Shown one piece after another: positions 1 to 64,000 of a stretch of 64,000 nucleotides of DNA; positions within the stretch are counted from its first letter, which is position 1; each line of letters begins with the position of its first letter. Source of the DNA: Parvibaculaceae bacterium PLY_AMNH_Bact1. GTDB taxonomy: Bacteria; Pseudomonadota; Alphaproteobacteria; Parvibaculales; Parvibaculaceae. The notes under the pieces are model-generated. The model searched no databases. It saw only the letters and a list, made by a program, of their open reading frames with translations, and had not been told where the DNA came from. The stretch lies in assembly GCA_032881465.1 (NCBI GenBank), contig CP126168.1, positions 1,240,001 to 1,304,000 of the forward strand, written 5' to 3'. Both the position numbers and the translations under genes were made by a program.

Positions 1-732
1 GCCTTCGAAATAGAGCACCGTGTCGACCATATGCTCGACAACTTTGGGACCCGCAATCTGACCATCTTTGGTGACGTGGCCGACAATGATCATGGCTGCG
101 CCGGATTTTTTGGCAAATCGTGTGAGTTCCTGCGCAGACGCACGAACTTGGCTGACTGTCCCCGGTGCGGAATCAAGGGCGTCCGTCCACATGGTCTGAA
201 CAGAATCGATCACAATCGCATCAGGCGTCGGACCCTCTTGCAAGGTCGCGAGGATGTCTCGGAGGTTCGTCTCTGCGCCGAGCGAGACCGGCGCATCATC
301 AAGCCCCAGACGCCTGGCCCGCATGCGCACTTGGTCGATCGCCTCCTCGCCGGAAATATAAACCGCTTCAGCCCCGCTGCGGGCAAGGACGGCCATTGCC
401 TGAAGCAAAAGTGTCGATTTCCCGATGCCGGGATCGCCGCCGACAAGCACAGCTGAGCCAGGGACAAGACCGCCACCCAGCACCCGATCGAATTCTTTCA
501 GTCCCGTGGTCCGCCGAGGTGTTTCTGTCGCCTCACCTTGCAGTGGCACGAGGGCAATCTGTCGGCCCTTTTTGGTCGAGCTCGCCTTAGCCGGACCACC
601 AGCAACGCCGGAGCTTTCGGCAACTTCTTCGGTGATCGTGTTCCACTCGCCGCAGCCATCGCAGCGACCGGCCCAGCGCGGGGTCTGTGCACCGCAGGAT
701 TGACAGACAAATTGACGACGGGCTTTTGCCAC
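1..732 (-). CDS. radA: DNA repair protein RadA, 3' end cut by the window edge
   Basis: RadA is a RecA-like ATPase that helps branch migration and processing of recombination intermediates. The visible 244 codons start at a GTG (730-732) preceded by AAGGAA; no nearby ATG gives the full family N-terminus. Residues 10-27 form the C4 zinc finger (CQSC...CDGC). The Walker A motif GGDPGIGKS lies near residues 98-106, and the frame then runs through the RecA-like core to the edge. The KNRFG motif and Lon-like C-terminal domain lie outside the window. It is the last gene of a minus-strand run after mlaF, separated by about 40 bp. The family call is firm; only the length is unknown. Confidence 0.95.
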   Translation of the reverse strand, partial: MAKARRQFVCQSCGAQTPRWAGRCDGCGEWNTITEEVAESSGVAGGPAKASSTKKGRQIALVPLQGEATETPRRTTGLKEFDRVLGGGLVPGSAVLVGGDPGIGKSTLLLQAMAVLARSGAEAVYISGEEAIDQVRMRARRLGLDDAPVSLGAETNLRDILATLQEGPTPDAIVIDSVQTMWTDALDSAPGTVSQVRASAQELTRFAKKSGAAMIIVGHVTKDGQIAGPKVVEHMVDTVLYFEG

Positions 733-775
733 GGTCTTCCTTACAGATCGAGAGACGGCGCGTGAGGAACGGCCA

Positions 776-1567
776 TCAAGGTTTCAACACATCCATCTTG
801 ATGGGTCCATCAGCGCGACCATGGATGAACTGATCCACATATTCATTGCCACTATTGTCGACTTCGTCACGGGTACCCGCCCAGATGATCTCACCTTTAT
901 AGATCATCGCGATGTAATCGGCGATCTTTCGCGCACTTGCCATGTCATGGGTGATGGAAAGGGCTGTCGCGCCGAGCTTCTGCACGCTGTTGACGATTAA
1001 GTCGTTGATCACGTCAGCCATGATGGGATCAAGGCCCGTGGTGGGTTCATCGAAGAAAATGATTTCCGGGTCTGTTGCGATCGCGCGTGCCAGGCCCACA
1101 CGTTTCTGCATACCGCCAGACAGTTCCGCAGGAAAGAGAACACCAATGTCAGAAGTAAGCCCGACCTGGCCAAGCTTTTCGATCGCAATTTCCTTGGCGT
1201 CCTTGCGTTTCATGTTGCGACCCTGAATAAGGCCGAAGGCGACATTTTCCCAGACCGGCAGGCTGTCAAAAAGGGCAGCGTTCTGAAACAGCATGCCGAA
1301 CTTCCGAAGTGTTTTTTCGCGCTCGCTGGTGGAAAGTCGGGTGACATCTTTGCCGTCGACTTTGATGCTGCCTTTTTCCGGGCGGATGATCCCCAGTATG
1401 CTTTTGAGCATAACGGATTTGCCGCTGCCCGATCCCCCGATCACAACCAGCGACTTGCCCTTAGGGACCGTCAACGAGAGATCATGAAGGACAATTTTTT
1501 TGCCAAAGCGTTTGTGTACGTTATTCAGCTCAATCTTTATGTCTTTTGCCGGTACGGAAATATTCAT
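776..1567 (-). CDS. mlaF: Phospholipid-transport ABC ATPase MlaF
   Basis: This is the cytoplasmic ATPase of the Mla (MCE-type) ABC system, which moves phospholipids between inner and outer membranes. The 263 residues contain Walker A GGSGSGKS (44-51), a Q-loop (MLFQNAALF), the signature LSGGMQKR (149-156), Walker B IIFFDE (169-174) and an H-switch (THDMASA). The signature variant LSGGMQKR and the short overall length are typical of MlaF/Ttg2A. It lies 12 bp downstream of mlaE and is surely co-transcribed with it. The substrate-binding MCE subunit MlaD is not here but at about 58.5 kb, so the transporter is encoded at two loci. Confidence 0.93.
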   Translation of the reverse strand: MNISVPAKDIKIELNNVHKRFGKKIVLHDLSLTVPKGKSLVVIGGSGSGKSVMLKSILGIIRPEKGSIKVDGKDVTRLSTSEREKTLRKFGMLFQNAALFDSLPVWENVAFGLIQGRNMKRKDAKEIAIEKLGQVGLTSDIGVLFPAELSGGMQKRVGLARAIATDPEIIFFDEPTTGLDPIMADVINDLIVNSVQKLGATALSITHDMASARKIADYIAMIYKGEIIWAGTRDEVDNSGNEYVDQFIHGRADGPIKMDVLKP

Positions 1568-1579
1568 GGGGCGCCAGCC

Positions 1580-2353
1580 TTAAGACGAGAAGAAAAGCGA
1601 CGTCATCACATAGTTCGCCGCGAGAATGAGAATAGAGGCGTTGACCACAGCGTTGGTCGTCGCGCGGCCAACGCCTTGAGCACCGCCTCGACTGTGGAAC
1701 CCCTGATAGCAGCCCATCATCGCAATGATGAAGCCGAAGACCGAAGATTTGATGAGACCAGACGTCAGATCGTCCAGCTCCAAAAAGTCGACAGTGGTTT
1801 TGACGTAGACACCCGCATTGAAGTCTAGCGTCTGCGTGCCAACCACAAACCCTCCGAAAATACCGATCACATCGCCGACGAAAACAAGCGCAGGCAGAGT
1901 AATGACGGCAGCAACGACACGGGGCACGACCAGGTATTTGAACGGGTTGGTCGACAGGGTGGAGAGCGCGTCAATCTGTTCAGTGACCCGCATGGTCCCA
2001 AGCTCCGCCGCAATTGCCGCAGCTGCGCGACCGGCAACCATCAGGCCGCCCAGAACCGGTCCGAGTTCCCGGGTGATGCCAAGAGCCACGATCGTTGCAA
2101 CAATACTCTCAGAGTTGAATTGGTCGCTGCCATAGTAGATTTGTAGGGCCAGGACACCGCCGGTAAAGAACGCCGTAAGCGCAACGACCGGCAGGGAGAA
2201 GTAGCCGATCCGCATCATTTGCTGACCGATCAGCCGCCAGTAGAAGGGCGGGCGCAGGATATGGGTGATAGCTCTCCACGTGAACACGGACAGCCGCCCG
2301 GTTTCGCCGAGCGCCGTGATCACAACATTCCCGATTATCGCCAGCGGATTCAA
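1580..2353 (-). CDS. mlaE: Phospholipid-transport ABC permease MlaE, TTG start
   Basis: The membrane permease of the Mla system has 257 residues with about five hydrophobic segments and the family's conserved ALGITRELGPVLGGLMVAGR region (residues about 91-110), where the EL(G)P stretch is diagnostic of MlaE. The start codon is TTG at 2351-2353: a GGAG Shine-Dalgarno sits 7 nt upstream, no ATG precedes the conserved N-terminus, and the family usually begins here. It sits between alr and mlaF in the same orientation. It should assemble as a dimer with MlaF and the distant MlaD. Confidence 0.92.
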   Translation of the reverse strand: MNPLAIIGNVVITALGETGRLSVFTWRAITHILRPPFYWRLIGQQMMRIGYFSLPVVALTAFFTGGVLALQIYYGSDQFNSESIVATIVALGITRELGPVLGGLMVAGRAAAAIAAELGTMRVTEQIDALSTLSTNPFKYLVVPRVVAAVITLPALVFVGDVIGIFGGFVVGTQTLDFNAGVYVKTTVDFLELDDLTSGLIKSSVFGFIIAMMGCYQGFHSRGGAQGVGRATTNAVVNASILILAANYVMTSLFFSS

Positions 2354-2387
2354 AGTTATGCTCCCTCTGCCCCAGTCTTAAGTCTCT

Positions 2388-3557
2388 TCAGCTGGCACTG
2401 ATTCCAACCGATGAAGTGTACGTCCGGTGATATCGATACCCCAAACGGGTAAGCACTTCGTAACCAATCGTGCCTGCTGCCCGCGCAAGATCCCCCACAG
2501 TGACGGATTTTCCAATCAATTCTGCGAAAGATCCTCGTTTTGGCACCTCCGGTGGCAGATCGGTCACATCGACAGTGATCATGTCCATGGAAATCCGTCC
2601 AATGACTGGGGCCGAGTGGCCGTCGATCGACACGGATACACCGCCGCCATCGTGGGCGCTCAGCGCCCGGAAATACCCGTCAGCATATCCCGCAGCGATC
2701 GTGGCCACCCGGGTGGGACGGCGAGCCGTGAAGGTGGCGCCGTAGCCCACCTGATCACCCTCATCGATCATTTTCACCTGCATAATGCGCGAGGCAAGCG
2801 TCACGACAGGATGGAAGGGGTGCCCCGGATGTGGAAAGGGGTTCGTGCCATAAAGCCCGATGCCGGGTCGGACAAGATCGTAGTGAAACTGGGGACCGAG
2901 CAGGATACCTGCTGTATTCGCCAGGCTTGAGGGGGCTTCGGGCAACTGAGATCGCAGATTATCGAAACACTTCCGCTGTTCGTCGTTCAAGGGATGGGCC
3001 GTATCGTCCGCGCAGGCCAGATGGCTCATCACAAGATCGGTCTCAAATGACGCAGCTGCCTCTACTACAGTAGCAAGGTCTTGAGACTGAATCCCCAGAC
3101 GGCGAATACCCGTGTCGGCATGAAGTGCCGCTGGCAATGGGCCTTCCTGTCCACAATAGGCTGCCCAATCACGGACTTCTTCGACGCTCGATAGACAGGG
3201 ACGAAGATCTTCGGCCTCAAACAGCCGTTCAGCCCCCTCATAAAGGCCGTTTAGAACATAAATCGTTGCCTTGGGGAGGATCGAGCGAAGCTCTGCGCCC
3301 TCAATGGCGGTGGCCACAAAGAAGGTTGAACAGCCAGCTTGCGAAAGCGTACGCGCAACCGGCACCAGTCCAAGGCCATAGCCGTCTGCTTTCACGCAGG
3401 CGCTGACCTCAGCTTTTGTATCTGATTGGATCAAACGATAATTGTCTGCAATCGCATCGAGATTGATGTTGAGCGTTCCGCTGGATGCAGCCGCACGAGC
3501 GCTTGCCATCTCTTCAGCCCCAAACCCATGAGGAGTGCTGTCAGACGGCAAGACCAT
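2388..3557 (-). CDS. alr: Alanine racemase
   Basis: This PLP enzyme interconverts L- and D-alanine for peptidoglycan synthesis. The PLP lysine is K56 in VKADGYGLG, and the second catalytic base is the tyrosine of QVGYGATFTA in the C-terminal beta domain. At 389 residues it is slightly longer than average because of about 25 extra N-terminal residues. The first ATG directly follows the dnaB stop (TAA then ATG, no gap), which suggests translational coupling. A second candidate start is the methionine at residue 17. Position after dnaB is conserved in many proteobacteria. Confidence 0.94.
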   Translation of the reverse strand: MVLPSDSTPHGFGAEEMASARAAASSGTLNINLDAIADNYRLIQSDTKAEVSACVKADGYGLGLVPVARTLSQAGCSTFFVATAIEGAELRSILPKATIYVLNGLYEGAERLFEAEDLRPCLSSVEEVRDWAAYCGQEGPLPAALHADTGIRRLGIQSQDLATVVEAAASFETDLVMSHLACADDTAHPLNDEQRKCFDNLRSQLPEAPSSLANTAGILLGPQFHYDLVRPGIGLYGTNPFPHPGHPFHPVVTLASRIMQVKMIDEGDQVGYGATFTARRPTRVATIAAGYADGYFRALSAHDGGGVSVSIDGHSAPVIGRISMDMITVDVTDLPPEVPKRGSFAELIGKSVTVGDLARAAGTIGYEVLTRLGYRYHRTYTSSVGISAS

Positions 3558-5051
3558 TTACTCCATATAATCGGGGAGACGATCACTGTCGGCAAGATCA
3601 CTAAAGCGCGTAATCTCTGCTTCAAACTGCAAGCGCACAGTGCCGGTTGGGCCGTGACGCTGCTTGCCGATAATGACTTCAGCCTTACCAAAGACCTGTT
3701 CCATGTCGGTTTGCCACTGAAGATGTTCAGGCGTGCCCTCAGAAGGCTCCCGCCGGGAGACGTAGTATTCTTCCCGGAACACAAAGGTCACGACATCCGC
3801 GTCCTGCTCAATTGATCCAGATTCACGTAGATCGGATAATTGCGGGCGTTTGTCATCACGCGACTCTACCTGACGCGACAATTGCGAAAGCGCCATGATC
3901 GGAACATTGAGCTCCTTCGCGAGCGCCTTGAGCCCGGTGGTGATTTCCGTGACTTCCTGCACGCGGTTATCGCTCGACTTGCCAGACCCCGAAAGCAGCT
4001 GAATATAGTCGACGACAATCAGCCCAAGCCCGCGTTGTCGCTTGAGCTTCCGAGCCCGTGCAGCAAGAGAGGCGATGTTGAGACCACCCGTATCGTCAAT
4101 ATAGAGCGGGATACCTTCTAGTTCCCGGCTCGCATCAACGAACTGGTGCCATTCATTTTCGTCAATCTTGCCGCGTCTGATTTTGCCCGATGGGACACGA
4201 GATTGTTCAGCCAGCAGCCGAGTGGCCAATTGCTCTGACGACATTTCCAGGGAAAAGAAACCGACAATAGCACCGTCTTTTACCTCAACCGTGCCGTCTG
4301 TGTGGTGCTCAGCCTTGTAGTTCTTGGCCACGTTAAACGCGATATTGGTGGCAAGCGCCGTCTTCCCCATGGAGGGACGGCCAGCAACAATGATTAAGTC
4401 GGAAGGTTGGAGCCCGCCCATCTGCTCATCAAGATCTCGGAGTCCTGAGGAAATACCAGAAAGGCCGCCATCACGTTCATACGCCTGCGCTGCCATATCC
4501 ACAGCCATGCGCATCGAATCCGAGAAACTCTGAAAGCCCCCCTCATATTTGCCTTTTTCAGCCAGGCTATAGAGAGATTGCTCAGCATCCATAATCTGGG
4601 CTGACGGTGGATCATCGACACTCGCGTCAAAAGCGCGGTTGTGAATTTCCTCGCCAACGCGGATGAGATCGCGGCGGACCGCCAGGTCATAAATTGTGCG
4701 GCCATACTCTGCCACATTGATGATGGTAGTGGCGGCGCCGGCAAGTCTAGCCAGATATTGCGCGCCACCGACTTCTTGCAGCGCTTCATCCTGATCGAAA
4801 TAGCTTTTGAGCGTGACGGGGGTGGCGATATGACCACCAGAGATCAGCTTTGACACTGCCTCAAAAATGCGCGCATGCAGAGGTTCATAAAAATGAGCGA
4901 CTTCCAGAAAGGAGGCGATGCGATCAAACGAATCATTATTGATCAGGATCGCACCAAGCAACGCTTGTTCAGCCTCAATATTGTGAGGCGCGACGCGATA
5001 CTCCTCGTCACCACTTTCCGGTTCGTCATATGCAGGCAGCGTGCTTTCCAT
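3558..5051 (-). CDS. dnaB: Replicative DNA helicase DnaB
   Basis: The hexameric helicase that unwinds DNA at the replication fork. The 497 residues show the N-terminal primase-interaction domain (about 22-130), a linker, and the RecA-like C-terminal domain with Walker A GRPSMGKT (224-231), Walker B-like LIVVDYIQL, and the SQLSRQVESR and DLRESGSIEQDAD motifs. Length is normal and no intein is present, although dnaB is a common intein host. It abuts alr without a gap. The 122-bp space upstream, after cfa, probably holds its promoter. Confidence 0.96.
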   Translation of the reverse strand: MESTLPAYDEPESGDEEYRVAPHNIEAEQALLGAILINNDSFDRIASFLEVAHFYEPLHARIFEAVSKLISGGHIATPVTLKSYFDQDEALQEVGGAQYLARLAGAATTIINVAEYGRTIYDLAVRRDLIRVGEEIHNRAFDASVDDPPSAQIMDAEQSLYSLAEKGKYEGGFQSFSDSMRMAVDMAAQAYERDGGLSGISSGLRDLDEQMGGLQPSDLIIVAGRPSMGKTALATNIAFNVAKNYKAEHHTDGTVEVKDGAIVGFFSLEMSSEQLATRLLAEQSRVPSGKIRRGKIDENEWHQFVDASRELEGIPLYIDDTGGLNIASLAARARKLKRQRGLGLIVVDYIQLLSGSGKSSDNRVQEVTEITTGLKALAKELNVPIMALSQLSRQVESRDDKRPQLSDLRESGSIEQDADVVTFVFREEYYVSRREPSEGTPEHLQWQTDMEQVFGKAEVIIGKQRHGPTGTVRLQFEAEITRFSDLADSDRLPDYME

Positions 5052-5173
5052 GGCTCTGTTTTAAGGCAATGCCGATCAACCGGAAAGCAAGTCGCAGCGT
5101 TTTCGACGAACTATTTTCGCCACCTGTGGAAAACGGGGACAAAAGGGCGTGGTGATTCTATTTCGAGCAGCAA

Positions 5174-6415
5174 TCAGCCTCCCGAGACACTTTTTTGCTG
5201 GACAAGTGAGTCGGCATGCTCTTGCTCCCAGCTGGAAATATAGTTGCGGGTGAGGGGGAGGGTATCTATCTCCTTCGTCAGTTGGAATTGAAACACCACC
5301 ATGCCTTCGTGCCGAAATGAGGTCTCTGACCCGGCGAGATAAAATTCCCACATGCGTGCGAAGCGCTCGTCATAGAGGGCGACGACATCGTCCCACCTTG
5401 CGAGGAAACGATTGCGCCAATGGCGCAAGGTCGTCGCATAGTGCAACCGCAAGACTTCCAGGTCATTCAGAAGCAATTGTTGTTGTTCCAGCGTGGGGGC
5501 AACCTCACTCAACGCAGGGATGTATCCACCCGGGAAAATATATTTTGCAATCCATGGGTTTGTAGCGCCTGGTTCATCCAGGCGCCCGATGGTGTGAATG
5601 AGGGCAATGCCTTTGGGTTTGAGGAGTGCATGAACCTTGGCGCCGAACTCATTATAATGATGCACGCCCACATGCTCATACATGCCGACAGAAACGATCC
5701 GATCAAAGGTTTCCTCGACCTCGCGATAGTCCTGAAGGCGAAACTGAACACGGTCTGAGAGCCCGGCAAGGGCGGCTCTTTCGGATGCAATTTTGTGCTG
5801 TTCTTCGCTCAGGGTAACGCCGGTGACGCGGGCACCCGTTTCTTGTGCGATGTATAGCGCCAGGCCGCCCCAGCCGCAGCCTATGTCCAGGACATGGGTT
5901 TCTGGGGAGAGGTCCAATTTCGCCGCAATATGGCGCTTCTTGGCAAGCTGGGCAGCCTCTAGGCTCGTGTCGGGGGTCTCAAAATACGCGCAGGAATACT
6001 GCTTGTCTGTATCCAGAAAAAGATCATAGAGCCCTGCATCCAGATCATAGTGGTGGGCCACATTAGCCTGTGCTTTGCCCACCGGATTGAACTGATCGAT
6101 GCGCCGTTTCGCCCGTCTGATCCGCCCGACGAGTTTAGCGAGAGGGTGAGCCCAGGCAATCCCGACATTGGAGAGGATGATGTCGAGCGCGTCATAGATA
6201 CGCGCGGGCTCATCTATGGTGAGCGATCCGTCCATGTAAGCCTCACCGAGCTTCAAGTAGGGATTGAGCCCAAGTTGCCATTCAAGACCTTTTTGATGAA
6301 GTCGAATGGTAACGGACGTGCCGGTTCCATCACCAAAATGGCGAGCAGAACCCGACGCATCAATCAGCGTCAGGTCGCCACGTGAAATCAATCGATCGAG
6401 TACAAAAGCAAACAT
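5174..6415 (-). CDS. cfa: Cyclopropane-fatty-acyl-phospholipid synthase
   Basis: SAM-dependent methyltransferase that converts cis-unsaturated acyl chains in membrane phospholipids to cyclopropane chains, usually in stationary phase or acid stress. The 413-residue protein has an N-terminal lipid-binding domain, the SAM motif LDIGCGWGGLA at about 175-185, and the conserved YSCAYF and GMYEHVGVHHY segments typical of CfaA. It stands alone between rplI (with its terminator) and dnaB, with a 342-bp leader that contains a dispersed palindrome. Close relatives within the family methylate other lipids, so the exact product is inferred. Confidence 0.9.
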   Translation of the reverse strand: MFAFVLDRLISRGDLTLIDASGSARHFGDGTGTSVTIRLHQKGLEWQLGLNPYLKLGEAYMDGSLTIDEPARIYDALDIILSNVGIAWAHPLAKLVGRIRRAKRRIDQFNPVGKAQANVAHHYDLDAGLYDLFLDTDKQYSCAYFETPDTSLEAAQLAKKRHIAAKLDLSPETHVLDIGCGWGGLALYIAQETGARVTGVTLSEEQHKIASERAALAGLSDRVQFRLQDYREVEETFDRIVSVGMYEHVGVHHYNEFGAKVHALLKPKGIALIHTIGRLDEPGATNPWIAKYIFPGGYIPALSEVAPTLEQQQLLLNDLEVLRLHYATTLRHWRNRFLARWDDVVALYDERFARMWEFYLAGSETSFRHEGMVVFQFQLTKEIDTLPLTRNYISSWEQEHADSLVQQKSVSGG

Positions 6416-6537
6416 CTACCGCCTCCTGACTTTCAGGTGGCCGACAGCGTCTTCCCCTCTTTTGGCTGCCGAAGTCATTTGCAAGGAACCAATCCGAAGA
6501 TTGCCGACCTGCGCCCCTAAACGACGAACCACTTTGA

Positions 6538-6650
6538 GCGTTTCCAGGTGAAGTGCCAAAACGGATTTGGGGTTCACCGTCCGGAAACGCGACAAAACAA
6601 GGATCTTGAGCGGCTAACTTGATCTAACCATGCGTGAGCCGCCTAAGATC
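6538..6650. repeat. Dispersed two-hairpin palindromic element, copy A
   Basis: Module 1 (6538-6590) has terminal arms GCGTTTCC and GGAAACGC with inner arms GGTGAA/TTCACC and CCAAA/TTTGG. After an A-rich spacer, module 2 has arms at 6602-6615 and 6637-6650 that match at 12 of 14 positions. The element fills most of the 342-bp gap between cfa (start 6415) and rplI (stop 6758); the rest holds the rplI terminator and presumably the cfa promoter. Six related copies occur in the window. Confidence 0.75.
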
Positions 6651-6707
6651 AATATTGAAGAGCGAATTACGCTTTAGATCAAGGCTGCGGCGGGACTTTC
6701 ATGCAAC

Positions 6708-6734
6708 AAAAAAGGGCGCCAAAGCGCCCTTTTT
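6708..6734 (-). terminator. Rho-independent terminator after rplI
   Basis: A perfect GGGCGC/GCGCCC stem with a 4-nt loop is flanked by A6 and T5, so it can work in both directions. It sits about 24 bp beyond the rplI stop and ends the rpsF-rpsR-DUF2232-rplI transcript. Confidence 0.85.
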
Positions 6735-6757
6735 CAAACAGATAGATCGAAAGATGT

Positions 6758-7378
6758 TTATTCAGCAGGCTTTTCAGCTTCTTCTTCTGCCGTTGCCTCA
6801 ACTTCTTCAGCTGCATCGCCTTCGAGCTCCGGCGCTGCATCTTCCTCGAAGAATTCGCTGGCATCCAACTCGTCTTCGTCATCATCGTTCAAGGCGTTGA
6901 TGTCTTCGCCACGTGCCTGTGCTTCGGCTTCTTCTTCTGTACGAGCTACATTCACAACGACAGTTGATGTCACTTCCGGGTGAAGCTTCACCGCAACATC
7001 ATAAAGGCCAAGCGTTTTGATCGGTGCAGCAAGAATGACCTGACCACGTGCGACAGAGAAGCCGCCTTCGGTCAACCCTTCTGCGATATCACGAGGGGAA
7101 ACTGAGCCGTAAAGCTGACCGCTTTCGCCCGCCTGGCGGATCACGATGATTGAATAGCCTTCAAGCTTGTCATGAACCGCTTCAGCTTCTTTCTTCAGCT
7201 CAAGATTGCGAGCTTCCAGCTGAGCGCGATCTGCTTCAAAGCGTGAGAGGTTGTCTTTGTTGGCGCGCAATGCTTTGCCACGTGGCAGCAGGAAGTTCCG
7301 GGCGTACCCGTCTTTGACCTGAACCACATCGCCCATCTGTCCGAGCTTTTCAATTCGCTCCAGAAGAACCACTTCCAT
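6758..7378 (-). CDS. rplI: Large-subunit ribosomal protein bL9
   Basis: bL9 is an elongated two-domain protein bound near the base of the L1 stalk. The first 50 residues carry the typical start [13 protein letters not shown] and the N-domain signature with GYARNFLLP, followed by the long connecting helix and the C-domain. At 206 residues it exceeds the usual ~150 because of an acidic tail rich in E, D and A from about residue 150 on; such tails are common in alphaproteobacterial bL9. Its ATG overlaps the TAA of the DUF2232 gene by one base (TAATG). Confidence 0.96.
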
Positions 7379-8433
7379 TAACTTATCTCCTTGCCCGTCG
7401 GGGCCTCAGATTGTGCGAACCGGGCGCGCAAGGCAGCCCAGGGTTCCGCGAGTCCGATCAGGCAGACCGGTACGATCAGCCATCCGGTAAAAATCAGCAA
7501 AACATAAAAAACGCCCAGAAGTGCGATCCGGGCCGTCCAAGCGCGCGAAATAGCATGGATTACCGCCAGACCCAACAGAAAATATGGCACAAGCAGCGCA
7601 ATCATGATCGCACCCCCCAATTGGGCCGCAGAACCGGGTATGAGCGACAGGATGAGCGCAGCGAGAAAGAGGGCTAAGAGAAAAGGGGGATACTCAATAT
7701 CCAGCAAAGTTGGCGTGGGCCGCAGATGGTGGCCTGCGCGCTCCAGGATGACCTGAGCGAGCCACATATTCCCTAACGTGAGCAGGCTCCAGGCCATAAC
7801 GACAAAGGCGGGGAGCGCTATTACGATGAGGCTGAGGATGCGCTCCGGATCTGCGCTTAAGCCCAGCTCTCTGAGTCCTGCTTCAATTGCGCGACCCTCA
7901 ATCAGGTCTTCAGACAAAAGCATTCTGAGCGCGCCTTCAAGGCCGCCCTCAACGCCCATCGCCATGGTTGAGAGGCCTGACACGACCAGGACACCCACAG
8001 CAATGAGAGCGGTCCAGACGGCCAGCGCCCCTGCAGGATACCATTCCGTGACCGCGGCTTCTTCTGTGGCAGGGGGCTCTGCGTCCGGTGTTTCTCCTTT
8101 GCGCGCCAAGCGAGCGGCGTCAGCAGGCGTTAAGCGAGGAGTAGTTTCCAGATGATGCAGGAGAGCGAGATGGACAAGCCAGGCGGGTGCTAGGCCGTCT
8201 GCGACAAGAAACACAAGTCCGGCCGTGAAGCTGGATGTAGACGAGAGGACGACAAATCCGGTCACTGTCGCAATGAGCGCCGATCTGGAGCCCCAGCCGA
8301 GTCCAGCCAAAAACACAGGAAGGGCGGCAAAAAATAGCGGCAGCCCCAGAATGGGCGAGCCCACACCGGCTGTCAGAAACAGCAACGCCCCGGCAAGACC
8401 GGCCCCAACACCGATGGCCCAATATGGCGGCAT
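7378..8433 (-). CDS. DUF2232 multi-pass membrane protein
   Basis: A 351-residue protein that is almost wholly hydrophobic, with roughly eight transmembrane stretches and a short polar loop around residues 95-130. Its size, composition and position between rpsR and rplI fit the DUF2232 (YybS-like) family, which is often encoded in the bS18-bL9 gap in alphaproteobacteria. The biochemical role is unknown; the family is thought to be a membrane transport or scaffold component. It is 92 bp downstream of rpsR and overlaps rplI by one base, so it is part of the ribosomal protein operon. Confidence 0.8.
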
Positions 8434-8525
8434 GGGAAGATCTCCGAGGCGATTAGAAAACGTCGAAAGAAAATGGTCGGGCAGAGGTGTTGCTGTGGCA
8501 GTGCCGTCTGCCCGACCGGGAAATT

Positions 8526-8771
8526 TTAGCTGATCAGGTAAGGCAGCAGGGCGAGGAAGCGGGCACGCTTGATCGCGCGGGCAAGCTCGCGTTGCTTCTT
8601 AGCTGATACGGCGGTGATCCGGCTTGGCACGATTTTGCCACGCTCAGAGACATAGCGCTGCAGCAGTTTGGTGTCTTTGTAGTCAATCTTTGGCGCATTG
8701 GAGCCAGAGAAAGGACATGTCTTACGACGACGGAAGAAAGGCCGACGAGCGGCTGTTTGTGGGACACTCAT
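8526..8771 (-). CDS. rpsR: Small-subunit ribosomal protein bS18
   Basis: bS18 binds bS6 on the 30S platform. The 81-residue protein has the family core: [10 protein letters not shown] near the N-terminus, then [17 protein letters not shown] and the basic [20 protein letters not shown]. The start overlaps the rpsF stop (ATGA), consistent with coupled and equimolar synthesis of the two partners. The conserved CPFSG keeps one cysteine only. Confidence 0.97.
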
Positions 8772-9259
8772 TCGCTTTTCTCCTCAACAGCAGCGGCAGG
8801 AGCAGCTTCGGTAGCTGCAGCCTCACGGGGGGCACGGTCTTCGCGGGGCGCGCGATCTTCACGCGGGCCACGATCACGGTCACCACCACGGAAGCCGCCG
8901 CGGTCACGATCACCACGACCACCACGTCCGCGCTCGTTGCGGCTCTGCATCATGGCTGATGGACCTTCTTCATGCTCATCAACACGCAATGTCAGGTGGC
9001 GTAGAACATCTTCGTTCAGGCCCATCTGGCGTTCCATCTCAGCAACAGCTGCATGGGGCGCATTGATGTTCAAAAGCTGGTAGTGGCCTTTGCGGTTCTT
9101 CTTCACCTTGTAGGCAAGGTTTTTCAGACCCCAATATTCGCTCTTTGCGATGGTGCCACCATTTTCGGTGATGATGTTGGAGAATTGCTCCGTCAGGTTT
9201 TCAACCTGCTGCGCGCTCACATCCTGGCGCGAAATAAAGACATGCTCATAAAGAGGCAT
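8768..9259 (-). CDS. rpsF: Small-subunit ribosomal protein bS6
   Basis: bS6 forms a heterodimer with bS18 on the 30S platform. The ferredoxin-like core spans residues about 1-100 ([30 protein letters not shown]). The rest is a low-complexity tail of RGG/RDRG and REDRAPRE repeats ending in A/E, so the protein is 163 residues rather than ~130; such tails are frequent in alphaproteobacteria. AAGGAAGG precedes the ATG. It is first in the operon, behind a promoter and a strongly folded leader described separately. Confidence 0.96.
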
Positions 9260-9329
9260 ATCGGCCTTCCTTTCTCTAAGCGCTCCGTCTGAAGACGTCG
9301 CTCAAAATACGGACCCCGGCGCAAAGCCC

Positions 9330-9453
9330 CCTTTGAGCCCCGGAAGGCTCTAAAGGTGCATCAAAGAAGCGGAGACACCGGAAGCGCGGAGACATCTCCT
9401 GCCAGCCACATGGCCAGCGCTTCCTTCAGCCCCCAACCGGGGCCTCTCTGAAG
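9330..9453 (-). promoter_or_regulatory. Structured 5' leader of the rpsF operon mRNA
   Basis: Reading the minus strand from the proposed start, three structures follow each other. H1 (9424-9453): CTTCAG/CTGAAG plus a C/G-rich stem. H2 (9380-9424): perfect 8-bp arms GGAAGCGC/GCGCTTCC closing over two small hairpins (9388-9399 and 9401-9414), a three-way-junction shape. H3 (9330-9356): ten paired bases with one bulged A and the loop TTCCGG. rpsF leaders in several phyla are reported to bind the S6:S18 complex through a CCG-containing loop or bulge; H3 is a candidate by position, but I have not shown a match to the published model. It lies in the 376-bp divergent gap to fabD. Confidence 0.5.
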
Positions 9454-9459
9454 CGGCGC

Positions 9460-9487
9460 ACTATAGTCAGGAAAAGGCAGGACGCAA
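9460..9487 (-). promoter_or_regulatory. Sigma-70-type promoter for rpsF
   Basis: On the minus strand, TTGCGT (9482-9487), a 16-bp spacer and TATAGT (9460-9465). It would start transcription near 9453, exactly where the first leader hairpin begins. Confidence 0.55.
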
Positions 9488-9536
9488 GGGGTTTCAGTAC
9501 TATTCGAACGCCTCTTCTAACCCGGTACCCGCCAGC

Positions 9537-9564
9537 TTGACTCCCCTGAGCCACCCTGTATCTC
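9537..9564 (+). promoter_or_regulatory. Sigma-70-type promoter for fabD
   Basis: TTGACT (9537-9542), a 16-bp spacer and TATCTC (9559-9564), about 70 bp before fabD. The CTTGAC form of the -35 box is usual in alphaproteobacteria; the -10 box is weak. Confidence 0.45.
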
Positions 9565-9635
9565 TGTCCGCCTGACTTTGGCCCTATTTCAGGGGTTTCA
9601 AGGGTCGTGAAAGACGAAGAATAAAGCGGGGACGC

Positions 9636-10577
9636 ATGACACGGGCATTTACCTTTCCAGGACAGGGATCGCAGACAGTCGGCATGGGCAAGGAACTGGC
9701 AGACGCCTTTCCGGCGGCAAAGGCTGTTTTTGACGAAGTGAACGACGCGCTTGGCCAGGATCTGACAGCCCTCATGTGGGGTGGCCCTGAGGATGAGCTC
9801 ACGCTTACCGAAAACGCCCAGCCCGCTTTGATGGCGGTCTCCGTGGCTGTCATGCGGACCCTGGAGAGCGAAGGCGGCTGGTCTCTGGCAGACAAAGCAA
9901 GCTTCGTTGCCGGCCACTCTTTGGGCGAATATTCAGCACTTGCTGCTGCGGGGACCTTTTCACTGGCAGATACAGCCCGCCTCCTCAAAACCCGGGGCAA
10001 GGCGATGCAGGCCGCTGTGCCGGTCGGCGAAGGCGCCATGGCCGCCATGTTGGGCCTGTCCTTCGAGGACGCCCAGGCTGTCGCCGCTGAGGCTGCAGCA
10101 GGTGAGGTTTGCTCCGCAGCTAACGACAATGCAGATGGTCAGGTCGTGATTTCAGGCTCCAAAGCTGCCGTTGAGCGTGCTGCCGTTCTTGCCAAGGAAA
10201 AGGGTGCAAAACGCGCCATGCTGCTGCCTGTGAGTGCGCCGTTCCATTGCGCCCTCATGCAACCCGCGGCCGACGCCATGGCGGAAGCCTTGGCAAGTGT
10301 GGACATGAAAGCACCGTGTGTGCCGGTGGTTGCCAATGTGACAGCCTCCGCCGTGTCCGATCCAGACGAGATCCGTAAGCTTCTTGTAGAGCAGGTGACA
10401 GGCATGGTGCGGTGGCGAGAAAGCGTCAAGTACCTCGCCGCCCAGGGAGTCACTGAATTGGTCGAAACAGGCGCTGGTAAGGTGCTCACCGGCCTCACCC
10501 GCCGGATCGATAAGTCTGTTGGGGGCGCAGCCGTCGGGGCACCTGCAGATATTTCTTCATTCCTAGAAACACTTTGA
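9636..10577 (+). CDS. fabD: Malonyl-CoA:ACP transacylase
   Basis: FabD loads malonyl groups from CoA onto acyl carrier protein for fatty acid elongation. The 313-residue protein starts with the family's FTFPGQGSQ oxyanion loop. The nucleophile is the serine of GHSLGEYSA (about residue 95), and the catalytic histidine is in SAPFHCALM. It heads a plus-strand fatty acid cluster (fabD-fabG-acpP-fabF) and is transcribed away from the ribosomal operon. Only 38 bp separate it from fabG. Confidence 0.97.
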   Translation: MTRAFTFPGQGSQTVGMGKELADAFPAAKAVFDEVNDALGQDLTALMWGGPEDELTLTENAQPALMAVSVAVMRTLESEGGWSLADKASFVAGHSLGEYSALAAAGTFSLADTARLLKTRGKAMQAAVPVGEGAMAAMLGLSFEDAQAVAAEAAAGEVCSAANDNADGQVVISGSKAAVERAAVLAKEKGAKRAMLLPVSAPFHCALMQPAADAMAEALASVDMKAPCVPVVANVTASAVSDPDEIRKLLVEQVTGMVRWRESVKYLAAQGVTELVETGAGKVLTGLTRRIDKSVGGAAVGAPADISSFLETL

Positions 10578-10615
10578 TTTCAAATAGTTGAGCGGAAAAG
10601 CTCAGGGAGAAACTC

Positions 10616-11353
10616 ATGTTTGATCTGACCGGAAAAACCGCGCTGGTGACAGGCGCATCAGGTGGCATTGGTTCCGCCGTCGCCAAAACACTCCACGCCC
10701 AGGGCGCAACGGTGGCGCTGTCGGGCACACGGGTTGAGGCACTGGAAGCGGTGGCCGCAGAGCTCGGTGACCGCGCCCACATTCTGCCCTGCAATCTGAG
10801 CGACAGCGCCGCTGTGGATGCTCTGCCAAAGCAGGCTGAAGAGGCCATGGGGCAGCTTGATATTCTGGTGAACAATGCGGGCGTCACCAAAGACAATATC
10901 TTCATGCGTATGAAAGATGACGAATGGAACGACGTGCTGGCGGTGAACCTCACGGCCTCCTTCCGTCTGGCACGTGCGTCTATGCGGGGCATGATGAAGC
11001 GCCGCTGGGGCCGCATCATCTCCATCACATCTGTTGTGGGCACCATGGGCAATCCGGGCCAGGCAAACTACGCCGCTTCGAAGGCGGGCGTGACGGGGAT
11101 GACCAAGTCGATTGCTCAGGAAGTCGCCTCCAGAAACGTGACCGCCAACTGCGTCGCCCCTGGCTTTATCGCAACCGCTATGACGGACGCTTTGGATGAA
11201 GGGCAGCAGGAACGAGTCAACGGAATGATTCCCATGGGCCGTATGGGATCTGGCGACGAAATTGCCGCCAGCGTGCTCTATTTGGCCTCCGAAGAAGCCG
11301 CCTACGTCACTGGCCAGACAATTCATGTAAACGGCGGCATGATCATGATTTAA
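10616..11353 (+). CDS. fabG: 3-oxoacyl-ACP reductase
   Basis: FabG is the NADPH-dependent SDR that reduces 3-oxoacyl-ACP in each elongation cycle. The 245-residue protein shows the cofactor motif TGASGGIG (residues 12-19), NNAG, and the catalytic Ser-Tyr-Lys as SITS and YAASK, ending with the FabG-like VNGGM. CAGGGAG precedes the ATG. Neighbours fabD, acpP and fabF separate it from the many other SDRs and make the assignment firm. Confidence 0.96.
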   Translation: MFDLTGKTALVTGASGGIGSAVAKTLHAQGATVALSGTRVEALEAVAAELGDRAHILPCNLSDSAAVDALPKQAEEAMGQLDILVNNAGVTKDNIFMRMKDDEWNDVLAVNLTASFRLARASMRGMMKRRWGRIISITSVVGTMGNPGQANYAASKAGVTGMTKSIAQEVASRNVTANCVAPGFIATAMTDALDEGQQERVNGMIPMGRMGSGDEIAASVLYLASEEAAYVTGQTIHVNGGMIMI

Positions 11354-11652
11354 AGGCAAGCAAAATCAAAGGCTTAGGTGTGTGCTATTCGGTCGTTTTC
11401 GCTGTCGTCAAAACTGGCGCAGGGCCAAAAAGTGTGTTACCTAACCGGCGATTTTTACTTGCGAAAGCGGCGTGAAGAGGCCAGAACAGCCGCCACGTGG
11501 TAACAGGGAGAAGATGAGGCACTAAACCTCACCCACCACACAAGTTTCCAAGCGCGTCTGCGCGAGGCCAGCCATCCGGTGCCAGCTAGGTGCCAGCAAA
11601 CAATCCCGGGCGAGAGCGCCGGGGAAGAACACGAAGGATCTGAGGACAGAAC
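11354..11652 (+). other. 299-bp intergenic region before acpP
   Basis: No gene is seen here. It probably holds the separate strong promoter that acpP commonly has. Around 11577-11600 there is a short direct repeat of GGTGCCAGC. I could not assign convincing -35 and -10 boxes. Confidence 0.4.
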
Positions 11653-11886
11653 ATGAGTGACATTGCAGAGCGCGTGAAGAAAATCGTTGTTGAGCATCTC
11701 GGTGTTGAAGCCGACAAGGTGCAGGAAAACGCAAGCTTCATCGATGACCTTGGCGCAGACAGCCTCGACAATGTCGAGCTGGTCATGGCCTTTGAAGAAG
11801 AGTTCGGCGTAGAAATTCCGGACGACGCGGCAGAAACCATTCTGACCGTTGGCGACGCCGTGAAGTTCATCAGCGCGAATTCCTAA
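11653..11886 (+). CDS. acpP: Acyl carrier protein
   Basis: A small acidic four-helix protein (77 residues) that carries growing acyl chains on a 4'-phosphopantetheine arm. The attachment site is Ser37 in [12 protein letters not shown], with the rest of helix II intact ([11 protein letters not shown]). Codon choice is typical of a highly expressed gene. It is followed by a strong hairpin terminator, so fabF is probably read mostly from another promoter or by read-through. Confidence 0.98.
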
Positions 11887-11902
11887 TTGAATTAACGATG
11901 TC

Positions 11903-11932
11903 GGGCGCTGCATCCAATGGGTGCATGCGCCC
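11903..11932 (+). terminator. Hairpin terminator after acpP
   Basis: GGGCGC and GCGCCC arms with an inner GCATCC/GGGTGC pairing around an AAT loop, followed by GTCGTCTTTT. It starts 16 bp after the acpP stop. Confidence 0.7.
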
Positions 11933-11953
11933 GTCGTCTTTTCAGCGTAGGCT

Positions 11954-12000
11954 GGAGCCTATTCCCGAAAAGTGTCCGCGGTTTTCGGACAAGAATGTGC
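11954..12000. repeat. Dispersed palindrome, copy G (CCGAAAAGTG subtype)
   Basis: The core arms CCGAAAA and GTTTTCGG are flanked by GGAGCCTATTC and CAAGAATGTGC. This form closely resembles an intergenic palindrome that is very common in Hyphomicrobiales genomes. It lies just upstream of fabF and shows that the open frame upstream of the fabF start is not coding. Confidence 0.65.
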
Positions 12001-12082
12001 AATAGAACATCACCGGGTCTTCAGATCCGTTGAACCAATAATATCCAACTCAAGTTGGCCAAAGAACTTGGAGTGTATGCGA

Positions 12083-13342
12083 ATGCGTCGTGTTGTTGTT
12101 ACAGGCATGGGAATGGTCACACCTCTTGGGTGCGGCGTCGACACCACCTGGAAACGCGTCCTAGACGGCGAGTCCGGCGCTGGCATGATCTCAAAGTTCG
12201 ATACCAGCGATCTGCCCTGCAAGATCGCCTGTGAAGTTCCCCGCGAAGGTGAGGGTGCCTTTGTTCAGGATGATTGGGTTGAGCCAAAAGAAGCCAAGCG
12301 GATCGATGAATTCATCATCTACGCCTTGTCGGCTGCTGAGCAAGCGATCAAGGACAGCGGATGGGAACCCAAAAGTCACGAAGATCAATGCCGCACAGGC
12401 GTGATGATCGGGTCTGGCATTGGCGGTCTTCCAGGCATCGAAGAAGCAGCCATTACACTGCGCGACAAAGGTCCGCGGCGGGTAAGCCCATTCTTCATTC
12501 CAGGACGCCTGATCAATCTGGCATCAGGATATGTGTCCATCAAATACGGCCTCAAAGGTCCTAACCATTCTGTGGTCACCGCCTGTTCAACCGGTGCTCA
12601 CGCAATTGGTGATGCATCGCGTCTGATCATGTTTGGTGACGCCGATGTGATGGTCGCAGGTGGCGCAGAATCTGCCATCAGCCGTCTGGGTATTGCCGGT
12701 TTTGCGGCATGCCGTGCGCTTTCGACAGGCTTTAATGACACACCGGAAAAAGCATCCCGTCCTTACGACGAAGGCCGCGACGGCTTCGTCATGGGCGAAG
12801 GATCAGGCGTTGTTGTTCTCGAAGAATATGAACACGCGAAGGCACGTGGCGCGACCATCTATGCAGAGGTTGCGGGCTATGGTCTTTCTGGTGATGCTTA
12901 TCACATCACGGCCCCGGCTTCTGACGGCGACGGTGGTTTCCGTTCCATGCAAATGGCGCTCGGACATTCAGGCCTTGGCGTTGCGGACATTGATTATGTA
13001 AACGCTCACGGAACGTCGACTCCTCTGGGAGATGAGATTGAACTCGGCGCTGTGTCGCGTCTCTTTGGAAATTCGATCGAGACCATGTCCATGTCATCGA
13101 CCAAGTCTTCTATTGGTCATTTGTTGGGCGCCGCGGGTGCCGTCGAGGCCATTTTCTCGATCCTAGCAATGCGGGACAATATCGTGCCGCCGACCATCAA
13201 TCTTGAAACTCCGTCGGTTGAAACGGATATGGATCTGGTCCCGCTCAAAGCCCGTGAAAAACCAGTGAACGCAGTGCTCACCAACTCCTTCGGGTTTGGC
13301 GGAACCAATGCGTCACTTGTCATGAAAAAAGCTGACGCTTGA
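12083..13342 (+). CDS. fabF: 3-oxoacyl-ACP synthase II
   Basis: FabF is the elongating condensing enzyme; it extends acyl-ACP with malonyl-ACP and is needed for cis-vaccenate formation. I choose ATG 12083 (MRRVVVTGMGMVTPLG, 419 residues): GGAG lies 9 nt upstream and the family starts exactly here. ATG 12077 is the alternative. The frame stays open back to 11972, but that stretch runs through a repeat element. The catalytic Cys-His-His are visible as TACSTGAHA, NAHGTSTPLGD and SSIGHLLGAAG. Its stop overlaps the TTG start of mltG. Confidence 0.96.
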   Translation: MRRVVVTGMGMVTPLGCGVDTTWKRVLDGESGAGMISKFDTSDLPCKIACEVPREGEGAFVQDDWVEPKEAKRIDEFIIYALSAAEQAIKDSGWEPKSHEDQCRTGVMIGSGIGGLPGIEEAAITLRDKGPRRVSPFFIPGRLINLASGYVSIKYGLKGPNHSVVTACSTGAHAIGDASRLIMFGDADVMVAGGAESAISRLGIAGFAACRALSTGFNDTPEKASRPYDEGRDGFVMGEGSGVVVLEEYEHAKARGATIYAEVAGYGLSGDAYHITAPASDGDGGFRSMQMALGHSGLGVADIDYVNAHGTSTPLGDEIELGAVSRLFGNSIETMSMSSTKSSIGHLLGAAGAVEAIFSILAMRDNIVPPTINLETPSVETDMDLVPLKAREKPVNAVLTNSFGFGGTNASLVMKKADA

Positions 13343-14466
13343 ACAGCACACCGGACGACCCAAAGCCAGAGGTTTCAGTCGAAGCCGAAGACAGTGTGAC
13401 GTCTGAGGAGAAACCCACAGACGACGAGAAACCTGCTGGCGCCGACGACCAGACATCCGATGAGACAAAACCACCGAGGCGATGGCTGCGGTGGGCCCTG
13501 ATTAGTGCCCTGGCAGGTCTGCTGGTGGTTGGGGGCGCAGCGACTGGCGCTTTCTACTACGCCAAAGACCAGTTTGAGCGCGAGGGACCAGCAGAGACGG
13601 ACAGTGTATTTCTGCTGGAAAGAGGCACGGGCCTCAATAAGGCTGCCACGCAACTTGAAGAGCAGGGGCTTATCACCGATTCCCTGATTTTCCGCATGGC
13701 GCTCCAGGTGGTGGGTCGAGCATCCACCCTGAAAGCCGGTGAATTTCTCATTCCCGCTAACGCGAGCATGGCCGAGATCGCGAAGATCCTTCGCGAAGGA
13801 AAGTCCATCCTGCACAAGCTTACTCTTGCTGAAGGCCTGACCAGCTGGGAGGCAATGCAAATAATTGCTGCCGACCCGGTGCTCATGGGAGAGGTGCCCG
13901 ACCTCCCTGCAGAGGGCGCCTTGCTGCCGGAAACCTATCTCTTTACCAGAGGCACAAGCCGCGCGGACATCGTTGCTCAAATGGAGGCGGCTCATATTGA
14001 GGTGGTAGAGCGCCTTTGGGACGAACGGGCAGAAAACTTACCCGTCACCTCAATTGAGGAAGCTGTGGTTTTGGCTTCGATCGTAGAGAAGGAAACTGGT
14101 GTTGCGGCAGAGCGGCCCCGTGTGGCCGCCGTCTTTATCAACCGGCTGAGACGAGGGATGCGGCTGCAGTCTGACCCGACGATTATCTACGGCATCACCA
14201 ATGGAAAAGGGCCTCTGGGTCGCCCCATTCGCAGGTCCGAGATTGATAGGAAAACTGCCTACAACACATACCAGATTGATGGTCTGCCCCCAGCACCGAT
14301 TGCCAACCCAGGTGAAGCATCAATTGCAGCGGTGCTCAATCCGCCAACAACGAATGAGTTTTATTTCGTCGCAGATGGCACCGGCGGGCATGTGTTTTCG
14401 AAAACACTCGCAGAACACAATCGAAATGTCGCCAAATGGCGCCGGATTGAGCGATCTCGTCGATAA
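13339..14466 (+). CDS. mltG: Endolytic murein transglycosylase MltG, TTG start
   Basis: MltG (YceG-like) cleaves nascent glycan strands and is thought to set chain length. The 375-residue protein has a charged, disordered cytoplasmic N-terminus (1-48), one transmembrane helix (about 50-72), a LysM-like subdomain, and the catalytic region with ASIVEKETG carrying the active glutamate and LLPETYLF. The start is TTG at 13339, overlapping the fabF TGA (TTGA); no ATG occurs before the structured part, so a non-ATG start is required. The exact position is less certain than the family. Confidence 0.9.
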   Translation: MNSTPDDPKPEVSVEAEDSVTSEEKPTDDEKPAGADDQTSDETKPPRRWLRWALISALAGLLVVGGAATGAFYYAKDQFEREGPAETDSVFLLERGTGLNKAATQLEEQGLITDSLIFRMALQVVGRASTLKAGEFLIPANASMAEIAKILREGKSILHKLTLAEGLTSWEAMQIIAADPVLMGEVPDLPAEGALLPETYLFTRGTSRADIVAQMEAAHIEVVERLWDERAENLPVTSIEEAVVLASIVEKETGVAAERPRVAAVFINRLRRGMRLQSDPTIIYGITNGKGPLGRPIRRSEIDRKTAYNTYQIDGLPPAPIANPGEASIAAVLNPPTTNEFYFVADGTGGHVFSKTLAEHNRNVAKWRRIERSRR

Positions 14467-14565
14467 GCATTTTCAACAAAAGTTGCGAGACTTTTGTGGT
14501 TCGACAATGCGACCTTAGACATAGAGACCACTAGGCTTGAGCATTGCTATACTGCTTTAAGCGCA
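14467..14565. repeat. Dispersed two-hairpin palindromic element, copy B
   Basis: Module 1 (14467-14510) has GCATTTTC and a degenerate ACAATGC at its ends and inner arms ACAAAAGT/ACTTTTGT. Module 2 (about 14533-14562) pairs GCTTGAGC with GCTTTAAGC. It begins directly after the mltG stop and may serve as its 3' end. Confidence 0.65.
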
Positions 14566-14604
14566 GGGTGCGCGCGTGTTGATTCCCAATCTGAGGATGT
14601 TTCC

Positions 14605-15507
14605 ATGGCCTTGAAGAGTATGACCGGTTTTGCTCGTACCGAGGGCACTCATGGTGCGTATCGGTGGCACTGGGAAATAAGAAGCGTCAATGGGAAGAGC
14701 CTCGATTGCCGTTTTCGCCTGCCCTCTGGGTTTGAAGATATTGAGCCTGCCTTGCGCGATGAACTCAGCAAAGCGATCAAGCGAGGCAATTGTCAGGCCG
14801 CCCTTCAGATGGACAAGTCGGCAGCGGAGACCGCCGTACGTGTGAATGATGCGATGCTGCGTGACGTTCTGCGGGCGAGCAAGGTCGTATTAGAGGCAGC
14901 GGCAGAACAGGGTGCAGAAATAGTGCCACCAACCACCGACGGATTGCTCTCTATCCGTGGCGTGCTGGAAACAGCAGAGGTTGAGGAAGATGAGGCAGAC
15001 GAAAAAGCCCTGCGCGAAGCTCTCACATCCTCATTCGCTGAAGTTGCTGCGTCCCTGGCCGCCGCCCGTCGGGAGGAAGGGCAGAAACTTGATGAGATTG
15101 TGAAGGGGCAGATCGACCGGATCGAAATTCTGACCAATGAAGCCGCTAAATCCCCGGCCGGAGGGGCAGAAGCCTTCCGCCAACGGCTGAAGGACCAGAT
15201 TGCTGAATTATTGGACGCCTCAACCGAGCTGCCGAAGGACCGCCTGGCGCAGGAAGCAGCTCTGCTGGCAACAAAGGCAGATGTGCGCGAAGAACTGGAC
15301 AGACTGACGGCCCATGTGGCTCAGGCTCGGGATCTTGCTGCTAGCGACGAACCGGTAGGTCGCCGCCTCGATTTCCTGACCCAGGAGTTCAACCGGGAAG
15401 CCAACACACTCTGCGCGAAAGCCGCGGACAATGACCTCACCCGCATTGGTCTCGACCTCAAAGCGGTGATCGACCAACTGAAAGAACAGGTGCAAAACGT
15501 CGAATGA
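14605..15507 (+). CDS. yicC: YicC family endoribonuclease
   Basis: YicC proteins have been reported as endoribonucleases, associated in E. coli with turnover of the small RNA RyhB. The start is ATG 14605 (MALKSMTGFAR): the family begins with the MTGFAR motif, and GAGGA lies 8 nt upstream; upstream in-frame codons run through a repeat. The 300-residue length fits, with the N-terminal YicC_N domain and the C-terminal DUF1732 region (DVREELDRLTAHV, GRRLDFLTQEFNREANTL). It overlaps gmk by 4 bp (ATGA), a conserved pairing. Confidence 0.93.
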   Translation: MALKSMTGFARTEGTHGAYRWHWEIRSVNGKSLDCRFRLPSGFEDIEPALRDELSKAIKRGNCQAALQMDKSAAETAVRVNDAMLRDVLRASKVVLEAAAEQGAEIVPPTTDGLLSIRGVLETAEVEEDEADEKALREALTSSFAEVAASLAAARREEGQKLDEIVKGQIDRIEILTNEAAKSPAGGAEAFRQRLKDQIAELLDASTELPKDRLAQEAALLATKADVREELDRLTAHVAQARDLAASDEPVGRRLDFLTQEFNREANTLCAKAADNDLTRIGLDLKAVIDQLKEQVQNVE

Positions 15508-16142
15508 GTGAGATTGATATTCATCGCCGGGGATTAATGCTTGTGCTCTCCTCACCATCGGGCGCCGGGAAAACCACATTGTCCCGAAGACTGCTGGAGA
15601 GCGACGGCGAAATCACGATGTCGGTCTCTGCCACCACCCGGAAGCCGCGCCCAGGTGAGGAAAATGGCAAGGATTATCACTTCCTCACCACCGAAGATTT
15701 TGGGGTGATGCGGAACAAGGGTGAGTTTCTGGAACACGCCAAGGTCTTCGACAATTATTACGGTACCCCAAAAGGGCCTGTTGAAGAAGCACTGTCTGCG
15801 GGACGTGATGTCATGTTCGACATTGACTGGCAGGGGACGCAGCAGCTCGAAGAATCTGCCTCCAGCGATCTCGTGAAAGTCTTCATCCTTCCACCAAGTG
15901 GCCATGAGTTGGAAAAACGCCTCAACACGCGTGCGCAGGATCCGCCAGATGTGGTTGCGGGCCGTATGGCCAAAGCATCAGACGAAATCAGCCACTACGC
16001 GGAATATGACTACATCATCGTCAATGATGATGTGGAGAAAGCGCTGAAGGAACTGACAGCTATTCTTGTGGCCGAACGCGTCCGTCGCGAGCGGCGCGTG
16101 GGCCTGCGCACATTTGTTCAGCAACTACAGCAGGCGCTGTAA
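15504..16142 (+). CDS. gmk: Guanylate kinase
   Basis: Converts GMP and ATP to GDP and ADP. The 212-residue protein has the P-loop SSPSGAGKTTLSRR (residues about 16-29), the GMP-binding SVSATTRKPRPGE and the YGTPK segment, and FDIDWQGTQQL. It overlaps yicC (ATGA) and converges on the GST gene with a 14-bp gap. Confidence 0.96.
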   Translation: MSEIDIHRRGLMLVLSSPSGAGKTTLSRRLLESDGEITMSVSATTRKPRPGEENGKDYHFLTTEDFGVMRNKGEFLEHAKVFDNYYGTPKGPVEEALSAGRDVMFDIDWQGTQQLEESASSDLVKVFILPPSGHELEKRLNTRAQDPPDVVAGRMAKASDEISHYAEYDYIIVNDDVEKALKELTAILVAERVRRERRVGLRTFVQQLQQAL

Positions 16143-16156
16143 ATCAAGTTGGACTT

Positions 16157-16801
16157 TTAGAAGCTCTCTTTGCCGATCAGGTCATCAAACGGCACCATGA
16201 CCGCTTGTTGGTAGGCGGGCCGGTCTGAGAGGCGCGTGTACCATGCGGTGACATGCGGCAGGGCTGGGCGCTCAAGGTCTTTCATCTCGAAAAAGCGATA
16301 GAGGCAGGTCCCTGCCGGGATATCCGCAAGAGAGAAACCGTCGCCGACGAGATAGTCGCGGGTGGAAAGTTCTTTGTCCAGAAGGGTGAGCGCTGCGGTG
16401 GTTCTCTTCAACGCGCGATCAACAAATGCCGCACTTTGTTTTTCTTTTGGTGTGCGAACACCACCCCAAAAGAGATCCAAGGCTGCGGGCAGGAGGGTCG
16501 TCTGTGCCCAATCCATCCATTGTGCTGCAAGAGCGCGTCCTTGGACATCATCTGGGATGAGGATGGGGGCGTGTTGCTCTGCCAGATAGCGAATAATGGC
16601 CTGGCTTTCCCAAAGCACGAACCCGTCATCATCAATGACGGGGATGCGCCCATTGGGATTGCGGGCGAGGAAGCCGGGGCTATCAAGGCCCCCAAAGTCA
16701 CCGCCCGCATCAATTCGTTCGTATGGTTGACCCGTCTCCAATAAGGCCCAATAGGCCTTTTGAAGATTGAAAGCGCTGGCGCGTCCCCAAATACGGATCA
16801 T
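16157..16801 (-). CDS. Glutathione S-transferase family protein
   Basis: A 214-residue protein with an N-terminal thioredoxin-like domain (MIRIWGRASAFNLQKAYW, then NPNGRIPVIDDDG and the glutathione-binding WESQAIIRYLA) and an all-helical C-terminal domain containing the DYLVGDGFSLADIPAG folding motif. This is a typical cytosolic GST of unknown substrate. I place the start at ATG 16799-16801 rather than the TTG 15 bp upstream. The possible Shine-Dalgarno GGAAA falls inside repeat copy C. Confidence 0.87.
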   Translation of the reverse strand: MIRIWGRASAFNLQKAYWALLETGQPYERIDAGGDFGGLDSPGFLARNPNGRIPVIDDDGFVLWESQAIIRYLAEQHAPILIPDDVQGRALAAQWMDWAQTTLLPAALDLFWGGVRTPKEKQSAAFVDRALKRTTAALTLLDKELSTRDYLVGDGFSLADIPAGTCLYRFFEMKDLERPALPHVTAWYTRLSDRPAYQQAVMVPFDDLIGKESF

Positions 16802-16806
16802 GGATA

Positions 16807-16899
16807 GCGTTTCCAAGAAAAATGCGCTTGCGGTTTTCTGTCCGGAAACGCGACGAAAAGAAACGGCAGCCCAGTCTTAGCGACAACTAAAACCGGGCT
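16807..16899. repeat. Dispersed two-hairpin palindromic element, copy C
   Basis: Module 1 (16807-16852) has GCGTTTCC/GGAAACGC ends and inner AGAAAA/TTTTCT arms. Module 2 (16868-16899) has AGCCC/GGGCT ends and shares the string AAAACCGGGCTC with copy D. It fills the gap between the alcohol dehydrogenase and GST genes. Confidence 0.7.
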
Positions 16900-16906
16900 C
16901 TATTCT

Positions 16907-17959
16907 TTAAGGTTTCAGAACAACCCGGCCCATGATGCCACCCGTACGCAGATCATCCAGCGATTTGGTTGCCTGGTTAAGCGGACGCTCCTCGACCGGG
17001 ATAGGATCGATCTCACCGGCCTTCACCAGTTCCATCATATCGATCGTTTCCTGAAGCGAGCCCACATAGGAGCCGCCAATGCTGATAGCGCGCATGGGGA
17101 ACATCGGGATCGGCATGGAGAAACCACCACCGAAGAGACCGACAACGATCACCTGACCGCCCTTACGGACGATTGATGAGGCAAACTGGAGTGAGGACTC
17201 AGAACCCACAAAGTCGACTGCGGCTGGCACACCGCCATTCGTGTCGGCGAGCACCTTCTTGATCGCGTCTTCGTCTTTGGGATTGTAGACAGCGTGCGCA
17301 CCAGAACCCATCGCTGCCTGCAGCTTGTTCTCATCAACATCTGCACCGATTGGTGCAGCATCAAAGAGTGTCTTGGCGAATTGCAGACCCATCATGCCAA
17401 CACCACCAAGACCGACAACCGCGACCCGCTCTTCAGGGCTGATGTCGCCGAGCTTCTTCATGGCTGAGTAGGCGGTAAGACCGGAGCACATATAGGTTGC
17501 GGCCAGGCCTTTGGTGACGCCCGCGTAATCCAACAGGTAGCGTGGATGCGGCACGAGGGCATGGGTAGAATATCCACCGGCAACCTGAATGCCGAGATTT
17601 CGTGGCTTGTTGCAAAGATGCTCTTCACCGCGTCGGCATGTCGGGCACTCACCGCATCCAATCCACGGATAGGCGACGCGCTGGTCGCCAACCGCGACAC
17701 CTTCTGCGTCTGGCCCGACAGCGATCACTTCACCTTCAATCTCGTGACCGAGCGTAAAGGGAAGCTTGCGACCGCCGCGAACATCCAGCTTGTTGCCGCC
17801 GCCCAGGTCGAAATGTCCGTCATGGATGTGGACGTCAGAGTGACAAACCCCGCAATGGGTCACTTTGAGAAGGACTTGTGAGCCTTCAGGTGTGGGGAGG
17901 TCGCTCTCCACAGACTTCAGAGGGGCTCCATATTCGACAATGGCTTCAGATTTCATCAC
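16907..17959 (-). CDS. Zinc-dependent alcohol dehydrogenase family protein
   Basis: A 350-residue medium-chain dehydrogenase. The catalytic zinc ligands appear as CGVCHSDVH and GHEIEG, the structural zinc site as GCGECPTCRRGEEHLC, and the NAD(P)-binding motif as VVGLGGVGMMG. The CGVCHSD form with an HDGHFDLGGG insertion is typical of alcohol dehydrogenases, but the substrate cannot be read from sequence. The gene starts with two ATGs (residues 1-2). A second member of the superfamily lies at 62.6 kb; the two are not close paralogs. Confidence 0.85.
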   Translation of the reverse strand: MMKSEAIVEYGAPLKSVESDLPTPEGSQVLLKVTHCGVCHSDVHIHDGHFDLGGGNKLDVRGGRKLPFTLGHEIEGEVIAVGPDAEGVAVGDQRVAYPWIGCGECPTCRRGEEHLCNKPRNLGIQVAGGYSTHALVPHPRYLLDYAGVTKGLAATYMCSGLTAYSAMKKLGDISPEERVAVVGLGGVGMMGLQFAKTLFDAAPIGADVDENKLQAAMGSGAHAVYNPKDEDAIKKVLADTNGGVPAAVDFVGSESSLQFASSIVRKGGQVIVVGLFGGGFSMPIPMFPMRAISIGGSYVGSLQETIDMMELVKAGEIDPIPVEERPLNQATKSLDDLRTGGIMGRVVLKP

Positions 17960-18026
17960 GCGTTCCCTGTTTGGCTTGATTGTCCATATTTGTTGGGGCG
18001 CAATGTGGCACGGGGAGAGGGTGGGC

Positions 18027-18878
18027 TCAACTCCGTTTCAATGTGGAATAGGCACGGGCAAGAGCCGCAAATTCCTCAATGGACAGCTTTTCCGCGCGTG
18101 CTGACGATTCGACCCCTGCCTGCTCGCACAGTGTTAGTGGATCAACGGCAAGGGCCTTAAGGCTCGCGCGCACCATCTTCCGCCTCTGACCGAAGGCGGC
18201 TTTGACTACCCGTTGCAGATCGCCAATGTCAGCTTCCGCCAGGGGTTGGTCGCGTGGCTCCAGGTGCACAATGGATGAAGTAACCTTGGGCGGTGGCGTA
18301 AAGGCCATGCGGTCGACATCGAACACCTTCTGAGCGGTACATCGCCACTGCGCCAGGATGGAGAGGCGTCCATAGGCTTTACTGCCAGGCTGCGCCACGA
18401 TCCGCTCGGCGACCTCTTTCTGGAACATCAGGGTCAGGCTTTTGAACCATGGCGGCCAGGGCTCAGTCTCCAGCCATCCTGTGAGCAACGGGGTTGCTAT
18501 ATTGTAAGGCAGATTAGCAACGACCCTGACTGGGCCTGAGATGAGGTTCTTGTGATCAAGCTGGAGAGCATCCCCCTCCACAATCGTAAGGCGCTTAGGA
18601 TAGGTGTCGGAGATTTCCTGCAAAGCCGCTAGACAACGTTCATCGCGCTCAATTGCTACAACCGTGCCGGCGCCCTCTGACAAGAGGGCCCGTGTCAGGC
18701 CACCTGGACCCGGGCCGATTTCCAGCACAGTGACATCTGCAAGAGGACCGGCAGTCCGAGCGATGCGCCCAGTCAGGTTGAGATCCAGCAAGAAGTTCTG
18801 GCCCAACGATTTCTTGGCATTCAGTCCATGTGTCGCTAGGACGTCGCGTAGGGGTGGCAGGCCATCAGCGTCGCTCAT
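18027..18878 (-). CDS. rsmA: 16S rRNA dimethyladenosine transferase RsmA (KsgA)
   Basis: Dimethylates two adjacent adenines in helix 45 of 16S rRNA and acts as a late 30S assembly checkpoint. The 283 residues include [11 protein letters not shown], the SAM motif [12 protein letters not shown], and the catalytic [11 protein letters not shown]. The start overlaps the pdxA stop (ATGA). Order lptD-surA-pdxA-rsmA is the widely conserved proteobacterial arrangement. Confidence 0.96.
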
Positions 18879-19897
18879 GGGGCAATCGCACGGTGCGCAG
18901 CGATGGCGCTTGCCTGGCGCAGCGCGGCAATAAAGCTGCTTGGATTCGCTTTGCCAGTGCCGGCGATATCACAAGCCGTACCATGGTCGGGTGACGTGCG
19001 CACAATTGGTAGCCCCAGTGTCGTATTGACACCATTGTCGAAATCAATTGTCTTGAGCGGGATCAGAGCCTGATCATGGTACATGGCGAGCACCGCATCA
19101 TATCCGCGCCGGGCTTCAGCATGAAATAGGGTGTCTGCTGGGAAAGGACCTGTCGCATTGATGCCAGCGTCACAAAGCGTCTGAACTGCAGGCGCAATGA
19201 TCTGGTTTTCTTCTGATCCCAGAGCCCCATTTTCACCTGCATGGGGGTTAAGGGCTGCGACTGCAATGCGCGGATGCGCCAATCCAAAGTCTCGCTCCAA
19301 CGCAGCAGCCAATGTTCGCCCACGTGAAACGACAATGTCGCTTGTCAGGTGGTCAGGAACATCTGCCAGCGGAATATGGATTGTAACCGGCACAACCCGA
19401 AGGCCTGGGCACGAGAGCATCATCACCGGTGTGCCGTTCGTTGCCTCGGCAAGAAACTCCGTGTGTCCCGGGTGTGCAAAACCTTCTGCATAGAGTGTTT
19501 GTTTGTGGATGGGGTTCGTCACAATGCCAGCAGCGTCGCCACTCAGCGTGCACGCCAAGGCCCGCTCAAGCGATGCAATCACGCAGGGTGCATTACGTCG
19601 ATCCAGATGGCCTGGCTGAGCGGGGGCGATGAGCGGTTGAGGGATAACCGGCAATGCATTGGGAAACACATTCTTGGTTTCATGAGGTGACGAGATGGTC
19701 TTGACGGGGACAGCGAGGCCGAGATGCTTCGCGAGTCCGCTGAGGCGGTCGGGATCATCAATGGTAAAAAAAGGAGGCAGGGCAGTTTCTTGGGCCAGTG
19801 CCCAGGCTGCAAGAAGGATATCGCCGCCAATTCCCGCAGGGTCGCCCATAGTGACCGCGAGCGGGTCAATATGACTGGAATCATCGAAAGACATCAT
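18875..19897 (-). CDS. pdxA: 4-hydroxythreonine-4-phosphate dehydrogenase
   Basis: NAD-dependent oxidative decarboxylase of pyridoxal phosphate synthesis. The protein (340 residues) shows [12 protein letters not shown] at the N-terminus, the metal and substrate histidine regions (PGHTEFLAE and LNPHAGENG) and [12 protein letters not shown] near the C-terminus. Two adjacent ATGs (19895-19897 and 19892-19894) follow GGGAGG; spacing slightly favours the second. It is coupled to rsmA by a 4-bp overlap and lies 43 bp after surA. Confidence 0.95.
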
Positions 19898-19940
19898 AGG
19901 CCCTCCCAAAGGCGAGGCCCCAACAGGCTAGACAAGGGGG

Positions 19941-21254
19941 TTATCGGTATTCGATAACGGCATCGCGTCGAAGGTCACGCAGGTGCCGCCGCGCCATCAT
20001 GGAAACTTCCTGATTGAAAAGAGTGTTTTCAATGGAGGCGCGTGTTGGCTGGTTGCCAACATCATCTTTGCGATCACAGACAACCAGTGCCTCAATCCCA
20101 CGCTCTGTCCGTCCGATAGGAAGCACAGTGCCAGCTTCAGTATTCAGCATCTGTTCGCGAATGGGATTACGGAGCTGAGCGGCCGTTACCGCGGATGCCT
20201 GGCTGATGCGGGCTCCCGGAAAGGCTTTGATTTGCTCCGGCGCAGATGCGCAGGTTCGAAACTCAGCGCGGAACTTGTTGGCTTGGGCAGCGCGCGCCTG
20301 CACGGCGCGTTCTGGGGCATCAGGAGCAAGGGAAAACAATACCTGCATCACTTCAAACTTTGTTTCCAGTGGGTTTGGTCCGAGCCCCTGCCGTTGCGAC
20401 CTCAACTGCATAATGTAGAAGCCATTAAGCGATCTAATAGGGTTGGAGATGCCGCCAACATCCATACGTGCAACTGCTTCAGAGATCTGCGGCGCCAACT
20501 GGCTTTCCGATACCCACCCAATGTCGCCGCCACCGGCGGCAGAGGCAGCTTGGCTGAATTGTTGGGCAACGCTGGCAAAAGGCGCGCCGGCCCTTAATTG
20601 TTCGACCAGGCGCTGAGCACCTTGCGCCATTTCGCGTTCTTGGCTGGGATTATCGAAGCTTAGATAAATTTCACCGAGTTGATACTGAAGCTGGGTGGCA
20701 TCATTGTTGATGCGTGCAAGTGTTTCGTCAATTTCGTCTTCGCCGATCTGAACCAAAGGGGCAAACCGGGCGCTAATGACCCGGTTCCAAGCGACATCGG
20801 CAGTGATCTGTGTTCTGAGCGCGGCTTCGTTGACGCCGCTTTCACCAAGATACTCGACGATTTCCTCAGAGCTCATGCCAGCGCGTTGGGCAATGCCAGT
20901 AATTGACTCATCCACGTCCTCGTCGTCGACTTCCAATTCAAGACGCTCTGCTTCCTGCATTTGGAGTTTCTCGTCGACGAGGGACCGCAGAACCTGCTCT
21001 CGTATGCGCTCAACGTTTTCTCGCGTTGGCTGAATACCGGAGGTGGCAACAACAAGACGGACACGCTGGTCGAGGTCATATTTCGAGATAACCGCATCAT
21101 TTACGATAGCCGCTATGCCGAGTACTTCCCCAGCTGCGCGTGCTGGCAGAGCAGTCGCGGAGTACATAAAGCCGACTGCCATCAGCAACTGACACAGAGC
21201 TGAGATCATCATTTTTGTCGTCAAAATATCGGCACGCAAGGACACTTGGATCAT
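19941..21254 (-). CDS. surA: Periplasmic peptidyl-prolyl isomerase SurA
   Basis: SurA chaperones unfolded outer-membrane proteins, including LptD, across the periplasm. The protein (437 residues from ATG 21254) has a signal peptide ending near ALPARAA, the SurA N-terminal chaperone domain (IVNDAVISKYDLDQRVRL) and one clear parvulin domain with GGDIGWVSESQL. Two later methionines near residue 15 would give a more usual signal peptide, so the start is uncertain. It follows lptD by about 100 bp, matching its client relationship. Confidence 0.9.
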   Translation of the reverse strand: MIQVSLRADILTTKMMISALCQLLMAVGFMYSATALPARAAGEVLGIAAIVNDAVISKYDLDQRVRLVVATSGIQPTRENVERIREQVLRSLVDEKLQMQEAERLELEVDDEDVDESITGIAQRAGMSSEEIVEYLGESGVNEAALRTQITADVAWNRVISARFAPLVQIGEDEIDETLARINNDATQLQYQLGEIYLSFDNPSQEREMAQGAQRLVEQLRAGAPFASVAQQFSQAASAAGGGDIGWVSESQLAPQISEAVARMDVGGISNPIRSLNGFYIMQLRSQRQGLGPNPLETKFEVMQVLFSLAPDAPERAVQARAAQANKFRAEFRTCASAPEQIKAFPGARISQASAVTAAQLRNPIREQMLNTEAGTVLPIGRTERGIEALVVCDRKDDVGNQPTRASIENTLFNQEVSMMARRHLRDLRRDAVIEYR

Positions 21255-21358
21255 CAAATTCTCAACCAGGAGGAAACCTCATAAACACGACGTAAAACAC
21301 CGCTAAGTAGTGATCCCACAATACAATTTTCGCCCGCTGGATCAAGCTGCACGGCGTC

Positions 21359-23578
21359 CTAACTGCCGGATTGTTGACCTAATGCGCTGGTGAATTGGGT
21401 TCCACCCAGATGTTTGAGGACAATCGAGAAAATGATCGAGTTTGTCGGCTCAATATCACGGTCTCGCGTGAAGGATTGTGAGAAGCCCAGGCCGACAGAC
21501 ATACATTCGTCTGCGTACCCAATATTCGCATAATTGCTAAGCGTCTGGCGTCCTTCAATATCCCGGCGAGTGTACCCCGATACGCTCCAATAGTCGGTCA
21601 ACCTGTATGTGCCACTTAACGTCAGTTCTTCGCGTTCTCCAAGCGCAGCCGATAGGCTCTGGTCAAAGAAAGCGTAGCCCAAAGTGCCTGACAGCGGCCC
21701 CCAGATTCCGGTGACATCAACTTCGTTCCGTCTGAAAGTGAAATCACTTTTATCCAACCGAAACCGGTGGTCGATCGAAAAGTTATCAGATGGAATGAGG
21801 GAGATACGCCCTACATAATCCGATTCCTGATCTCGCAGACCCGATGAGCTGTCGAATGTGTTATTTTCCCTGAGGCGGAATGTCTGGCCGAGCTCAACCG
21901 AGGCTGTTCCACCTTCTTCCCCGAAAATCGAGGCGCGAAAGCCAAGATTGGCGCGTGATCCACCTTCCCACCGGTCCAGGCCCGCAAATCGGCTGGCATC
22001 TAGCAGGTTGGAAGTATCAAATTCGAAACTGAGTGAATCTTCGTCCGGTATTTCGTCGCGATCACCAGTATTCGGCGCGTAAATCAACTGAACAATGGGT
22101 TCGACCAATTGTCGTGTTGTTCCGCCTTGTCGAACCAATGGCCAACGCCATTCAGCTCCGACGGTAGGTAATGCACGGGCAACAGTCGTGGGCGTGGAGA
22201 CTTGTCCACTATCCAGCACGACATTGTCAGTGTGGTAGATATCGCCGCGCATGTTGGCAAAGAAGGAATAAACTTCGCCGGTTGACGTGATCGATTCTGC
22301 GTCCCAACCAAGGTCCATCGAGAGGCGACGGGAGTCTGCGCCATCGTTCCGGTTCAGCACCAGAGCATTGACATCAAGAGCTGTTGTACCGCCCAGCACT
22401 TGTCCACCAAACTCATGATGATAGTTCATAAGGGGCGCGACCACGGGGGTTTGACGTGGATCGTCTGAAGACAATAGGCCTTGAAAGTAGAAACCCTCAG
22501 CAGTGAAAAGGTTTCGTCCACTTTCTGCTTTGACGTAAGCGGTGCTGGTGAGGTCAGTTTCATCTGACAGGTTGAACCGCCTGAGAAACGTATCGTCGGA
22601 GGTTAACTCGCTCTCAAAGCCCCAGCTCCATTCGCCATCAATCTGAAAATCTCCATGGGCAAACAAGCTTCCTCGGAAATTTTCATCTCCAGGAGTTCCG
22701 GCAACGGGTTCAGCTTCGGGCCAAATTGCGGCAACGTCTACCTCAAAGGACCCACTTTCCAAGGCCTGTCGATATTCGACTTCAAAGAGCGTGCCTTCTT
22801 TCGTCATGAAGGTTGGCTCAAAGGTCATGTCGATGCTGTCATTGATCGCCCAAAAATAGGGCACGCTGAAAGATGTCCCGACATCACTCGAGTTGCCGAT
22901 AGACGGAGCCAGGAAACCGGATTGCCTGTCGATAGTCGGGTCAGGATGTGAAAAGAACGGAATGTAGGCAATCGGAATACCAAAGAGCTCGAAGAAAGCA
23001 TCTTCATAGATGATCCTCTGTTCCTCTTGATTATGCACAACCCGGAAAGCTTTGATTTGCCAGAGCGGCGTCGTTTTTCCCTCTTCGGCGCAGACTTCGC
23101 ACGGGCTAAACACACCTTTGTACATTGTCGTGACATTGCCATTGCGCCGTTGAGCTTCGTTCCCGGCAAGCCGCGATTTGTCTGCCATTAAAACCTGTAG
23201 TGTGTCGATCACACCATCGCGCAACTCATCAGAGAGTTCTGCCCGTTCGGCAAAGATCACATCGCCGCTCGGCTCCAGCAAGACAACGTTGCCTGTAGCG
23301 ACCACAACACCTGTGGTTTCGTTGTAGGTCATTTTATCGGCGGTCATGATGCGGTCGCCATAAGCGACCTCAACATCGCCCATCGCTGTGACTGTCCGGG
23401 AGTCCTGATCGTAGGAAAGCGTGTCCGCTTGCATGAGGACATTACCGCCAGGCTTAATATCGGCAGCGGAAACACTGTTTGATATGAACACAAATGCCGC
23501 GGCAAAAACCAAAGCGATTTGCCAGGTTGGAGTGAAGCTTCGCCAACTCAATACAATGTTTCCCACTCGTCGCAACAC
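21359..23578 (-). CDS. lptD: LPS-assembly protein LptD, GTG start
   Basis: LptD is the outer-membrane beta-barrel that inserts lipopolysaccharide into the outer leaflet. It has 739 residues: a signal peptide (hydrophobic core about 18-35, ending VSA), an OstA/LptA-like periplasmic domain (about 45-165, with MQADTLSYDQ and GDRIMTADKM), then the large C-terminal barrel. The first codon is GTG (23576-23578) after a run of G residues; the next in-frame TTG and GTG are alternatives and no ATG fits. It sits between lptG and surA. Confidence 0.93.
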   Translation of the reverse strand: MLRRVGNIVLSWRSFTPTWQIALVFAAAFVFISNSVSAADIKPGGNVLMQADTLSYDQDSRTVTAMGDVEVAYGDRIMTADKMTYNETTGVVVATGNVVLLEPSGDVIFAERAELSDELRDGVIDTLQVLMADKSRLAGNEAQRRNGNVTTMYKGVFSPCEVCAEEGKTTPLWQIKAFRVVHNQEEQRIIYEDAFFELFGIPIAYIPFFSHPDPTIDRQSGFLAPSIGNSSDVGTSFSVPYFWAINDSIDMTFEPTFMTKEGTLFEVEYRQALESGSFEVDVAAIWPEAEPVAGTPGDENFRGSLFAHGDFQIDGEWSWGFESELTSDDTFLRRFNLSDETDLTSTAYVKAESGRNLFTAEGFYFQGLLSSDDPRQTPVVAPLMNYHHEFGGQVLGGTTALDVNALVLNRNDGADSRRLSMDLGWDAESITSTGEVYSFFANMRGDIYHTDNVVLDSGQVSTPTTVARALPTVGAEWRWPLVRQGGTTRQLVEPIVQLIYAPNTGDRDEIPDEDSLSFEFDTSNLLDASRFAGLDRWEGGSRANLGFRASIFGEEGGTASVELGQTFRLRENNTFDSSSGLRDQESDYVGRISLIPSDNFSIDHRFRLDKSDFTFRRNEVDVTGIWGPLSGTLGYAFFDQSLSAALGEREELTLSGTYRLTDYWSVSGYTRRDIEGRQTLSNYANIGYADECMSVGLGFSQSFTRDRDIEPTNSIIFSIVLKHLGGTQFTSALGQQSGS

Positions 23579-23669
23579 AGATCCCCCCGCATCTCAGTCC
23601 CCAATGTCTACCAGACAATTTGCACGTCTTGCAGGTCTTCTCCGGTACTTTTAGTTTTTTTCTATCGAT

Positions 23670-24767
23670 TCAGCCGTCTTCAAGGTGGAAAAGGGCGGAA
23701 AGGCCGAGGAGCATGGCAATCAGGGCGGGTGCCCAGGCTGCCAGTATTGGAGGGATGATTCCAGAGCTCCCGAATGCGAGTGACAGGCGGGTCAGGAAAA
23801 ACAGCATAAATCCCGCAAAAATGGCGGCGATGATCAACTGGCCGACACCGCCAAGGCGGGAAATTCGCATCGAAAAGGTTGCGGCGACAAGGACCATAGT
23901 CGCAAACAAAATCGGGCTGGCGAGCAAGGAGTGGAAATGAATACGATGCTGGCGTGCTGAAAAGCCCGCTTCTTCAGCCAGTTCGATGAAGCGCGGTAGA
24001 TCCCAGAAAGATATAGTCTCTGGCCGGTTAAAGCTTTCGTGCACGCGCTCTGGTTGAAGTTCCGTCGCCAATTGATAGGTATCGTGATATCTGGGCTGCC
24101 CGGATGGCTCCGCCAACCAAACCTCTTTCAGCTGCCAGTAGCCAGGCTGCAGATCAGCACTCGACGCATCCAGACGCCCAGCAAACACATTGTCGTTTGT
24201 ATAGCGGAATATGATCACGTCCTGTAGTTCAATCCCATCCGTGCTGCTTCCCCGCAACGCGTGAACAACAGATTTGCCATTCTCATCGGACTCGCGAAGC
24301 CAGAAGCCCGTTTGTGCGACCGACAAGAGGCTCGCGCGGCCTTTGATGAACTTGCTCTCCAACTGCCCGAACTGCGAAACCATCGTTGCAGCGATGGGGT
24401 TGTAGACGGTCACAGCGACGACACCTATGAGGAAGGCGACAAACACGGCGGGCATCAGAAACTGCCAGACAGACACTCCGGCGGCGCGTGCAACCACCAA
24501 CTCCTGACTTCGGTTCAGCCGAAGAAGCGAGGCCATGCCGCCAATCAACACAGCAAACGGCATCACCTCCCAGCCAAGACTGGGAAGACGTAAAAAAGCC
24601 ATCGAGATCACGATGCCAATGCCGACATCATCTTTTGTGGAAGTTCGCCGAAGCAGTTCAACGAAGTCTGCGAGGAAGATGATGGCAAGACAAATCAGAA
24701 ATGAAATCCCCACCGCATAGAGAAACAGGCGGCTGAAATATCGTGAGAATGTCCAGGAAAGGTGCAT
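23670..24767 (-). CDS. lptG: LPS export ABC permease LptG
   Basis: One of the two inner-membrane permeases of the Lpt bridge, pairing with LptF and LptB. The 365-residue protein has the YjgP/YjgQ layout: two N-terminal transmembrane helices, a periplasmic beta-jellyroll domain, and the rest of the helices near the C-terminus. I start it at ATG 24767 (MHLSWTFSRYFSRLFLYAVG), 5 bp after the lptF stop; the frame is open further upstream but only as an overlap inside lptF. Confidence 0.92.
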   Translation of the reverse strand: MHLSWTFSRYFSRLFLYAVGISFLICLAIIFLADFVELLRRTSTKDDVGIGIVISMAFLRLPSLGWEVMPFAVLIGGMASLLRLNRSQELVVARAAGVSVWQFLMPAVFVAFLIGVVAVTVYNPIAATMVSQFGQLESKFIKGRASLLSVAQTGFWLRESDENGKSVVHALRGSSTDGIELQDVIIFRYTNDNVFAGRLDASSADLQPGYWQLKEVWLAEPSGQPRYHDTYQLATELQPERVHESFNRPETISFWDLPRFIELAEEAGFSARQHRIHFHSLLASPILFATMVLVAATFSMRISRLGGVGQLIIAAIFAGFMLFFLTRLSLAFGSSGIIPPILAAWAPALIAMLLGLSALFHLEDG

Positions 24768-24772
24768 GAGGG

Positions 24773-25939
24773 TCAGGCTCCCCCGCCGTGGACGGCAGTC
24801 TTGGAGCGAGACGAGATCATGGCTCGAACTGGTGCGAACAGCCGGCCGACTCGAAGACCTGATATTGATGCAGCGGCAACGCAACAGATCGTCAGAGGAA
24901 ACAGATACATGGCAAGAGCCACTTCGGTGTAAGTCACTGTGGTGCTGAAGAGGATGAGTGAAACAAGCCGTGCACCAAGCGCAAGCACCGCAGCAACGCC
25001 AAGCCGGAACGCATACCCACGTCGGTTGAATTCAGCGGAAATGAGACTCGCCAGCGCGATAAAGGTCAGCATGAACGGGTAGAGGATACCTGCGAGGCGA
25101 TCATGTGCTTCAGCAAGGAGCCGCGGCCGGTAGTTGGCTGCATAAATGTCATCCGGGTCGGGCCACAAAAGATCCGATAAATAGCGCTCCCGGCCTTCGT
25201 AATATTGTGTGGAAGTACCGGAGGAAAACTGGCTGAGGTCATAGGTGTATTTGTCGAAATAGAGGAGGCTGAGGGAGGTTTCCCCATCAGCGCTGCTGGC
25301 GCGTTGAATGTTGCCGTTGAACATCACCAGCCGTGGGCCTGTGTTCGAGAACACCAGGTTTCCTGTTTCGGCCATATAGGTAACCGGCTCGATGGGGTCT
25401 CGATTGTCATGAACCAAAATGCCCTCGATGGTTCCGTTCAACTTCCTGTTGCGGACATAGACAGTCAGACCATTGATTGGGTTGTTGAATGCCCCCTCAC
25501 GGATCATCGCCGATGCGAAGTCGGCCCGGATCTCATACAAGCGCTTTTTTACCTCCCGGAGGCCAGCAGGAGCGATGTAGATGTTGAGGCTCAGGATTAC
25601 CACACTCACAAGACCAGTGAGAATCAACAGCGGTTTGGCCACGCCCCAACGGCTGATGCCAGCGGAGAACATGACAACCAATTCACTGTCCGAGTAAAGC
25701 CGATGGAGTGAGTAGAGCACCCCAATGAAGAGTGAAATAGGCAGCACCAAGGTCAACACGCTGGGGATAGAAAGCAGCGTCAGGAAAAAGTAGGTGCCAG
25801 CACCTTGTCCCTGGGCGATGATCACATCAAGCAGCCGCAGGGCTTGAGTCAGCCAGATGATCCCCGTAAGTGCGAGGGTGGCGAGCAATAGCGGTCCTGT
25901 CGCCTGCCAAAGAATGTAGCGGGTGAAGCCGGTCATCAT
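24773..25939 (-). CDS. lptF: LPS export ABC permease LptF
   Basis: Partner of LptG in the LPS exporter. The 388 residues begin MMTGFTRYILWQATGPLLLA, with the family's ITWLTQ-like sequence (IIWLTQALRLLDVI), a periplasmic jellyroll domain (about 130-270) and four C-terminal helices. It is the first gene of lptF-lptG-lptD-surA-pdxA-rsmA and is divergent from pepA, a frequent neighbour in proteobacteria. Confidence 0.93.
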   Translation of the reverse strand: MMTGFTRYILWQATGPLLLATLALTGIIWLTQALRLLDVIIAQGQGAGTYFFLTLLSIPSVLTLVLPISLFIGVLYSLHRLYSDSELVVMFSAGISRWGVAKPLLILTGLVSVVILSLNIYIAPAGLREVKKRLYEIRADFASAMIREGAFNNPINGLTVYVRNRKLNGTIEGILVHDNRDPIEPVTYMAETGNLVFSNTGPRLVMFNGNIQRASSADGETSLSLLYFDKYTYDLSQFSSGTSTQYYEGRERYLSDLLWPDPDDIYAANYRPRLLAEAHDRLAGILYPFMLTFIALASLISAEFNRRGYAFRLGVAAVLALGARLVSLILFSTTVTYTEVALAMYLFPLTICCVAAASISGLRVGRLFAPVRAMISSRSKTAVHGGGA

Positions 25940-26046
25940 CCGCGTGTGGTCCTTAAATCTCTAAAAGCTGCAAAGTGAACTATGGCGTTAGGCACAGAAT
26001 TCGCTTCTGAATTCACTCTAGGATAGCTTGCATGTTAAGAATGAAT

Positions 26047-26064
26047 GGTTAATCCATTTTAACC
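26047..26064. promoter_or_regulatory. GGTTAA/TTAACC palindrome between lptF and pepA
   Basis: Perfect 6-bp arms with a 6-bp spacer in the 212-bp divergent promoter region, with a further GTTAA about 15 bp upstream. It resembles the CtrA half-site (TTAAC), but the spacing is one base shorter than the CtrA consensus. Confidence 0.35.
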
Positions 26065-26151
26065 TCTCTGGGAAGCCGCAGAATTCAGCAAGTTTCTGCT
26101 AGAAAACCAGAAAATGATGTGAAGAAAAGCGAAAACTAAGGGACGCGATCC

Positions 26152-27648
26152 ATGAATGTGACTTTTGCCGATTTTTCCTTGCCCAAAACCGGGGCAGTGG
26201 CCGTATTTGCAGCCGAAGGCAAGCCTCTGAGCGGCCGTGCCGCGGAAATCGACAAAAAGACAGGTGGAGCCCTCAAACGCGCGATGAAGGGGGCTGAATT
26301 CAAGGGCTCTAAGGGGCAGATGATCGATCTGTTGTCGCCCAAGGGCCTGTCAGCTGCGCGTGTGGTTTTGGTCGGGCTTGGCAAACCAGAGAAGCTCACC
26401 GCCTCGACTTATGAAACCCTGGGCGGCTCACTCGTCGGCCATCTTGAGAAGACGGCTGACAAAACTGTTGCGGTTGCAATCGATCCGATCAAAGGGTCGT
26501 CAGTTGGTGAAGAGGAAGCGGCGGCGCACATCGGGTTCGGGGCGAAGCTCCGGGGCTACAAGTTCGACAAATATCAGACAAAGAAAAAGCGTCCTGCGCC
26601 ATCCAAAACAAAGCTTGGCAAGGTCACAATTATGTCGGCCGTGACCACCCAGGCGCGTCGGCACTTTTCTCCATTGGGCAAGATCGCGGACGGCGTTTGT
26701 ATTGCACGAGACCTCGTCAACGAGCCAGCCAACATCCTTCATCCCAGCGAGTTTGCAGGACGCGCGAAAGAACTCACCAAGCTTGGCGTGAAAGTTGATG
26801 TGCTTGGTGAAAAAGCCATGCAAAAGCTGGGTATGGGCGCGCTGCTCGGTGTCGGGCAGGGGTCTGTTCGTGAAAGCCAACTCGTCACCATGCAATGGAT
26901 GGGCGGCGAAAAGGGCGAAGCACCTGTCGCTTTTGTCGGCAAAGGCGTTTGCTTTGATACAGGCGGTATCTCGCTGAAACCCGGTGCCGGCATGGAAGAT
27001 ATGAAGGGTGATATGGGCGGCGCTGCCTGTGTGACAGGTCTCATGCATGCCCTGGCAGCGCGGAAAGCACCGGTAAATGCAGTTGGCGTGATCGGCCTGG
27101 TTGAAAACATGCCGGACGCCGGTGCACAACGCCCTGGAGACATTGTGACTGCTGCAGATGGCCAGACCATCGAAATCATTAACACCGATGCTGAAGGCCG
27201 GCTCGTGCTCGCTGATGCGCTTTGGTATACGCAGGATAAGTTTGATCCAAAATTTATGATCGATCTGGCGACCCTGACCGGTGCCATCATGGTGGCGCTC
27301 GGACAGGAATATGCAGGCCTCTTCTCCAATGACGACGAGTTGAGCGAGCAACTCACCGCATCGGGACAGATGGTCAATGAGAAAGTTTGGCGTCTTCCCA
27401 TGGGCGAGCCTTATGACAAGATGATCAACTCCAAATTTGCCGACATGAAAAACACAGGCAGCCGGTATGGTGGATCCATTACGGCTGCGCAGTTCCTACA
27501 GCGCTTTGTTGATGGCCGCCCATGGGCGCATATCGATATTGCGGGAACAGCGATGAATTCGCCAGCGAGCGCCATCAATACAAGCTGGGGGTCTGGCTAT
27601 GGCGTGCGTTTGCTGAACAAGCTCGTCGCTGACCATTACGAAAATTGA
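26152..27648 (+). CDS. pepA: Leucyl aminopeptidase (M17)
   Basis: Hexameric two-metal aminopeptidase that finishes peptide breakdown; in some bacteria PepA also binds DNA. The 498 residues show the M17 catalytic features: [15 protein letters not shown] and [14 protein letters not shown] (the family signature), with the lysine and aspartates that bind two metals. AAGGGA precedes the ATG. Its stop overlaps the TTG start of holC, a conserved pairing. Confidence 0.96.
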
Positions 27649-28094
27649 CCGAGGTTCTTTTTTATCATCTGCAGCAAACGTCGTTGGAGCAAGTGCTGCC
27701 CTCGCTCTTGGAGCGCAGTTTGGAACGAGGCTGGAAGGCCGTGGTCCAGGTTGGCAATCCTGAACGCCTCGATGCTCTGAACGGAGCACTGTGGACCTAC
27801 AGTGATGATGCCTTCCTGCCTCACGGGACTGAGGAAGACGGACCTTTAGAGAAGCAGCCTGTGGCACTGACGGCTGAGAGCGTAAATCCCAACGGAGCAG
27901 ATGTGCTGTTCCTGGTCGACGGCGCGGTACCGGGCGAAATCGAACCTTATGAACGCTGTGTTCTCATGTTCGATGGCAGGGATGATGAGGCTGTCGGCGC
28001 AGCGCGGGGCCACTGGAAGACCCTCAGCGAGGGCAGACATGACGTGACCTACTGGCAGCAAAACGATGCTGGCGGTTGGGAGAAAAAGGCCTGA
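27645..28094 (+). CDS. holC: DNA polymerase III chi subunit, TTG start
   Basis: Chi links the clamp loader (through psi) to single-strand binding protein. The 149-residue protein starts MTEVLFYHL, the family's usual beginning, from a TTG overlapping the pepA TGA (TTGA). [10 protein letters not shown] and the VLFLVDG strand fit HolC. The pepA-holC order is common. Alphaproteobacteria usually lack a recognisable psi subunit, so its exact contact is inferred. Confidence 0.9.
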
Positions 28095-28123
28095 GTTAAA
28101 GGCACAATGGGTGGGGTAAAAAC

Positions 28124-29035
28124 ATGAAAAAGCTTGGCGCGGTCGTTCTGGCCATTTTGGTTCTTGGTGGTCTTGGCTACTACATCGCATTGTTGCAGAT
28201 GAGTGATGTCGATGAAGCTCTTTACTCGATCGATCTGGGCAAGGTGCGCACCTTGAGCACCAGCATTGAGGGGCCGCTCCCCTCAAAGGTGAATACGGAA
28301 GCCCCGGTCGGGATCGAGTTCCCTGGTGCAGCCGTGATCACAGGGTGGAGTTGGGCGCCGCATCAGTTGCCGATTTATGCCTATCAGGTCGTCTATGCAG
28401 ATCGGCATATCATGATCGATGCCGCCATGAGCAAAGACCAGGCGGCGATTGGGGGCGGAGCCACCTTCTTTAACGATGAGTCCTATGCCCGGTTGATGAC
28501 CGCTTTGACCAATGCACAGCAGATCGTCTTCACCCACGAACACTATGATCACGTGGGTGGGGCTGTCGCGCACCCGGACGCGATTGCGTTGCTCGATAGG
28601 GTCCGCTTAACCGATCTGCAACTTGCCTATCCGGAAAAATGGGGTGATGTGCATTACCCTGAGGGTGCGCTTGAAGATTATGAACCCCTTTCCTATGACG
28701 GCATGATGGCGTTAGCCCCTGGCATGGTTTTGATCGAGGCAGCGGGCCACACCCCGGGCAGCCAAATCGTGTATGTACGCCGCAATGATGGACAGGAATA
28801 TTTCTTCATCGGAGATGTTGCCTGGAACTATGCGGGGATTGATCAAGTGCGCACACGGCCCAATCTCGTGAGCTACGGCTTCCTTGGCGAAGACCGAGCA
28901 AGAACCCATGCGCAGGTCGCCGAACTGAAACAATTGGAGGCGGCCAATCCTGAGATTGCCATCATCGTTGGTCACGATGCACGTCGCACGGGCAGCCAGA
29001 TCGCAGCTGGTATACTTGGGGATCAGTTCGAGTAG
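28124..29035 (+). CDS. Membrane-anchored metallo-beta-lactamase-fold hydrolase
   Basis: A 303-residue protein with one N-terminal hydrophobic helix (about 4-24, without a clear cleavage site) and an MBL domain. The metal motif HEHYDH lies at about residues 138-143, followed by GHTPGSQIVYV, a GDVAW segment carrying the bridging aspartate, and a late VGHDA histidine. The metal site therefore appears complete. Substrate is unknown; lactonase-like and other MBL enzymes share these motifs. It converges on the ABC-F gene and overlaps it by 13 bp. Confidence 0.8.
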   Translation: MKKLGAVVLAILVLGGLGYYIALLQMSDVDEALYSIDLGKVRTLSTSIEGPLPSKVNTEAPVGIEFPGAAVITGWSWAPHQLPIYAYQVVYADRHIMIDAAMSKDQAAIGGGATFFNDESYARLMTALTNAQQIVFTHEHYDHVGGAVAHPDAIALLDRVRLTDLQLAYPEKWGDVHYPEGALEDYEPLSYDGMMALAPGMVLIEAAGHTPGSQIVYVRRNDGQEYFFIGDVAWNYAGIDQVRTRPNLVSYGFLGEDRARTHAQVAELKQLEAANPEIAIIVGHDARRTGSQIAAGILGDQFE

Positions 29036-30972
29036 GACTTGGACTTAGGATCAGCTCCTTTGGCAACCGCTTCTTTGGCCTTTTCGTAAGCGTCCGAGGC
29101 CTTGAGCCACCGGTCCTCGGCTTTGTCGAGGGATTTCTGCGCGGCACCGCGTCCACGTACGAGCTCTGCAGCTCTGTCGGGGTCCGTTCGGTAGAGCCCA
29201 CCATTGGCCAGCCGCGCATCGACTTTCTCGATAAAGGTCCGAGCTTTTTCAATCGCAGCGGTTGCCTCCTCAATGTCTTTCTTGAGGGGCGCGATGGACG
29301 CACGGGCTTTCGCCGCATCCCGGCGTAGCTGTTTGCGAGTGGCTTCCGGATCTGGCCCGTCCTCTGCATCTTCCTCGTCTACGTGTGAGAGCGGTCCATT
29401 GCGACGTGCAGGATCAAGCAGCCACTTCTGATAGTCGGCCAGATCTCCTTCCCACCGTGACACACCGCCGTCAGCAATCAGCCAAAGCCGGTCCGCCGTC
29501 ATCTCAATCAGATGGCGGTCATGACTGATCAGGATCACAGCCCCTTCAAATTCGTTGAGCGCCAGGACCAGAGCTTCCCGTGCCTGAATGTCCAGATGGT
29601 TTGTTGGCTCATCGAGGATCATGAGATGTGGCTTGTGAAATGTAGCCAGAGAAAAGAGCAACCGTGCTTTCTCGCCGCCAGACAGGTTGCCAGCTTTGGT
29701 GTCAGCCTTGTCCGCGCCAAAGCCCGCCGCACCTGTCCGCGCACGGACCTGTGCCTGGGTTGCGTCTGGCATCAATTCGCGGAAATGGTCGTACGCACTC
29801 CAATCCGCATGCAGTTCATCAAGCTGGTGCTGGGCAAAATAGGCAACCCGCAGCTTCTTGGATTTATAGAAATGGCCAGCCTGGGTCGTGAGTTTGCTGG
29901 ACAGGAGCTTCGCAAAGGTTGATTTGCCATTGCCGTTTGCCCCCAAAAGGGCGATCCGATCATCCTGATCAATGCGCAAGTCCATGCCAGACAAAACCGG
30001 GGTGCCTTCTTCATACCCAACGGACGCACGTTCCAGTCTGGCGATGGGGGAGGCCAGCGGCGTTTCCGCATTGGGAAAATGAAAGGGCAGCATTCGATCA
30101 GAGACAATGTCCGGGATGGGCTCAAGTTTTGACAGGGCTTTCAACCGGCTCTGAGCCTGCCGTGCCTTGCTGGCTTTGTAACGGAAACGCTCTACGAACT
30201 TTTCCATATGGCGCTTGGCGTCTTCCTGTTTGCTCTTCATCGCCATCTGCAGGGCTTGTTTTTCGCGCCGTGTGCGCTCAAACCGGTCGTAGCCGCCCTG
30301 GTAGTAGGTGAGCTTCATCTGATCAAGATGAAGAATGCCCTGAACTGAGCGGTTCAGCAGGTCGCGATCATGGCTCACAATGATGACGGAGTAGGGATAT
30401 GTCTTCAGATAATTCTCAAGCCAGATAGCGCCTTCCAGATCGAGATAGTTGGTCGGTTCATCGAGGAGAAGCAGATCCGGCTCTGCAAAGAGAACAGCAG
30501 CAAGGGCAACACGCATCCGCCAGCCACCCGAAAAATCCGAGCAGGGACGTGCTTGGGTTTCTTCGTCAAAACCCAGGCCAGCAAGAATGGTCGCGGCCCG
30601 TGCTGGCGCTGCATGGGCGTTCATGTCAGCGAGGCGGGTTTGAATTTCGGCAATGCGATGGGGGTCCGTCGCCGTTTCCGCTTCCTCTAGCAGGGAGGCG
30701 CGCTCTGTGTTCGCCGCCAAGACCGTGTCGATGAGGCTGGTGGGCCCCGCAGGGGCTTCCTGGGCGACGCCGCCAATAACCGAGCGTTTGGGCAGCGAGA
30801 TGCTGCCTGTTTCAGGCTCTAGCTGCTTGGTAATCAACTTCAGAAGGGTCGATTTCCCAGATCCATTGCGCCCAACAAGGCCAACCTTGTGACCAGCAGG
30901 GATCGCCGCCGTTGCATGATTGATCAGCAGGCGACCATCTATCCGGTAGGTAATGTCGTTAATATGCAACAT
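29023..30972 (-). CDS. ABC-F family ATP-binding protein
   Basis: A 649-residue soluble protein with two ABC domains and no membrane segments, as in translation-associated ABC-F factors. Walker A motifs are GRNGSGKST and GANGNGKST, the signatures are FSGGWRMRVA and LSGGEKARLL, and the Walker B motifs are LLLDEPTNYLDL and MILDEPTNHLDI. The inter-domain linker is basic, and a charged coiled-coil tail occupies about residues 540-645. This layout suits the Uup/YheS branch, probably acting on stalled ribosomes; the exact subfamily is uncertain. Confidence 0.88.
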   Translation of the reverse strand: MLHINDITYRIDGRLLINHATAAIPAGHKVGLVGRNGSGKSTLLKLITKQLEPETGSISLPKRSVIGGVAQEAPAGPTSLIDTVLAANTERASLLEEAETATDPHRIAEIQTRLADMNAHAAPARAATILAGLGFDEETQARPCSDFSGGWRMRVALAAVLFAEPDLLLLDEPTNYLDLEGAIWLENYLKTYPYSVIIVSHDRDLLNRSVQGILHLDQMKLTYYQGGYDRFERTRREKQALQMAMKSKQEDAKRHMEKFVERFRYKASKARQAQSRLKALSKLEPIPDIVSDRMLPFHFPNAETPLASPIARLERASVGYEEGTPVLSGMDLRIDQDDRIALLGANGNGKSTFAKLLSSKLTTQAGHFYKSKKLRVAYFAQHQLDELHADWSAYDHFRELMPDATQAQVRARTGAAGFGADKADTKAGNLSGGEKARLLFSLATFHKPHLMILDEPTNHLDIQAREALVLALNEFEGAVILISHDRHLIEMTADRLWLIADGGVSRWEGDLADYQKWLLDPARRNGPLSHVDEEDAEDGPDPEATRKQLRRDAAKARASIAPLKKDIEEATAAIEKARTFIEKVDARLANGGLYRTDPDRAAELVRGRGAAQKSLDKAEDRWLKASDAYEKAKEAVAKGADPKSKSYSN

Positions 30973-31136
30973 GGGGCTCAGACAATCGGGCTAAGGGGGC
31001 TTTGGGCGGAAAAGCAGGCTATCTAGCACGCGCCGGTTGCCGATGCCACCAAGCCCCGCTATAACCCGCGCAAAATCCAGCCCAATGAGGGCACAACCCG
31101 GTCATTACCGACAATCTCTGACTTAAGGAATGCCAA

Positions 31137-31559
31137 ATGGCTCTCGAACGCACTTTCTCTATCATCAAGCCTGACGCGACCCGCCGTAACCTGACGGGCC
31201 AGATCATCGCCCGTTTCGAAGAAAACGGACTACGTATTGTGGCATCCAAGCGCATTCACATGACCAAGGAGCAGGCTGAAGGCTTCTACGGTGTGCACAA
31301 AGAGCGCCCATTCTTTAACGACCTGGTTGCATTCATGACATCCGGCCCTGTTGTTGTTCAGGTCCTGGAAGGCGAAAACGCCATTGCCAAGAATCGCGAA
31401 GTTATGGGCGCAACCAATCCAGCTGATGCGGCTGACGGCACAATCCGCAAGGATTTCGCAGAGTCCATTGAAGCAAACTCTGTCCATGGCTCTGACGCGC
31501 CTGAAACAGCTGCTGAAGAAATCAAATTCTTCTTCACAGATGCAGAGCTGGTTGGCTAA
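31137..31559 (+). CDS. ndk: Nucleoside diphosphate kinase
   Basis: Balances nucleoside triphosphate pools by a phospho-histidine mechanism. The 140-residue protein has [14 protein letters not shown] at the N-terminus and the active histidine in [18 protein letters not shown] precedes the ATG. It diverges from the ABC-F gene and is followed by repeat copy D. Confidence 0.97.
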
Positions 31560-31561
31560 CA

Positions 31562-31655
31562 GCATTTCCAGCAAAAGTTGCAGACTTTTGTGGTTCGGAA
31601 ATGCGATGAGAAAATTAGATCAAAGCTCGGTTTCACGATCGATTAAAACCGGGCT
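31562..31655. repeat. Dispersed two-hairpin palindromic element, copy D
   Basis: Module 1 (31562-31604) has GCATTTCC/GGAAATGC ends and inner CAAAAGT/ACTTTTG arms, like copy B. Module 2 pairs AGCTCGGTTT (31624-31633) with AAACCGGGCT (31646-31655), 9 of 10 positions. It begins right behind the ndk stop, between convergent ndk and purN. Confidence 0.75.
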
Positions 31656-31702
31656 CCAATAATTTTCATGAGACTCAGAAGCGGGTCTGCTCGGTCCAGC
31701 GC

Positions 31703-32350
31703 TCAGGTGAGTGCTGGAACGTAGAGTGGGCCCGTTTTTGATTCTGGCATGCCTTGAATTGTCACACGCTCTCCCTGAACCCGGGCTTTGCCCTCCGCGA
31801 CCAAACGAACGGCCATCGGGTAAATCTGATGTTCGGCGAGAAGCACCCGCGCGGTGAGTGTTTCGACTGTGTCATCTGGGTCCACAGGCACCGCAACCTG
31901 CGCAACAATCGGCCCTTCATCCATTTCGTCACGGACAAAGTGGACGGTAGCACCCGTCAACCGAACACCTGATTCCAGAACCCGATCGTGGACATGCAGA
32001 CCTTTGAAGGCAGGCAGCAGGGACGGGTGGATATTGAGCTGCCTGTTGTGCCAGCTCTTGACGAAGCCGCTCGTGAGAATACGCATAAAGCCAGCATTGC
32101 AGACCAGCTCTACACCTGCTTCTTTCAGTGTGGAATCAAGGGCGGCGTCAAACGTGTCACGGTCTTCGAACTCTTTGTGGTTGATCACCTGTACTGGAAT
32201 ACCAGCAGCCTCAGCGATGGCAATACCTTGGGCATTCGGATTATTTGAGATCGCGATGGCGATCTCTGCCGGATAGGTCTCTTGGCCACAAGCGTCTATC
32301 AGGGCGTTGAGGTTGGTGCCCCGACCAGAAAAGAGAATGCCAAGCTTCAT
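31703..32350 (-). CDS. purN: Phosphoribosylglycinamide formyltransferase
   Basis: Transfers the formyl group from 10-formyl-THF to GAR in purine synthesis. The 215 residues begin [17 protein letters not shown]; the catalytic [12 protein letters not shown] and the [16 protein letters not shown] segments with the active aspartate are intact. The start overlaps the purM stop (ATGA), the usual purM-purN pairing. Confidence 0.96.
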
Positions 32351-33441
32351 GTGGCCGATCCCAATTGACCGTTGATGACAACTTCACCGGTTTCACCGGC
32401 GCGCAACGCGCCGATCCGAGCGACACTTTCGCCTTCTGCTTCAAGCGCAGCCGTGACAGCATCTGCGCTAGCTGCATCTACAACCACCACCATGCCGATG
32501 CCGCAATTGAAGGTCCGGCCCATCTCGGCATTATCGATGCCGCCAAGCTCAGCCAACCATTTGAATATGGGCGGCTGAGACCAACTGGCGCCGTCAATGT
32601 CCGCTGCAATATTGTCAGGCAGGACGCGGGGAACATTTTCCGTGAAGCCGCCCCCGGTAATGTGAACGAGGGCTTTGATGCCGTCCGTCGCTTTCATCGC
32701 GGCGAGAAGCTGTTTTACGTAGATGCGCGTCGGTGTCAGCAGAACGTCGCCGACCGTTTCACCGGCGCCGCTCTCTGCTGATGGGGGGAAGGGCGCATCG
32801 AAGCCGATTTTGTGATCACTCAAAAGGCGTCGCACGAGCGAGAAGCCATTGGAATGCACACCGCTTGAAGCAAGCCCCAGGAGCACATCACCTGGGCCGA
32901 CATCTGGGCGGGGCAGCACAGCGTCGCGTTCAACGGCACCTACAGAGAAACCAGCAAGATCGTAGTCACCCGCGGCATACATGCCAGGCATCTCAGCTGT
33001 TTCGCCACCGATAAGCGCGGCACCCGACATCTCACACCCTTTGGCGATCCCGGCAATGACAGCTTCGGCTTCGTCAAGTTCCAGCTTGCCTGTCGCGAAA
33101 TAGTCGAGGAAGAAGAGCGGTTCAGCCCCTTGAACGATCAGATCGTTCACGCACATGGCGACCAGATCAATGCCAACCGTGTCATGCTTGCCGGTCTCAA
33201 TCGCGATTTTGAGCTTCGTCCCCACACCATCATTGGCGGCCACCAGAAGGGGGTCCTTGAAACCCGCCGCTTTGGGGTCGAAGAACCCGCCAAAGCCCCC
33301 AAGGCTCGCATCTGCGCCGGGACGGGCAGTGGCGCGTGCCAAAGGCGCGATGGCCTTCACCAGCGCATTGCCTGCATCAATATCGACGCCAGCGTCGCGG
33401 TAGGTATAGCGATTGGGGCGATCGTCTGAAGAATTGGTCAT
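32347..33441 (-). CDS. purM: Phosphoribosylformylglycinamidine cyclo-ligase
   Basis: AIR synthetase, which closes the imidazole ring in purine synthesis. The 364-residue protein has [12 protein letters not shown] near the N-terminus, GVGTKLKIA, the [18 protein letters not shown] segment and [11 protein letters not shown], all diagnostic of PurM. It diverges from the DUF2066 gene across a 225-bp gap that contains a CGAGGG/CCCTCG hairpin near 33480 but no purine riboswitch that I can recognise. Confidence 0.97.
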
Positions 33442-33666
33442 GGGGCGGGAAGGCCTTGCGTCAGGTTCGAAGGAATCGACGAGGGGTGCCCTCGAAGTTC
33501 GCGCTCAAAACACCGCAAAATGCTCCCCGATGCAAGGCGAACTTGACGGCAAAAGGCCCCATTTTTGCCCTTGTAGCGCTTCATGGTCAGCGCTCAATGT
33601 TGTAGTTTGCCCGGATGTGGCGGATCACCAGGCGCAAAACACGCCAAAATGGGAAAATGAGCGAGT

Positions 33667-34767
33667 ATGAGACGGCAAATCAGAATGATCGGCACCAGAG
33701 CCCGCCTTGGCGCGCTCATGGCACTTACTCTGCTTTTTGGTGCGACCAGCACACCTTCCCTGGCTGCAGATGTCTTCACCGTGACGGGGATTTCCGTGGA
33801 TGCGACAGCAGAAACCGCGACCCAGGCACGTAATGCCGCAGTGGCCGATGGTCAGCGCCGCGCGCTGGAAGTCCTGTTGAAGCGTCTCGCGCTCCAGGAA
33901 GACTGGTCGCTTCTTCCCACGGTCGACACAGCCATGGCTGAGGGGATGGTTCGCTCTTTCCAGGTGGCAAATGAGAAACGGTCCGCAACAAGATATCTGG
34001 CCAATCTGAGTGTGAAGTTTCAGCCCTCGGCCGTTCGAAACCTGTTCACGGCGAGGTCCATTCCCTTTTCCGAAAGCCGCGAAAGAACAGCGGTGATTGT
34101 GCCGGTTTTGACCGACGCTACCGGCGACCGTCTTTGGGATGAGGGCAATGCATGGACGGCTGCGTGGGCGGGCACCGATCTGGATAACATCCTGACGCCG
34201 ATGGTTGTACCGCTGGGCGACATTGGGGACATGACGACCCTCACCGTTGAACAGGCGCTGGGTGGGGATCGGCCGGCTTTGTCGAATCTGGCAAGCCGCT
34301 ATGGCGCCGACCGGGTTATGATTGCCCATGCGCAGACTGGCGATACGCCTTCTGCTCTCTCCGTCCGCATCATCACCTATCCAGCCGGAGAAGGCGCGCC
34401 CAAATCCTGGTCAGGGCGGGAAACAAGCGCACCATCTCTTCAAACCGCCGCCTTCCGCTTGGCCGGACGCTTTGTGGATGCGACCCAAGCCGACTGGAAA
34501 AGAGAAAGTACAGTTCGCTTTGCCGAACGCGCGGTGCTGTCAGCATCAGTTGCATATGAGTCCATCGGGGAATGGCAGGCGATCAGGAACCGCCTGGCTC
34601 AGATTCCACTCATCCAGAAAACCACCATCGTTGCGATCTCCACAGAAGGTGCGCAGGTGGAGCTGGATTATGTCGGCACAGTGGACACCCTGGAACTGAA
34701 TCTGGCTCAGAAGAACCTGACCCTGAACAATCTGGAAGGCTATTGGTACCTTGCAGCCGTTCGCTGA
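33667..34767 (+). CDS. DUF2066 domain protein, likely exported
   Basis: A 366-residue protein with a signal peptide (hydrophobic core about 15-30, cleavage near PSLAADVF). The mature part begins with the DUF2066 pattern: VDATAETATQARNAAVADGQ followed by RRALEVLLKRL, and later the repeated ANLSVKF strand. The family is encoded next to AI-2E permeases and hdaA in many alphaproteobacteria, but its function is unknown. It is 33 bp ahead of the permease gene. Confidence 0.82.
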   Translation: MRRQIRMIGTRARLGALMALTLLFGATSTPSLAADVFTVTGISVDATAETATQARNAAVADGQRRALEVLLKRLALQEDWSLLPTVDTAMAEGMVRSFQVANEKRSATRYLANLSVKFQPSAVRNLFTARSIPFSESRERTAVIVPVLTDATGDRLWDEGNAWTAAWAGTDLDNILTPMVVPLGDIGDMTTLTVEQALGGDRPALSNLASRYGADRVMIAHAQTGDTPSALSVRIITYPAGEGAPKSWSGRETSAPSLQTAAFRLAGRFVDATQADWKRESTVRFAERAVLSASVAYESIGEWQAIRNRLAQIPLIQKTTIVAISTEGAQVELDYVGTVDTLELNLAQKNLTLNNLEGYWYLAAVR

Positions 34768-34800
34768 AGCTGACCAAAGCGCCCTGAAGCAAGGACAAAC

Positions 34801-35877
34801 ATGATGACTATGCAACGTCAGGCGCTGATCTGGATCGCCGGGTTAGTCGTGTTTATTGTGCTTGTCTGGTTACTGAGCGGCGTCTTGCTGCCCTTCGTTG
34901 CGGGTCTGGCTGCCGCATACCTGCTCGATCCTGCGGCTGACAAGCTCGAAAAATGGGGCTTGTCTCGGTTGGCGGCCACCTCGGTCATCACAGTACTTTT
35001 CATCCTGCTGTTTTTCGCGTCCCTGATTGTGCTCCTTCCAGTTGTCTATGAGCAGACAGTGGCTCTCCTTGAAGCCGCGCCCCATTTGGCGGAGCAGGCC
35101 AAAACACTTTTCATGAGTTTAAGCGAAGGCAAACTCGCCCAGTTGCTCGCAGGTGACGGTGAGGATGTTCAAGCGACGATCAGTAGTGCAGCCAATGGCG
35201 TGCTGGATATGCTGATTGGTGCCCTTGCCGGATTGGTGCAGCAGGGAGTGGCGATCATCGGCTTGCTCTCCCTCTTGTTTGTCACACCCATTGTGGCGTT
35301 CTATATGTTGCTCGAATGGGACAATATGGTGGCGCGCATTGACGGTCTCTTGCCGCGCGATCATACCGCCACGATCCGAACGATTGCGCGGGAAATAGAT
35401 GAAGTCCTCGCAGGCTTTGTACGCGGACAAGGCGCTGTGTGTCTTATCCTCGGCAGCTTCTATGCCATCGGCCTTTCATTGCTTGGGCTTCAGTTCGGGT
35501 TCCTCGTGGGTGTGATCGCCGGGATCATCAGCTTCATCCCCTATGTCGGATCCATTGTCGGCTTTGTACTGGCGATGATTATCGCCGTCTCACAGTTCTG
35601 GCCTGAATATGGATGGATCATCGCCGTCGCAGGTGTCTTTGGTTTGGGGCAGTTCATCGAAGGGAATTTCCTGACGCCCAAGCTGGTCGGGGACCGGGTC
35701 CGTCTGCATCCGCTTTGGGTCATGTTGGCACTTTTTGCCTTCGGCTATCTCTTTGGCTTTGTCGGCATGCTGCTCGCGGTGCCCGTAGCCGCCGCCATGG
35801 GCGTATTGGTCCGTTTTGCGGCAGCCAGGTACCTTGTGAGCGCTCTCTATCAAGGGAATGGCGGAGACGACAGGTGA
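34801..35877 (+). CDS. AI-2E family (PerM/TqsA) membrane transporter
   Basis: A 358-residue membrane protein with the family's two N-terminal helices, a periplasmic-side region (about 70-150), and the C-terminal conserved GVIAGIISFIPYVGSIVG and LTPKLVGDRVRLHPLWVMLA motifs. The superfamily includes the AI-2 exporter TqsA and Na+/H+ antiporters, so the substrate cannot be named. The stop overlaps the hdaA start (GTGA). Confidence 0.87.
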   Translation: MMTMQRQALIWIAGLVVFIVLVWLLSGVLLPFVAGLAAAYLLDPAADKLEKWGLSRLAATSVITVLFILLFFASLIVLLPVVYEQTVALLEAAPHLAEQAKTLFMSLSEGKLAQLLAGDGEDVQATISSAANGVLDMLIGALAGLVQQGVAIIGLLSLLFVTPIVAFYMLLEWDNMVARIDGLLPRDHTATIRTIAREIDEVLAGFVRGQGAVCLILGSFYAIGLSLLGLQFGFLVGVIAGIISFIPYVGSIVGFVLAMIIAVSQFWPEYGWIIAVAGVFGLGQFIEGNFLTPKLVGDRVRLHPLWVMLALFAFGYLFGFVGMLLAVPVAAAMGVLVRFAAARYLVSALYQGNGGDDR

Positions 35878-36554
35878 CGCCATCGCAAATCCCTCTGGAT
35901 CTGCCCCATCGTATTGCCTTTGACCGCGAGGACTTTCTGGTTGCCGAGGCAAACAGCGCGGCTGTGGCACTTGTGGATCAATGGCCCGACTGGCCGACAC
36001 CTGCTGCGATGCTGGTAGGTCCCGCCGGCGCCGGGAAAAGCCATTTAGGCGCCGTCTGGAAGTCAGCAAGCAAGGCTGTGTCACTTGCTGCCCAGGAGCT
36101 TGACGAGGGCCGTGTGCCGTCTCTGTGCGCTGCTAAAGCGGTGTTGTTGGAAGATGTAGACCAGCTTCCCGCAGACCGGGAGAAGGCGCTCTTTCACCTC
36201 ATGAATCTCACCAAGGAAGAGGGGAGCTCTTTGTTGATGACCTCCAAGGTGAGCCCGGCCAGCCTGACGATCAAGCTGCCTGACCTGGCCTCGCGCTTGA
36301 GAGCGGTGGTGACCGCAGAACTTGGTACACCTGATGATGAACTGCTTCGTGCCGTCTTGGAAAAACTCTTCCAGGACCGGCAATTGTTAGCTCCTGAGCA
36401 GGCGCTGCGCTATCTGGCGACCCACATGGACAGGTCAATTGAGACGGCCCGAAAGGTGGTCGCGGCGGTCGACAAGGCAGCGCTCGCGGGAAAACGGCGG
36501 ATTACGGTGCCTTTGGTGGCTGAAGTGCTTAAGGAAGCGGCACCATCGTCATGA
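35874..36554 (+). CDS. hdaA: DnaA regulatory inactivator HdaA, GTG start
   Basis: HdaA is a DnaA-like AAA+ protein that, with the sliding clamp, promotes ATP hydrolysis by DnaA and prevents over-initiation. The start is GTG 35874, overlapping the upstream TGA, giving 226 residues (VTPSQIPLDLPHRIAFDRED). QIPLDLPH near the N-terminus fits the clamp-binding motif. Walker A is GPAGAGKSH, and the PDLASRLRAV segment contains the box VII arginine region. The frame is open upstream but only inside the permease gene. No DnaA-type DNA-binding domain is present. Confidence 0.92.
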   Translation: MTPSQIPLDLPHRIAFDREDFLVAEANSAAVALVDQWPDWPTPAAMLVGPAGAGKSHLGAVWKSASKAVSLAAQELDEGRVPSLCAAKAVLLEDVDQLPADREKALFHLMNLTKEEGSSLLMTSKVSPASLTIKLPDLASRLRAVVTAELGTPDDELLRAVLEKLFQDRQLLAPEQALRYLATHMDRSIETARKVVAAVDKAALAGKRRITVPLVAEVLKEAAPSS

Positions 36555-36646
36555 CTCGGTTACAAATTTGAGTTAGTTTTCAAGGGAGTAAGCCCACCTA
36601 CTGGCCCATCGAATGAAGTTGGTCCAGCAGCCCGTGAGAACCTGTT

Positions 36647-38863
36647 ATGAGCACGCCCCGACCATCCGACGCTGCCAATGAGGACGTTCAGTCAGACGAC
36701 AAGGCCGAAGAAGCCGCCCCATCCGTCGCGCCGATAGATCCGGAATCGCCTGAGCGTTTTATGAACCGCGAACTCTCTTGGTTGGCCTTCAACAAACGTG
36801 TGCTTGAAGAAGCTGAAAATCGGAACCATCCTCTTTTGGAGAGGCTGCGCTTCCTCTCCATCTCGGCCAGCAACCTGGATGAGTTTTACATGGTCCGCGT
36901 AGCGGGCTTGCGCGGCCAGGTCCATGCAGGCGTTGAAACTCGCAGCCAGGATGGTCTGACGGCTGCTCAGCAGTTGAAGCGGGTGAACGAAACCGCTTAT
37001 CTCTTAATGGCAGAGCAACAGCGTCAGTGGGAAGAATTGCGGACTGAGCTCCGGGCGAACAAGATTTCGGTGATTGATGCAAGTGAGGTTGCACCCTCGG
37101 AATTCTCCTGGCTTGAAGAACGTTTTCTCGAGACCGTTTTCCCGGTGCTCACGCCTCTGGCGATTGACCCGGCACACCCGTTTCCCTTCATTCCCAATTC
37201 CGGCTTCTGTCTGGCGCTGCAGCTGCGCCGGGTGACAGACGGGAAGCTTATGAATGCACTCCTGCCAGTGCCGCAGCAGATTGAACGGTTTGTACGCCTG
37301 CCGCAGGCAGACGACGCCGCCGGAGAGATCCGGTTCCTCAGTCAGGAAAATCTGATCCGTCTCTTCCTAGACAGACTCTTTCCTGGATATGAGGTAATCG
37401 GCCAGGGCGCGTTCCGGGTCTTGCGTGACAGCGATATCGAGATTGAAGAAGAAGCCGAAGATCTGGTACGGTTCTTCGAGTCTGCGCTGAAGCGGAGACG
37501 GCGCGGCAGCGTCATTCGTCTGAAGATGGAGAAGAACACCCCCGAAAGTCTCCGAAAGCTGGTGGTCCAGGAACTCGAAGTCGGCGACGAAGAACTGGTT
37601 TTGGTCGATGGCCTGATTGGCCTCGCGCAGACCGACCAGTTGATTGTCGATGATTTCCCGAACCTAAAGTTCCCAGCCTACAATGCGCGCTTCCCGGAGC
37701 GGGTCCGAGATTTTGGCGGTGACTGTTTTGCAGCCATTCGGGCCAAGGATTTCGTGGTCCATCACCCTTACGAGAGCTTCGACGTTGTTTGCCAGTTTTT
37801 GCGGCAAGCCGCTGCTGACCCGGACGTCGTCGCCATCAAACAAACTCTTTACCGGACGTCCAAAGACTCGCCCATCGTTCAGGCCTTGATTGAGGCTGCC
37901 GAAGCCGGGAAGTCCGTGACCGCCCTGGTCGAGCTCAAGGCCCGCTTTGATGAAGCGGCCAACATTGTCTGGGCGCGAAATCTGGAACGCGCCGGCGTGC
38001 AGGTTGTCTTTGGTTTCATTGAGCTGAAAACACACGCCAAGATGAGCCTCGTGGTACGCCGAGAAAGCGGCCACCTGCGGTCTTATGTGCATTTGGGCAC
38101 CGGGAACTACCATCCAATCACCGCGAAGATTTATACAGACCTGTCAATGTTCACAGACGATCCTGCAATCGGTCGTGATGTCGCTCAGGTCTTCAACTAT
38201 TTGACGGGGTATGCCGAACCTGAGCGCCTTGAAAAGATCGCCATGTCGCCGAAAAACCTTCGCGCCCGTCTTTTAGGGCATATCCAAAAGGAAATGGAGC
38301 ACGCACAAGCAGGCCGTTCGGCATCCATCTGGGTGAAGGTCAATTCGCTCGTGGACCCGATCATTATCGATGCGCTCTATGCGGCAAGCCAGGCGGGTGT
38401 CCAGATTGATCTGATTGTCAGAGGCATTTGTTGCTTGCGGCCTGGTGTTCCTGGTCTGTCTGACAACATAAGGGTTAAGAGCATCGTGGGACGCTTTTTG
38501 GAACATTCCCGAATCGTTTGCTTTGGTGATGGACATGAGTTGCCCTCCGATGAAGCGAAAATCTATTTCTCGTCTGCCGACTGGATGCCCAGAAATCTGG
38601 ACCGCAGGGTGGAAAACCTTGTGGCTGTCACGAACCCAACGGTGCATGAGCAGATTTTGGACCAGATCATGGTTGCGAATATCAAAGACAATGAGCAAAG
38701 CTGGTATATGTTGCCGGACGGTCGCTATGAGCGTATTGAGCGGCAGTCGGGGGTGGAGCCGTTTAACGCCCACACCTTCTTTATGAACAATGCGAGCTTG
38801 TCGGGTCGCGGCAAATCACTAAAGCGAAACGAGCCTTCCTCAGGTGACAACCCTCCAGCGTAA
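36647..38863 (+). CDS. ppk: Polyphosphate kinase 1
   Basis: Reversibly polymerises the gamma-phosphate of ATP into polyphosphate. The 738 residues show the N-terminal [19 protein letters not shown] motif, the head domain, and the catalytic domain with IKQTLYRTS, the phospho-histidine region [11 protein letters not shown] and a later [11 protein letters not shown], and CFGDGHELP near the end. Length is normal for PPK1. It overlaps ppx by 20 bp, so the synthetic and degradative enzymes are made together. Confidence 0.97.
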
Positions 38864-40385
38864 TATAGACGGATCAGAGCTCGACAAACGAGCCGCGCCA
38901 CACGCGCGCATGGAGGGACGTTTTGGGATTATAGATATTGGATCGAACTCTGTTCGACTGGTGATCTATGAGGGCACAAAGCGCAATCCCGTACCGATCT
39001 TCAATGAAAAAGTCATGGCTGGGCTCGGCGCCCAACTGAGTGAGACAGGGCGTCTTGATCCCGAGGGCATTGAGCGGGCCATGAGGGCATTGAAACGTTT
39101 CTCTGCGCTCATAGATCAGCTAGACGTCGCCCAAACAGTAATGGTTGCCACCGCTGCGGTCCGTGACGCAGAAGACGGTGCAGCGTTTGCCTCTGAAGTT
39201 GAGGCTGCGACGGACATCAAAATGCGCGTCCTGTCAGGTAAAGAAGAGGCGGAATATGCTGCCCTTGGTGTTCTCTCAGGCATTCCAGATGCTGATGGCA
39301 TTGTCGGCGATCTAGGCGGCGGCAGCTTGGAACTTGTTGATCTAAAAAAAGGGGTGAGAGGTAAGGGTGTGACATTGCCCTTGGGCCCCTTACGCTTGTT
39401 AGGCAGCGGGCTGTCGCAAAAGGATGTTCTGAAGGAAGTCGACAAGGCATTTGAGCAGGTTGAGTGGCTGAGCAAGGCGGAAGGGCGCACCCTCTACGCT
39501 GTGGGGGGTGTCTGGCGAAATCTTGCTCGTATTCATATGGCGCAGAATGACTATCCAGTTCGGGTTCTGCATGAATATCAAATGCCGGCCTCAGAAGCCG
39601 CGGACTTGGCGAAATTGATTGAACGGTTGGGCCCTAAGTCTCTGGCAAAGATACCGGATGTTTCTTCAAGGCGTGTTGGTGCACTCCCTCTCGGAGCGAT
39701 GGTGCTCAATCGGTTGATCGCGGCCACCAAAGTGAAGAAGGTGGAAATCTCCGCTTATGGTCTCCGCGAAGGAGTGTTATTTGATCAACTATCTGACGCA
39801 GATCGCACGGTCGATCCGTTGTTGGCGGGCGCGAGTGACTTGGCAAAGCGGTTGGTACGTTTTCCAGAACATAGACACGAGTTGGCTGACTGGATAGCAC
39901 CTCTCTTTGGGCCTGATGGGCTTGGGGAAACAGAAGCACAAAAGCGGTTGCGGCTTGCCGCATGCAGCCTCGCGGACATTGGGTGGTATGTGCATCCCGA
40001 CTACCGCGCGATGCATGCCTTTGAGCAAACTCTCTTAGCTCCTTTGGCTGGCGTGACCCACGCCGAGCGTGTCTTCCTGGCGCGGGTTGGTTTTCATCGT
40101 CATGAAGGTGCAGGCGAGCCCGCAGCTTTTGGCGATTTGTCAGGCCTACTGGCGGAGGAAGAACACCATCGCGCTCAGGTGATGGGGCTTGCATTGCGTG
40201 TTGCCTTCACCCTCTGCGCCGCGAGCATTGGGGTGTTGCCCTATACCCGTCTTGTTCTGACCAAGAACGCTTTAACGCTGAATGTGCAGAGTTCGCACCA
40301 GGCATTTTGCGGCGAAGTTGTCGAGAAGCGCCTCGGCACCCTGGCACGGGCACTTGATGTAGAGCCGAACAGGATGATTATCTAG
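38844..40385 (+). CDS. ppx: Exopolyphosphatase, Ppx/GppA family
   Basis: Removes terminal phosphates from polyphosphate; related enzymes also hydrolyse pppGpp. The 513 residues have the ASKHA-type phosphate loops [17 protein letters not shown] and [13 protein letters not shown], and a C-terminal HD-like helical region. The first start is GTG 38844, inside the end of ppk; ATG 38910 (MEGRFGIID) is the alternative and would leave a 46-bp gap. A strong bidirectional terminator follows. Confidence 0.93.
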
Positions 40386-40400
40386 CGGGCTCATAGAAAA

Positions 40401-40424
40401 AGGCCGCTTCCCGGGAAGCGGCCT
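40401..40424. terminator. Bidirectional terminator between ppx and the chemoreceptor gene
   Basis: A perfect 24-bp palindrome (AGGCCGCTTCCC and its complement) flanked by AAAA on the left and TTCTGTTT on the right. It lies 15 bp after ppx and 26 bp beyond the convergent chemoreceptor stop. Confidence 0.85.
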
Positions 40425-40450
40425 TCTGTTTGCTGTATGTAGCGAATGGA

Positions 40451-42514
40451 TCAGGCGGCGCGGATCGACGAAACAAAGTCACCGACCTGCTTGCGCAACC
40501 CTTCGGCCGTTTTGGAAAGCTCTTCTGCGGAGCTCAACACCTGATCAGCTGCTGACCCGGTCTGTTCCGCTGCCGTACGAACAGTATCCACACTTGAAGA
40601 GACGTTCCGGTTCATTTCAGCTGTCTCTTCCGCACTGCGCGAGATTTCCTGCGTCGCCGAACTTTGTTCCTCAACCGCTGCAGACACGGCTGACGTGACC
40701 TGATTGATTTCGCCAATCTTATTGGCAATACCGGTCATGGCATCAGCGGCAGTTTTGGTTTCTTCCTGAACACGGTTGACGTGATCTGAGATTTCTCCAG
40801 TCGCTTTGGCGGTTTGGTTGGCCAGATCTTTGACCTCTGATGCAACAACCGCAAAGCCTTTGCCTGCTTCACCGGCACGAGCCGCCTCAATTGTGGCGTT
40901 CAGCGCGAGCAGGTTGGTCTGCTCGGCGATCTCCTGGATCAGTTCCATCACTGACCCAATCCGGTTGGCTGCATCAGACAGATTTTTCATTTGCACATCT
41001 GTCTGTTCTGAGGCCGCCCGGGATTCTTGCGTCAAAGCGGCAGACAGCGAGATCTGTTCTGTCACCTCGCCAATGGCGTTGGACAATTGCGTTGCCGCAG
41101 AAGCAACCGTTTCGACATTTTGCGTCGCTCCAGTGCTGGCATTACTCACAGAGATTGCTTCTTCGTTCGTTGTACCCGCCAACTCACTCATGGAGCGGGC
41201 GGTGGTTTCCAGTTCAGTTGATGATGCAGTTAGTCCGTCAATCATCTGACCGATTGAAGATTCGAGGTCGTCAGCCATCTTATTGAGGCTTTCGCGCTTC
41301 TCTTCTGCAGCCCGTTTTTCGGCAAGCTGCTGCTCTTCTTTCAAACGCTCAGCAGCTGCACCCTGATCACGGAAGACTTCAACAGCGCGTGCCATATCTC
41401 CGATTTCATCGCGGCGGTCGGCACCTGAAATTTGAACATCAAACGCACCATCAGCCACCTCACCCATAAGGTCTTGCAATGTAGCAAGGGGTTTCGTGAT
41501 AGACCGACCCACAACATAACAGGCGACACCGGCAACAATCAGAGATCCGATAGATGTGGCCAGCGTAATGAGCAGAGCCATCCAGGCTGAGCTCAAAGCG
41601 CCGTCTGCGGAAGCGATCATCTCTTTTGAGGCAAAATCCTCGACCTGGGTAATGAGATCGATTTTCATCGAAATCCCATCATACCACTGGATGTCGGTGA
41701 TCTCATCGTAAAGCATGTCATAGCCAGCTTCGACTGCGATATCGCGCCAATATTCAACGTCGTCAACTTGTGTGCCTACGACCATTTCGTCGTAGAAAGC
41801 GACAGCTTCCGGCGAGGCATAGGCGCGGAAAACTTCCATGTAGGAGTCCTGCTGGCCAATGAGCGTCACAAATTCTGTGTGTGTGAGGGAGTCAAATGCC
41901 TTTGCGCCATACCCTTTGGCGCCCATCGCGCGTTCCAGGCCGGCACGTTCCTTGATCTCAAGAAGGCTCATATAGGCAATGCTCTGACCTTTAATTTCCG
42001 CATCATCTGCGAGAGATGCAACAACGGAAACGATGTCGAGCAACTGACGAATGGTCAGTGTGTAATATTCTGCGGTTGCCTCGATGGTAGTACGCGCGGA
42101 TCGTGTCCGTTCCCGAAAACCCTCTAGTCGTTCGAGTTCGGCCAAAGCAGCTGTCAGACGTTCCTCAACTTGCACACCATAGTTGGCCGCTGGGAATGCC
42201 TGCAGAAAAGGTAAAACATCTGTCAGGACGGCATCGGTAGAGGCGAACTGCTGGTCAAGACGGGTAGACCAAACGCCGGTGCCGCCAGAAGAGATGTATG
42301 TCGAGGAGACACCGCGTTCTCCCTGCAGTTCATTTACGGCCGAACTGATCTTCGGGGAAATCGATGCCAGCGTGTGTAGCTGGCTTAGAGAGGCGTAGCG
42401 CTGGACCTCAGCGCTGACAATATAGGCAGCAAATAGGGCGATGCCGACAATGGGCACCACTGCTGCAATAAATATCCGTTTGCCAATATTGGCATTGAAA
42501 ATTCCACCCAACAT
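40451..42514 (-). CDS. Methyl-accepting chemotaxis protein with NIT sensor domain
   Basis: A 687-residue chemoreceptor. It has a first transmembrane helix at about 13-31; a periplasmic, all-helical sensor of about 270 residues matching the nitrate/nitrite-sensing (NIT) pattern ([14 protein letters not shown] near the start); a second helix at about 310-332; a HAMP domain ([13 protein letters not shown] onward); and a signalling coiled coil with the hairpin tip [20 protein letters not shown]. The NIT domain suggests nitrate or nitrite as ligand, but this is inference. No other chemotaxis gene is nearby, so it is an orphan receptor. Confidence 0.9.
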
Positions 42515-42758
42515 TTAGATCCCCGTCCCTGAAATATCCCGTTCGCCACAGGATCAACGGAGAATTCTAAATTCTAGTTAAAGACGACCAATCAAAATTC
42601 ACTTAGTGAACAAAATCTTGGCAACATAGAAAATAGGGTTTAGGTGGGCACGATTGGCAGCAAAACCACCGATGTAATTTCGCTCGGCGGATTGCCCCGA
42701 ACCACGCGACTGGCGTCTCCCGCCGGGGAGATTTAGGCGAACCCCGACCTTTGAAGCG

Positions 42759-43925
42759 TCAGGCGCTAACCTTCGTATCAAGTCGTGTCAGTTTTAATTG
42801 TCGACCATTTGCGGAGATCGCAAGCTCTCCTTTCTTGAGAGCCAGTGCGTCGCCGCCAAATATGTCGTGACGCCATCCCTTCAACGCATTGACGTCGGCA
42901 TCTTTGAAAGCGGCGATTTGCTCCAGGTCCGAGACCGTTGCGATGAGTTTAGGCGCCACATTGTGCTCCTCGCTCCGCATCTTCAGAAGCACTTTGAGAA
43001 GTTCCACCAGTGGGCCGATACCTGACGGGAGCGGCCTGGGGTCTTCGATATCCGGTAGGTCGGCCTCATTCCGATTTAAGCCGGTTTCAATCGCTTCGAT
43101 CAGGCTTGTCGCCGATCGGCTGTTGGAGAAACCGCGCGGCACGGCGCGCAGCCGGTCCAGCCCCTTAAGGTCTCTGGGTTGTTGGTTCGCCAGTTCAAAC
43201 AGGGCGTCATCCTTCATGATGCGATTGCGCGGTGTGTCGCGTTTCTGCGCTTGACGCTCCCGCCAGGCAGCAACCTCCATAAGCACGCCAACAGCCTTAC
43301 GACCTTTTACGCGCATTTTCATGCGTTTCCAGGCCGCTTCCGGGCGTAGCGCATATGTCTCCGGATTTTGCAGGATGGCCATCTCCTCGCCGACCCAGGC
43401 CACGCGATCATTCTCAGCGATCTGGCGGGCAAGCACGTCATAGATCTTCCGCAGATGGGTCACGTCTGCCATCGCATAGTTTAACTGCTTGTCGGTCAGT
43501 GGGCGGTGGCTCCAGTCCGTAAAGCGAGAAGATTTGTCCACTTTGCCATTGGCAAGCTTGCGCACCAGGGTTTCATATCCCACGGACTCGCCAAACCCGC
43601 AGACCATGGCAGCCACTTGACTGTCAAACAGCGGGTCCGGGATGGCTTTCGCCTCATGATAGAAAATCTCAATGTCTTGGCGCGCGGCGTGAAACACTTT
43701 GATGACGTTTCGGTCCGTCATGAGGTCATAGAACCGCGCAAGGTCGATGCCATCTGCCAGGGGGTCAATAATGTACTCGTGGCGCGGCCCAGCAACCTGG
43801 ATGAGGCAGAGGATCGGCCAATAGGTCGAATCCCTCATAAACTCAGTGTCGACAGTGATGTAGGAGGCCTTCGCCAGGTGGCCGCAGGCTGCTTCCAGCT
43901 GGGCAGTCGTCGTAATAATTTCCAT
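42759..43925 (-). CDS. rnd: Ribonuclease D
   Basis: 3'-5' exonuclease that trims tRNA and other small RNA precursors. I start it at ATG 43925 ([15 protein letters not shown], 388 residues): AGGGG precedes it and the family starts here; the open frame upstream is probably not used. The DEDDy residues are visible in [19 protein letters not shown] and [11 protein letters not shown], followed by an HRDC domain. The gene is divergent from aspS. The 244-bp gap downstream to the chemoreceptor start (42515-42758) holds no feature I recognise. Confidence 0.94.
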
Positions 43926-44020
43926 GAGGCCCCTATAGCGCAATCTGGCCCGTCTGTCGCCCCCGTCCACAGGCCCTGGTCGCCGGATTTGGCCCCGGAG
44001 GAAAGTGGAGCTGTCAGACC

Positions 44021-44049
44021 TTGACAAATCAGCTGTCTCATGCGCTTTT
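44021..44049 (+). promoter_or_regulatory. Possible aspS promoter
   Basis: TTGACA at 44021-44026 with an alphaproteobacterial CTTGAC context, about 100 bp before the aspS ATG. The -10 region 17 bp later (GCTTTT) is weak. Confidence 0.35.
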
Positions 44050-44122
44050 CGGCACCCAGAACTGGGGTCGGCATCCGCCTGAGACCCTGTAATTCCTGCC
44101 TTTTTTCAGGGTTGAAGCCAAA

Positions 44123-45940
44123 ATGCACCCTTATCGCAGCCACACATGTGGCGAGCTCACCAAATCAAATGTCGACGAGACTGTGCGCCTTTCAGGCTGG
44201 GTCCACCGGAAACGTGATCACGGCGGCCTGCTGTTTATCGATTTGCGCGACCATTATGGTCTGACCCAACTGGTGTTTGATCCTGATATGGGAGAAGGCT
44301 TCAAGCTTGCGGAGCGCGTGCGTGCTGAATCTGTCATGCGCATCGACGGACCTGTCGTCGCCCGGTCTGAAGACACAGTGAACACAAACCTGCCAACCGG
44401 TGCGATTGAGATCTTGGTGAAAGACGCCGAGATTCTCTCGCAAGCCCAGGAGCTTCCGTTGCCGGTATTTGGTGAGCCTGAATATCCTGAAGACATCCGG
44501 TTACGCAATCGCTTCCTCGACCTGCGCCGTGATGGTTTGCATGAGCGTATCGTGTTGCGCTCTAAACTCATTCGCGCCATGCGCAACTCAATGGAAGACC
44601 AGGGCTTCCTTGATTATCAGACACCGATCCTGACGGCTTCAAGCCCTGAGGGCGCCCGCGACTTCCTGGTACCAAGCCGCCTGCACCCCGGTAAGTTTTA
44701 TGCGCTGCCCCAGGCACCTCAACAGTTCAAGCAGCTCACCATGGTGGCAGGCTTTGATCGTTACTATCAGATTGCAGCCTGCTTCCGCGATGAGGATGCC
44801 CGGGCCGACCGTTCTGCAGGGGAATTCTACCAACTCGACGTTGAGATGAGCTTTATCGAGCAGGCCGAAGTCTTCGAAGTGATGGAGAAAGTAGCTGCCG
44901 ACACATTTGGTACTTTCGCCAGTTCCATGGCGACGCCTCGCGTGGCCGATAAGGCACCCTTCATCCGCATTCCGTATAAGGAGTCGATGCTGAAATACGG
45001 CAATGACAAGCCGGACCTGCGCAACCCGATTGAAATCGTCGACATCACCGAGTTCTTCACGCCTGAGGAAGTCACCTTCAAAGCATTCAAAAATGTAATC
45101 GCTCAGGGTGGCATTGTACGTGGTATCCCAGCGCCAGGCGCGGGAGATCGTCCACGATCTTTCTTTGACAAGCTCAACGACTGGGCCCGCAAGGACCAGG
45201 GCGCGGCAGGTCTTGGCTACATCGTCTTTGAAGAAGTTGATGGTGCGCTGGCTGGTAAGGGACCGATTGCCAAATTCTTCCCTGCGGACGTGCTCCAGGG
45301 CATGGCGGCAAAAGCGGACGTTAAAGCAGGTGACGCCTTGTTCTTCGCCTGTGACAAGGAAGCAGCCGCCACAGCTCTGGCGGGAAACGCACGGACGCGC
45401 ATTGGCACAGAACTGGACTTGATCGAAAAAGACGTCTTCCGCTTCTGTTGGATCACGGACTACCCGATCTACGAATTTGATGAGACTGAGGGCAAGATCG
45501 ACTTCTCTCACAACCCGTTCTCCATGCCGGTAGGCGGTCTTGAAGCGCTCAACACTCAAGACCCGTTGGACGTTATGGGCCAGCAATACGACCTGGTCTG
45601 CAACGGCTATGAGTTGGGTTCTGGTGCCATCCGGAACGCAGATCCGGAATGCATGCTCAAAGCTTTTGAGATAGCAGGGCACACCCGCGAAGACACGGAA
45701 AAGAACTTCGCAGGCATGTTGAACGCTTTCCGTTTTGGCGCACCACCTCACGGAGGCATTGCGCTGGGCGTCGACCGCATCGTCATGCTGCTTGCTGATC
45801 AGGCGAACATTCGCGAAGTGACCATGTATCCGATGAACCAGCAAGCAGAGGATCTGCTGATGGGCGCGCCGTCAGAGCCTGCCAACCATCAGCTGCGTGA
45901 GTTGCACCTTCGGCACATTCCGCCACCGGAAAAGAAGTAA
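44123..45940 (+). CDS. aspS: Aspartate-tRNA ligase
   Basis: Class II synthetase for Asp-tRNA. The 605 residues include the N-terminal OB-fold anticodon-binding domain ([21 protein letters not shown]), class II motif 2 ([11 protein letters not shown]), the bacterial GAD insertion domain, and motif 3 ([14 protein letters not shown]). Alphaproteobacterial AspS is often non-discriminating and also charges tRNA-Asn for GatCAB; I cannot tell here. It is 4 bp from the convergent PAS gene. Confidence 0.97.
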
Positions 45941-45944
45941 GACG

Positions 45945-46523
45945 TCAGATCGCGGAACGAGGGCCAAGCCAAGCAGGTCGTGGGCCATCCGGCCGGAACA
46001 TGTGCACGGTTTCCTCTGCAAAATGAGGGATCAACCGGTCGCCATAGCTCAAATTGTCCAGCGGCAGAACGTGAACCATTTGTCGCGTAGAGCCATCGGA
46101 CGGCTCAATATAGGGAAATGCCAGGCTTTCGAATCCAATCACGTTGCCTGTTCGGCTGTTGAGTGTGCCGCTGACCCACCGACCAAACGGCGTGCCTTCT
46201 CCATGTTCTCTGTAGAAAGCCTCAAAGGTTTCTCTGCGTTTTGTGGCATCAACCGTCGTCATGCGCTCTTCCAGATAGGTACCAGTAAGGTTTTCGCCAA
46301 ACGCATCCGTGAGTGCTGTGCCGAAGAGAAGGCAGAACGCGTGGCCATTCTCATCAATTCGATGCAGCAATAGATTTGGCATGAAAGCGGCCAAGCCCCG
46401 CAAGGGCAGGTCAGACTTGGCAGGTATGGAAACACCGGCTTCATCGCGCGCGTCATACCAAAGCGAGGCAAACGCGATCATTGCTTCTGACTTAACAACC
46501 ACTGATGACACGGAGTCCCCCAT
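45945..46523 (-). CDS. PAS_5 domain protein, paralog A
   Basis: A 192-residue single-domain protein. It fits the PAS_5 (PF07310) family, which is abundant in alphaproteobacteria: LWYDARDEAGV, DLPLRGLAAFMPNLLLHRID, LFGTALTDAFGENLTGTYL and a C-terminal RPAWLG. There is no output domain, transmembrane segment or signal peptide, so any signalling role needs a partner. It is about 40% identical by eye to paralog B, and a decayed third copy lies between them. The regulator and ligand are unknown. Confidence 0.8.
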   Translation of the reverse strand: MGDSVSSVVVKSEAMIAFASLWYDARDEAGVSIPAKSDLPLRGLAAFMPNLLLHRIDENGHAFCLLFGTALTDAFGENLTGTYLEERMTTVDATKRRETFEAFYREHGEGTPFGRWVSGTLNSRTGNVIGFESLAFPYIEPSDGSTRQMVHVLPLDNLSYGDRLIPHFAEETVHMFRPDGPRPAWLGPRSAI

Positions 46524-46591
46524 AGATAGAATGGAGGTTTTAATATGTGGTGAGCGCTGTGTCTAGGTATTCGGTACGCGCTGCAGGGGGC

Positions 46592-46720
46592 TCACTCCGC
46601 TGCTGCAATCTTCTGACGCAGATACATCCAGTCTGGTCTGTCATCAAGGGCATTGAATTCCATACCATCAGCTTTGGGATAGTAGGCACCCAGAGCATCT
46701 CCGCCCGCACATTTGCGTCT
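46592..46720 (-). pseudogene. C-terminal remnant of a third PAS_5 gene
   Basis: This 42-codon open stretch ends at a TGA (46592-46594) and has no usable start; a TGA closes it at 46721-46723. Its residues align without gaps over about 29 positions with the C-terminus of paralog A: G-D-x-L at the start, a central F, and DDRPDWMYLR against PRPAWLGPR. It looks like a tandem copy whose 5' part was deleted. It sits in the 211-bp gap between paralogs A and B. Confidence 0.55.
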
Positions 46721-46734
46721 TCATGACACCGTGC

Positions 46735-47307
46735 TTAGCCCTGTCCTGGGGCGGCCATAGAGAGCCAGCTAGGGCGCGTTTTGGCTGCATCGAACCAGAT
46801 CATTTCATCAGCTTCAACAAAGCCGGACATCCCCTCGCCAAAATCCAGTGTTCCCAAAATGGAGGCGAAGTTTAGATGGCGCATCTCCGATGCCTGTCCA
46901 TCGAAGTAGGGCAATGCCAGGTCCTCTATCTGAACCACCCGGCCACTTGTCGTTGTCGCAGTGCCGACGGACCAGCGCGCGCGTAGTGCATCTGAACTTG
47001 CTGTTTCGTGAAAAACCATCAATCCATTTTCACGTTGGGCTACGGCCTCTGGGGTTAAGGTCTCATCCAGGTAATGGCCAGTAAGGTCAACACCAGCCCA
47101 CTCGACAAGTTGTGTTCCGAAGAGTTCGTATTTTGCCCGGCCGTCCGAATCAAAGCGGACCAGCGCGATGTAAGGCATGAAAGGGGCAAGCTCCCTGAGC
47201 GGCAGATCCCTCTTGTGAGGGGCACGAACACCTAAACCATCGCGCGTGCGATACCACAGATCGGCAAGTGCCAATGTGGCCTCAGACACCAGTTTTGATT
47301 TGCCCAC
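46735..47307 (-). CDS. PAS_5 domain protein, paralog B, GTG start
   Basis: A 190-residue protein with the same layout as paralog A: LWYRTRDGLGV, KRDLPLRELAPFMPYIALVRF, LFGTQLVEWAGVDLTGHYL, and TRPSWLSM near the C-terminus. It starts at GTG 47305-47307 with GAGGG upstream; no ATG precedes the conserved region. The tandem arrangement implies duplication. Function is unknown; PAS_5 proteins probably bind a small ligand or partner. Confidence 0.8.
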   Translation of the reverse strand: MGKSKLVSEATLALADLWYRTRDGLGVRAPHKRDLPLRELAPFMPYIALVRFDSDGRAKYELFGTQLVEWAGVDLTGHYLDETLTPEAVAQRENGLMVFHETASSDALRARWSVGTATTTSGRVVQIEDLALPYFDGQASEMRHLNFASILGTLDFGEGMSGFVEADEMIWFDAAKTRPSWLSMAAPGQG

Positions 47308-47434
47308 GCACCCTCACTCTCAGCCGACAACATTTCAGCTGGGTAAGAATGCCAGCAAAAAATAAATCTTTAGTTTCGGTAGAGTCTCCACCAATAGATC
47401 TGGCTTGTGGCAAAGCCTCGCGGTGGAGCAGGGC

Positions 47435-47929
47435 TTATTGTGAGCGTAGACGGTCCCGGGCAGCCTCGCGAGAGCCCGTCGCTGGGATCAAACCGCCTTG
47501 TGGCTCCATGGCCTTGCCAAGGCCAAAGGGCGGCATACCGCTATAGACGTTCTCGTAAGAACCGGCTTTGACGAGATAGGTTTCATGCCAGATGCCCACA
47601 TCGCCACGGGTCTTGCCTAACAGGGCGTTAAACCGTGCCCAGGCCGGCCAGTGTTCGTGGTCACCTGCGCGCGCATAGGTTTCCAGGTGATCGAAGGATC
47701 GCCAATATTGGATGAAGAGGCTACCGGCACGCTCCACACCGAGAAACCCTGTTTCCTCAGCATTTGAATTTTCAAGCTCTTTCAGCATGCGGAACATGGC
47801 GCGCGAGACCGGCACCCATTTATGCGGCAGCCACCACTTATTGATCCGCATGCCGATCAGAAAGACAACAAAGTCACCGTCAATTTCAGCGGTCATGCGT
47901 TGGGAGATGATGGTGGACATGGGGGCCAT
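47435..47929 (-). CDS. DUF4188 domain protein
   Basis: A 164-residue protein of the DUF4188 (monooxygenase-like) family. Landmarks are MRINKWWLPHKWVPV in the first third, LFIQYWRSFDHLETYA, and the family's closing YSGMPPFGLGKA. The fold is ferredoxin-like, related to antibiotic-biosynthesis monooxygenases, but no reaction is established here. Methionine 4 is an alternative start with slightly better Shine-Dalgarno spacing. It follows the secreted cupin gene by 8 bp and is probably co-transcribed. Confidence 0.78.
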   Translation of the reverse strand: MAPMSTIISQRMTAEIDGDFVVFLIGMRINKWWLPHKWVPVSRAMFRMLKELENSNAEETGFLGVERAGSLFIQYWRSFDHLETYARAGDHEHWPAWARFNALLGKTRGDVGIWHETYLVKAGSYENVYSGMPPFGLGKAMEPQGGLIPATGSREAARDRLRSQ

Positions 47930-47937
47930 GCCTCTCG

Positions 47938-48462
47938 TTAGTTGAACTGAATGAAGTCGGTGGTGACCGGACCCTGGCCGCGAATTTCCACAACCACCGG
48001 ATCGCCGCAGGACCCATCAAAGTGCAACTCCCCTTTGGGGTGAAAGGCGAAGCTGCCAGCAGGCAGCGGCTTGGTCGCGGCACAGCCGCCCGAAACCCCG
48101 GTGCCAAAATGCCAGGTGCCCTCAATCACGGTGATAAAGCGATCCTGATTGTGGGAGTGGGGCGGGCTGCGCACTTCTGTGTCAAACCGGACACGCAGCA
48201 CATAGGGGCCCGGCGTCTCTGGGTCGCCATAGAGGATGGCGGCGGTAATCCCTTCCAGTCCCGGTACACGTTGAAGCTCAATCTCGTCGACGCTCTGTGC
48301 GATGAACCCGGGATTAGAAGTGGTATCGATGTTGGCGTCGGGGGCTTCGGCTGCAGCTGCGGCTTGTTCCCCGGCTTCATGATGGCTGGCAAGGGCAGGG
48401 TCAGAGAAGCTGGACAAGGCGAGGGTGCTGAGGGCCACACTCAAGATCGACATCAGTTTCAT
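47938..48462 (-). CDS. Secreted cupin-domain protein
   Basis: A 174-residue protein with a signal peptide (hydrophobic core about 4-17, cleavage near ALASHH), a short A/E-rich stretch, and a single cupin barrel: RSPPHSHNQDRFITVIEG carries the metal-type histidines and glutamate of motif 1, and SFAFHPKGELHF carries motif 2. AAGGAG lies 9 nt before the ATG. It probably acts in the periplasm; substrate is unknown. The next gene downstream is DUF4188, 8 bp away. Confidence 0.8.
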   Translation of the reverse strand: MKLMSILSVALSTLALSSFSDPALASHHEAGEQAAAAAEAPDANIDTTSNPGFIAQSVDEIELQRVPGLEGITAAILYGDPETPGPYVLRVRFDTEVRSPPHSHNQDRFITVIEGTWHFGTGVSGGCAATKPLPAGSFAFHPKGELHFDGSCGDPVVVEIRGQGPVTTDFIQFN

Positions 48463-48512
48463 GACAGAGGCTCCTTTGGTTTCGACTTAGTCTGCCACCA
48501 CACCAGCACCCG

Positions 48513-48575
48513 TGTCATGCCCGGACTTGGCCCCCCCCCAAACCTGTCACCCTCGGGCCTGACCCGAGGGTCCAC
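48513..48575. repeat. Partial copy of the GTCAC/CGGGC hairpin element
   Basis: Contains GTCATGCCCGGACTTGG, then a run of C, then GTCACC with the hairpin CCTCGGG/CCCGAGG. Both halves match the ends of the 92-bp element that follows at 48643. Together they fill the 314-bp gap between the cupin gene and the small hypothetical gene. Confidence 0.6.
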
Positions 48576-48642
48576 GCAGCCGTTCGACTTGGTATGGATC
48601 CTCGTGTTCTTTTTGCCAACGCGGTACCCACAAACGAAAGAC

Positions 48643-48734
48643 GTCATACCCGGGCTTGTCCCGGGTATCCAGGGTTCCAAACACAGGCTTTAGTTCCATC
48701 GCTCCTGGACCCCCGGAAGAAATCCGGGGGTGAC
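48643..48734 (-). repeat. 92-bp composite hairpin element, minus orientation
   Basis: One end is a CCCGGGCTTG/CCCGGG hairpin starting GTCAT, the other a CCCCCGG/CCGGGGG hairpin ending in GTGAC. Its reverse complement aligns without gaps over all 92 bp with 52853-52944, about 79 positions identical by hand count. Confidence 0.8.
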
Positions 48735-48776
48735 AGCAGAGGAGGGAAAGAAACGCCGGCGTGATAAGCTGCAACC

Positions 48777-49088
48777 TCACTCAACCAACTTGTCATACAC
48801 ATCCAGCCAGTAGCGCGCCGTGACCCGGTGCAGCAAGCGCTCAGCTGTCAGCGCCCGTAACAGCGCTTCCTGTCCCGCCTGGGGGCCATGCATGCTCTGC
48901 AGAAACGTTACCGCCCGCGCCGGGTTTACATGGGAAAGCGTGTTCTGCATCCGCGCGTCTGCATCATTGTAATGCATGCGCGTGTGCGGAGGCAGAAAGG
49001 CGAGGGTGCGATCCTCTTCCGGCTTTTGGTCTTGGGGAGTGTTGGTATGGCGCTCGGCTTTGCCATCTGGCTCATCATCTCGGGTCAT
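48777..49088 (-). CDS. Hypothetical protein of 103 residues
   Basis: I do not recognise this protein. It is hydrophilic, with a charged N-terminal 30 residues (MTRDDEPDGKAERH) and a helical C-terminal part (NPARAVTFLQSMHG, ALLRALTAERLLHRVTARYW). The start at ATG 49088 follows AAAGGGGCGG; the open frame upstream runs into the palindromic region and is unlikely. It diverges from the pentapeptide-repeat gene. There is no transmembrane segment or signal peptide. Confidence 0.55.
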   Translation of the reverse strand: MTRDDEPDGKAERHTNTPQDQKPEEDRTLAFLPPHTRMHYNDADARMQNTLSHVNPARAVTFLQSMHGPQAGQEALLRALTAERLLHRVTARYWLDVYDKLVE

Positions 49089-49161
49089 GTCCGCCCCTTT
49101 TTTCTCTGTTGAGATGGGGCGGGTCCGGCAGGCATGAGAGTAGCCGGATGTTAGTAACCTC

Positions 49162-49315
49162 CACATGACATGGAGCACGGTCACCTTTAGGCGTGAGCCC
49201 TGGACATGCGTGACCGTCACCCGGCCACGCATGTCTGCTTAGGTAAAACCTAACGACGTGTGACCGCATGTCATGTTCGGGGTTACTACGCCCCACGGCA
49301 GGAATTTGCCTGCCG
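49162..49315. repeat. Nested inverted repeats upstream of the pentapeptide gene
   Basis: The 349-bp divergent gap (49089-49437) is packed with symmetry. Outer arms are CACATGACATG...GGTCAC (49162-49184) and GTGACCGCATGTCATGT (49260-49276). Inside lie perfect 10-bp arms GACATGCGTG/CACGCATGTC (49203-49212, 49226-49235) and TTAGGT/ACCTAA (49239-49253). Downstream are CGGCAGG/CCTGCCG arms (49296-49315). The half-site GTGACC/GGTCAC recurs. This could be a regulator-binding array or a remnant of a mobile element. Confidence 0.6.
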
Positions 49316-49437
49316 CAAAATCAGCATACCAGAATCTATCGTTTATGTGGAGGGGTGACAGGAAATTGGAGCTGCCTCATACTCAAACTAGGAGTTTTAC
49401 TTAACCGGTGTGGCGGCTGAGGAAGTGGGGAGTGGGC

Positions 49438-51426
49438 ATGTCATTCATCCGACCGGAAGATCGACGGGCGCGCTTGCGTCGAACGAGTGAGACCACTGCA
49501 TCTTCCAGTAGTCTGACTGATAATGAAATTGCGCAGATTGATGCGATCAACAACACATCATCCTACTGCCGCACGCTTTTCTTTTCATACCTTGCCCTCG
49601 GCGCAACCCTCTTCATTCTGGTGAGCGGGACCACCCACGAAGACCTGCTCCGTGAAACGCCGGTCAAAATGCCTCTCTTCGACATTGGCGTGCCACTGCT
49701 CACCTTCTATGTCGTTGCACCATTCTTGTTTGCGCTCTTTCATTTCAATCTATTGAACAAGCTGTCGCAGTTGCGCATGCAAATTGAAGACATGGGAGAT
49801 ATAGAAAGAGGACTCATTCGGGAACGTCTCTTTCCTTTCGACTATACGCTTCTGATTGGTGGTTTCGGAAAGAACCAGCGGGAGAACATTGTGTTATGGG
49901 CGATTGTTGGTCCTGCTCTCTATTTCTTGCCGGTGGCGTTGATTATATACACCCAGTACAAATTTCTCGCTTACCACAGCACCCCAATAACAACTTGGCA
50001 TTCCTTCCTGGTGCTTCTGAGTGTTGCATCTCTTGCTTTGTTTCACGCAGGCTCAGAGAGCCCTGCTCAACTTACCGTCGCTGCTCTTAGGCGATATGCC
50101 ATAGCGCTGACAATCTGGGCAAGTTCCGGCTTTTTCTTGACGCCACCAGATTCATGGATCGATAAATCGATAACAAAAAATTTGTGGGAGGATGTCGAGG
50201 CGGTCGGTATGTACCGAAACCTAGAACTTCCTGGACGCACATTTTGGGCTTCCGATCCGCCACCAGAAATTATTGCAGCTTACATTGAAAAATACGGTCC
50301 AGACGATCCAAAGGTTGAAGAGGCGCGCGTGAGATATGGCCACCCAATGGACTTGCGTGGGCGCGATCTACGCTATGCTGTTTTGTTTAGTGCAAGCCTT
50401 ATTGGGGCACATATGGAGGGCGCTCAGCTTCAACGTGCAAATATTTCTAGTGCCCAACTTCAAGGGGCAAGTTTGCGAAATGCCCGGCTTCAAGGTGCGC
50501 GCTTGTTCAATACTCGACTTCAGAGTGCGGATCTGGGCCACGCTGAGCTTCAGAGGGTAAGGATGGATAACGCTCTGCTCCAGGGTGCGGACTTAAGCCG
50601 AGCCCAGCTTAATGAGGCTCTCTTGAGCCAAGCTCAACTCCAAGGCGCGGACTTGATCTTTGCTGATCTTCGGGGAGCCAGCTTGAGATTTGCCGAGCTC
50701 CAAGCGGCGAGACTCAGAAAAACTCAGCTGCAGGGAGCAGATTTGAGCTATGCTAACCTTGAGAGTGCAGACTTGGAGGAAGCAGCTCTACAGGGTGCAA
50801 CCCTGCTTTGGGCCCGGCTGCAGGGTGCGGATCTTGAGGGGGCTGGGCTTCAGGGTGCAGACTTGCGTTTTACCCAGCTTCAGAGTGCTAGTTTCATCAA
50901 CACTTTTATCAATTTGGCAGACTTTACCGAGGCTGAGGCTTGGAAGCCCTCCAATGCAGAGAGAGAGGCATTCTGGACTCGACTCCGTAAGCTAGCAGAG
51001 GACCTGCCAGATGGTTATGGGCGCCGAATGCAACGCGAGATAGATAAGGCATCAGAAAGACCTCTAGTTCCTGATTTTGGTCCGTCTGAGTCGCTGCACC
51101 TGCGCGTCGCAGGAAGTCTGGCCGGTACCGGTCCAGCGTTTGCAGGCTGGTCTGGCGATAATAAGGGCAACTATCGATACATGCTCCATCAATTCTTGGG
51201 TAATCTATCATGCGAAAGTTCCGCGGCCGTCAGCAATGGCATCGCGCGCAGCAGAGCTGACAACTCCCCAGATGGTGTCATGTTAGCACGTGCGCTAGTT
51301 GAGCATCAGTGTACCGACGGGCAAGCACTCTCAGAGAGATTGTCAATTGAGGCAAAGATCTGGCTGGCCAGGATAATTGCCCGTGATGATAAGAGACTTG
51401 CTGCGGAAGCAGCAGAGAAGGATTAG
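49438..51426 (+). CDS. Membrane-anchored pentapeptide-repeat protein
   Basis: A 662-residue protein from ATG 49438 (GGGGAG 7 nt upstream; a GTG at 49408 is possible). The N-terminal part has about five hydrophobic helices (near 46-63, 84-104, 150-172, 188-203 and 220-234) and a conserved-looking TTHEDLL loop. Residues about 304-498 form roughly 39 A(D/N)LXX-type pentapeptides, often LQGAD, enough for about ten coils of a right-handed quadrilateral beta-helix. The 160-residue C-terminus has four cysteines and no recognised domain. I believe related N-terminal domains occur with pentapeptide tracts elsewhere, but function is unknown. The gene is more AT-rich than its neighbours. Confidence 0.85.
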   Translation: MSFIRPEDRRARLRRTSETTASSSSLTDNEIAQIDAINNTSSYCRTLFFSYLALGATLFILVSGTTHEDLLRETPVKMPLFDIGVPLLTFYVVAPFLFALFHFNLLNKLSQLRMQIEDMGDIERGLIRERLFPFDYTLLIGGFGKNQRENIVLWAIVGPALYFLPVALIIYTQYKFLAYHSTPITTWHSFLVLLSVASLALFHAGSESPAQLTVAALRRYAIALTIWASSGFFLTPPDSWIDKSITKNLWEDVEAVGMYRNLELPGRTFWASDPPPEIIAAYIEKYGPDDPKVEEARVRYGHPMDLRGRDLRYAVLFSASLIGAHMEGAQLQRANISSAQLQGASLRNARLQGARLFNTRLQSADLGHAELQRVRMDNALLQGADLSRAQLNEALLSQAQLQGADLIFADLRGASLRFAELQAARLRKTQLQGADLSYANLESADLEEAALQGATLLWARLQGADLEGAGLQGADLRFTQLQSASFINTFINLADFTEAEAWKPSNAEREAFWTRLRKLAEDLPDGYGRRMQREIDKASERPLVPDFGPSESLHLRVAGSLAGTGPAFAGWSGDNKGNYRYMLHQFLGNLSCESSAAVSNGIARSRADNSPDGVMLARALVEHQCTDGQALSERLSIEAKIWLARIIARDDKRLAAEAAEKD

Positions 51427-51443
51427 AAGTTCGCTCAATCGCC

Positions 51444-51740
51444 TCAAACCCCCTCCACGATAATCACGTCATTCTCTGACGCGCCTTTGCGTTTGGCTTT
51501 GGCCGCCTGATATTCCGGTGAGTGGAAGCATTCCTTTGCCGCCGCGACACTTGGGAACTCCACGACAATGTGGCGTTCCTTAGTCTGGCCTTCCACCACC
51601 TCAAAGTCACCACCGCGGGCGAGGAACCTCGCGCCATATTTCTTAAACGGTGCGGCGACGCCGGCGCGGTACTCGTCATACTTTGCCTGGTCGGTAACGG
51701 TAGCGTGGGCGATCCAATATCCTTTGGGAGTTTCGCTCAT
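51444..51740 (-). CDS. DUF1330 domain protein
   Basis: A 98-residue protein with the DUF1330 pattern: GYWIAHATVTDQAKYDEY at the start, YGARFLARGGDFEVVEG in the middle and the closing REF-like EFPSVAAAKECFHSPEYQ. It has a dimeric ferredoxin-like fold and no established function. It converges on the pentapeptide gene with a 17-bp gap. Confidence 0.85.
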   Translation of the reverse strand: MSETPKGYWIAHATVTDQAKYDEYRAGVAAPFKKYGARFLARGGDFEVVEGQTKERHIVVEFPSVAAAKECFHSPEYQAAKAKRKGASENDVIIVEGV

Positions 51741-51784
51741 GAGGGCAGGGTCCTTTCACTCAGACATTCAATCAAACAGAAGCC

Positions 51785-51862
51785 GTCACCCCCGGAATTG
51801 TTCCGGGGCAGGCATCCTTCGAGACGCGGTCCCATTGCATGGCCCCGCTCCTCAGGATGAGG
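51785..51862. repeat. Variant of the GTCAC hairpin element
   Basis: Begins GTCACCCCCGGAATTGTTCC, as in the 92-bp element, then switches to a different second half with CATCCTTCGAG and CTCAGGATG arms. The 360-bp gap around it also holds small perfect hairpins at 51880-51894 (TCCTCA/TGAGGA) and 51900-51917 (ACCAAT/ATTGGT), and then the leader of the membrane-protein gene. Confidence 0.6.
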
Positions 51863-52100
51863 GCGTCTTATAAACTATGTCCTCATGGTGAGGAGGCCTA
51901 CCAATTTACAGATTGGTGGGCCGTCTCGAACCAGGGATACAAAAGCATTAGGTAAAGTTCAGGCGGCAGCGCGGAAAAATAGAAGTAAAAAATATTTGAC
52001 TCTGAGTAAGATAAATCATACATGAGGTATATCAGAGTTGACGTGGGCGCTGTGAGCCCACGTCGCGTACCCCGTCCTGCAACCAAGGAGACCGAGCCTC

Positions 52101-52568
52101 ATGCTGCAATCCCTGTCCTTCAAAGAGCGAAATATCGTCGCCTATCTTTTCAGTATGGTGCTGGTGTTCAGCGTCTATGGCTGGGTGGTCTCGGGCCTCG
52201 CGGACGCTGGACGGTTTGACGGTCCGGACGCGTTGGCGCTGCTCGGCACCTGCATCCTCGCGCTGGTTGTCGGCACCATTGTCGTGACCTTTGTCATCGT
52301 GATTGCTTTCAACATTGTGCTGACAAAAGTTGCTGGCGACGCGGAAGACGAGACGGCCTACCTGATGGATGAGCGCGACCGGATGATTGAACTAAAAAGT
52401 CTCAAGGTCGCCCACTATCTGACGGGCACCGGGGTGTGTCTCTCCATGCTGGTACTGGCCTTTGGTGGCAGTGCATTCCTTGTCTTCCATCTCGTCATGT
52501 TTTCCTTTGCCGGCGCGGACATCATCGCGTCTCTGGTGCAGTTCCGCTTTTACCGGAAGGGCGCCTGA
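52101..52568 (+). CDS. Four-helix inner-membrane protein, paired with a regulator
   Basis: A 155-residue protein with four hydrophobic helices (about 12-32, 43-70, 104-122, 125-145) and a charged cytoplasmic loop (about 75-100) holding AYLMDERDRMIELKS. I do not recognise it firmly; it resembles the small membrane proteins encoded ahead of XRE-type regulators. AAGGAG precedes the ATG. Only 3 bp separate it from the regulator, so the two form one operon. Confidence 0.7.
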   Translation: MLQSLSFKERNIVAYLFSMVLVFSVYGWVVSGLADAGRFDGPDALALLGTCILALVVGTIVVTFVIVIAFNIVLTKVAGDAEDETAYLMDERDRMIELKSLKVAHYLTGTGVCLSMLVLAFGGSAFLVFHLVMFSFAGADIIASLVQFRFYRKGA

Positions 52569-52571
52569 GCG

Positions 52572-52814
52572 ATGGCCAAAGACAAGGGAGCCGCTCGCCC
52601 CAAGAAGACGCGCGTAGCGAACAATATCCGCCGTCTGCGGTTCGATCATGATGAAATGACGCAGAAGGAGCTGGCAGAGCGTGTCGGTGTCACCCGCCAG
52701 ACCATTGTCGCGATTGAGAAGGCCGCCTATTCGCCGTCGCTGGAGCTTGCCTTCCTCATTGCGCGTGAGTTCGGCCGGCCACTCGAAGAGGTTTTTTCGT
52801 TCGAGGACGGGTGA
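52572..52814 (+). CDS. XRE-family helix-turn-helix regulator
   Basis: An 80-residue DNA-binding protein with a basic N-terminal tail and one HTH domain: MTQKELAERVGVTRQTIVAIEK is the helix-turn-helix, followed by SLELAFLIAREFGRPLEEVF. The family is typified by short regulators encoded beside small membrane proteins. It probably controls its own operon; the operator is not identified. Confidence 0.88.
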   Translation: MAKDKGAARPKKTRVANNIRRLRFDHDEMTQKELAERVGVTRQTIVAIEKAAYSPSLELAFLIAREFGRPLEEVFSFEDG

Positions 52815-52852
52815 GGGGAGTGGGAACTCAGAACGGTGTCCACACAAAAGCC

Positions 52853-52944
52853 GTCACCCCCGGATTTATTCCGGGGGTCCAGGAGCGATAGCGCACAGGC
52901 CTATGTTTGGAACCCTGGATGCCCTGAACAAGTCCGGGCATGAC
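52853..52944 (+). repeat. 92-bp composite hairpin element, plus orientation
   Basis: Inverted partner of 48643-48734. The hairpin CCCCCGG/CCGGGGG is followed by a shared GTCCAGGAGCGAT, then TTTGGAACCCTGGAT and a CCGGGCATGAC end. It lies between the XRE regulator and the nrdJ stop. Confidence 0.8.
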
Positions 52945-52983
52945 AGGTTAGAATTAGGGGGCAGTGTTGAGCACCTAGTCCAG

Positions 52984-55900
52984 TTAACTACATCCGCTCG
53001 TACCACCACATGTATCGCATTTAAGGCAGGTGCCGTTCCGAACCATGGTGAAGTTGCCGCATTCGCTGCACGCTTCCCCCTCATAGCCCTTCATGCGTGC
53101 TTCCACCGCCGCAGACATGGTCCGGGAGATGGACGTGTTGCCACCTCCGGCCTGAACCGTTGTCGCGACTGCAATCTGCTCTGTGGCGACAATCTCTGTC
53201 TCTGTCACCAGCATGGTTTCAGGCTCTGCGAGTGTTTCAGCCATGAGCGCCTCTGCGGCTTGGCCTGCACGAACGGTCGCCGCGCCACCTCGCACCACAT
53301 AAAGGTTCCCAAGCTGCGTGTTCCGCGCAAAGCCCGGCGAGGCGATGGCCGTTGCGGGCATCGGGGCGGGCGGTAGCTTGCCTTCGTCTTCTCCCTCACC
53401 CATGGCGTCGGGCATCAGGTCCGCAGGTTCTACATGACCGAGGTCATGACGGCCAAGATAGGAGACGGCAAGTTCGCGGAACACATAGTCGAGGATCGAG
53501 GTGGCGTTCTTGATCGTGTCATTGCCCTGTACAAGGCCTGCGGGCTCGAAGCGGGTGAACGTGAAGGCCTCCACATATTCTTCCAGCGGCACGCCATATT
53601 GCATACCGAGCGAAATCGCGATGGCGAAATTGTTCATGAGCGAGCGGAAGGCAGCCCCTTCCTTGTGCATGTCGATGAAAATCTCACCGATCGTGCCGTC
53701 TTCATACTCGCCGGTGCGCAGATAGACTTTGTGTCCGCCGACAACCGCCTTCTGCGTGTAACCTTTACGACGATCCGGCAGTTTCGCGCGTTCGCCGCGC
53801 TCTCCGTCTGCCATCGCGGCGCCCGCTGTCTGCGCTTGCTCAAGGGTTTTGCTGGCTAGCTTGCTTGCGAGTGTTGCTGCCTGTGCGGCAGCGGGCTGTT
53901 CAATGAGCGTCGGTGCAGCGGCAATGACTTCATCTGCCATCTCCATGTCCAGATCGTCATCTTCCACCAGCTGTGCGTTGAGAGGCTGGGAAAGTTTCGA
54001 GCCGTCGCGATAAAGCGCATTGGCTTTGAGGCCAAGCTTCCAGGACAGCATGTAGCTTTCTTTGCAATCTTCTACACTGGCCGAGTTCGGCATGTTGATG
54101 GTCTTGGAGATAGCGCCGGATATGAAAGGCTGCGAAGCCGCCATCATGCGGATGTGGCTGTCGACAGAGAGGAAACGCTTCCCTGTCCGGCCGCACGGGT
54201 TCGCGCAATCGAAGACGGGAAGGTGCGCCTCTGCGAGGCCGGGCGCACCCTCCAACGTCATCGCGCCACAAACATGCAAGTTTGCAGCTTCAATTTCGTC
54301 CGTGCTGAAGCCGAGGGCCGCCAGCATGTCGAAATCAATCTCATCCATGGCATCCGCGTCGAGACCGAGTGTCTCCGTGCAAAAAGCTTCGCCAAGCGCA
54401 TATTTGTTGAAGGCGAACCGAATGTCGAAAGCCGTCGCAAGAGCGCCTTCCACAAGTTCAAGTGCTTCTTGGGTAAAGCCTTTAGTTGCAAGCGTTTCAT
54501 GGTTCACACCGGGCGCGCCATTAAGTGTACCGTGGCCCACTGCATAGCCGACAATCTCTTCAATCTGCTCCGGCTTATAGCCAAGTGTACGAAGCGCCTG
54601 TGGCACCGCCCGATTGATGATCTTGAAATAGCCACCACCGGCGAGTTTTTTGAACTTCACGAGAGCAAAGTCGGGTTCGATGCCGGTCGTGTCGCAATCC
54701 ATGACAAGGCCGATCGTGCCCGTGGGTGCCACAACGGTCGACTGGGCATTGCGGTAGCCATATTTCTCGCCCATGGAGACAGCGAGGTCCCAGGCAGCCC
54801 GGGCATGCTCGACAAGGTCGCCTTGTGGGCAGTGGGGCGCATCAAGTGGCACCGGATTGGTCGAAAGACCCTCATATGCCGTTGCTTCCCCATGGGCCGC
54901 AGCGCGATGGTTCCGCATGACGCGGAGCATATGGGTCTCATTTTCGCCAAAGCCGGGGAAGGCTCCCAGTTCCTTCGCCATCTGGGCAGACGTGGCATAG
55001 GAGACACCGGTCATAATCGCTGAAATCGCACCACAGATCGCACGGGCCTCTTTGGAGTCATAGCTGATGCCCTGGGACATCAAGAGGCCGCCGATATTCG
55101 CAAAGCCGAGGCCCAGCGTGCGAAACTTGTAGGAGAGTTCTGCAATTTCTTTCGACGGGAACTGCGCCATCAGTACAGAAATTTCGAGCACCACGGTCCA
55201 GAGCTTGGCCACATGCTCAAAGGCTTCCACGTCAAAGCGTCCGGACGCCTGACGGAACTGCATCAGATTAATGGATGCGAGATTACACGCCGTATTATCA
55301 AGGAACATATATTCCGAACACGGATTACTGGCGCGGATCTCGCCACTTTCCGGGCAGGTGTGCCAGTCATTGATCGTTGTGTGGTACTGGATGCCGGGAT
55401 CAGCACTCTGCCAGGCGGCTTGTCCGATCTGGTCCCAAAGCTCCCGCGCGTCGAGCGTCTTGGCAATCGCACTGTCTGTCCGGTTGATCAGATGCCAGTC
55501 GCTGTCGGACTCAACCGCCTTCAGGAAGTCATCCGTCACGCGGACTGTATTGTTCGAGTTCTGGCCTGACACAGTGAGGTAGGCGTCCGAGTCCCAATCG
55601 GTGTCATAGGTACGGAACTCAATTTCTTTGAAACCTTGTTTCGCGAACTGAATAACCCGCTGCACATAGTTTTCAGGGATCATGGCTTCACGCGCGGCAA
55701 TGATTGCGCGTTTCAGCGCAGGGTTTTTCTTCGGGTCGAAGCAGTCACCCTCGGGCCCTTCGCAATTGACGCAGGCGCGCATCACAGCACCCAAGAACTT
55801 CTCGTTGATCTTTGAGCCGGTGACGAGGGCAGCAACCTTCTGCTCTTCGATCACCTTCCAGTTGATGAAGTGCTCAATGTCGGGATGATCCACATCGACC

Positions 55901-56745
55901 ACCACCATTTTGGCGGCGCGCCGTGTGGTACCACCAGACTTGATAGCGCCTGCAGCGCGGTCCCCGATTTTCAGGAAGGACATGAGACCTGAAGACTTGC
56001 CACCACCGGAAAGAGGCTCGCTCTCGCCCCGCAGATGAGAGAAATTGGATCCGGTCCCAGACCCGAATTTGAACAGGCGCGCTTCACGGACCCACAGATC
56101 CATAATGCCGTTTTCATTCACCAGGTCATCATCGACGCCTTGGATGAAGCAGGCGTGCGGTTGCGGGTGTTCATAGGCGCTGTCGCTAACTGTCAGCTCA
56201 CCACTCTGAAAGTCCACATAATGGTGGCCCTGAGCTGGACCGTCGATGCCGTACGCCCAGTTGAGGCCGGTATTGAACCATTGTGGAGAGTTTGGCGCGG
56301 CAATTTGTGTGGCGAGCATAAAACGCAGTTCGTCGTAGAAGGCGCGGGCATCTGCTTCTGTGTCGAAATAGCCGCCTTTCCAGCCCCAAAAGGTCCAGGT
56401 GCCTGCCAGCCGATCAAAAACCTGTCGGGCGTCTGTTTCTGGCCCAAACCGCTCGCCCTCTGGCATGTCGCCCAACCGGGGCTCATCTGCTTCGTGAGCC
56501 CAGAGCCAGGATGGAATGCTCTCATCTTTGACCGGGCGCAGCACTGCCGGGACGCCGGCCTTACGGAAGTATTTCTGTGCCAGAATGTCAGCTGCAACCT
56601 GGCTCCAGTCCGCCGGTACCGCGATGTCATCAAGCCGAAACACAATCGTACCGTCCGGATTTCGGATTTCGCTCGTCGTTGTGCGGAATTCGATACCCTC
56701 GTAAGGCGATTTGGCTTCGTCTGTGAAACACCGTTGTATGCGCAT
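52984..56745 (-). CDS. nrdJ: Adenosylcobalamin-dependent ribonucleotide reductase
   Basis: The class II enzyme that makes deoxyribonucleotides with or without oxygen. I start at ATG 56745 ([20 protein letters not shown], 1253 residues) as in relatives, with GGGGG ahead; the open frame upstream is not family-like. Visible are [24 protein letters not shown], the active-site [11 protein letters not shown] with the radical cysteine region, [19 protein letters not shown], and a C-terminal cysteine-rich tail ([23 protein letters not shown]) that is probably a zinc site or redox relay. No other RNR is in the window. I found no cobalamin riboswitch upstream. Confidence 0.95.
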
Positions 56746-56894
56746 TTGGCCCCCATCATCTTCTTGTAGATGCGCCCGTCGCCGCCGACGAAACGCCAAT
56801 CTTTTTGCCCTTGGTCAGATGCTCGCAGGTTGGTCCCAGATGGCGCATAAGAGGCAGCTTTCCTGCGGTCCCGTGTCCTTAACCCACTGACTCA

Positions 56895-56912
56895 ATAGGG
56901 AAATTCCCCTAT
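56895..56912. promoter_or_regulatory. ATAGGG...CCCTAT palindrome upstream of nrdJ
   Basis: An 18-bp nearly perfect palindrome (one mismatched base pair) about 150 bp before the nrdJ start. It could be an operator, but it does not match the NrdR box. Confidence 0.4.
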
Positions 56913-57105
56913 CTCAGCTGCTCAAGGAACGGGCGGAACCTGGTCGCCGCCTTATGTCCGGTTGGTACCAGATGCTGTGTTGTTCATCTGAGCCGACACA
57001 AACTGTGGTGGTCAGAGCCGGGGGCGTCAAGCACTTGTGTCGAATGGCGTACGGGCCTCAAAATATGTGGGCGAGTGTGTTCAGTAGGGAATGTCTCCAC
57101 CGAAA

Positions 57106-57117
57106 GATTCGCGAATC
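57106..57117. promoter_or_regulatory. GATTCGCGAATC palindrome upstream of the response regulator
   Basis: A perfect 12-bp palindrome about 130 bp ahead of the response regulator start. Candidate operator only. Confidence 0.3.
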
Positions 57118-57249
57118 GACTCTTTTCCGCCCCCGCTGGTTACTAATCAGAAGGGTTTAGCGCGTAAAAGAAATGGGCAGGAATGCTCGGTCTTCTTGGT
57201 AAACGCCGGGCGAATGACAGCCTGCCTGAGACACGGGGTTAATTTGGGC

Positions 57250-57798
57250 ATGCAATCCATCGCAGCAAAGCACAGCAACGCCTACGGGCGCGAGCTCGGC
57301 ACGCTTGATGTGTTAGTGGTGGATGACAATTTCCACATGCGCAGACTTGTCCACACCATCCTGGAAGCGTTTGACGTCAAGACGATCCGCGAAGCGACGG
57401 ATGGCACCGAAGCTTTGGCGGAAATTAAAATTCGGCAGCCGGATCTCATCATTAGCGACTGGGAAATGAAGCCGATGGACGGCTGCTCCTTCCTTGAGGT
57501 TCTGCGGAGAGCTGACAACAAGCCAGCCTGTTTCATTCCGGTCATTATGTTGACGGCCCATGGTCGTCCGCGATTGATCCGTCAGGCATTCGAAGCAGGC
57601 GCGAGCCAGTTCCTCGTTAAGCCGTTGACGCCGGCGAACCTTCTGCACCGGGTGGATTGGATACTGGGCGACAAGCGCCCGTTTTTCGAAGAAGACGGAC
57701 AGATGCGCCAGCAACTGACGTTGAACCTTCCAAAAACTGCCATTGCTGTTGCGGAGCAAAAAGTGGCAGCAGGCGACGCTTGGGACCTGGATCTGTAG
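57250..57798 (+). CDS. Stand-alone receiver-domain response regulator
   Basis: A 182-residue protein from ATG 57250 (ATG 57214 is an alternative). The receiver has the acidic pair in VLVVDDNFHMRRLV, the phospho-acceptor aspartate in LIISDWEMKPMDG, the threonine of MLTAHG and the lysine of FLVKPLTP. After it comes a 60-residue tail with no DNA-binding or enzymatic domain. DNFHMRRLV at the start is often seen in alphaproteobacterial single-domain regulators. No kinase is adjacent, so the partner is unknown. Confidence 0.85.
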   Translation: MQSIAAKHSNAYGRELGTLDVLVVDDNFHMRRLVHTILEAFDVKTIREATDGTEALAEIKIRQPDLIISDWEMKPMDGCSFLEVLRRADNKPACFIPVIMLTAHGRPRLIRQAFEAGASQFLVKPLTPANLLHRVDWILGDKRPFFEEDGQMRQQLTLNLPKTAIAVAEQKVAAGDAWDLDL

Positions 57799-57927
57799 CC
57801 GAATCCGTACGCTATCTGGGCCTCTTCAGGGCTGGACGGAACCCCTGCGGAATGCCATATTCGCCGCGTTTCTCATAAAGAATCTCGTTTGCACTCTGCG
57901 ATGCGAGATTGAATTCAGGGCCTTCCC

Positions 57928-58305
57928 ATGAGCTTTCTGGCGCAGTTTTTCACCTGGTGGCACAGCCAAACGCTGGCCACGCGTTTTCACACCTGGCGCA
58001 ATGGTGAGTTGATGGGCGAAGACGCGCAGGGAAACAAATATTACCGGTCAAAAGAGGATCGACGCTGGGTGGTTTATAACGGTCTGGTTGAAGCATCGCG
58101 CATTCCACCTGAATGGCATGGCTGGATGCACAAGACCGTCGACACGATTCCCACCGAGGAAGACTATACGGTGCGCGAGTGGCACAAACCCCACCAGCCA
58201 AACCTCACGGGCACACCCTACGCCTACCGGCCGGACGGAAGCCTGTTGACCGAAGGCGGTCGTCCGCGTGTAACGGGTGATTATGACGCCTGGTCGCCGG
58301 AATAA
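57928..58305 (+). CDS. NDUFA12-type NADH:ubiquinone oxidoreductase accessory subunit
   Basis: A 125-residue homologue of the mitochondrial complex I subunit NDUFA12 (B17.2), found in alphaproteobacterial complex I. Key features are LMGEDAQGNKYYRS, RRWVVYNG and PPEWHGWMH, all diagnostic of the family. It is not near the nuo genes here, but its place ahead of mlaD, DUF2155 and aat is a known alphaproteobacterial neighbourhood. Confidence 0.93.
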   Translation: MSFLAQFFTWWHSQTLATRFHTWRNGELMGEDAQGNKYYRSKEDRRWVVYNGLVEASRIPPEWHGWMHKTVDTIPTEEDYTVREWHKPHQPNLTGTPYAYRPDGSLLTEGGRPRVTGDYDAWSPE

Positions 58306-58506
58306 CTGAAAATCACCGCAAAAACCTTCCGGAATGGCGCAAGATAGCCACACTTCCGCGCGATACAGGCCTTATTAGGAATTCCCAAACGGAATATCAT
58401 TAAACCGTAGGGATAGTTTGAGTGATTCCGGCGGTGCGCTATCCGCCGAACGGCCCAGATAGGCTCAGAGAGCGTTGACAGGTCGGCAAAGGCAGGGAAG
58501 TTAAAG

Positions 58507-58959
58507 ATGGATAACAGCTTTGTCGAAACGCTGGTCGGCGGCATCGTGATTGCGGTTGCGGCTGCTTTTTTGGCATACGGATATTCGGTATCAGACGTCG
58601 GCAATGTCAGCGGCATAGAGGTGACGGCCGAATTTGATCGTGTAGACGGTCTCGCCACTGGATCTGATGTGCGCATGTCGGGCATTAAGATTGGCACGGT
58701 GACAGCGCAGTCTCTCAATACGAACAACTATTTTGCGGTGGTTACGTTGAACCTTACAGATGAGGTTCAACTCCCAACCGACTCATCTGCAAAGATCACC
58801 AGCGAAGGTCTGCTGGGCGGGAACTATGTCTCAATTACGCCGGGCGGATCTGAAGAGATGTTGGCAAGCGGAGACGAGATTCAGTTCACGCAAGGATCGA
58901 TCGATTTGATCGGTCTAGTGGGTCAAGCAGTCTTCAGTGCCCAGGGTGGCAGCGAGTGA
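58507..58959 (+). CDS. mlaD: Phospholipid-transport MCE protein MlaD
   Basis: The lipid-binding MCE subunit of the Mla system. The 150 residues have one N-terminal transmembrane helix (about 9-27) and an MCE domain: VEFDRVDGL-like (AEFDRVDGLATGSDVRMSGI), KITSEGLLGGNYVSITPG and a C-terminal amphipathic helix (SIDLIGLVGQAVF). GCAGGGAAG precedes the ATG. Its partners mlaE and mlaF are 56 kb away, so the complex is assembled from two loci. The stop overlaps the GTG start of the DUF2155 gene. Confidence 0.92.
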   Translation: MDNSFVETLVGGIVIAVAAAFLAYGYSVSDVGNVSGIEVTAEFDRVDGLATGSDVRMSGIKIGTVTAQSLNTNNYFAVVTLNLTDEVQLPTDSSAKITSEGLLGGNYVSITPGGSEEMLASGDEIQFTQGSIDLIGLVGQAVFSAQGGSE

Positions 58960-59417
58960 GGTCAACCCTGAGCAGCATTCGCAGCGGTATTCTAGCAGCG
59001 GCAGCGCTGGTGGCATCGAGCGTTGCCGGTAACGCAGAGCCAGTCGGCGAGACAGCGATATTTACAGGCCTTGATAAAATTACGGCCCGTATTACGCGTC
59101 TTGAAGTGCAGATCGGCGAACGGGTTCAGTTCGGAACTCTCGAAATTCTCGCGAACAGTTGTAACAAGCGCCCACCAACCGAGACGCCAGAAACCACCGC
59201 TTTCGTTGAAGTCTTCGATGTCGGCAAGACATTGGCAGATGAACTTGCAGAAAAGGACGTGGGCGAACCCTCCCTGCCGAGGCCGCCCGAACGTTTGTTC
59301 TCAGGTTGGATGTTCGCATCCAGCCCGGGGCTCAACGCGGTGGAGCACCCGGTCTATGACGTCTGGCTGATCGACTGCAAAATGTCAGCGCCGGAAACGT
59401 CAGATCCAATCGAATAA
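58956..59417 (+). CDS. DUF2155 secreted protein, GTG start
   Basis: A 153-residue protein with a signal peptide (cleavage near GNAEPV) and the DUF2155 core: [31 protein letters not shown] and a closing [27 protein letters not shown]. Two cysteines could form a disulphide. Starts at GTG 58956 overlapping the mlaD stop (GTGA). Role unknown; the family follows mlaD in many alphaproteobacteria and may act with it. Its 3' end overlaps the convergent aat gene by 64 bp. Confidence 0.85.
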
Positions 59418-60007
59418 AAGTCACCTGGTTCGCCGATAAGTGCCTCTGCAAGACGAGCCTTATACTCATCGCGCGGAATTTCTATGGCGCCAAATTGCGA
59501 GAGGTGGGAGGTCACGAATTGTGTGTCCAGCAATACGTAACCGCCCTGGACTAGGCGCGCGGCCAGATGCACAAGCGCTACTTTGCTCGCGTCCCGCACA
59601 TGGCTAAACATACTCTCCCCAAAAAAAGCGCGCCCGAGCGAAACGCCGTATAGCCCGCCGACAAGCTCACCGTCTTGCCAGCACTCCACTGAATGTGTGT
59701 GCCCTTGCTCATGCAGCTCTGTATAGGCCTTGAGGATCGCCGCATTGATCCAGGTGCCGCCACGACCGGGCATATCTTCCGCGCAGGCTTCCATCACAGC
59801 GCGAAAAGCTGTGTCGACCTTGACGGTAAAGGTATCTGCCTTGATGGTACGCGCAAGACGGCGCGGCACATGGAAGGTGTCGAGGGGGAGGATGCCGCGA
59901 AGTTCTGGATCAACCCAATAGAGTGTGTCTGAGCCGCGCGCCTCTCCCATAGGAAAGACACCATAAGCATAGGCGCGGAGCAATGTCTCGGGATTGATTT
60001 CTTCCAT
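59354..60007 (-). CDS. aat: Leucyl/phenylalanyl-tRNA-protein transferase
   Basis: Adds Leu or Phe to N-terminal Arg/Lys proteins so that ClpS-ClpAP degrades them (the bacterial N-end rule). The 217 residues have [27 protein letters not shown], the HTHSVECW motif and [19 protein letters not shown]. It follows accC with a 71-bp gap that holds repeat copy E. Its last 64 bp overlap the DUF2155 gene on the other strand. Confidence 0.96.
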
Positions 60008-60019
60008 CAGTGTGCCAGG

Positions 60020-60063
60020 GCATTTCCAGGTGAAGTGTTTCGCGGTTCACCGTCCGGAAATGC
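60020..60063. repeat. Dispersed palindrome, copy E (first module only)
   Basis: GCATTTCC/GGAAATGC ends and inner GGTGAA/TTCACC arms, as in copy A. It fills the space between the accC stop and the aat start. Confidence 0.7.
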
Positions 60064-60078
60064 GATAAACCAGATTTC

Positions 60079-61419
60079 TCACGAGCGGTCGAGAAACTCT
60101 TCAAGCCAGTGAATATGATAGTCGCCATTCATAAGGTCAGGCTCATTGATGAGTTCCTGAAAGAGCGGAATGGTTGTGTCCACGCCTTCGATCACGAATT
60201 CATTCAATGTCCGGCGCAGCCGCATCAGGCATTCATTTCGGTTACGTCCATGAACGATCAGCTTGCCGATCAGGCTGTCATAATAGGGTGGGATCCGGTA
60301 GCCGGTGTAAACACCGCTATCGACACGCACGCCTAGTCCGCCAGGTTGGTGGAAGCCTTTGATGGTGCCAGGTGAGGGCGCAAACGTTTTCGGATGTTCC
60401 GCATTGATCCGGCACTCAATCGCATGGCCAGAGAATTCAACATCCTCCTGCGTGAAACTCATCTCAAGGCCCGCGGCGATGCGGATCTGTTCGCGCACCA
60501 GATCAATGCCAGTAATGGCTTCGGTCACGGGGTGTTCCACCTGGAGACGCGTGTTCATCTCGATGAAATAGAACTCGCCATTCTCGTAGAGAAACTCAAT
60601 CGTGCCGACACCCAGATAACCGAGATTGCCGATGGCATTCCGAACGATCTCGCCGATCTTGGCGCGCGCTGCGTCATTGAGCGCAGGCGAGGGCGCTTCT
60701 TCCAACACCTTCTGGTGACGGCGTTGCAAGGAGCAGTCGCGTTCGCCAAGGTGAGCGACATTCCCATGGGAGTCGGCAATCACCTGAACTTCGATGTGGC
60801 GCGGTTGCCCGAGATATTTCTCGATATACATGGCATCGTCGCCAAAGGCCGCTTTCGCTTCCGAGCGAGCCGTATGAAGCGCTTCAATCAGGTCATCTTC
60901 TGTGGGGGCGACTTTCATACCGCGTCCGCCGCCGCCAGCGGCAGCTTTCACGAGAACCGGAAATCCGATTTCCTTTGAGACGCGCATCGCTTCTTCATCG
61001 GTCGTCACGCCGCCGTCAGAACCAGGAACGACTGGAATGCCCAGGTCCTTAACCGTCGTTTTGGCGGCAATCTTGTCGCCCATCAGGTTGATATGATCTG
61101 CGGTGGGCCCGATAAACGTAATGTCGTGTGCTGCCAGAATTTCAGCAAAGCGCGCATTTTCTGACAGAAAGCCGTAGCCGGGATGCACAGCGTCCGCGCC
61201 GGTGATCTCACATGCGGAGATAATAGCCGGGATGTTCAAGTAGCTGTCAGTTGCTGAAGGAGGGCCGATGCAAACACTTTCATCGGCGAGGCGCACATGC
61301 ATGGCATCTTCGTCTGCGGTGGAGTGCACAGCGACGGTGGAAATGCCCATCTCTTTGCAGGCCCGGTGCACGCGAAGTGCGATTTCGCCGCGATTGGCGA
61401 TGAGAACTTTCTCGATCAT
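60079..61419 (-). CDS. accC: Biotin carboxylase subunit of acetyl-CoA carboxylase
   Basis: Carboxylates biotin on AccB with bicarbonate and ATP, the first step of fatty acid synthesis. The 446-residue protein shows the ATP-grasp elements: VLIANRGEIALRV, VKAAAGGGGRGM (glycine-rich loop), YIEKYLGQPRHIEVQ and EMNTRLQVEHPVTE. It lies 20 bp after accB in a run aroQ-accB-accC-aat. Confidence 0.97.
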   Translation of the reverse strand: MIEKVLIANRGEIALRVHRACKEMGISTVAVHSTADEDAMHVRLADESVCIGPPSATDSYLNIPAIISACEITGADAVHPGYGFLSENARFAEILAAHDITFIGPTADHINLMGDKIAAKTTVKDLGIPVVPGSDGGVTTDEEAMRVSKEIGFPVLVKAAAGGGGRGMKVAPTEDDLIEALHTARSEAKAAFGDDAMYIEKYLGQPRHIEVQVIADSHGNVAHLGERDCSLQRRHQKVLEEAPSPALNDAARAKIGEIVRNAIGNLGYLGVGTIEFLYENGEFYFIEMNTRLQVEHPVTEAITGIDLVREQIRIAAGLEMSFTQEDVEFSGHAIECRINAEHPKTFAPSPGTIKGFHQPGGLGVRVDSGVYTGYRIPPYYDSLIGKLIVHGRNRNECLMRLRRTLNEFVIEGVDTTIPLFQELINEPDLMNGDYHIHWLEEFLDRS

Positions 61420-61439
61420 TAGGGCGCGGGCTCCAGCTC

Positions 61440-61898
61440 TTATTCGATGATGAGGAGGGGTTCGCCGAATTCGACCGGCTGTCCATCTTCCACAAGGATT
61501 TCCTTCACCGTGCCGGACTTCGGCGCTGGGATCTGGTTCATGGTCTTCATAGCTTCAACAATGAGCACCGTCTGGCCTTGCGTGACCTGGGTCCCAACAC
61601 TGACGAAAGCGGCAGCACCTGGTTCAGCGGCGACATACACCGTGCCCACCATGGGAGAGGGAACAGCACCTGGATGGGTGGCTTTGCTGCCCCCTTCCGG
61701 AGCAGCTGCAGGTGTCGGGGCAGCGGCAACGGGTGCAGGAGCTGCGGCAACTGGAGCAGCGACATTGACAACTTGTGATTGGCGCGCGACACGCACTTTC
61801 AAATCATCTGTTTCAACCTCAATCTCGCTGAGATCTGTTTCCGTCAGAATATCCGCGAGTTGCCGGATCAAATCCTGATCGACGCCTTTTGTGCTCAT
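61440..61898 (-). CDS. accB: Biotin carboxyl carrier protein
   Basis: Carries biotin between the two active sites of acetyl-CoA carboxylase. I start at ATG 61898 ([18 protein letters not shown], 152 residues), 17 bp after the aroQ stop; the frame is open further upstream only inside aroQ. A proline/alanine-rich linker (about 50-75) precedes the biotinyl domain, with the biotin lysine in [10 protein letters not shown]. Confidence 0.96.
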
Positions 61899-61915
61899 GT
61901 GGCTCTGTGCCCTCT

Positions 61916-62356
61916 TTACTTCTTCAGGTGGTCTGCAAGTGCCTCGACGGCAAGTACATAACCAATCGGTCCCAGGCCGCAAATGAACCCTAGAGACACG
62001 GGTGAAACATAGGAATGGTGGCGGAACTCTTCCCGCTTGAAAATATTGGAAATGTGAACTTCCACAAGCGGAAGTTCAGACGCGATGATGGCATCCATGA
62101 TCGCGACAGAGGTGTGGGTATAGGCAGCGCCATTGAGAACGATGCCGCAGGCTTTGTCCCGCGCTTCCAGAATCCAGTCAACGAGCTGGCCTTCCGAATT
62201 GGACTGACGGAAGTCGATGCTGTGCCCCAGCGCCGTTGCGCGTTCAGCCGTCATCGCTTCAACGTCGGCGAGCGTCTGAGTTCCATAGATTTCAGGCTCA
62301 CGCGTGCCAAGCATGTTCAAGGTCGGCCCGTTCAGCACATAGATTGGCTTAGCCAT
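61916..62356 (-). CDS. aroQ: Type II 3-dehydroquinate dehydratase
   Basis: Third step of the shikimate pathway. The 146 residues show [21 protein letters not shown], the catalytic tyrosine, [12 protein letters not shown] and VEVHISN. It leads accB and accC, a common alphaproteobacterial order. The 241-bp gap upstream to the dehydrogenase gene has no recognised feature. Confidence 0.96.
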
Positions 62357-62597
62357 GCCCCGTATCCATCATCTCGTTCCGTCCATTATCCGCAGAATAC
62401 CGCCAAAAATGGAATTTCCCATAACTGGGTCTATCTAGAAGTCGAAAAGGGCGAAAATGTGTCTCACCCATCTCGTTTCACCCACCTTACGCTCCTTGTT
62501 TGCCTGGTGGGTTAACGCGAGTCACCTCTCGTTCCCGAGTTGTATACGCGTTGGAAGCTGCCAGTTCCATCAGTTAAGCGCTAAATACCTGAGCAGA

Positions 62598-63635
62598 TCA
62601 CGCCGACATCACCATCTTGAGCGCCCCGTCTTCTTTGGTATCGAAGAGCCGGTAGGCTTCCGGACCCTCAGACAGACCCATTCGGTGAGTGATCACTGTC
62701 TCCGGATGCAGACGATCACCCCGAATGAGTGAAATCAGCTCATCCCAGTGGCACTGAACGGAGCAAGCGCTAATCCGAAAGGTGAGGCCCTTGATAAACG
62801 CAAGGCCCATAGGGAATTGGAAATCCATGCTCTGATTGACGCCAATGACGGAGACGGTGCCTTGTGCACCCACCAGATCAATGGCGGTACGAATGGTGAT
62901 GTCGGAGCCGACCGCTTCGACGGCGCAATCCAGCATGCGGCCTTTGGTTTCCTCCATCAGCCTCTCTTTGGCATTAGTAGGATCAAGCGCGATGGCGCCG
63001 AGCTTCTCAGCGCGCGCACGTCGCTCAGGTACCAGATCCAGGGCATAGACTTTTGAGGCACCGAGCACGAAAGCGATTTCGACAGCCATGAGGCCGATGG
63101 GCCCAAGTCCGACGACTGCGACCGTTTTGCCGGGGCCAATGTCTGCATTGAGGCACCCGAGGTAAGCCGTCGGCAGATTGTCGGTGAGCATAAGGGCCTG
63201 ATCTTCGGAGATGCCTTCCGGGATCGCCCGTAGGTTGAAGTCTGCCATGGGAACGCGAATGCCTTCCGCCTGACAGCCTTCCAGATTGTGTCCCAACCCG
63301 TAGCAGCCCATCTGATTGTTCGCACAACGATTAATGTGGCCGGAGAGACAAGGAGCGCACCATCCGCAGCCGACAGCGGCTGAGAGCATCACTTGATCGC
63401 CTGCTTTAAAACGCGTCACACCGCGACCCACTTCTGCCACTTCGCCGGTTGCTTCATGGCCGACACAGAAGCCGGTATCACCCGTGAAATGAGCCCCGTG
63501 ATAAATATGCAGGTCCGAGCCACAAATGCCGCAGGTGTTCATCTTCACAATGACGTCGGTGTCCGCATGACACTCCGGGTCTTTGTAGGATTCGTAGCGA
63601 ATATCGCCTTTACCGTGGCTCGTAAGCGCTTTCAT
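62598..63635 (-). CDS. Zinc-dependent medium-chain dehydrogenase
   Basis: A 345-residue MDR superfamily member with the catalytic zinc motif NTCGICGSDLHIYHG and GHEATGEV, the structural zinc site GCGWCAPCLSGHINRC, and the coenzyme motif VVGLGPIGLMAVE. The long conserved ACSVQCHWDELI and the CGICGSDLHIYHG pattern occur in formaldehyde dehydrogenase- and sorbitol-dehydrogenase-like enzymes; substrate unknown. It is separated from the downstream SDR gene by repeat copy F. Confidence 0.85.
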   Translation of the reverse strand: MKALTSHGKGDIRYESYKDPECHADTDVIVKMNTCGICGSDLHIYHGAHFTGDTGFCVGHEATGEVAEVGRGVTRFKAGDQVMLSAAVGCGWCAPCLSGHINRCANNQMGCYGLGHNLEGCQAEGIRVPMADFNLRAIPEGISEDQALMLTDNLPTAYLGCLNADIGPGKTVAVVGLGPIGLMAVEIAFVLGASKVYALDLVPERRARAEKLGAIALDPTNAKERLMEETKGRMLDCAVEAVGSDITIRTAIDLVGAQGTVSVIGVNQSMDFQFPMGLAFIKGLTFRISACSVQCHWDELISLIRGDRLHPETVITHRMGLSEGPEAYRLFDTKEDGALKMVMSA

Positions 63636-63654
63636 GTGTGTACATTCTCCAAGA

Positions 63655-63710
63655 GCGTTTTCAAGAAAAGTGCCAAAACTGGCCTGGGTGGTTTTCTGTC
63701 CGAAAACGTG
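63655..63710. repeat. Dispersed palindrome, copy F
   Basis: GCGTTTTC/GAAAACG ends and inner AGAAAA/TTTTCT arms, the same inner arms as copy C. It lies between the dehydrogenase start and the SDR stop. Confidence 0.7.
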
Positions 63711-63713
63711 TTT

Positions 63714-64000
63714 CTAAGAAAGTATCAGCCCACCATCGACCGGAATGGTTTGTCCAACCACATAGGCAGACAGGGGTGAGGCGAGGAAGAGGGCGACACC
63801 CGCCATATCCTCCGGTGTACCCAGGCGGTGGAGCGGTATGTTGCGGAGCGAGCCTTCCAGGCGCTTCGGGTTTTCCGTGGTCACCTTGGTGAGTTTGGTA
63901 TCCACGAGACCCGGCGCAATCCCGTTCACGCGAATGCCATCGCTCGCCCAGGCTTCGCCGAGTGTCTTGGTGAGACCAATCGCGCCGGTCTTCGACGCGC
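63714..64000 (-). CDS. SDR family oxidoreductase, 5' part outside the window
   Basis: The last 95 codons of a classical short-chain dehydrogenase. It begins with the A-S-K of the catalytic YxASK motif at the window edge, continues with TGAIGLTKTLGEAWA and RVNGIAPGLVDTKL, and ends with GQTIPVDGGLILS. The stop is TAG at 63714-63716. Class and fold are clear; substrate is not. Confidence 0.85.
   Translation of the reverse strand, partial: ASKTGAIGLTKTLGEAWASDGIRVNGIAPGLVDTKLTKVTTENPKRLEGSLRNIPLHRLGTPEDMAGVALFLASPLSAYVVGQTIPVDGGLILS

Follow-up and report, generated by a model that had tools for sequence, protein, structure and literature searches.

CGTC-type REP dimers and a putative C4/sRNA-Xcc1-like antisense leader RNA around a pentapeptide-repeat gene of a Parvibaculaceae bacterium

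The genome of Parvibaculaceae bacterium PLY_AMNH_Bact1 consists of a single contig of 3,741,076 bases, and the window—the whole stretch of 64,000 nucleotides analyzed here—covers positions 1240001–1304000. The locus features two facing copies of a repeat that enclose a small ORF, a pentapeptide-repeat membrane protein gene, a DUF1330 gene, and a membrane protein–XRE regulator pair, and is flanked by nrdJ (Table 1). The pentapeptide gene, for which an alternative start is possible at 49432, is full-length only in this genome among seven genomes of the genus; a partial paralogue lies at 2407264–2408769 of the same contig, and a query of the protein against a collection of genome contigs returned no relative. 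A longer version of the small ORF, extending to 49232, would overlap the leader RNA on its 5′ side.

Table 1. Features of the locus in window coordinates
Feature	Position	Strand	Basis
Truncated CGTC-REP half hairpin	48514..48529	+	BLAST match to first 16 bases of element
Second-type REP hairpin, CTCGG core, TCCAC tail	48546..48574	+	Hairpin scan, repeat families
Left REP dimer	48643..48734	+	Hairpins 48643-48671 (+), 48706-48734 (-)
Small ORF, 103 aa (hypothetical gene of first-pass annotation)	48777..49088	-	One of four paralogues in genome
Hairpin adjoining start codon	49092..49121	-	Consensus fold of 8 leaders
Main leader body: putative upstream target segment and sRNA-Xcc1-like module	49143..49296	-	R2 match, covariation
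First leader hairpin, GC-rich stem, CAAATT loop	49297..49316	-	Consensus fold
Pentapeptide-repeat membrane protein gene, 672 aa, accessory	49408..51426	+	Pfam PF00805, E 3e-36
DUF1330 gene, conserved	51444..51740	-	PF07045, E 5.6e-37; present in G001-G004
Degenerate REP half	51782..51808	+	Repeat/BLAST search
155-aa membrane protein gene	52101..52568	+	Conserved in G001-G004
XRE-type regulator gene	52572..52814	+	HTH_3, E 1.5e-13; conserved in G001-G004
Right REP dimer	52853..52944	-	Hairpins 52853-52881 (+), 52916-52944 (-)
Class II ribonucleotide reductase gene (nrdJ), conserved flank	52984..56799	-	PF08471, PF02867

The first-pass annotation is right about the facing repeats: over its coordinates 79 of 92 positions agree, and the arms can be extended to 48643–48737 and 52850–52944, where 81 of 95 agree (BLAST E 5.55e-27 within the window). 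Its partial copy near 48513 is present and corresponds to the first half of a hairpin, its inner variant near 51785 is present as well, and BLAST found no further copies in the 64 kb. Scanned for structure over its full length, the window yields five hairpins, at 48546, 48643, 48706, 52853, and 52916, and an Rfam search of it gave no match at the gathering threshold. The hairpin at 48546 is of a related type that had been missed as a separate item; its partner looks degraded. The outer triplets are TAC and CCC in the left dimer and CCC and TGC in the right one, which sits between the convergent XRE and nrdJ genes.

The repeats belong to a family dispersed over the genome, as a genome-wide count revealed. 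A triplet-blind pattern finds 37 hairpins, some of them clustered, versus 2 matches for the reversed control; 30 of the 37 form 15 complete head-to-head (+,-) pairs, and 7 are unpaired at the same stringency. The hairpin features nine pairs, a 5-nt loop, and a TCCAG tail, as judged by the pair counts of alignment A2, which comprises 42 of 44 REP matches (one with an insert and one partial match omitted). Each dimer is two small hairpins rather than one long palindrome. Over the 42 elements, 98.3% of the cells of the two local hairpins are paired, with 137 double-changed cells versus 37.8 ± 5.5 after shuffling, and the long palindrome spanning the whole element was rejected, its pairing of 83.6% lying below that of shuffles (84.8%). 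The GTC tag, the stem of 8–9 bp, the loop of 4–5 nt, and the CCA tail of CGTC-tagged REPs are all found.

Repeats built of two palindromes and a spacer, dispersed between genes, include RIME, BIME, and the RAYT-mobilized REPINs, with which the elements share the two spaced palindromes; they differ by the absence of Y1_Tnp (PF01797) from the seven genomes of the genus, this one included. The domain occurs in 1 of 37 genomes of the family. A separate search for Y1 transposases gave none in this genome and matches in 5 of 14 control genomes. A RAYT-mobilized REP/REPIN was thus rejected: a RAYT gene flanked by REPs was not found. Caulobacter has intergenic repeats centered on GANTC; these do not fit either, because CcrM-type GANTC sites occur in only 3 of the 42 elements. 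The aligned flanks of filled and apparently empty sites feature no target-site duplication that is clear by eye. At the site at 2471988, the flanks match those of the G003 counterpart up to the junctions and the left hairpin and spacer differ, which may stem from replacement, spacer inversion, or repeated insertion. The role of the REPs is most likely that of 3′ structures in transcripts: hairpins near gene ends would serve termination or mRNA protection. Against this role, convergent gaps show only a mild excess of REPs, with genes called by a home-made gene caller.

The first-pass annotation considered either REP-like elements gathered in accessory DNA or a unit that is invertible or composite-mobile. 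In four of six genus relatives (G001–G004, the last in its assembled part) the locus was located and read. DUF1330, membrane protein, and XRE genes occur there in the same order and orientation and are 89–95% identical; the membrane protein has no match in G005 and G006. The sole extras are the small ORF and the pentapeptide gene, which are absent at the locus in all four relatives. The view that the enclosed genes are the least conserved in the window hence holds for these two and fails for the other three. Homology to G001 and G002 stops, by eye, near 48514–48529, close to the accessory insert's left edge, and the right edge lies at ~51442, well short of the right repeat. In the XRE/nrdJ gap, G004 carries another REP dimer with a reversed spacer motif, and G003 carries a REP of a different type. 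The identification as REP-like elements stands, with only the left dimer in accessory DNA and the right one in a conserved convergent gap. The repeats neither define nor flip the intervening segment.

That they are the ends of a mobile or invertible segment of 4.3 kb is accordingly highly improbable. Inverted arms of 85% identity with accessory genes between them would suit such a segment, but order and orientation are kept in G001–G003 and assembled G004, three of the five genes between the repeats are conserved in these relatives, the right repeat is away from the insert edge, the genome contains another 13 complete dimers and, besides, 7 unpaired hairpins outside this locus, and it lacks a Y1 transposase (the only recombinase searched for). 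The first-pass annotation had held that dozens of evenly spread copies together with an unchanged gene order in relatives would reduce the bracket to a coincidence. Dozens of hairpins and the unchanged order were found, so this largely applies; the copies are spread unevenly. A coincidental bracket of two CGTC-type head-to-head REP dimers, together with a C4/sRNA-Xcc1-like antisense switch as leader, is the joint reading that we consider likely. A further question is how the dimers came to be heteromeric. The outer stems of the paired hairpins differ in every one of 66 triplet-blind elements, with the stem core matched in 62. Descent from one heteromeric founder, with neither selection nor clearance of perfect palindromes, is a serious possibility that falls somewhat short of even. 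The elements are related, genus g5 shows two combinations only, and homodimers predominate in other CGTC families, as far as the available text of PMC3733652 goes. Against it, the pairings go beyond two fixed classes, with TTG-TGC, TGC-CCC, and CCC-TTG all present, and homomeric pairs number 0 of 66, where random pairing, a null that takes no account of descent, predicts 14.7.

CGTC-tagged REPs are a published family (Di Nocera et al. 2013; PMC3733652, as are the following properties, taken from part of its text). They feature a GTC tag, a 9-bp stem, a 5-nt loop, a CCA tail, and head-to-head pairs with spacers of mostly 20–100 bp, occur mostly in Alphaproteobacteria without a dedicated transposase, and favor unidirectional and convergent gaps; heterodimers are preferred in CGTC-2 and CGTC-3, a preference described there as lacking an obvious explanation. 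The elements studied here share tag, stem and loop, tail, head-to-head arrangement, spacer range, heterodimers, the lack of a transposase, an alphaproteobacterial host, and the leaning toward such gaps, but their heteromery is complete (66/66) and their cores are matched in 62 of 66. The available part of that paper does not mention Parvibaculum. A no-homomer rule over 66 elements, with mostly matched cores and always different outer stems, makes the heterodimer preference testable.

The left dimer closes a recurring unit that consists of a structured leader RNA of ~200 nt, an ORF of ~100 aa, and a REP, placed here between a cupin gene and the DUF1330 gene. Four copies occur in this genome and four in relatives (one each in G001 and G003, two in G005), and in 8 of 8 units the REP hairpin lies 15–42 nt past the stop codon. 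The 103-aa ORF has no match in Pfam, NCBIfam, or PADLOC; two to three of the eight family members were scanned, and these gave no Pfam or PADLOC match and no noteworthy NCBIfam match. The family profile has no match in the PDB, and the best PHROG match reaches E 0.028. The predicted structure features plain helices in the C-terminal half at a mean pLDDT of 67.5, and a weak N-terminal half. A phage collection searched with the small ORF and with two distant leaders gave no match.

The leader body matches model R2 with 169.2 bits—by construction, because the own copy is included in R2. Its module is 98.3% paired, with 76 double-changed cells versus 22.2 ± 3.8 and 0 of 500 shuffles (n = 22), for a structure chosen after the sequences were seen; RNAalifold favors a different fold for the eight genus leaders. 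A nearly invariant bulge, GUAUGUCCA...UAAAG, lies inside a covarying stem. Sequences L157 and L165 were omitted from alignment A8 because of an insert. Target/module stems average 7.64 within the same RNA versus 5.24 when swapped, with a maximum of 6.09 over 400 swaps (n = 22, without L167 and L169). The longest stem is not the expected one in G001, L150, and L159. In a second test, the values are 8.25 and 5.74, with a maximum of 6.62 over 500 swaps (n = 24, 23 distinct arms); here, G001 lacks a clear second pairing. L175 and L176 are in neither test; L168 and L170, which do not differ from L167 in the part read, were counted once, and the viral match L166, cut off near its end and lacking a visible remainder of the RNA, was dropped. 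The leader thus has a conserved structure and a private complementarity in nearly every copy.

C4 features two target segments 5′ of an antisense module in one transcript, followed by the regulated gene; one of its hallmarks is that the ribosome-binding site forms another target. The leader shares the two upstream targets, the antisense module, and the gene that follows: the upstream targets are complementary to the module, with mean self-pairing above every swap set. It differs at the ribosome-binding site, where a second target is not supported (self 5.04 versus swapped 4.81, P 0.135, n = 24; P 0.08 for the distant RNAs and 0.81 for the eight genus leaders), and in its downstream genes, among which no antirepressor was recognized—the ORF has no family match of note, and distant relatives precede unrelated genes (prepilin-type, TraM, and regulator). 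RF01695, the C4 antisense RNA, is not among the matches listed for the leaders; c4-a1b1 (RF03163) matches the first leader hairpin weakly in two of eight copies, below the gathering score, and is not listed when all eight are searched together. According to the partial texts available, C4 regulates Ant in phage P1 (PMC8201110), and the short form of IsrK of Gifsy-1 activates translation of its read-through counterpart (PMC4825925).

No member of the leader family reaches a gathering score in Rfam. sRNA-Xcc1 (RF02221, gathering score 53) matches below this score: of nine further loci tested from a set of 12, eight match at 27.8–37.2 bits (one of them, L159, is in G005), and of seven sources that are viral or plasmid, one, a viral contig, matches at 34.3 bits. 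These matches fall on the same part of the RNA; the eight genus-unit leaders, L155, L165, and L167–L170 have none. As far as the partly available sources describe sRNA-Xcc1 (PMC2996969, PMC12444791), it shares with the leader an outer stem with CCCGGC-like ends, the position 5′ of a gene, an inner stem with a short hairpin, and a CGUC...CGGUU hairpin, but the RF02221 consensus carries AAUACAA...GGAAUA where the leader has its bulge. The same sources treat it as a virulence-linked or trans-acting sRNA. In the four phage loci examined, from 16 listed records, genuine sRNA-Xcc1 scores 71–86 bits; the gene that follows encodes Ant in two of them, a KilA-N protein in another, and an unnamed protein in the fourth. 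In these phage loci self pairing is not above cross pairing in the stem test, and R2 matches neither the four phage RNAs nor L176.

We read the leader as a C4/sRNA-Xcc1-like antisense leader. The 5′ segment would hold two short targets to which the downstream module presents complementary strands, acting like a C4 or sRNA-Xcc1 antisense RNA on its own upstream targets. Paired with these, the leader would adopt one fold, and another when unpaired; the change may switch the small ORF's translation. The start codon of this ORF adjoins a hairpin with its 3′ arm, GGGGCG, at the expected Shine-Dalgarno position. The role of this hairpin, the antisense action, the switching, and the direction of the effect are all inferred. 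A riboswitch in which GUAUGUCCA, the hairpin, and the UAAAG bulge bind a small molecule, with the variable helices serving just to maintain the fold, appears doubtful: a nearly invariant bulge in a covarying stem, a position just 5′ of start codons, and downstream genes that differ between genomes fit it, but these genes share no evident pathway, hypervariable private pairings are unnecessary for ligand binding, and the partial likeness is to sRNA-Xcc1, which precedes antirepressor genes in phages. Less probable still, and on the whole unlikely, is a small toxin–antitoxin or addiction-like cassette carried with the REP, in which the RNA restrains a harmful small protein. Its appeal lies in a small ORF directly 3′ of a regulatory-looking RNA, in several paralogues with mostly separate pairings, and in the symE/sRNA-Xcc1 cassette of Xanthomonas integrons, for which the accessible part of PMC12444791 suggests such restraint; the missing Pfam and PADLOC matches among the two to three members scanned, and the plain helices modeled for the C-terminal half, speak against it.

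Under the antisense reading, the leaders may represent a new family that occurs in several lineages of Alphaproteobacteria as well as on plasmids and viral contigs. Every copy would have a target of its own together with a module to match, so that several per genome could control unrelated accessory genes with little cross-talk—a proposal that we hold tentatively, at a little under even. If true, the C4/sRNA-Xcc1 antirepressor switch would have left its setting in phage immunity and become a self-addressed switch for other genes that is portable, packed in this genus as RNA, ~100-aa ORF, and REP. Private complementarity in a conserved RNA frame suggests such a portable antisense switch for chromosomal, plasmid, and possibly viral genes. 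sRNA-Xcc1, in turn, gains a likely cis context from its position before antirepressor genes in phages. By eye, further ORFs downstream of the distant leaders look outer-membrane-like and lipoprotein-like.

The two facing repeats are REP dimers of a known kind that do not enclose a unit, which is an ordinary finding; the leader RNA and the small ORF reached from the left repeat merit follow-up. As the first-pass annotation had described, 48643-48734 and 52853-52944, the latter reverse-complemented, are identical at 79 of 92 positions (81 of 95 for slightly longer arms), and both the partial copy outside this bracket and the half copy inside it are present. An additional hairpin with a different core lies at 48546. 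The window covers 1240001-1304000 of one 3,741,076-base contig, and a BLAST search of its genome with the 95-mer gave 28 matches, about a dozen of them full-length. The genome-wide copy count, proposed earlier as a check, stands at 37 hairpins: a triplet-blind hairpin pattern with one mismatch allowed gave 40 matches, from which 965739, 1391847, and 1631481 were removed as unlike the hairpin. The reversed control pattern gave 2 matches. Thirty of the 37 hairpins form 15 head-to-head pairs with variable spacers, and the outer triplets differ within every pair. Of 22 element sites classified with a home-made gene caller, 11 fall in unidirectional gaps, 7 in convergent ones, and 3 in divergent ones; the remaining site lies within a called gene. 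Two clusters, at 2.500 and 3.565 Mb, contain several pairs; at the latter (G000:C1:3564597-3567450), three clustered dimers have spacers of 87-111 nt instead of the usual 34 or so, and one of them follows a leader-ORF copy. In addition, a direct repeat offset by about 120 bases lies in the 3-kb locus L137.

Structurally, the element consists of two local hairpins. In an alignment of 42 full elements from this genome and its genus (44 hits less one that carried an insert and one that was partial), 98.3% of cells are paired, with 137 double changes compared with 37.8 ± 5.5 after shuffling. One long hairpin across the element was rejected: 83.6% of cells are paired, under the shuffled mean of 84.8%. 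An identical outer triplet in both hairpins occurs in 0 of 42 elements against 6.8-7.9 expected (P 0.00015, too small owing to shared descent). Since this set came from a profile, the analysis was repeated on 61 genomes with a symmetric pattern blind to the triplet; 16 of them, from two genera, contained 66 elements in total, and the control gave none. In 62 of these elements the stem cores match, and none of the 66 has identical outer triplets against 14.7 expected, a significance inflated by shared descent. The CGTC-tagged REPs described by Di Nocera et al. (PMC3733652) are alike in tag, stem, loop, and tail, and likewise in head-to-head dimers, preferred heterodimers, and the lack of a transposase; a search of seven genomes of the genus gave no Y1 transposase. 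The suggestion of REP-like elements thus holds. A dimer cluster at L139:1835-1963 matches the Rfam family WsnRNA46 (Wolbachia sRNA) at 37.5 bits, below the gathering score; this family may in part model CGTC REP dimers.

An invertible or composite-mobile unit had also been considered, and gene order argues against it. ORF164, cupin, DUF1330, the membrane gene, the XRE gene, and nrdJ keep order and orientation in three relatives of the genus (G001, Rhodobiaceae bacterium FE80; G002; G003, strain Mf 1.05b.01), and DUF1330, membrane, and XRE genes are present in a fourth (G004, isolate OFTM199) as far as the contig end. The bracketed genes had been taken as the least conserved, which applies to the hypothetical and pentapeptide genes, absent in all four relatives read, and not to the other three, which are kept there; for the membrane protein, G005 and G006 gave no match. 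In G001, 78 bases separate the cupin match from the DUF1330 match. This places the accessory insert at about 48.53-51.44 kb, limits that differ from those of the bracket. The right repeat lies in the gap between the convergent XRE and nrdJ genes. The bracketing, we conclude, is coincidental. Five genomes differ in the XRE-nrdJ gap: three have a REP dimer there, differing in kind or in spacer orientation, and the remaining two an insert. Aligned with the G004 dimer, the whole right element scores 0.78 flipped and 0.72 direct, but the spacer alone 0.60 and 0.63, so that a single insertion may or may not have been inverted. At one orthologous site (own L058:9488-9579, G003 L074:11507-11597), the flanks agree up to the junctions, but the two dimers differ in the left hairpin and have spacers without relation to each other (0.17 direct, 0.63 flipped). 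In G003 (L053), the cupin-DUF1330 gap contains, next to the cupin gene, a 24-aa remnant of the DUF1330 C terminus, together with a small insert of another kind—hence, this gap was used for insertion more than once. A paralogue of the pentapeptide membrane protein, 47% identical across its repeat part, is encoded at G000:C1:2407264-2408769.

Features compared across genomes and phages
Feature	Source	Position or copies	Content or next gene
XRE-nrdJ gap	own window	52853-52944	REP dimer
XRE-nrdJ gap	G004	L054:5984-6074	REP dimer, spacer motif reversed
XRE-nrdJ gap	G003	L053	TCCAT-type dimer
XRE-nrdJ gap	G001, G002		2.8-2.9 kb of other DNA
Leader model matches	genus	own 4, G001 1, G003 1, G005 3	third G005 match weak
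Leader model matches, weaker	five distant class members	G208 4 (best 3.1e-8), G139 2, G157 3, G217 1, G054 1	
sRNA-Xcc1	phage Aaphi23	L171	Ant
sRNA-Xcc1	phage Pmp3	L173	Ant
sRNA-Xcc1	Acinetobacter phage 4316	L172	KilA-N protein
sRNA-Xcc1	phage Mcat15		unnamed protein

The left repeat is the end of a unit of leader RNA, small ORF (the hypothetical gene), and REP. Of 61 genomes, five have matches to this gene (the own genome, G001, G003, G005, and, marginally, G033). Its own genome carries four copies and G005 two; G001 and G003 have a single copy each. In each of the eight genus copies, an open ORF (85-124 aa, C-terminal half conserved) is preceded by roughly 200 conserved nt and followed by a REP hairpin, which lies 15-42 nt past the stop codon. 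Mean column identity is 84% for the leader main body and 58% for the ORF proteins, DNA and protein not being strictly comparable. Two ORF family members had no match in Pfam, NCBIfam, or PADLOC, and a third likewise lacked a Pfam match, reaching E 0.17 in NCBIfam; the best PHROG match over the three reached E 0.028. The family profile had no match in the PDB, a phage search returned nothing, and a plasmid search returned a single match (E 0.07).

The eight genus leaders show compensatory changes, with 96.3% paired and 26 double-changed cells compared with 9.3 ± 2.4. Under strict filters and with a cut-off of E 0.01, a leader model of 159 positions matched 9 of 290 genomes. The distant copies, inspected by eye, share common ends and a GUAUGUCCA ... 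UAAAG bulge and precede differing ORFs. Plasmid copies are followed by a prepilin-type gene, by traM, and, for a match over 19% of the query, by a transcriptional regulator gene; five contigs catalogued as viral in IMG/VR carry the RNA in three distinct sequences. The downstream module (outer stem, inner stem, and small hairpin) is 98.3% paired in 22 RNAs, with 14 of 19 pairs double-changed, 76 double-changed cells compared with 22.2 ± 3.8, and slid controls below 44%; the structure was picked after the sequences were seen, which favours it in these figures.

Two segments upstream of the module show complementarity to its 3′ portion. The first gives a mean stem of 7.64 with the own module and 5.24 with swapped ones (maximum of 400 swaps 6.09, n=22), the script's longest stem not being the expected one in G001, L150, and L159. 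The second, tested on 24 RNAs with 23 distinct arms, gives 8.25 and 5.74, with 6.62 as the maximum in 500 swaps. Among the own copies and the G208 copies, four of each, no row has a stem longer than the self stem, with ties for the own-genome pairs own1363 target/own1288 module (9) and own3564 target/own2499 module (7). The copies diverge in sequence but keep their complementarity, as expected for a target and its antisense. An additional target at the ribosome-binding site is unsupported (P 0.135 for all, 0.08 for distant, and 0.81 for genus copies). What precedes the small ORF is a structured leader with self-addressed complementarity.

Two named RNAs come into question as relatives. The leader family matched no Rfam member at any gathering score. 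Nine further loci were tested from twelve (L157, L160, and L161 left out); eight, including L159 of G005, match sRNA-Xcc1 (RF02221) on the same strand and part at 27.8-37.2 bits, against a gathering score of 53, and L155 does not. Among viral and plasmid sources, L164 alone matches (34.3 bits), and the eight genus leaders show no match. The C4 family c4-a1b1 appeared at 32.4 and 23.9 bits in two leader copies and was absent when all eight were searched together; therefore, this match carries little weight. A leader model, R2, matched neither the phage sRNA-Xcc1 RNAs nor L176, and by a crude stem test, self pairing is not in excess in the phage loci. Identification of the leader as C4 or sRNA-Xcc1 thus fails in these tests. 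It is from architecture that we infer that the leader may act in a C4 manner. In the open-licence literature searched, a single paper names both sRNA-Xcc1 and C4, placing them side by side in Xylella, and does not join them, and no title among the matches listed joins symE, integron cassette, and structured RNA. A search with the RF02221 consensus gave 16 phage and 4 plasmid records, and all four phage loci fetched contain genuine sRNA-Xcc1 (71-86 bits). Its position just upstream of antirepressor or KilA-N genes in phages suggests that RF02221 itself is a C4-like RNA.
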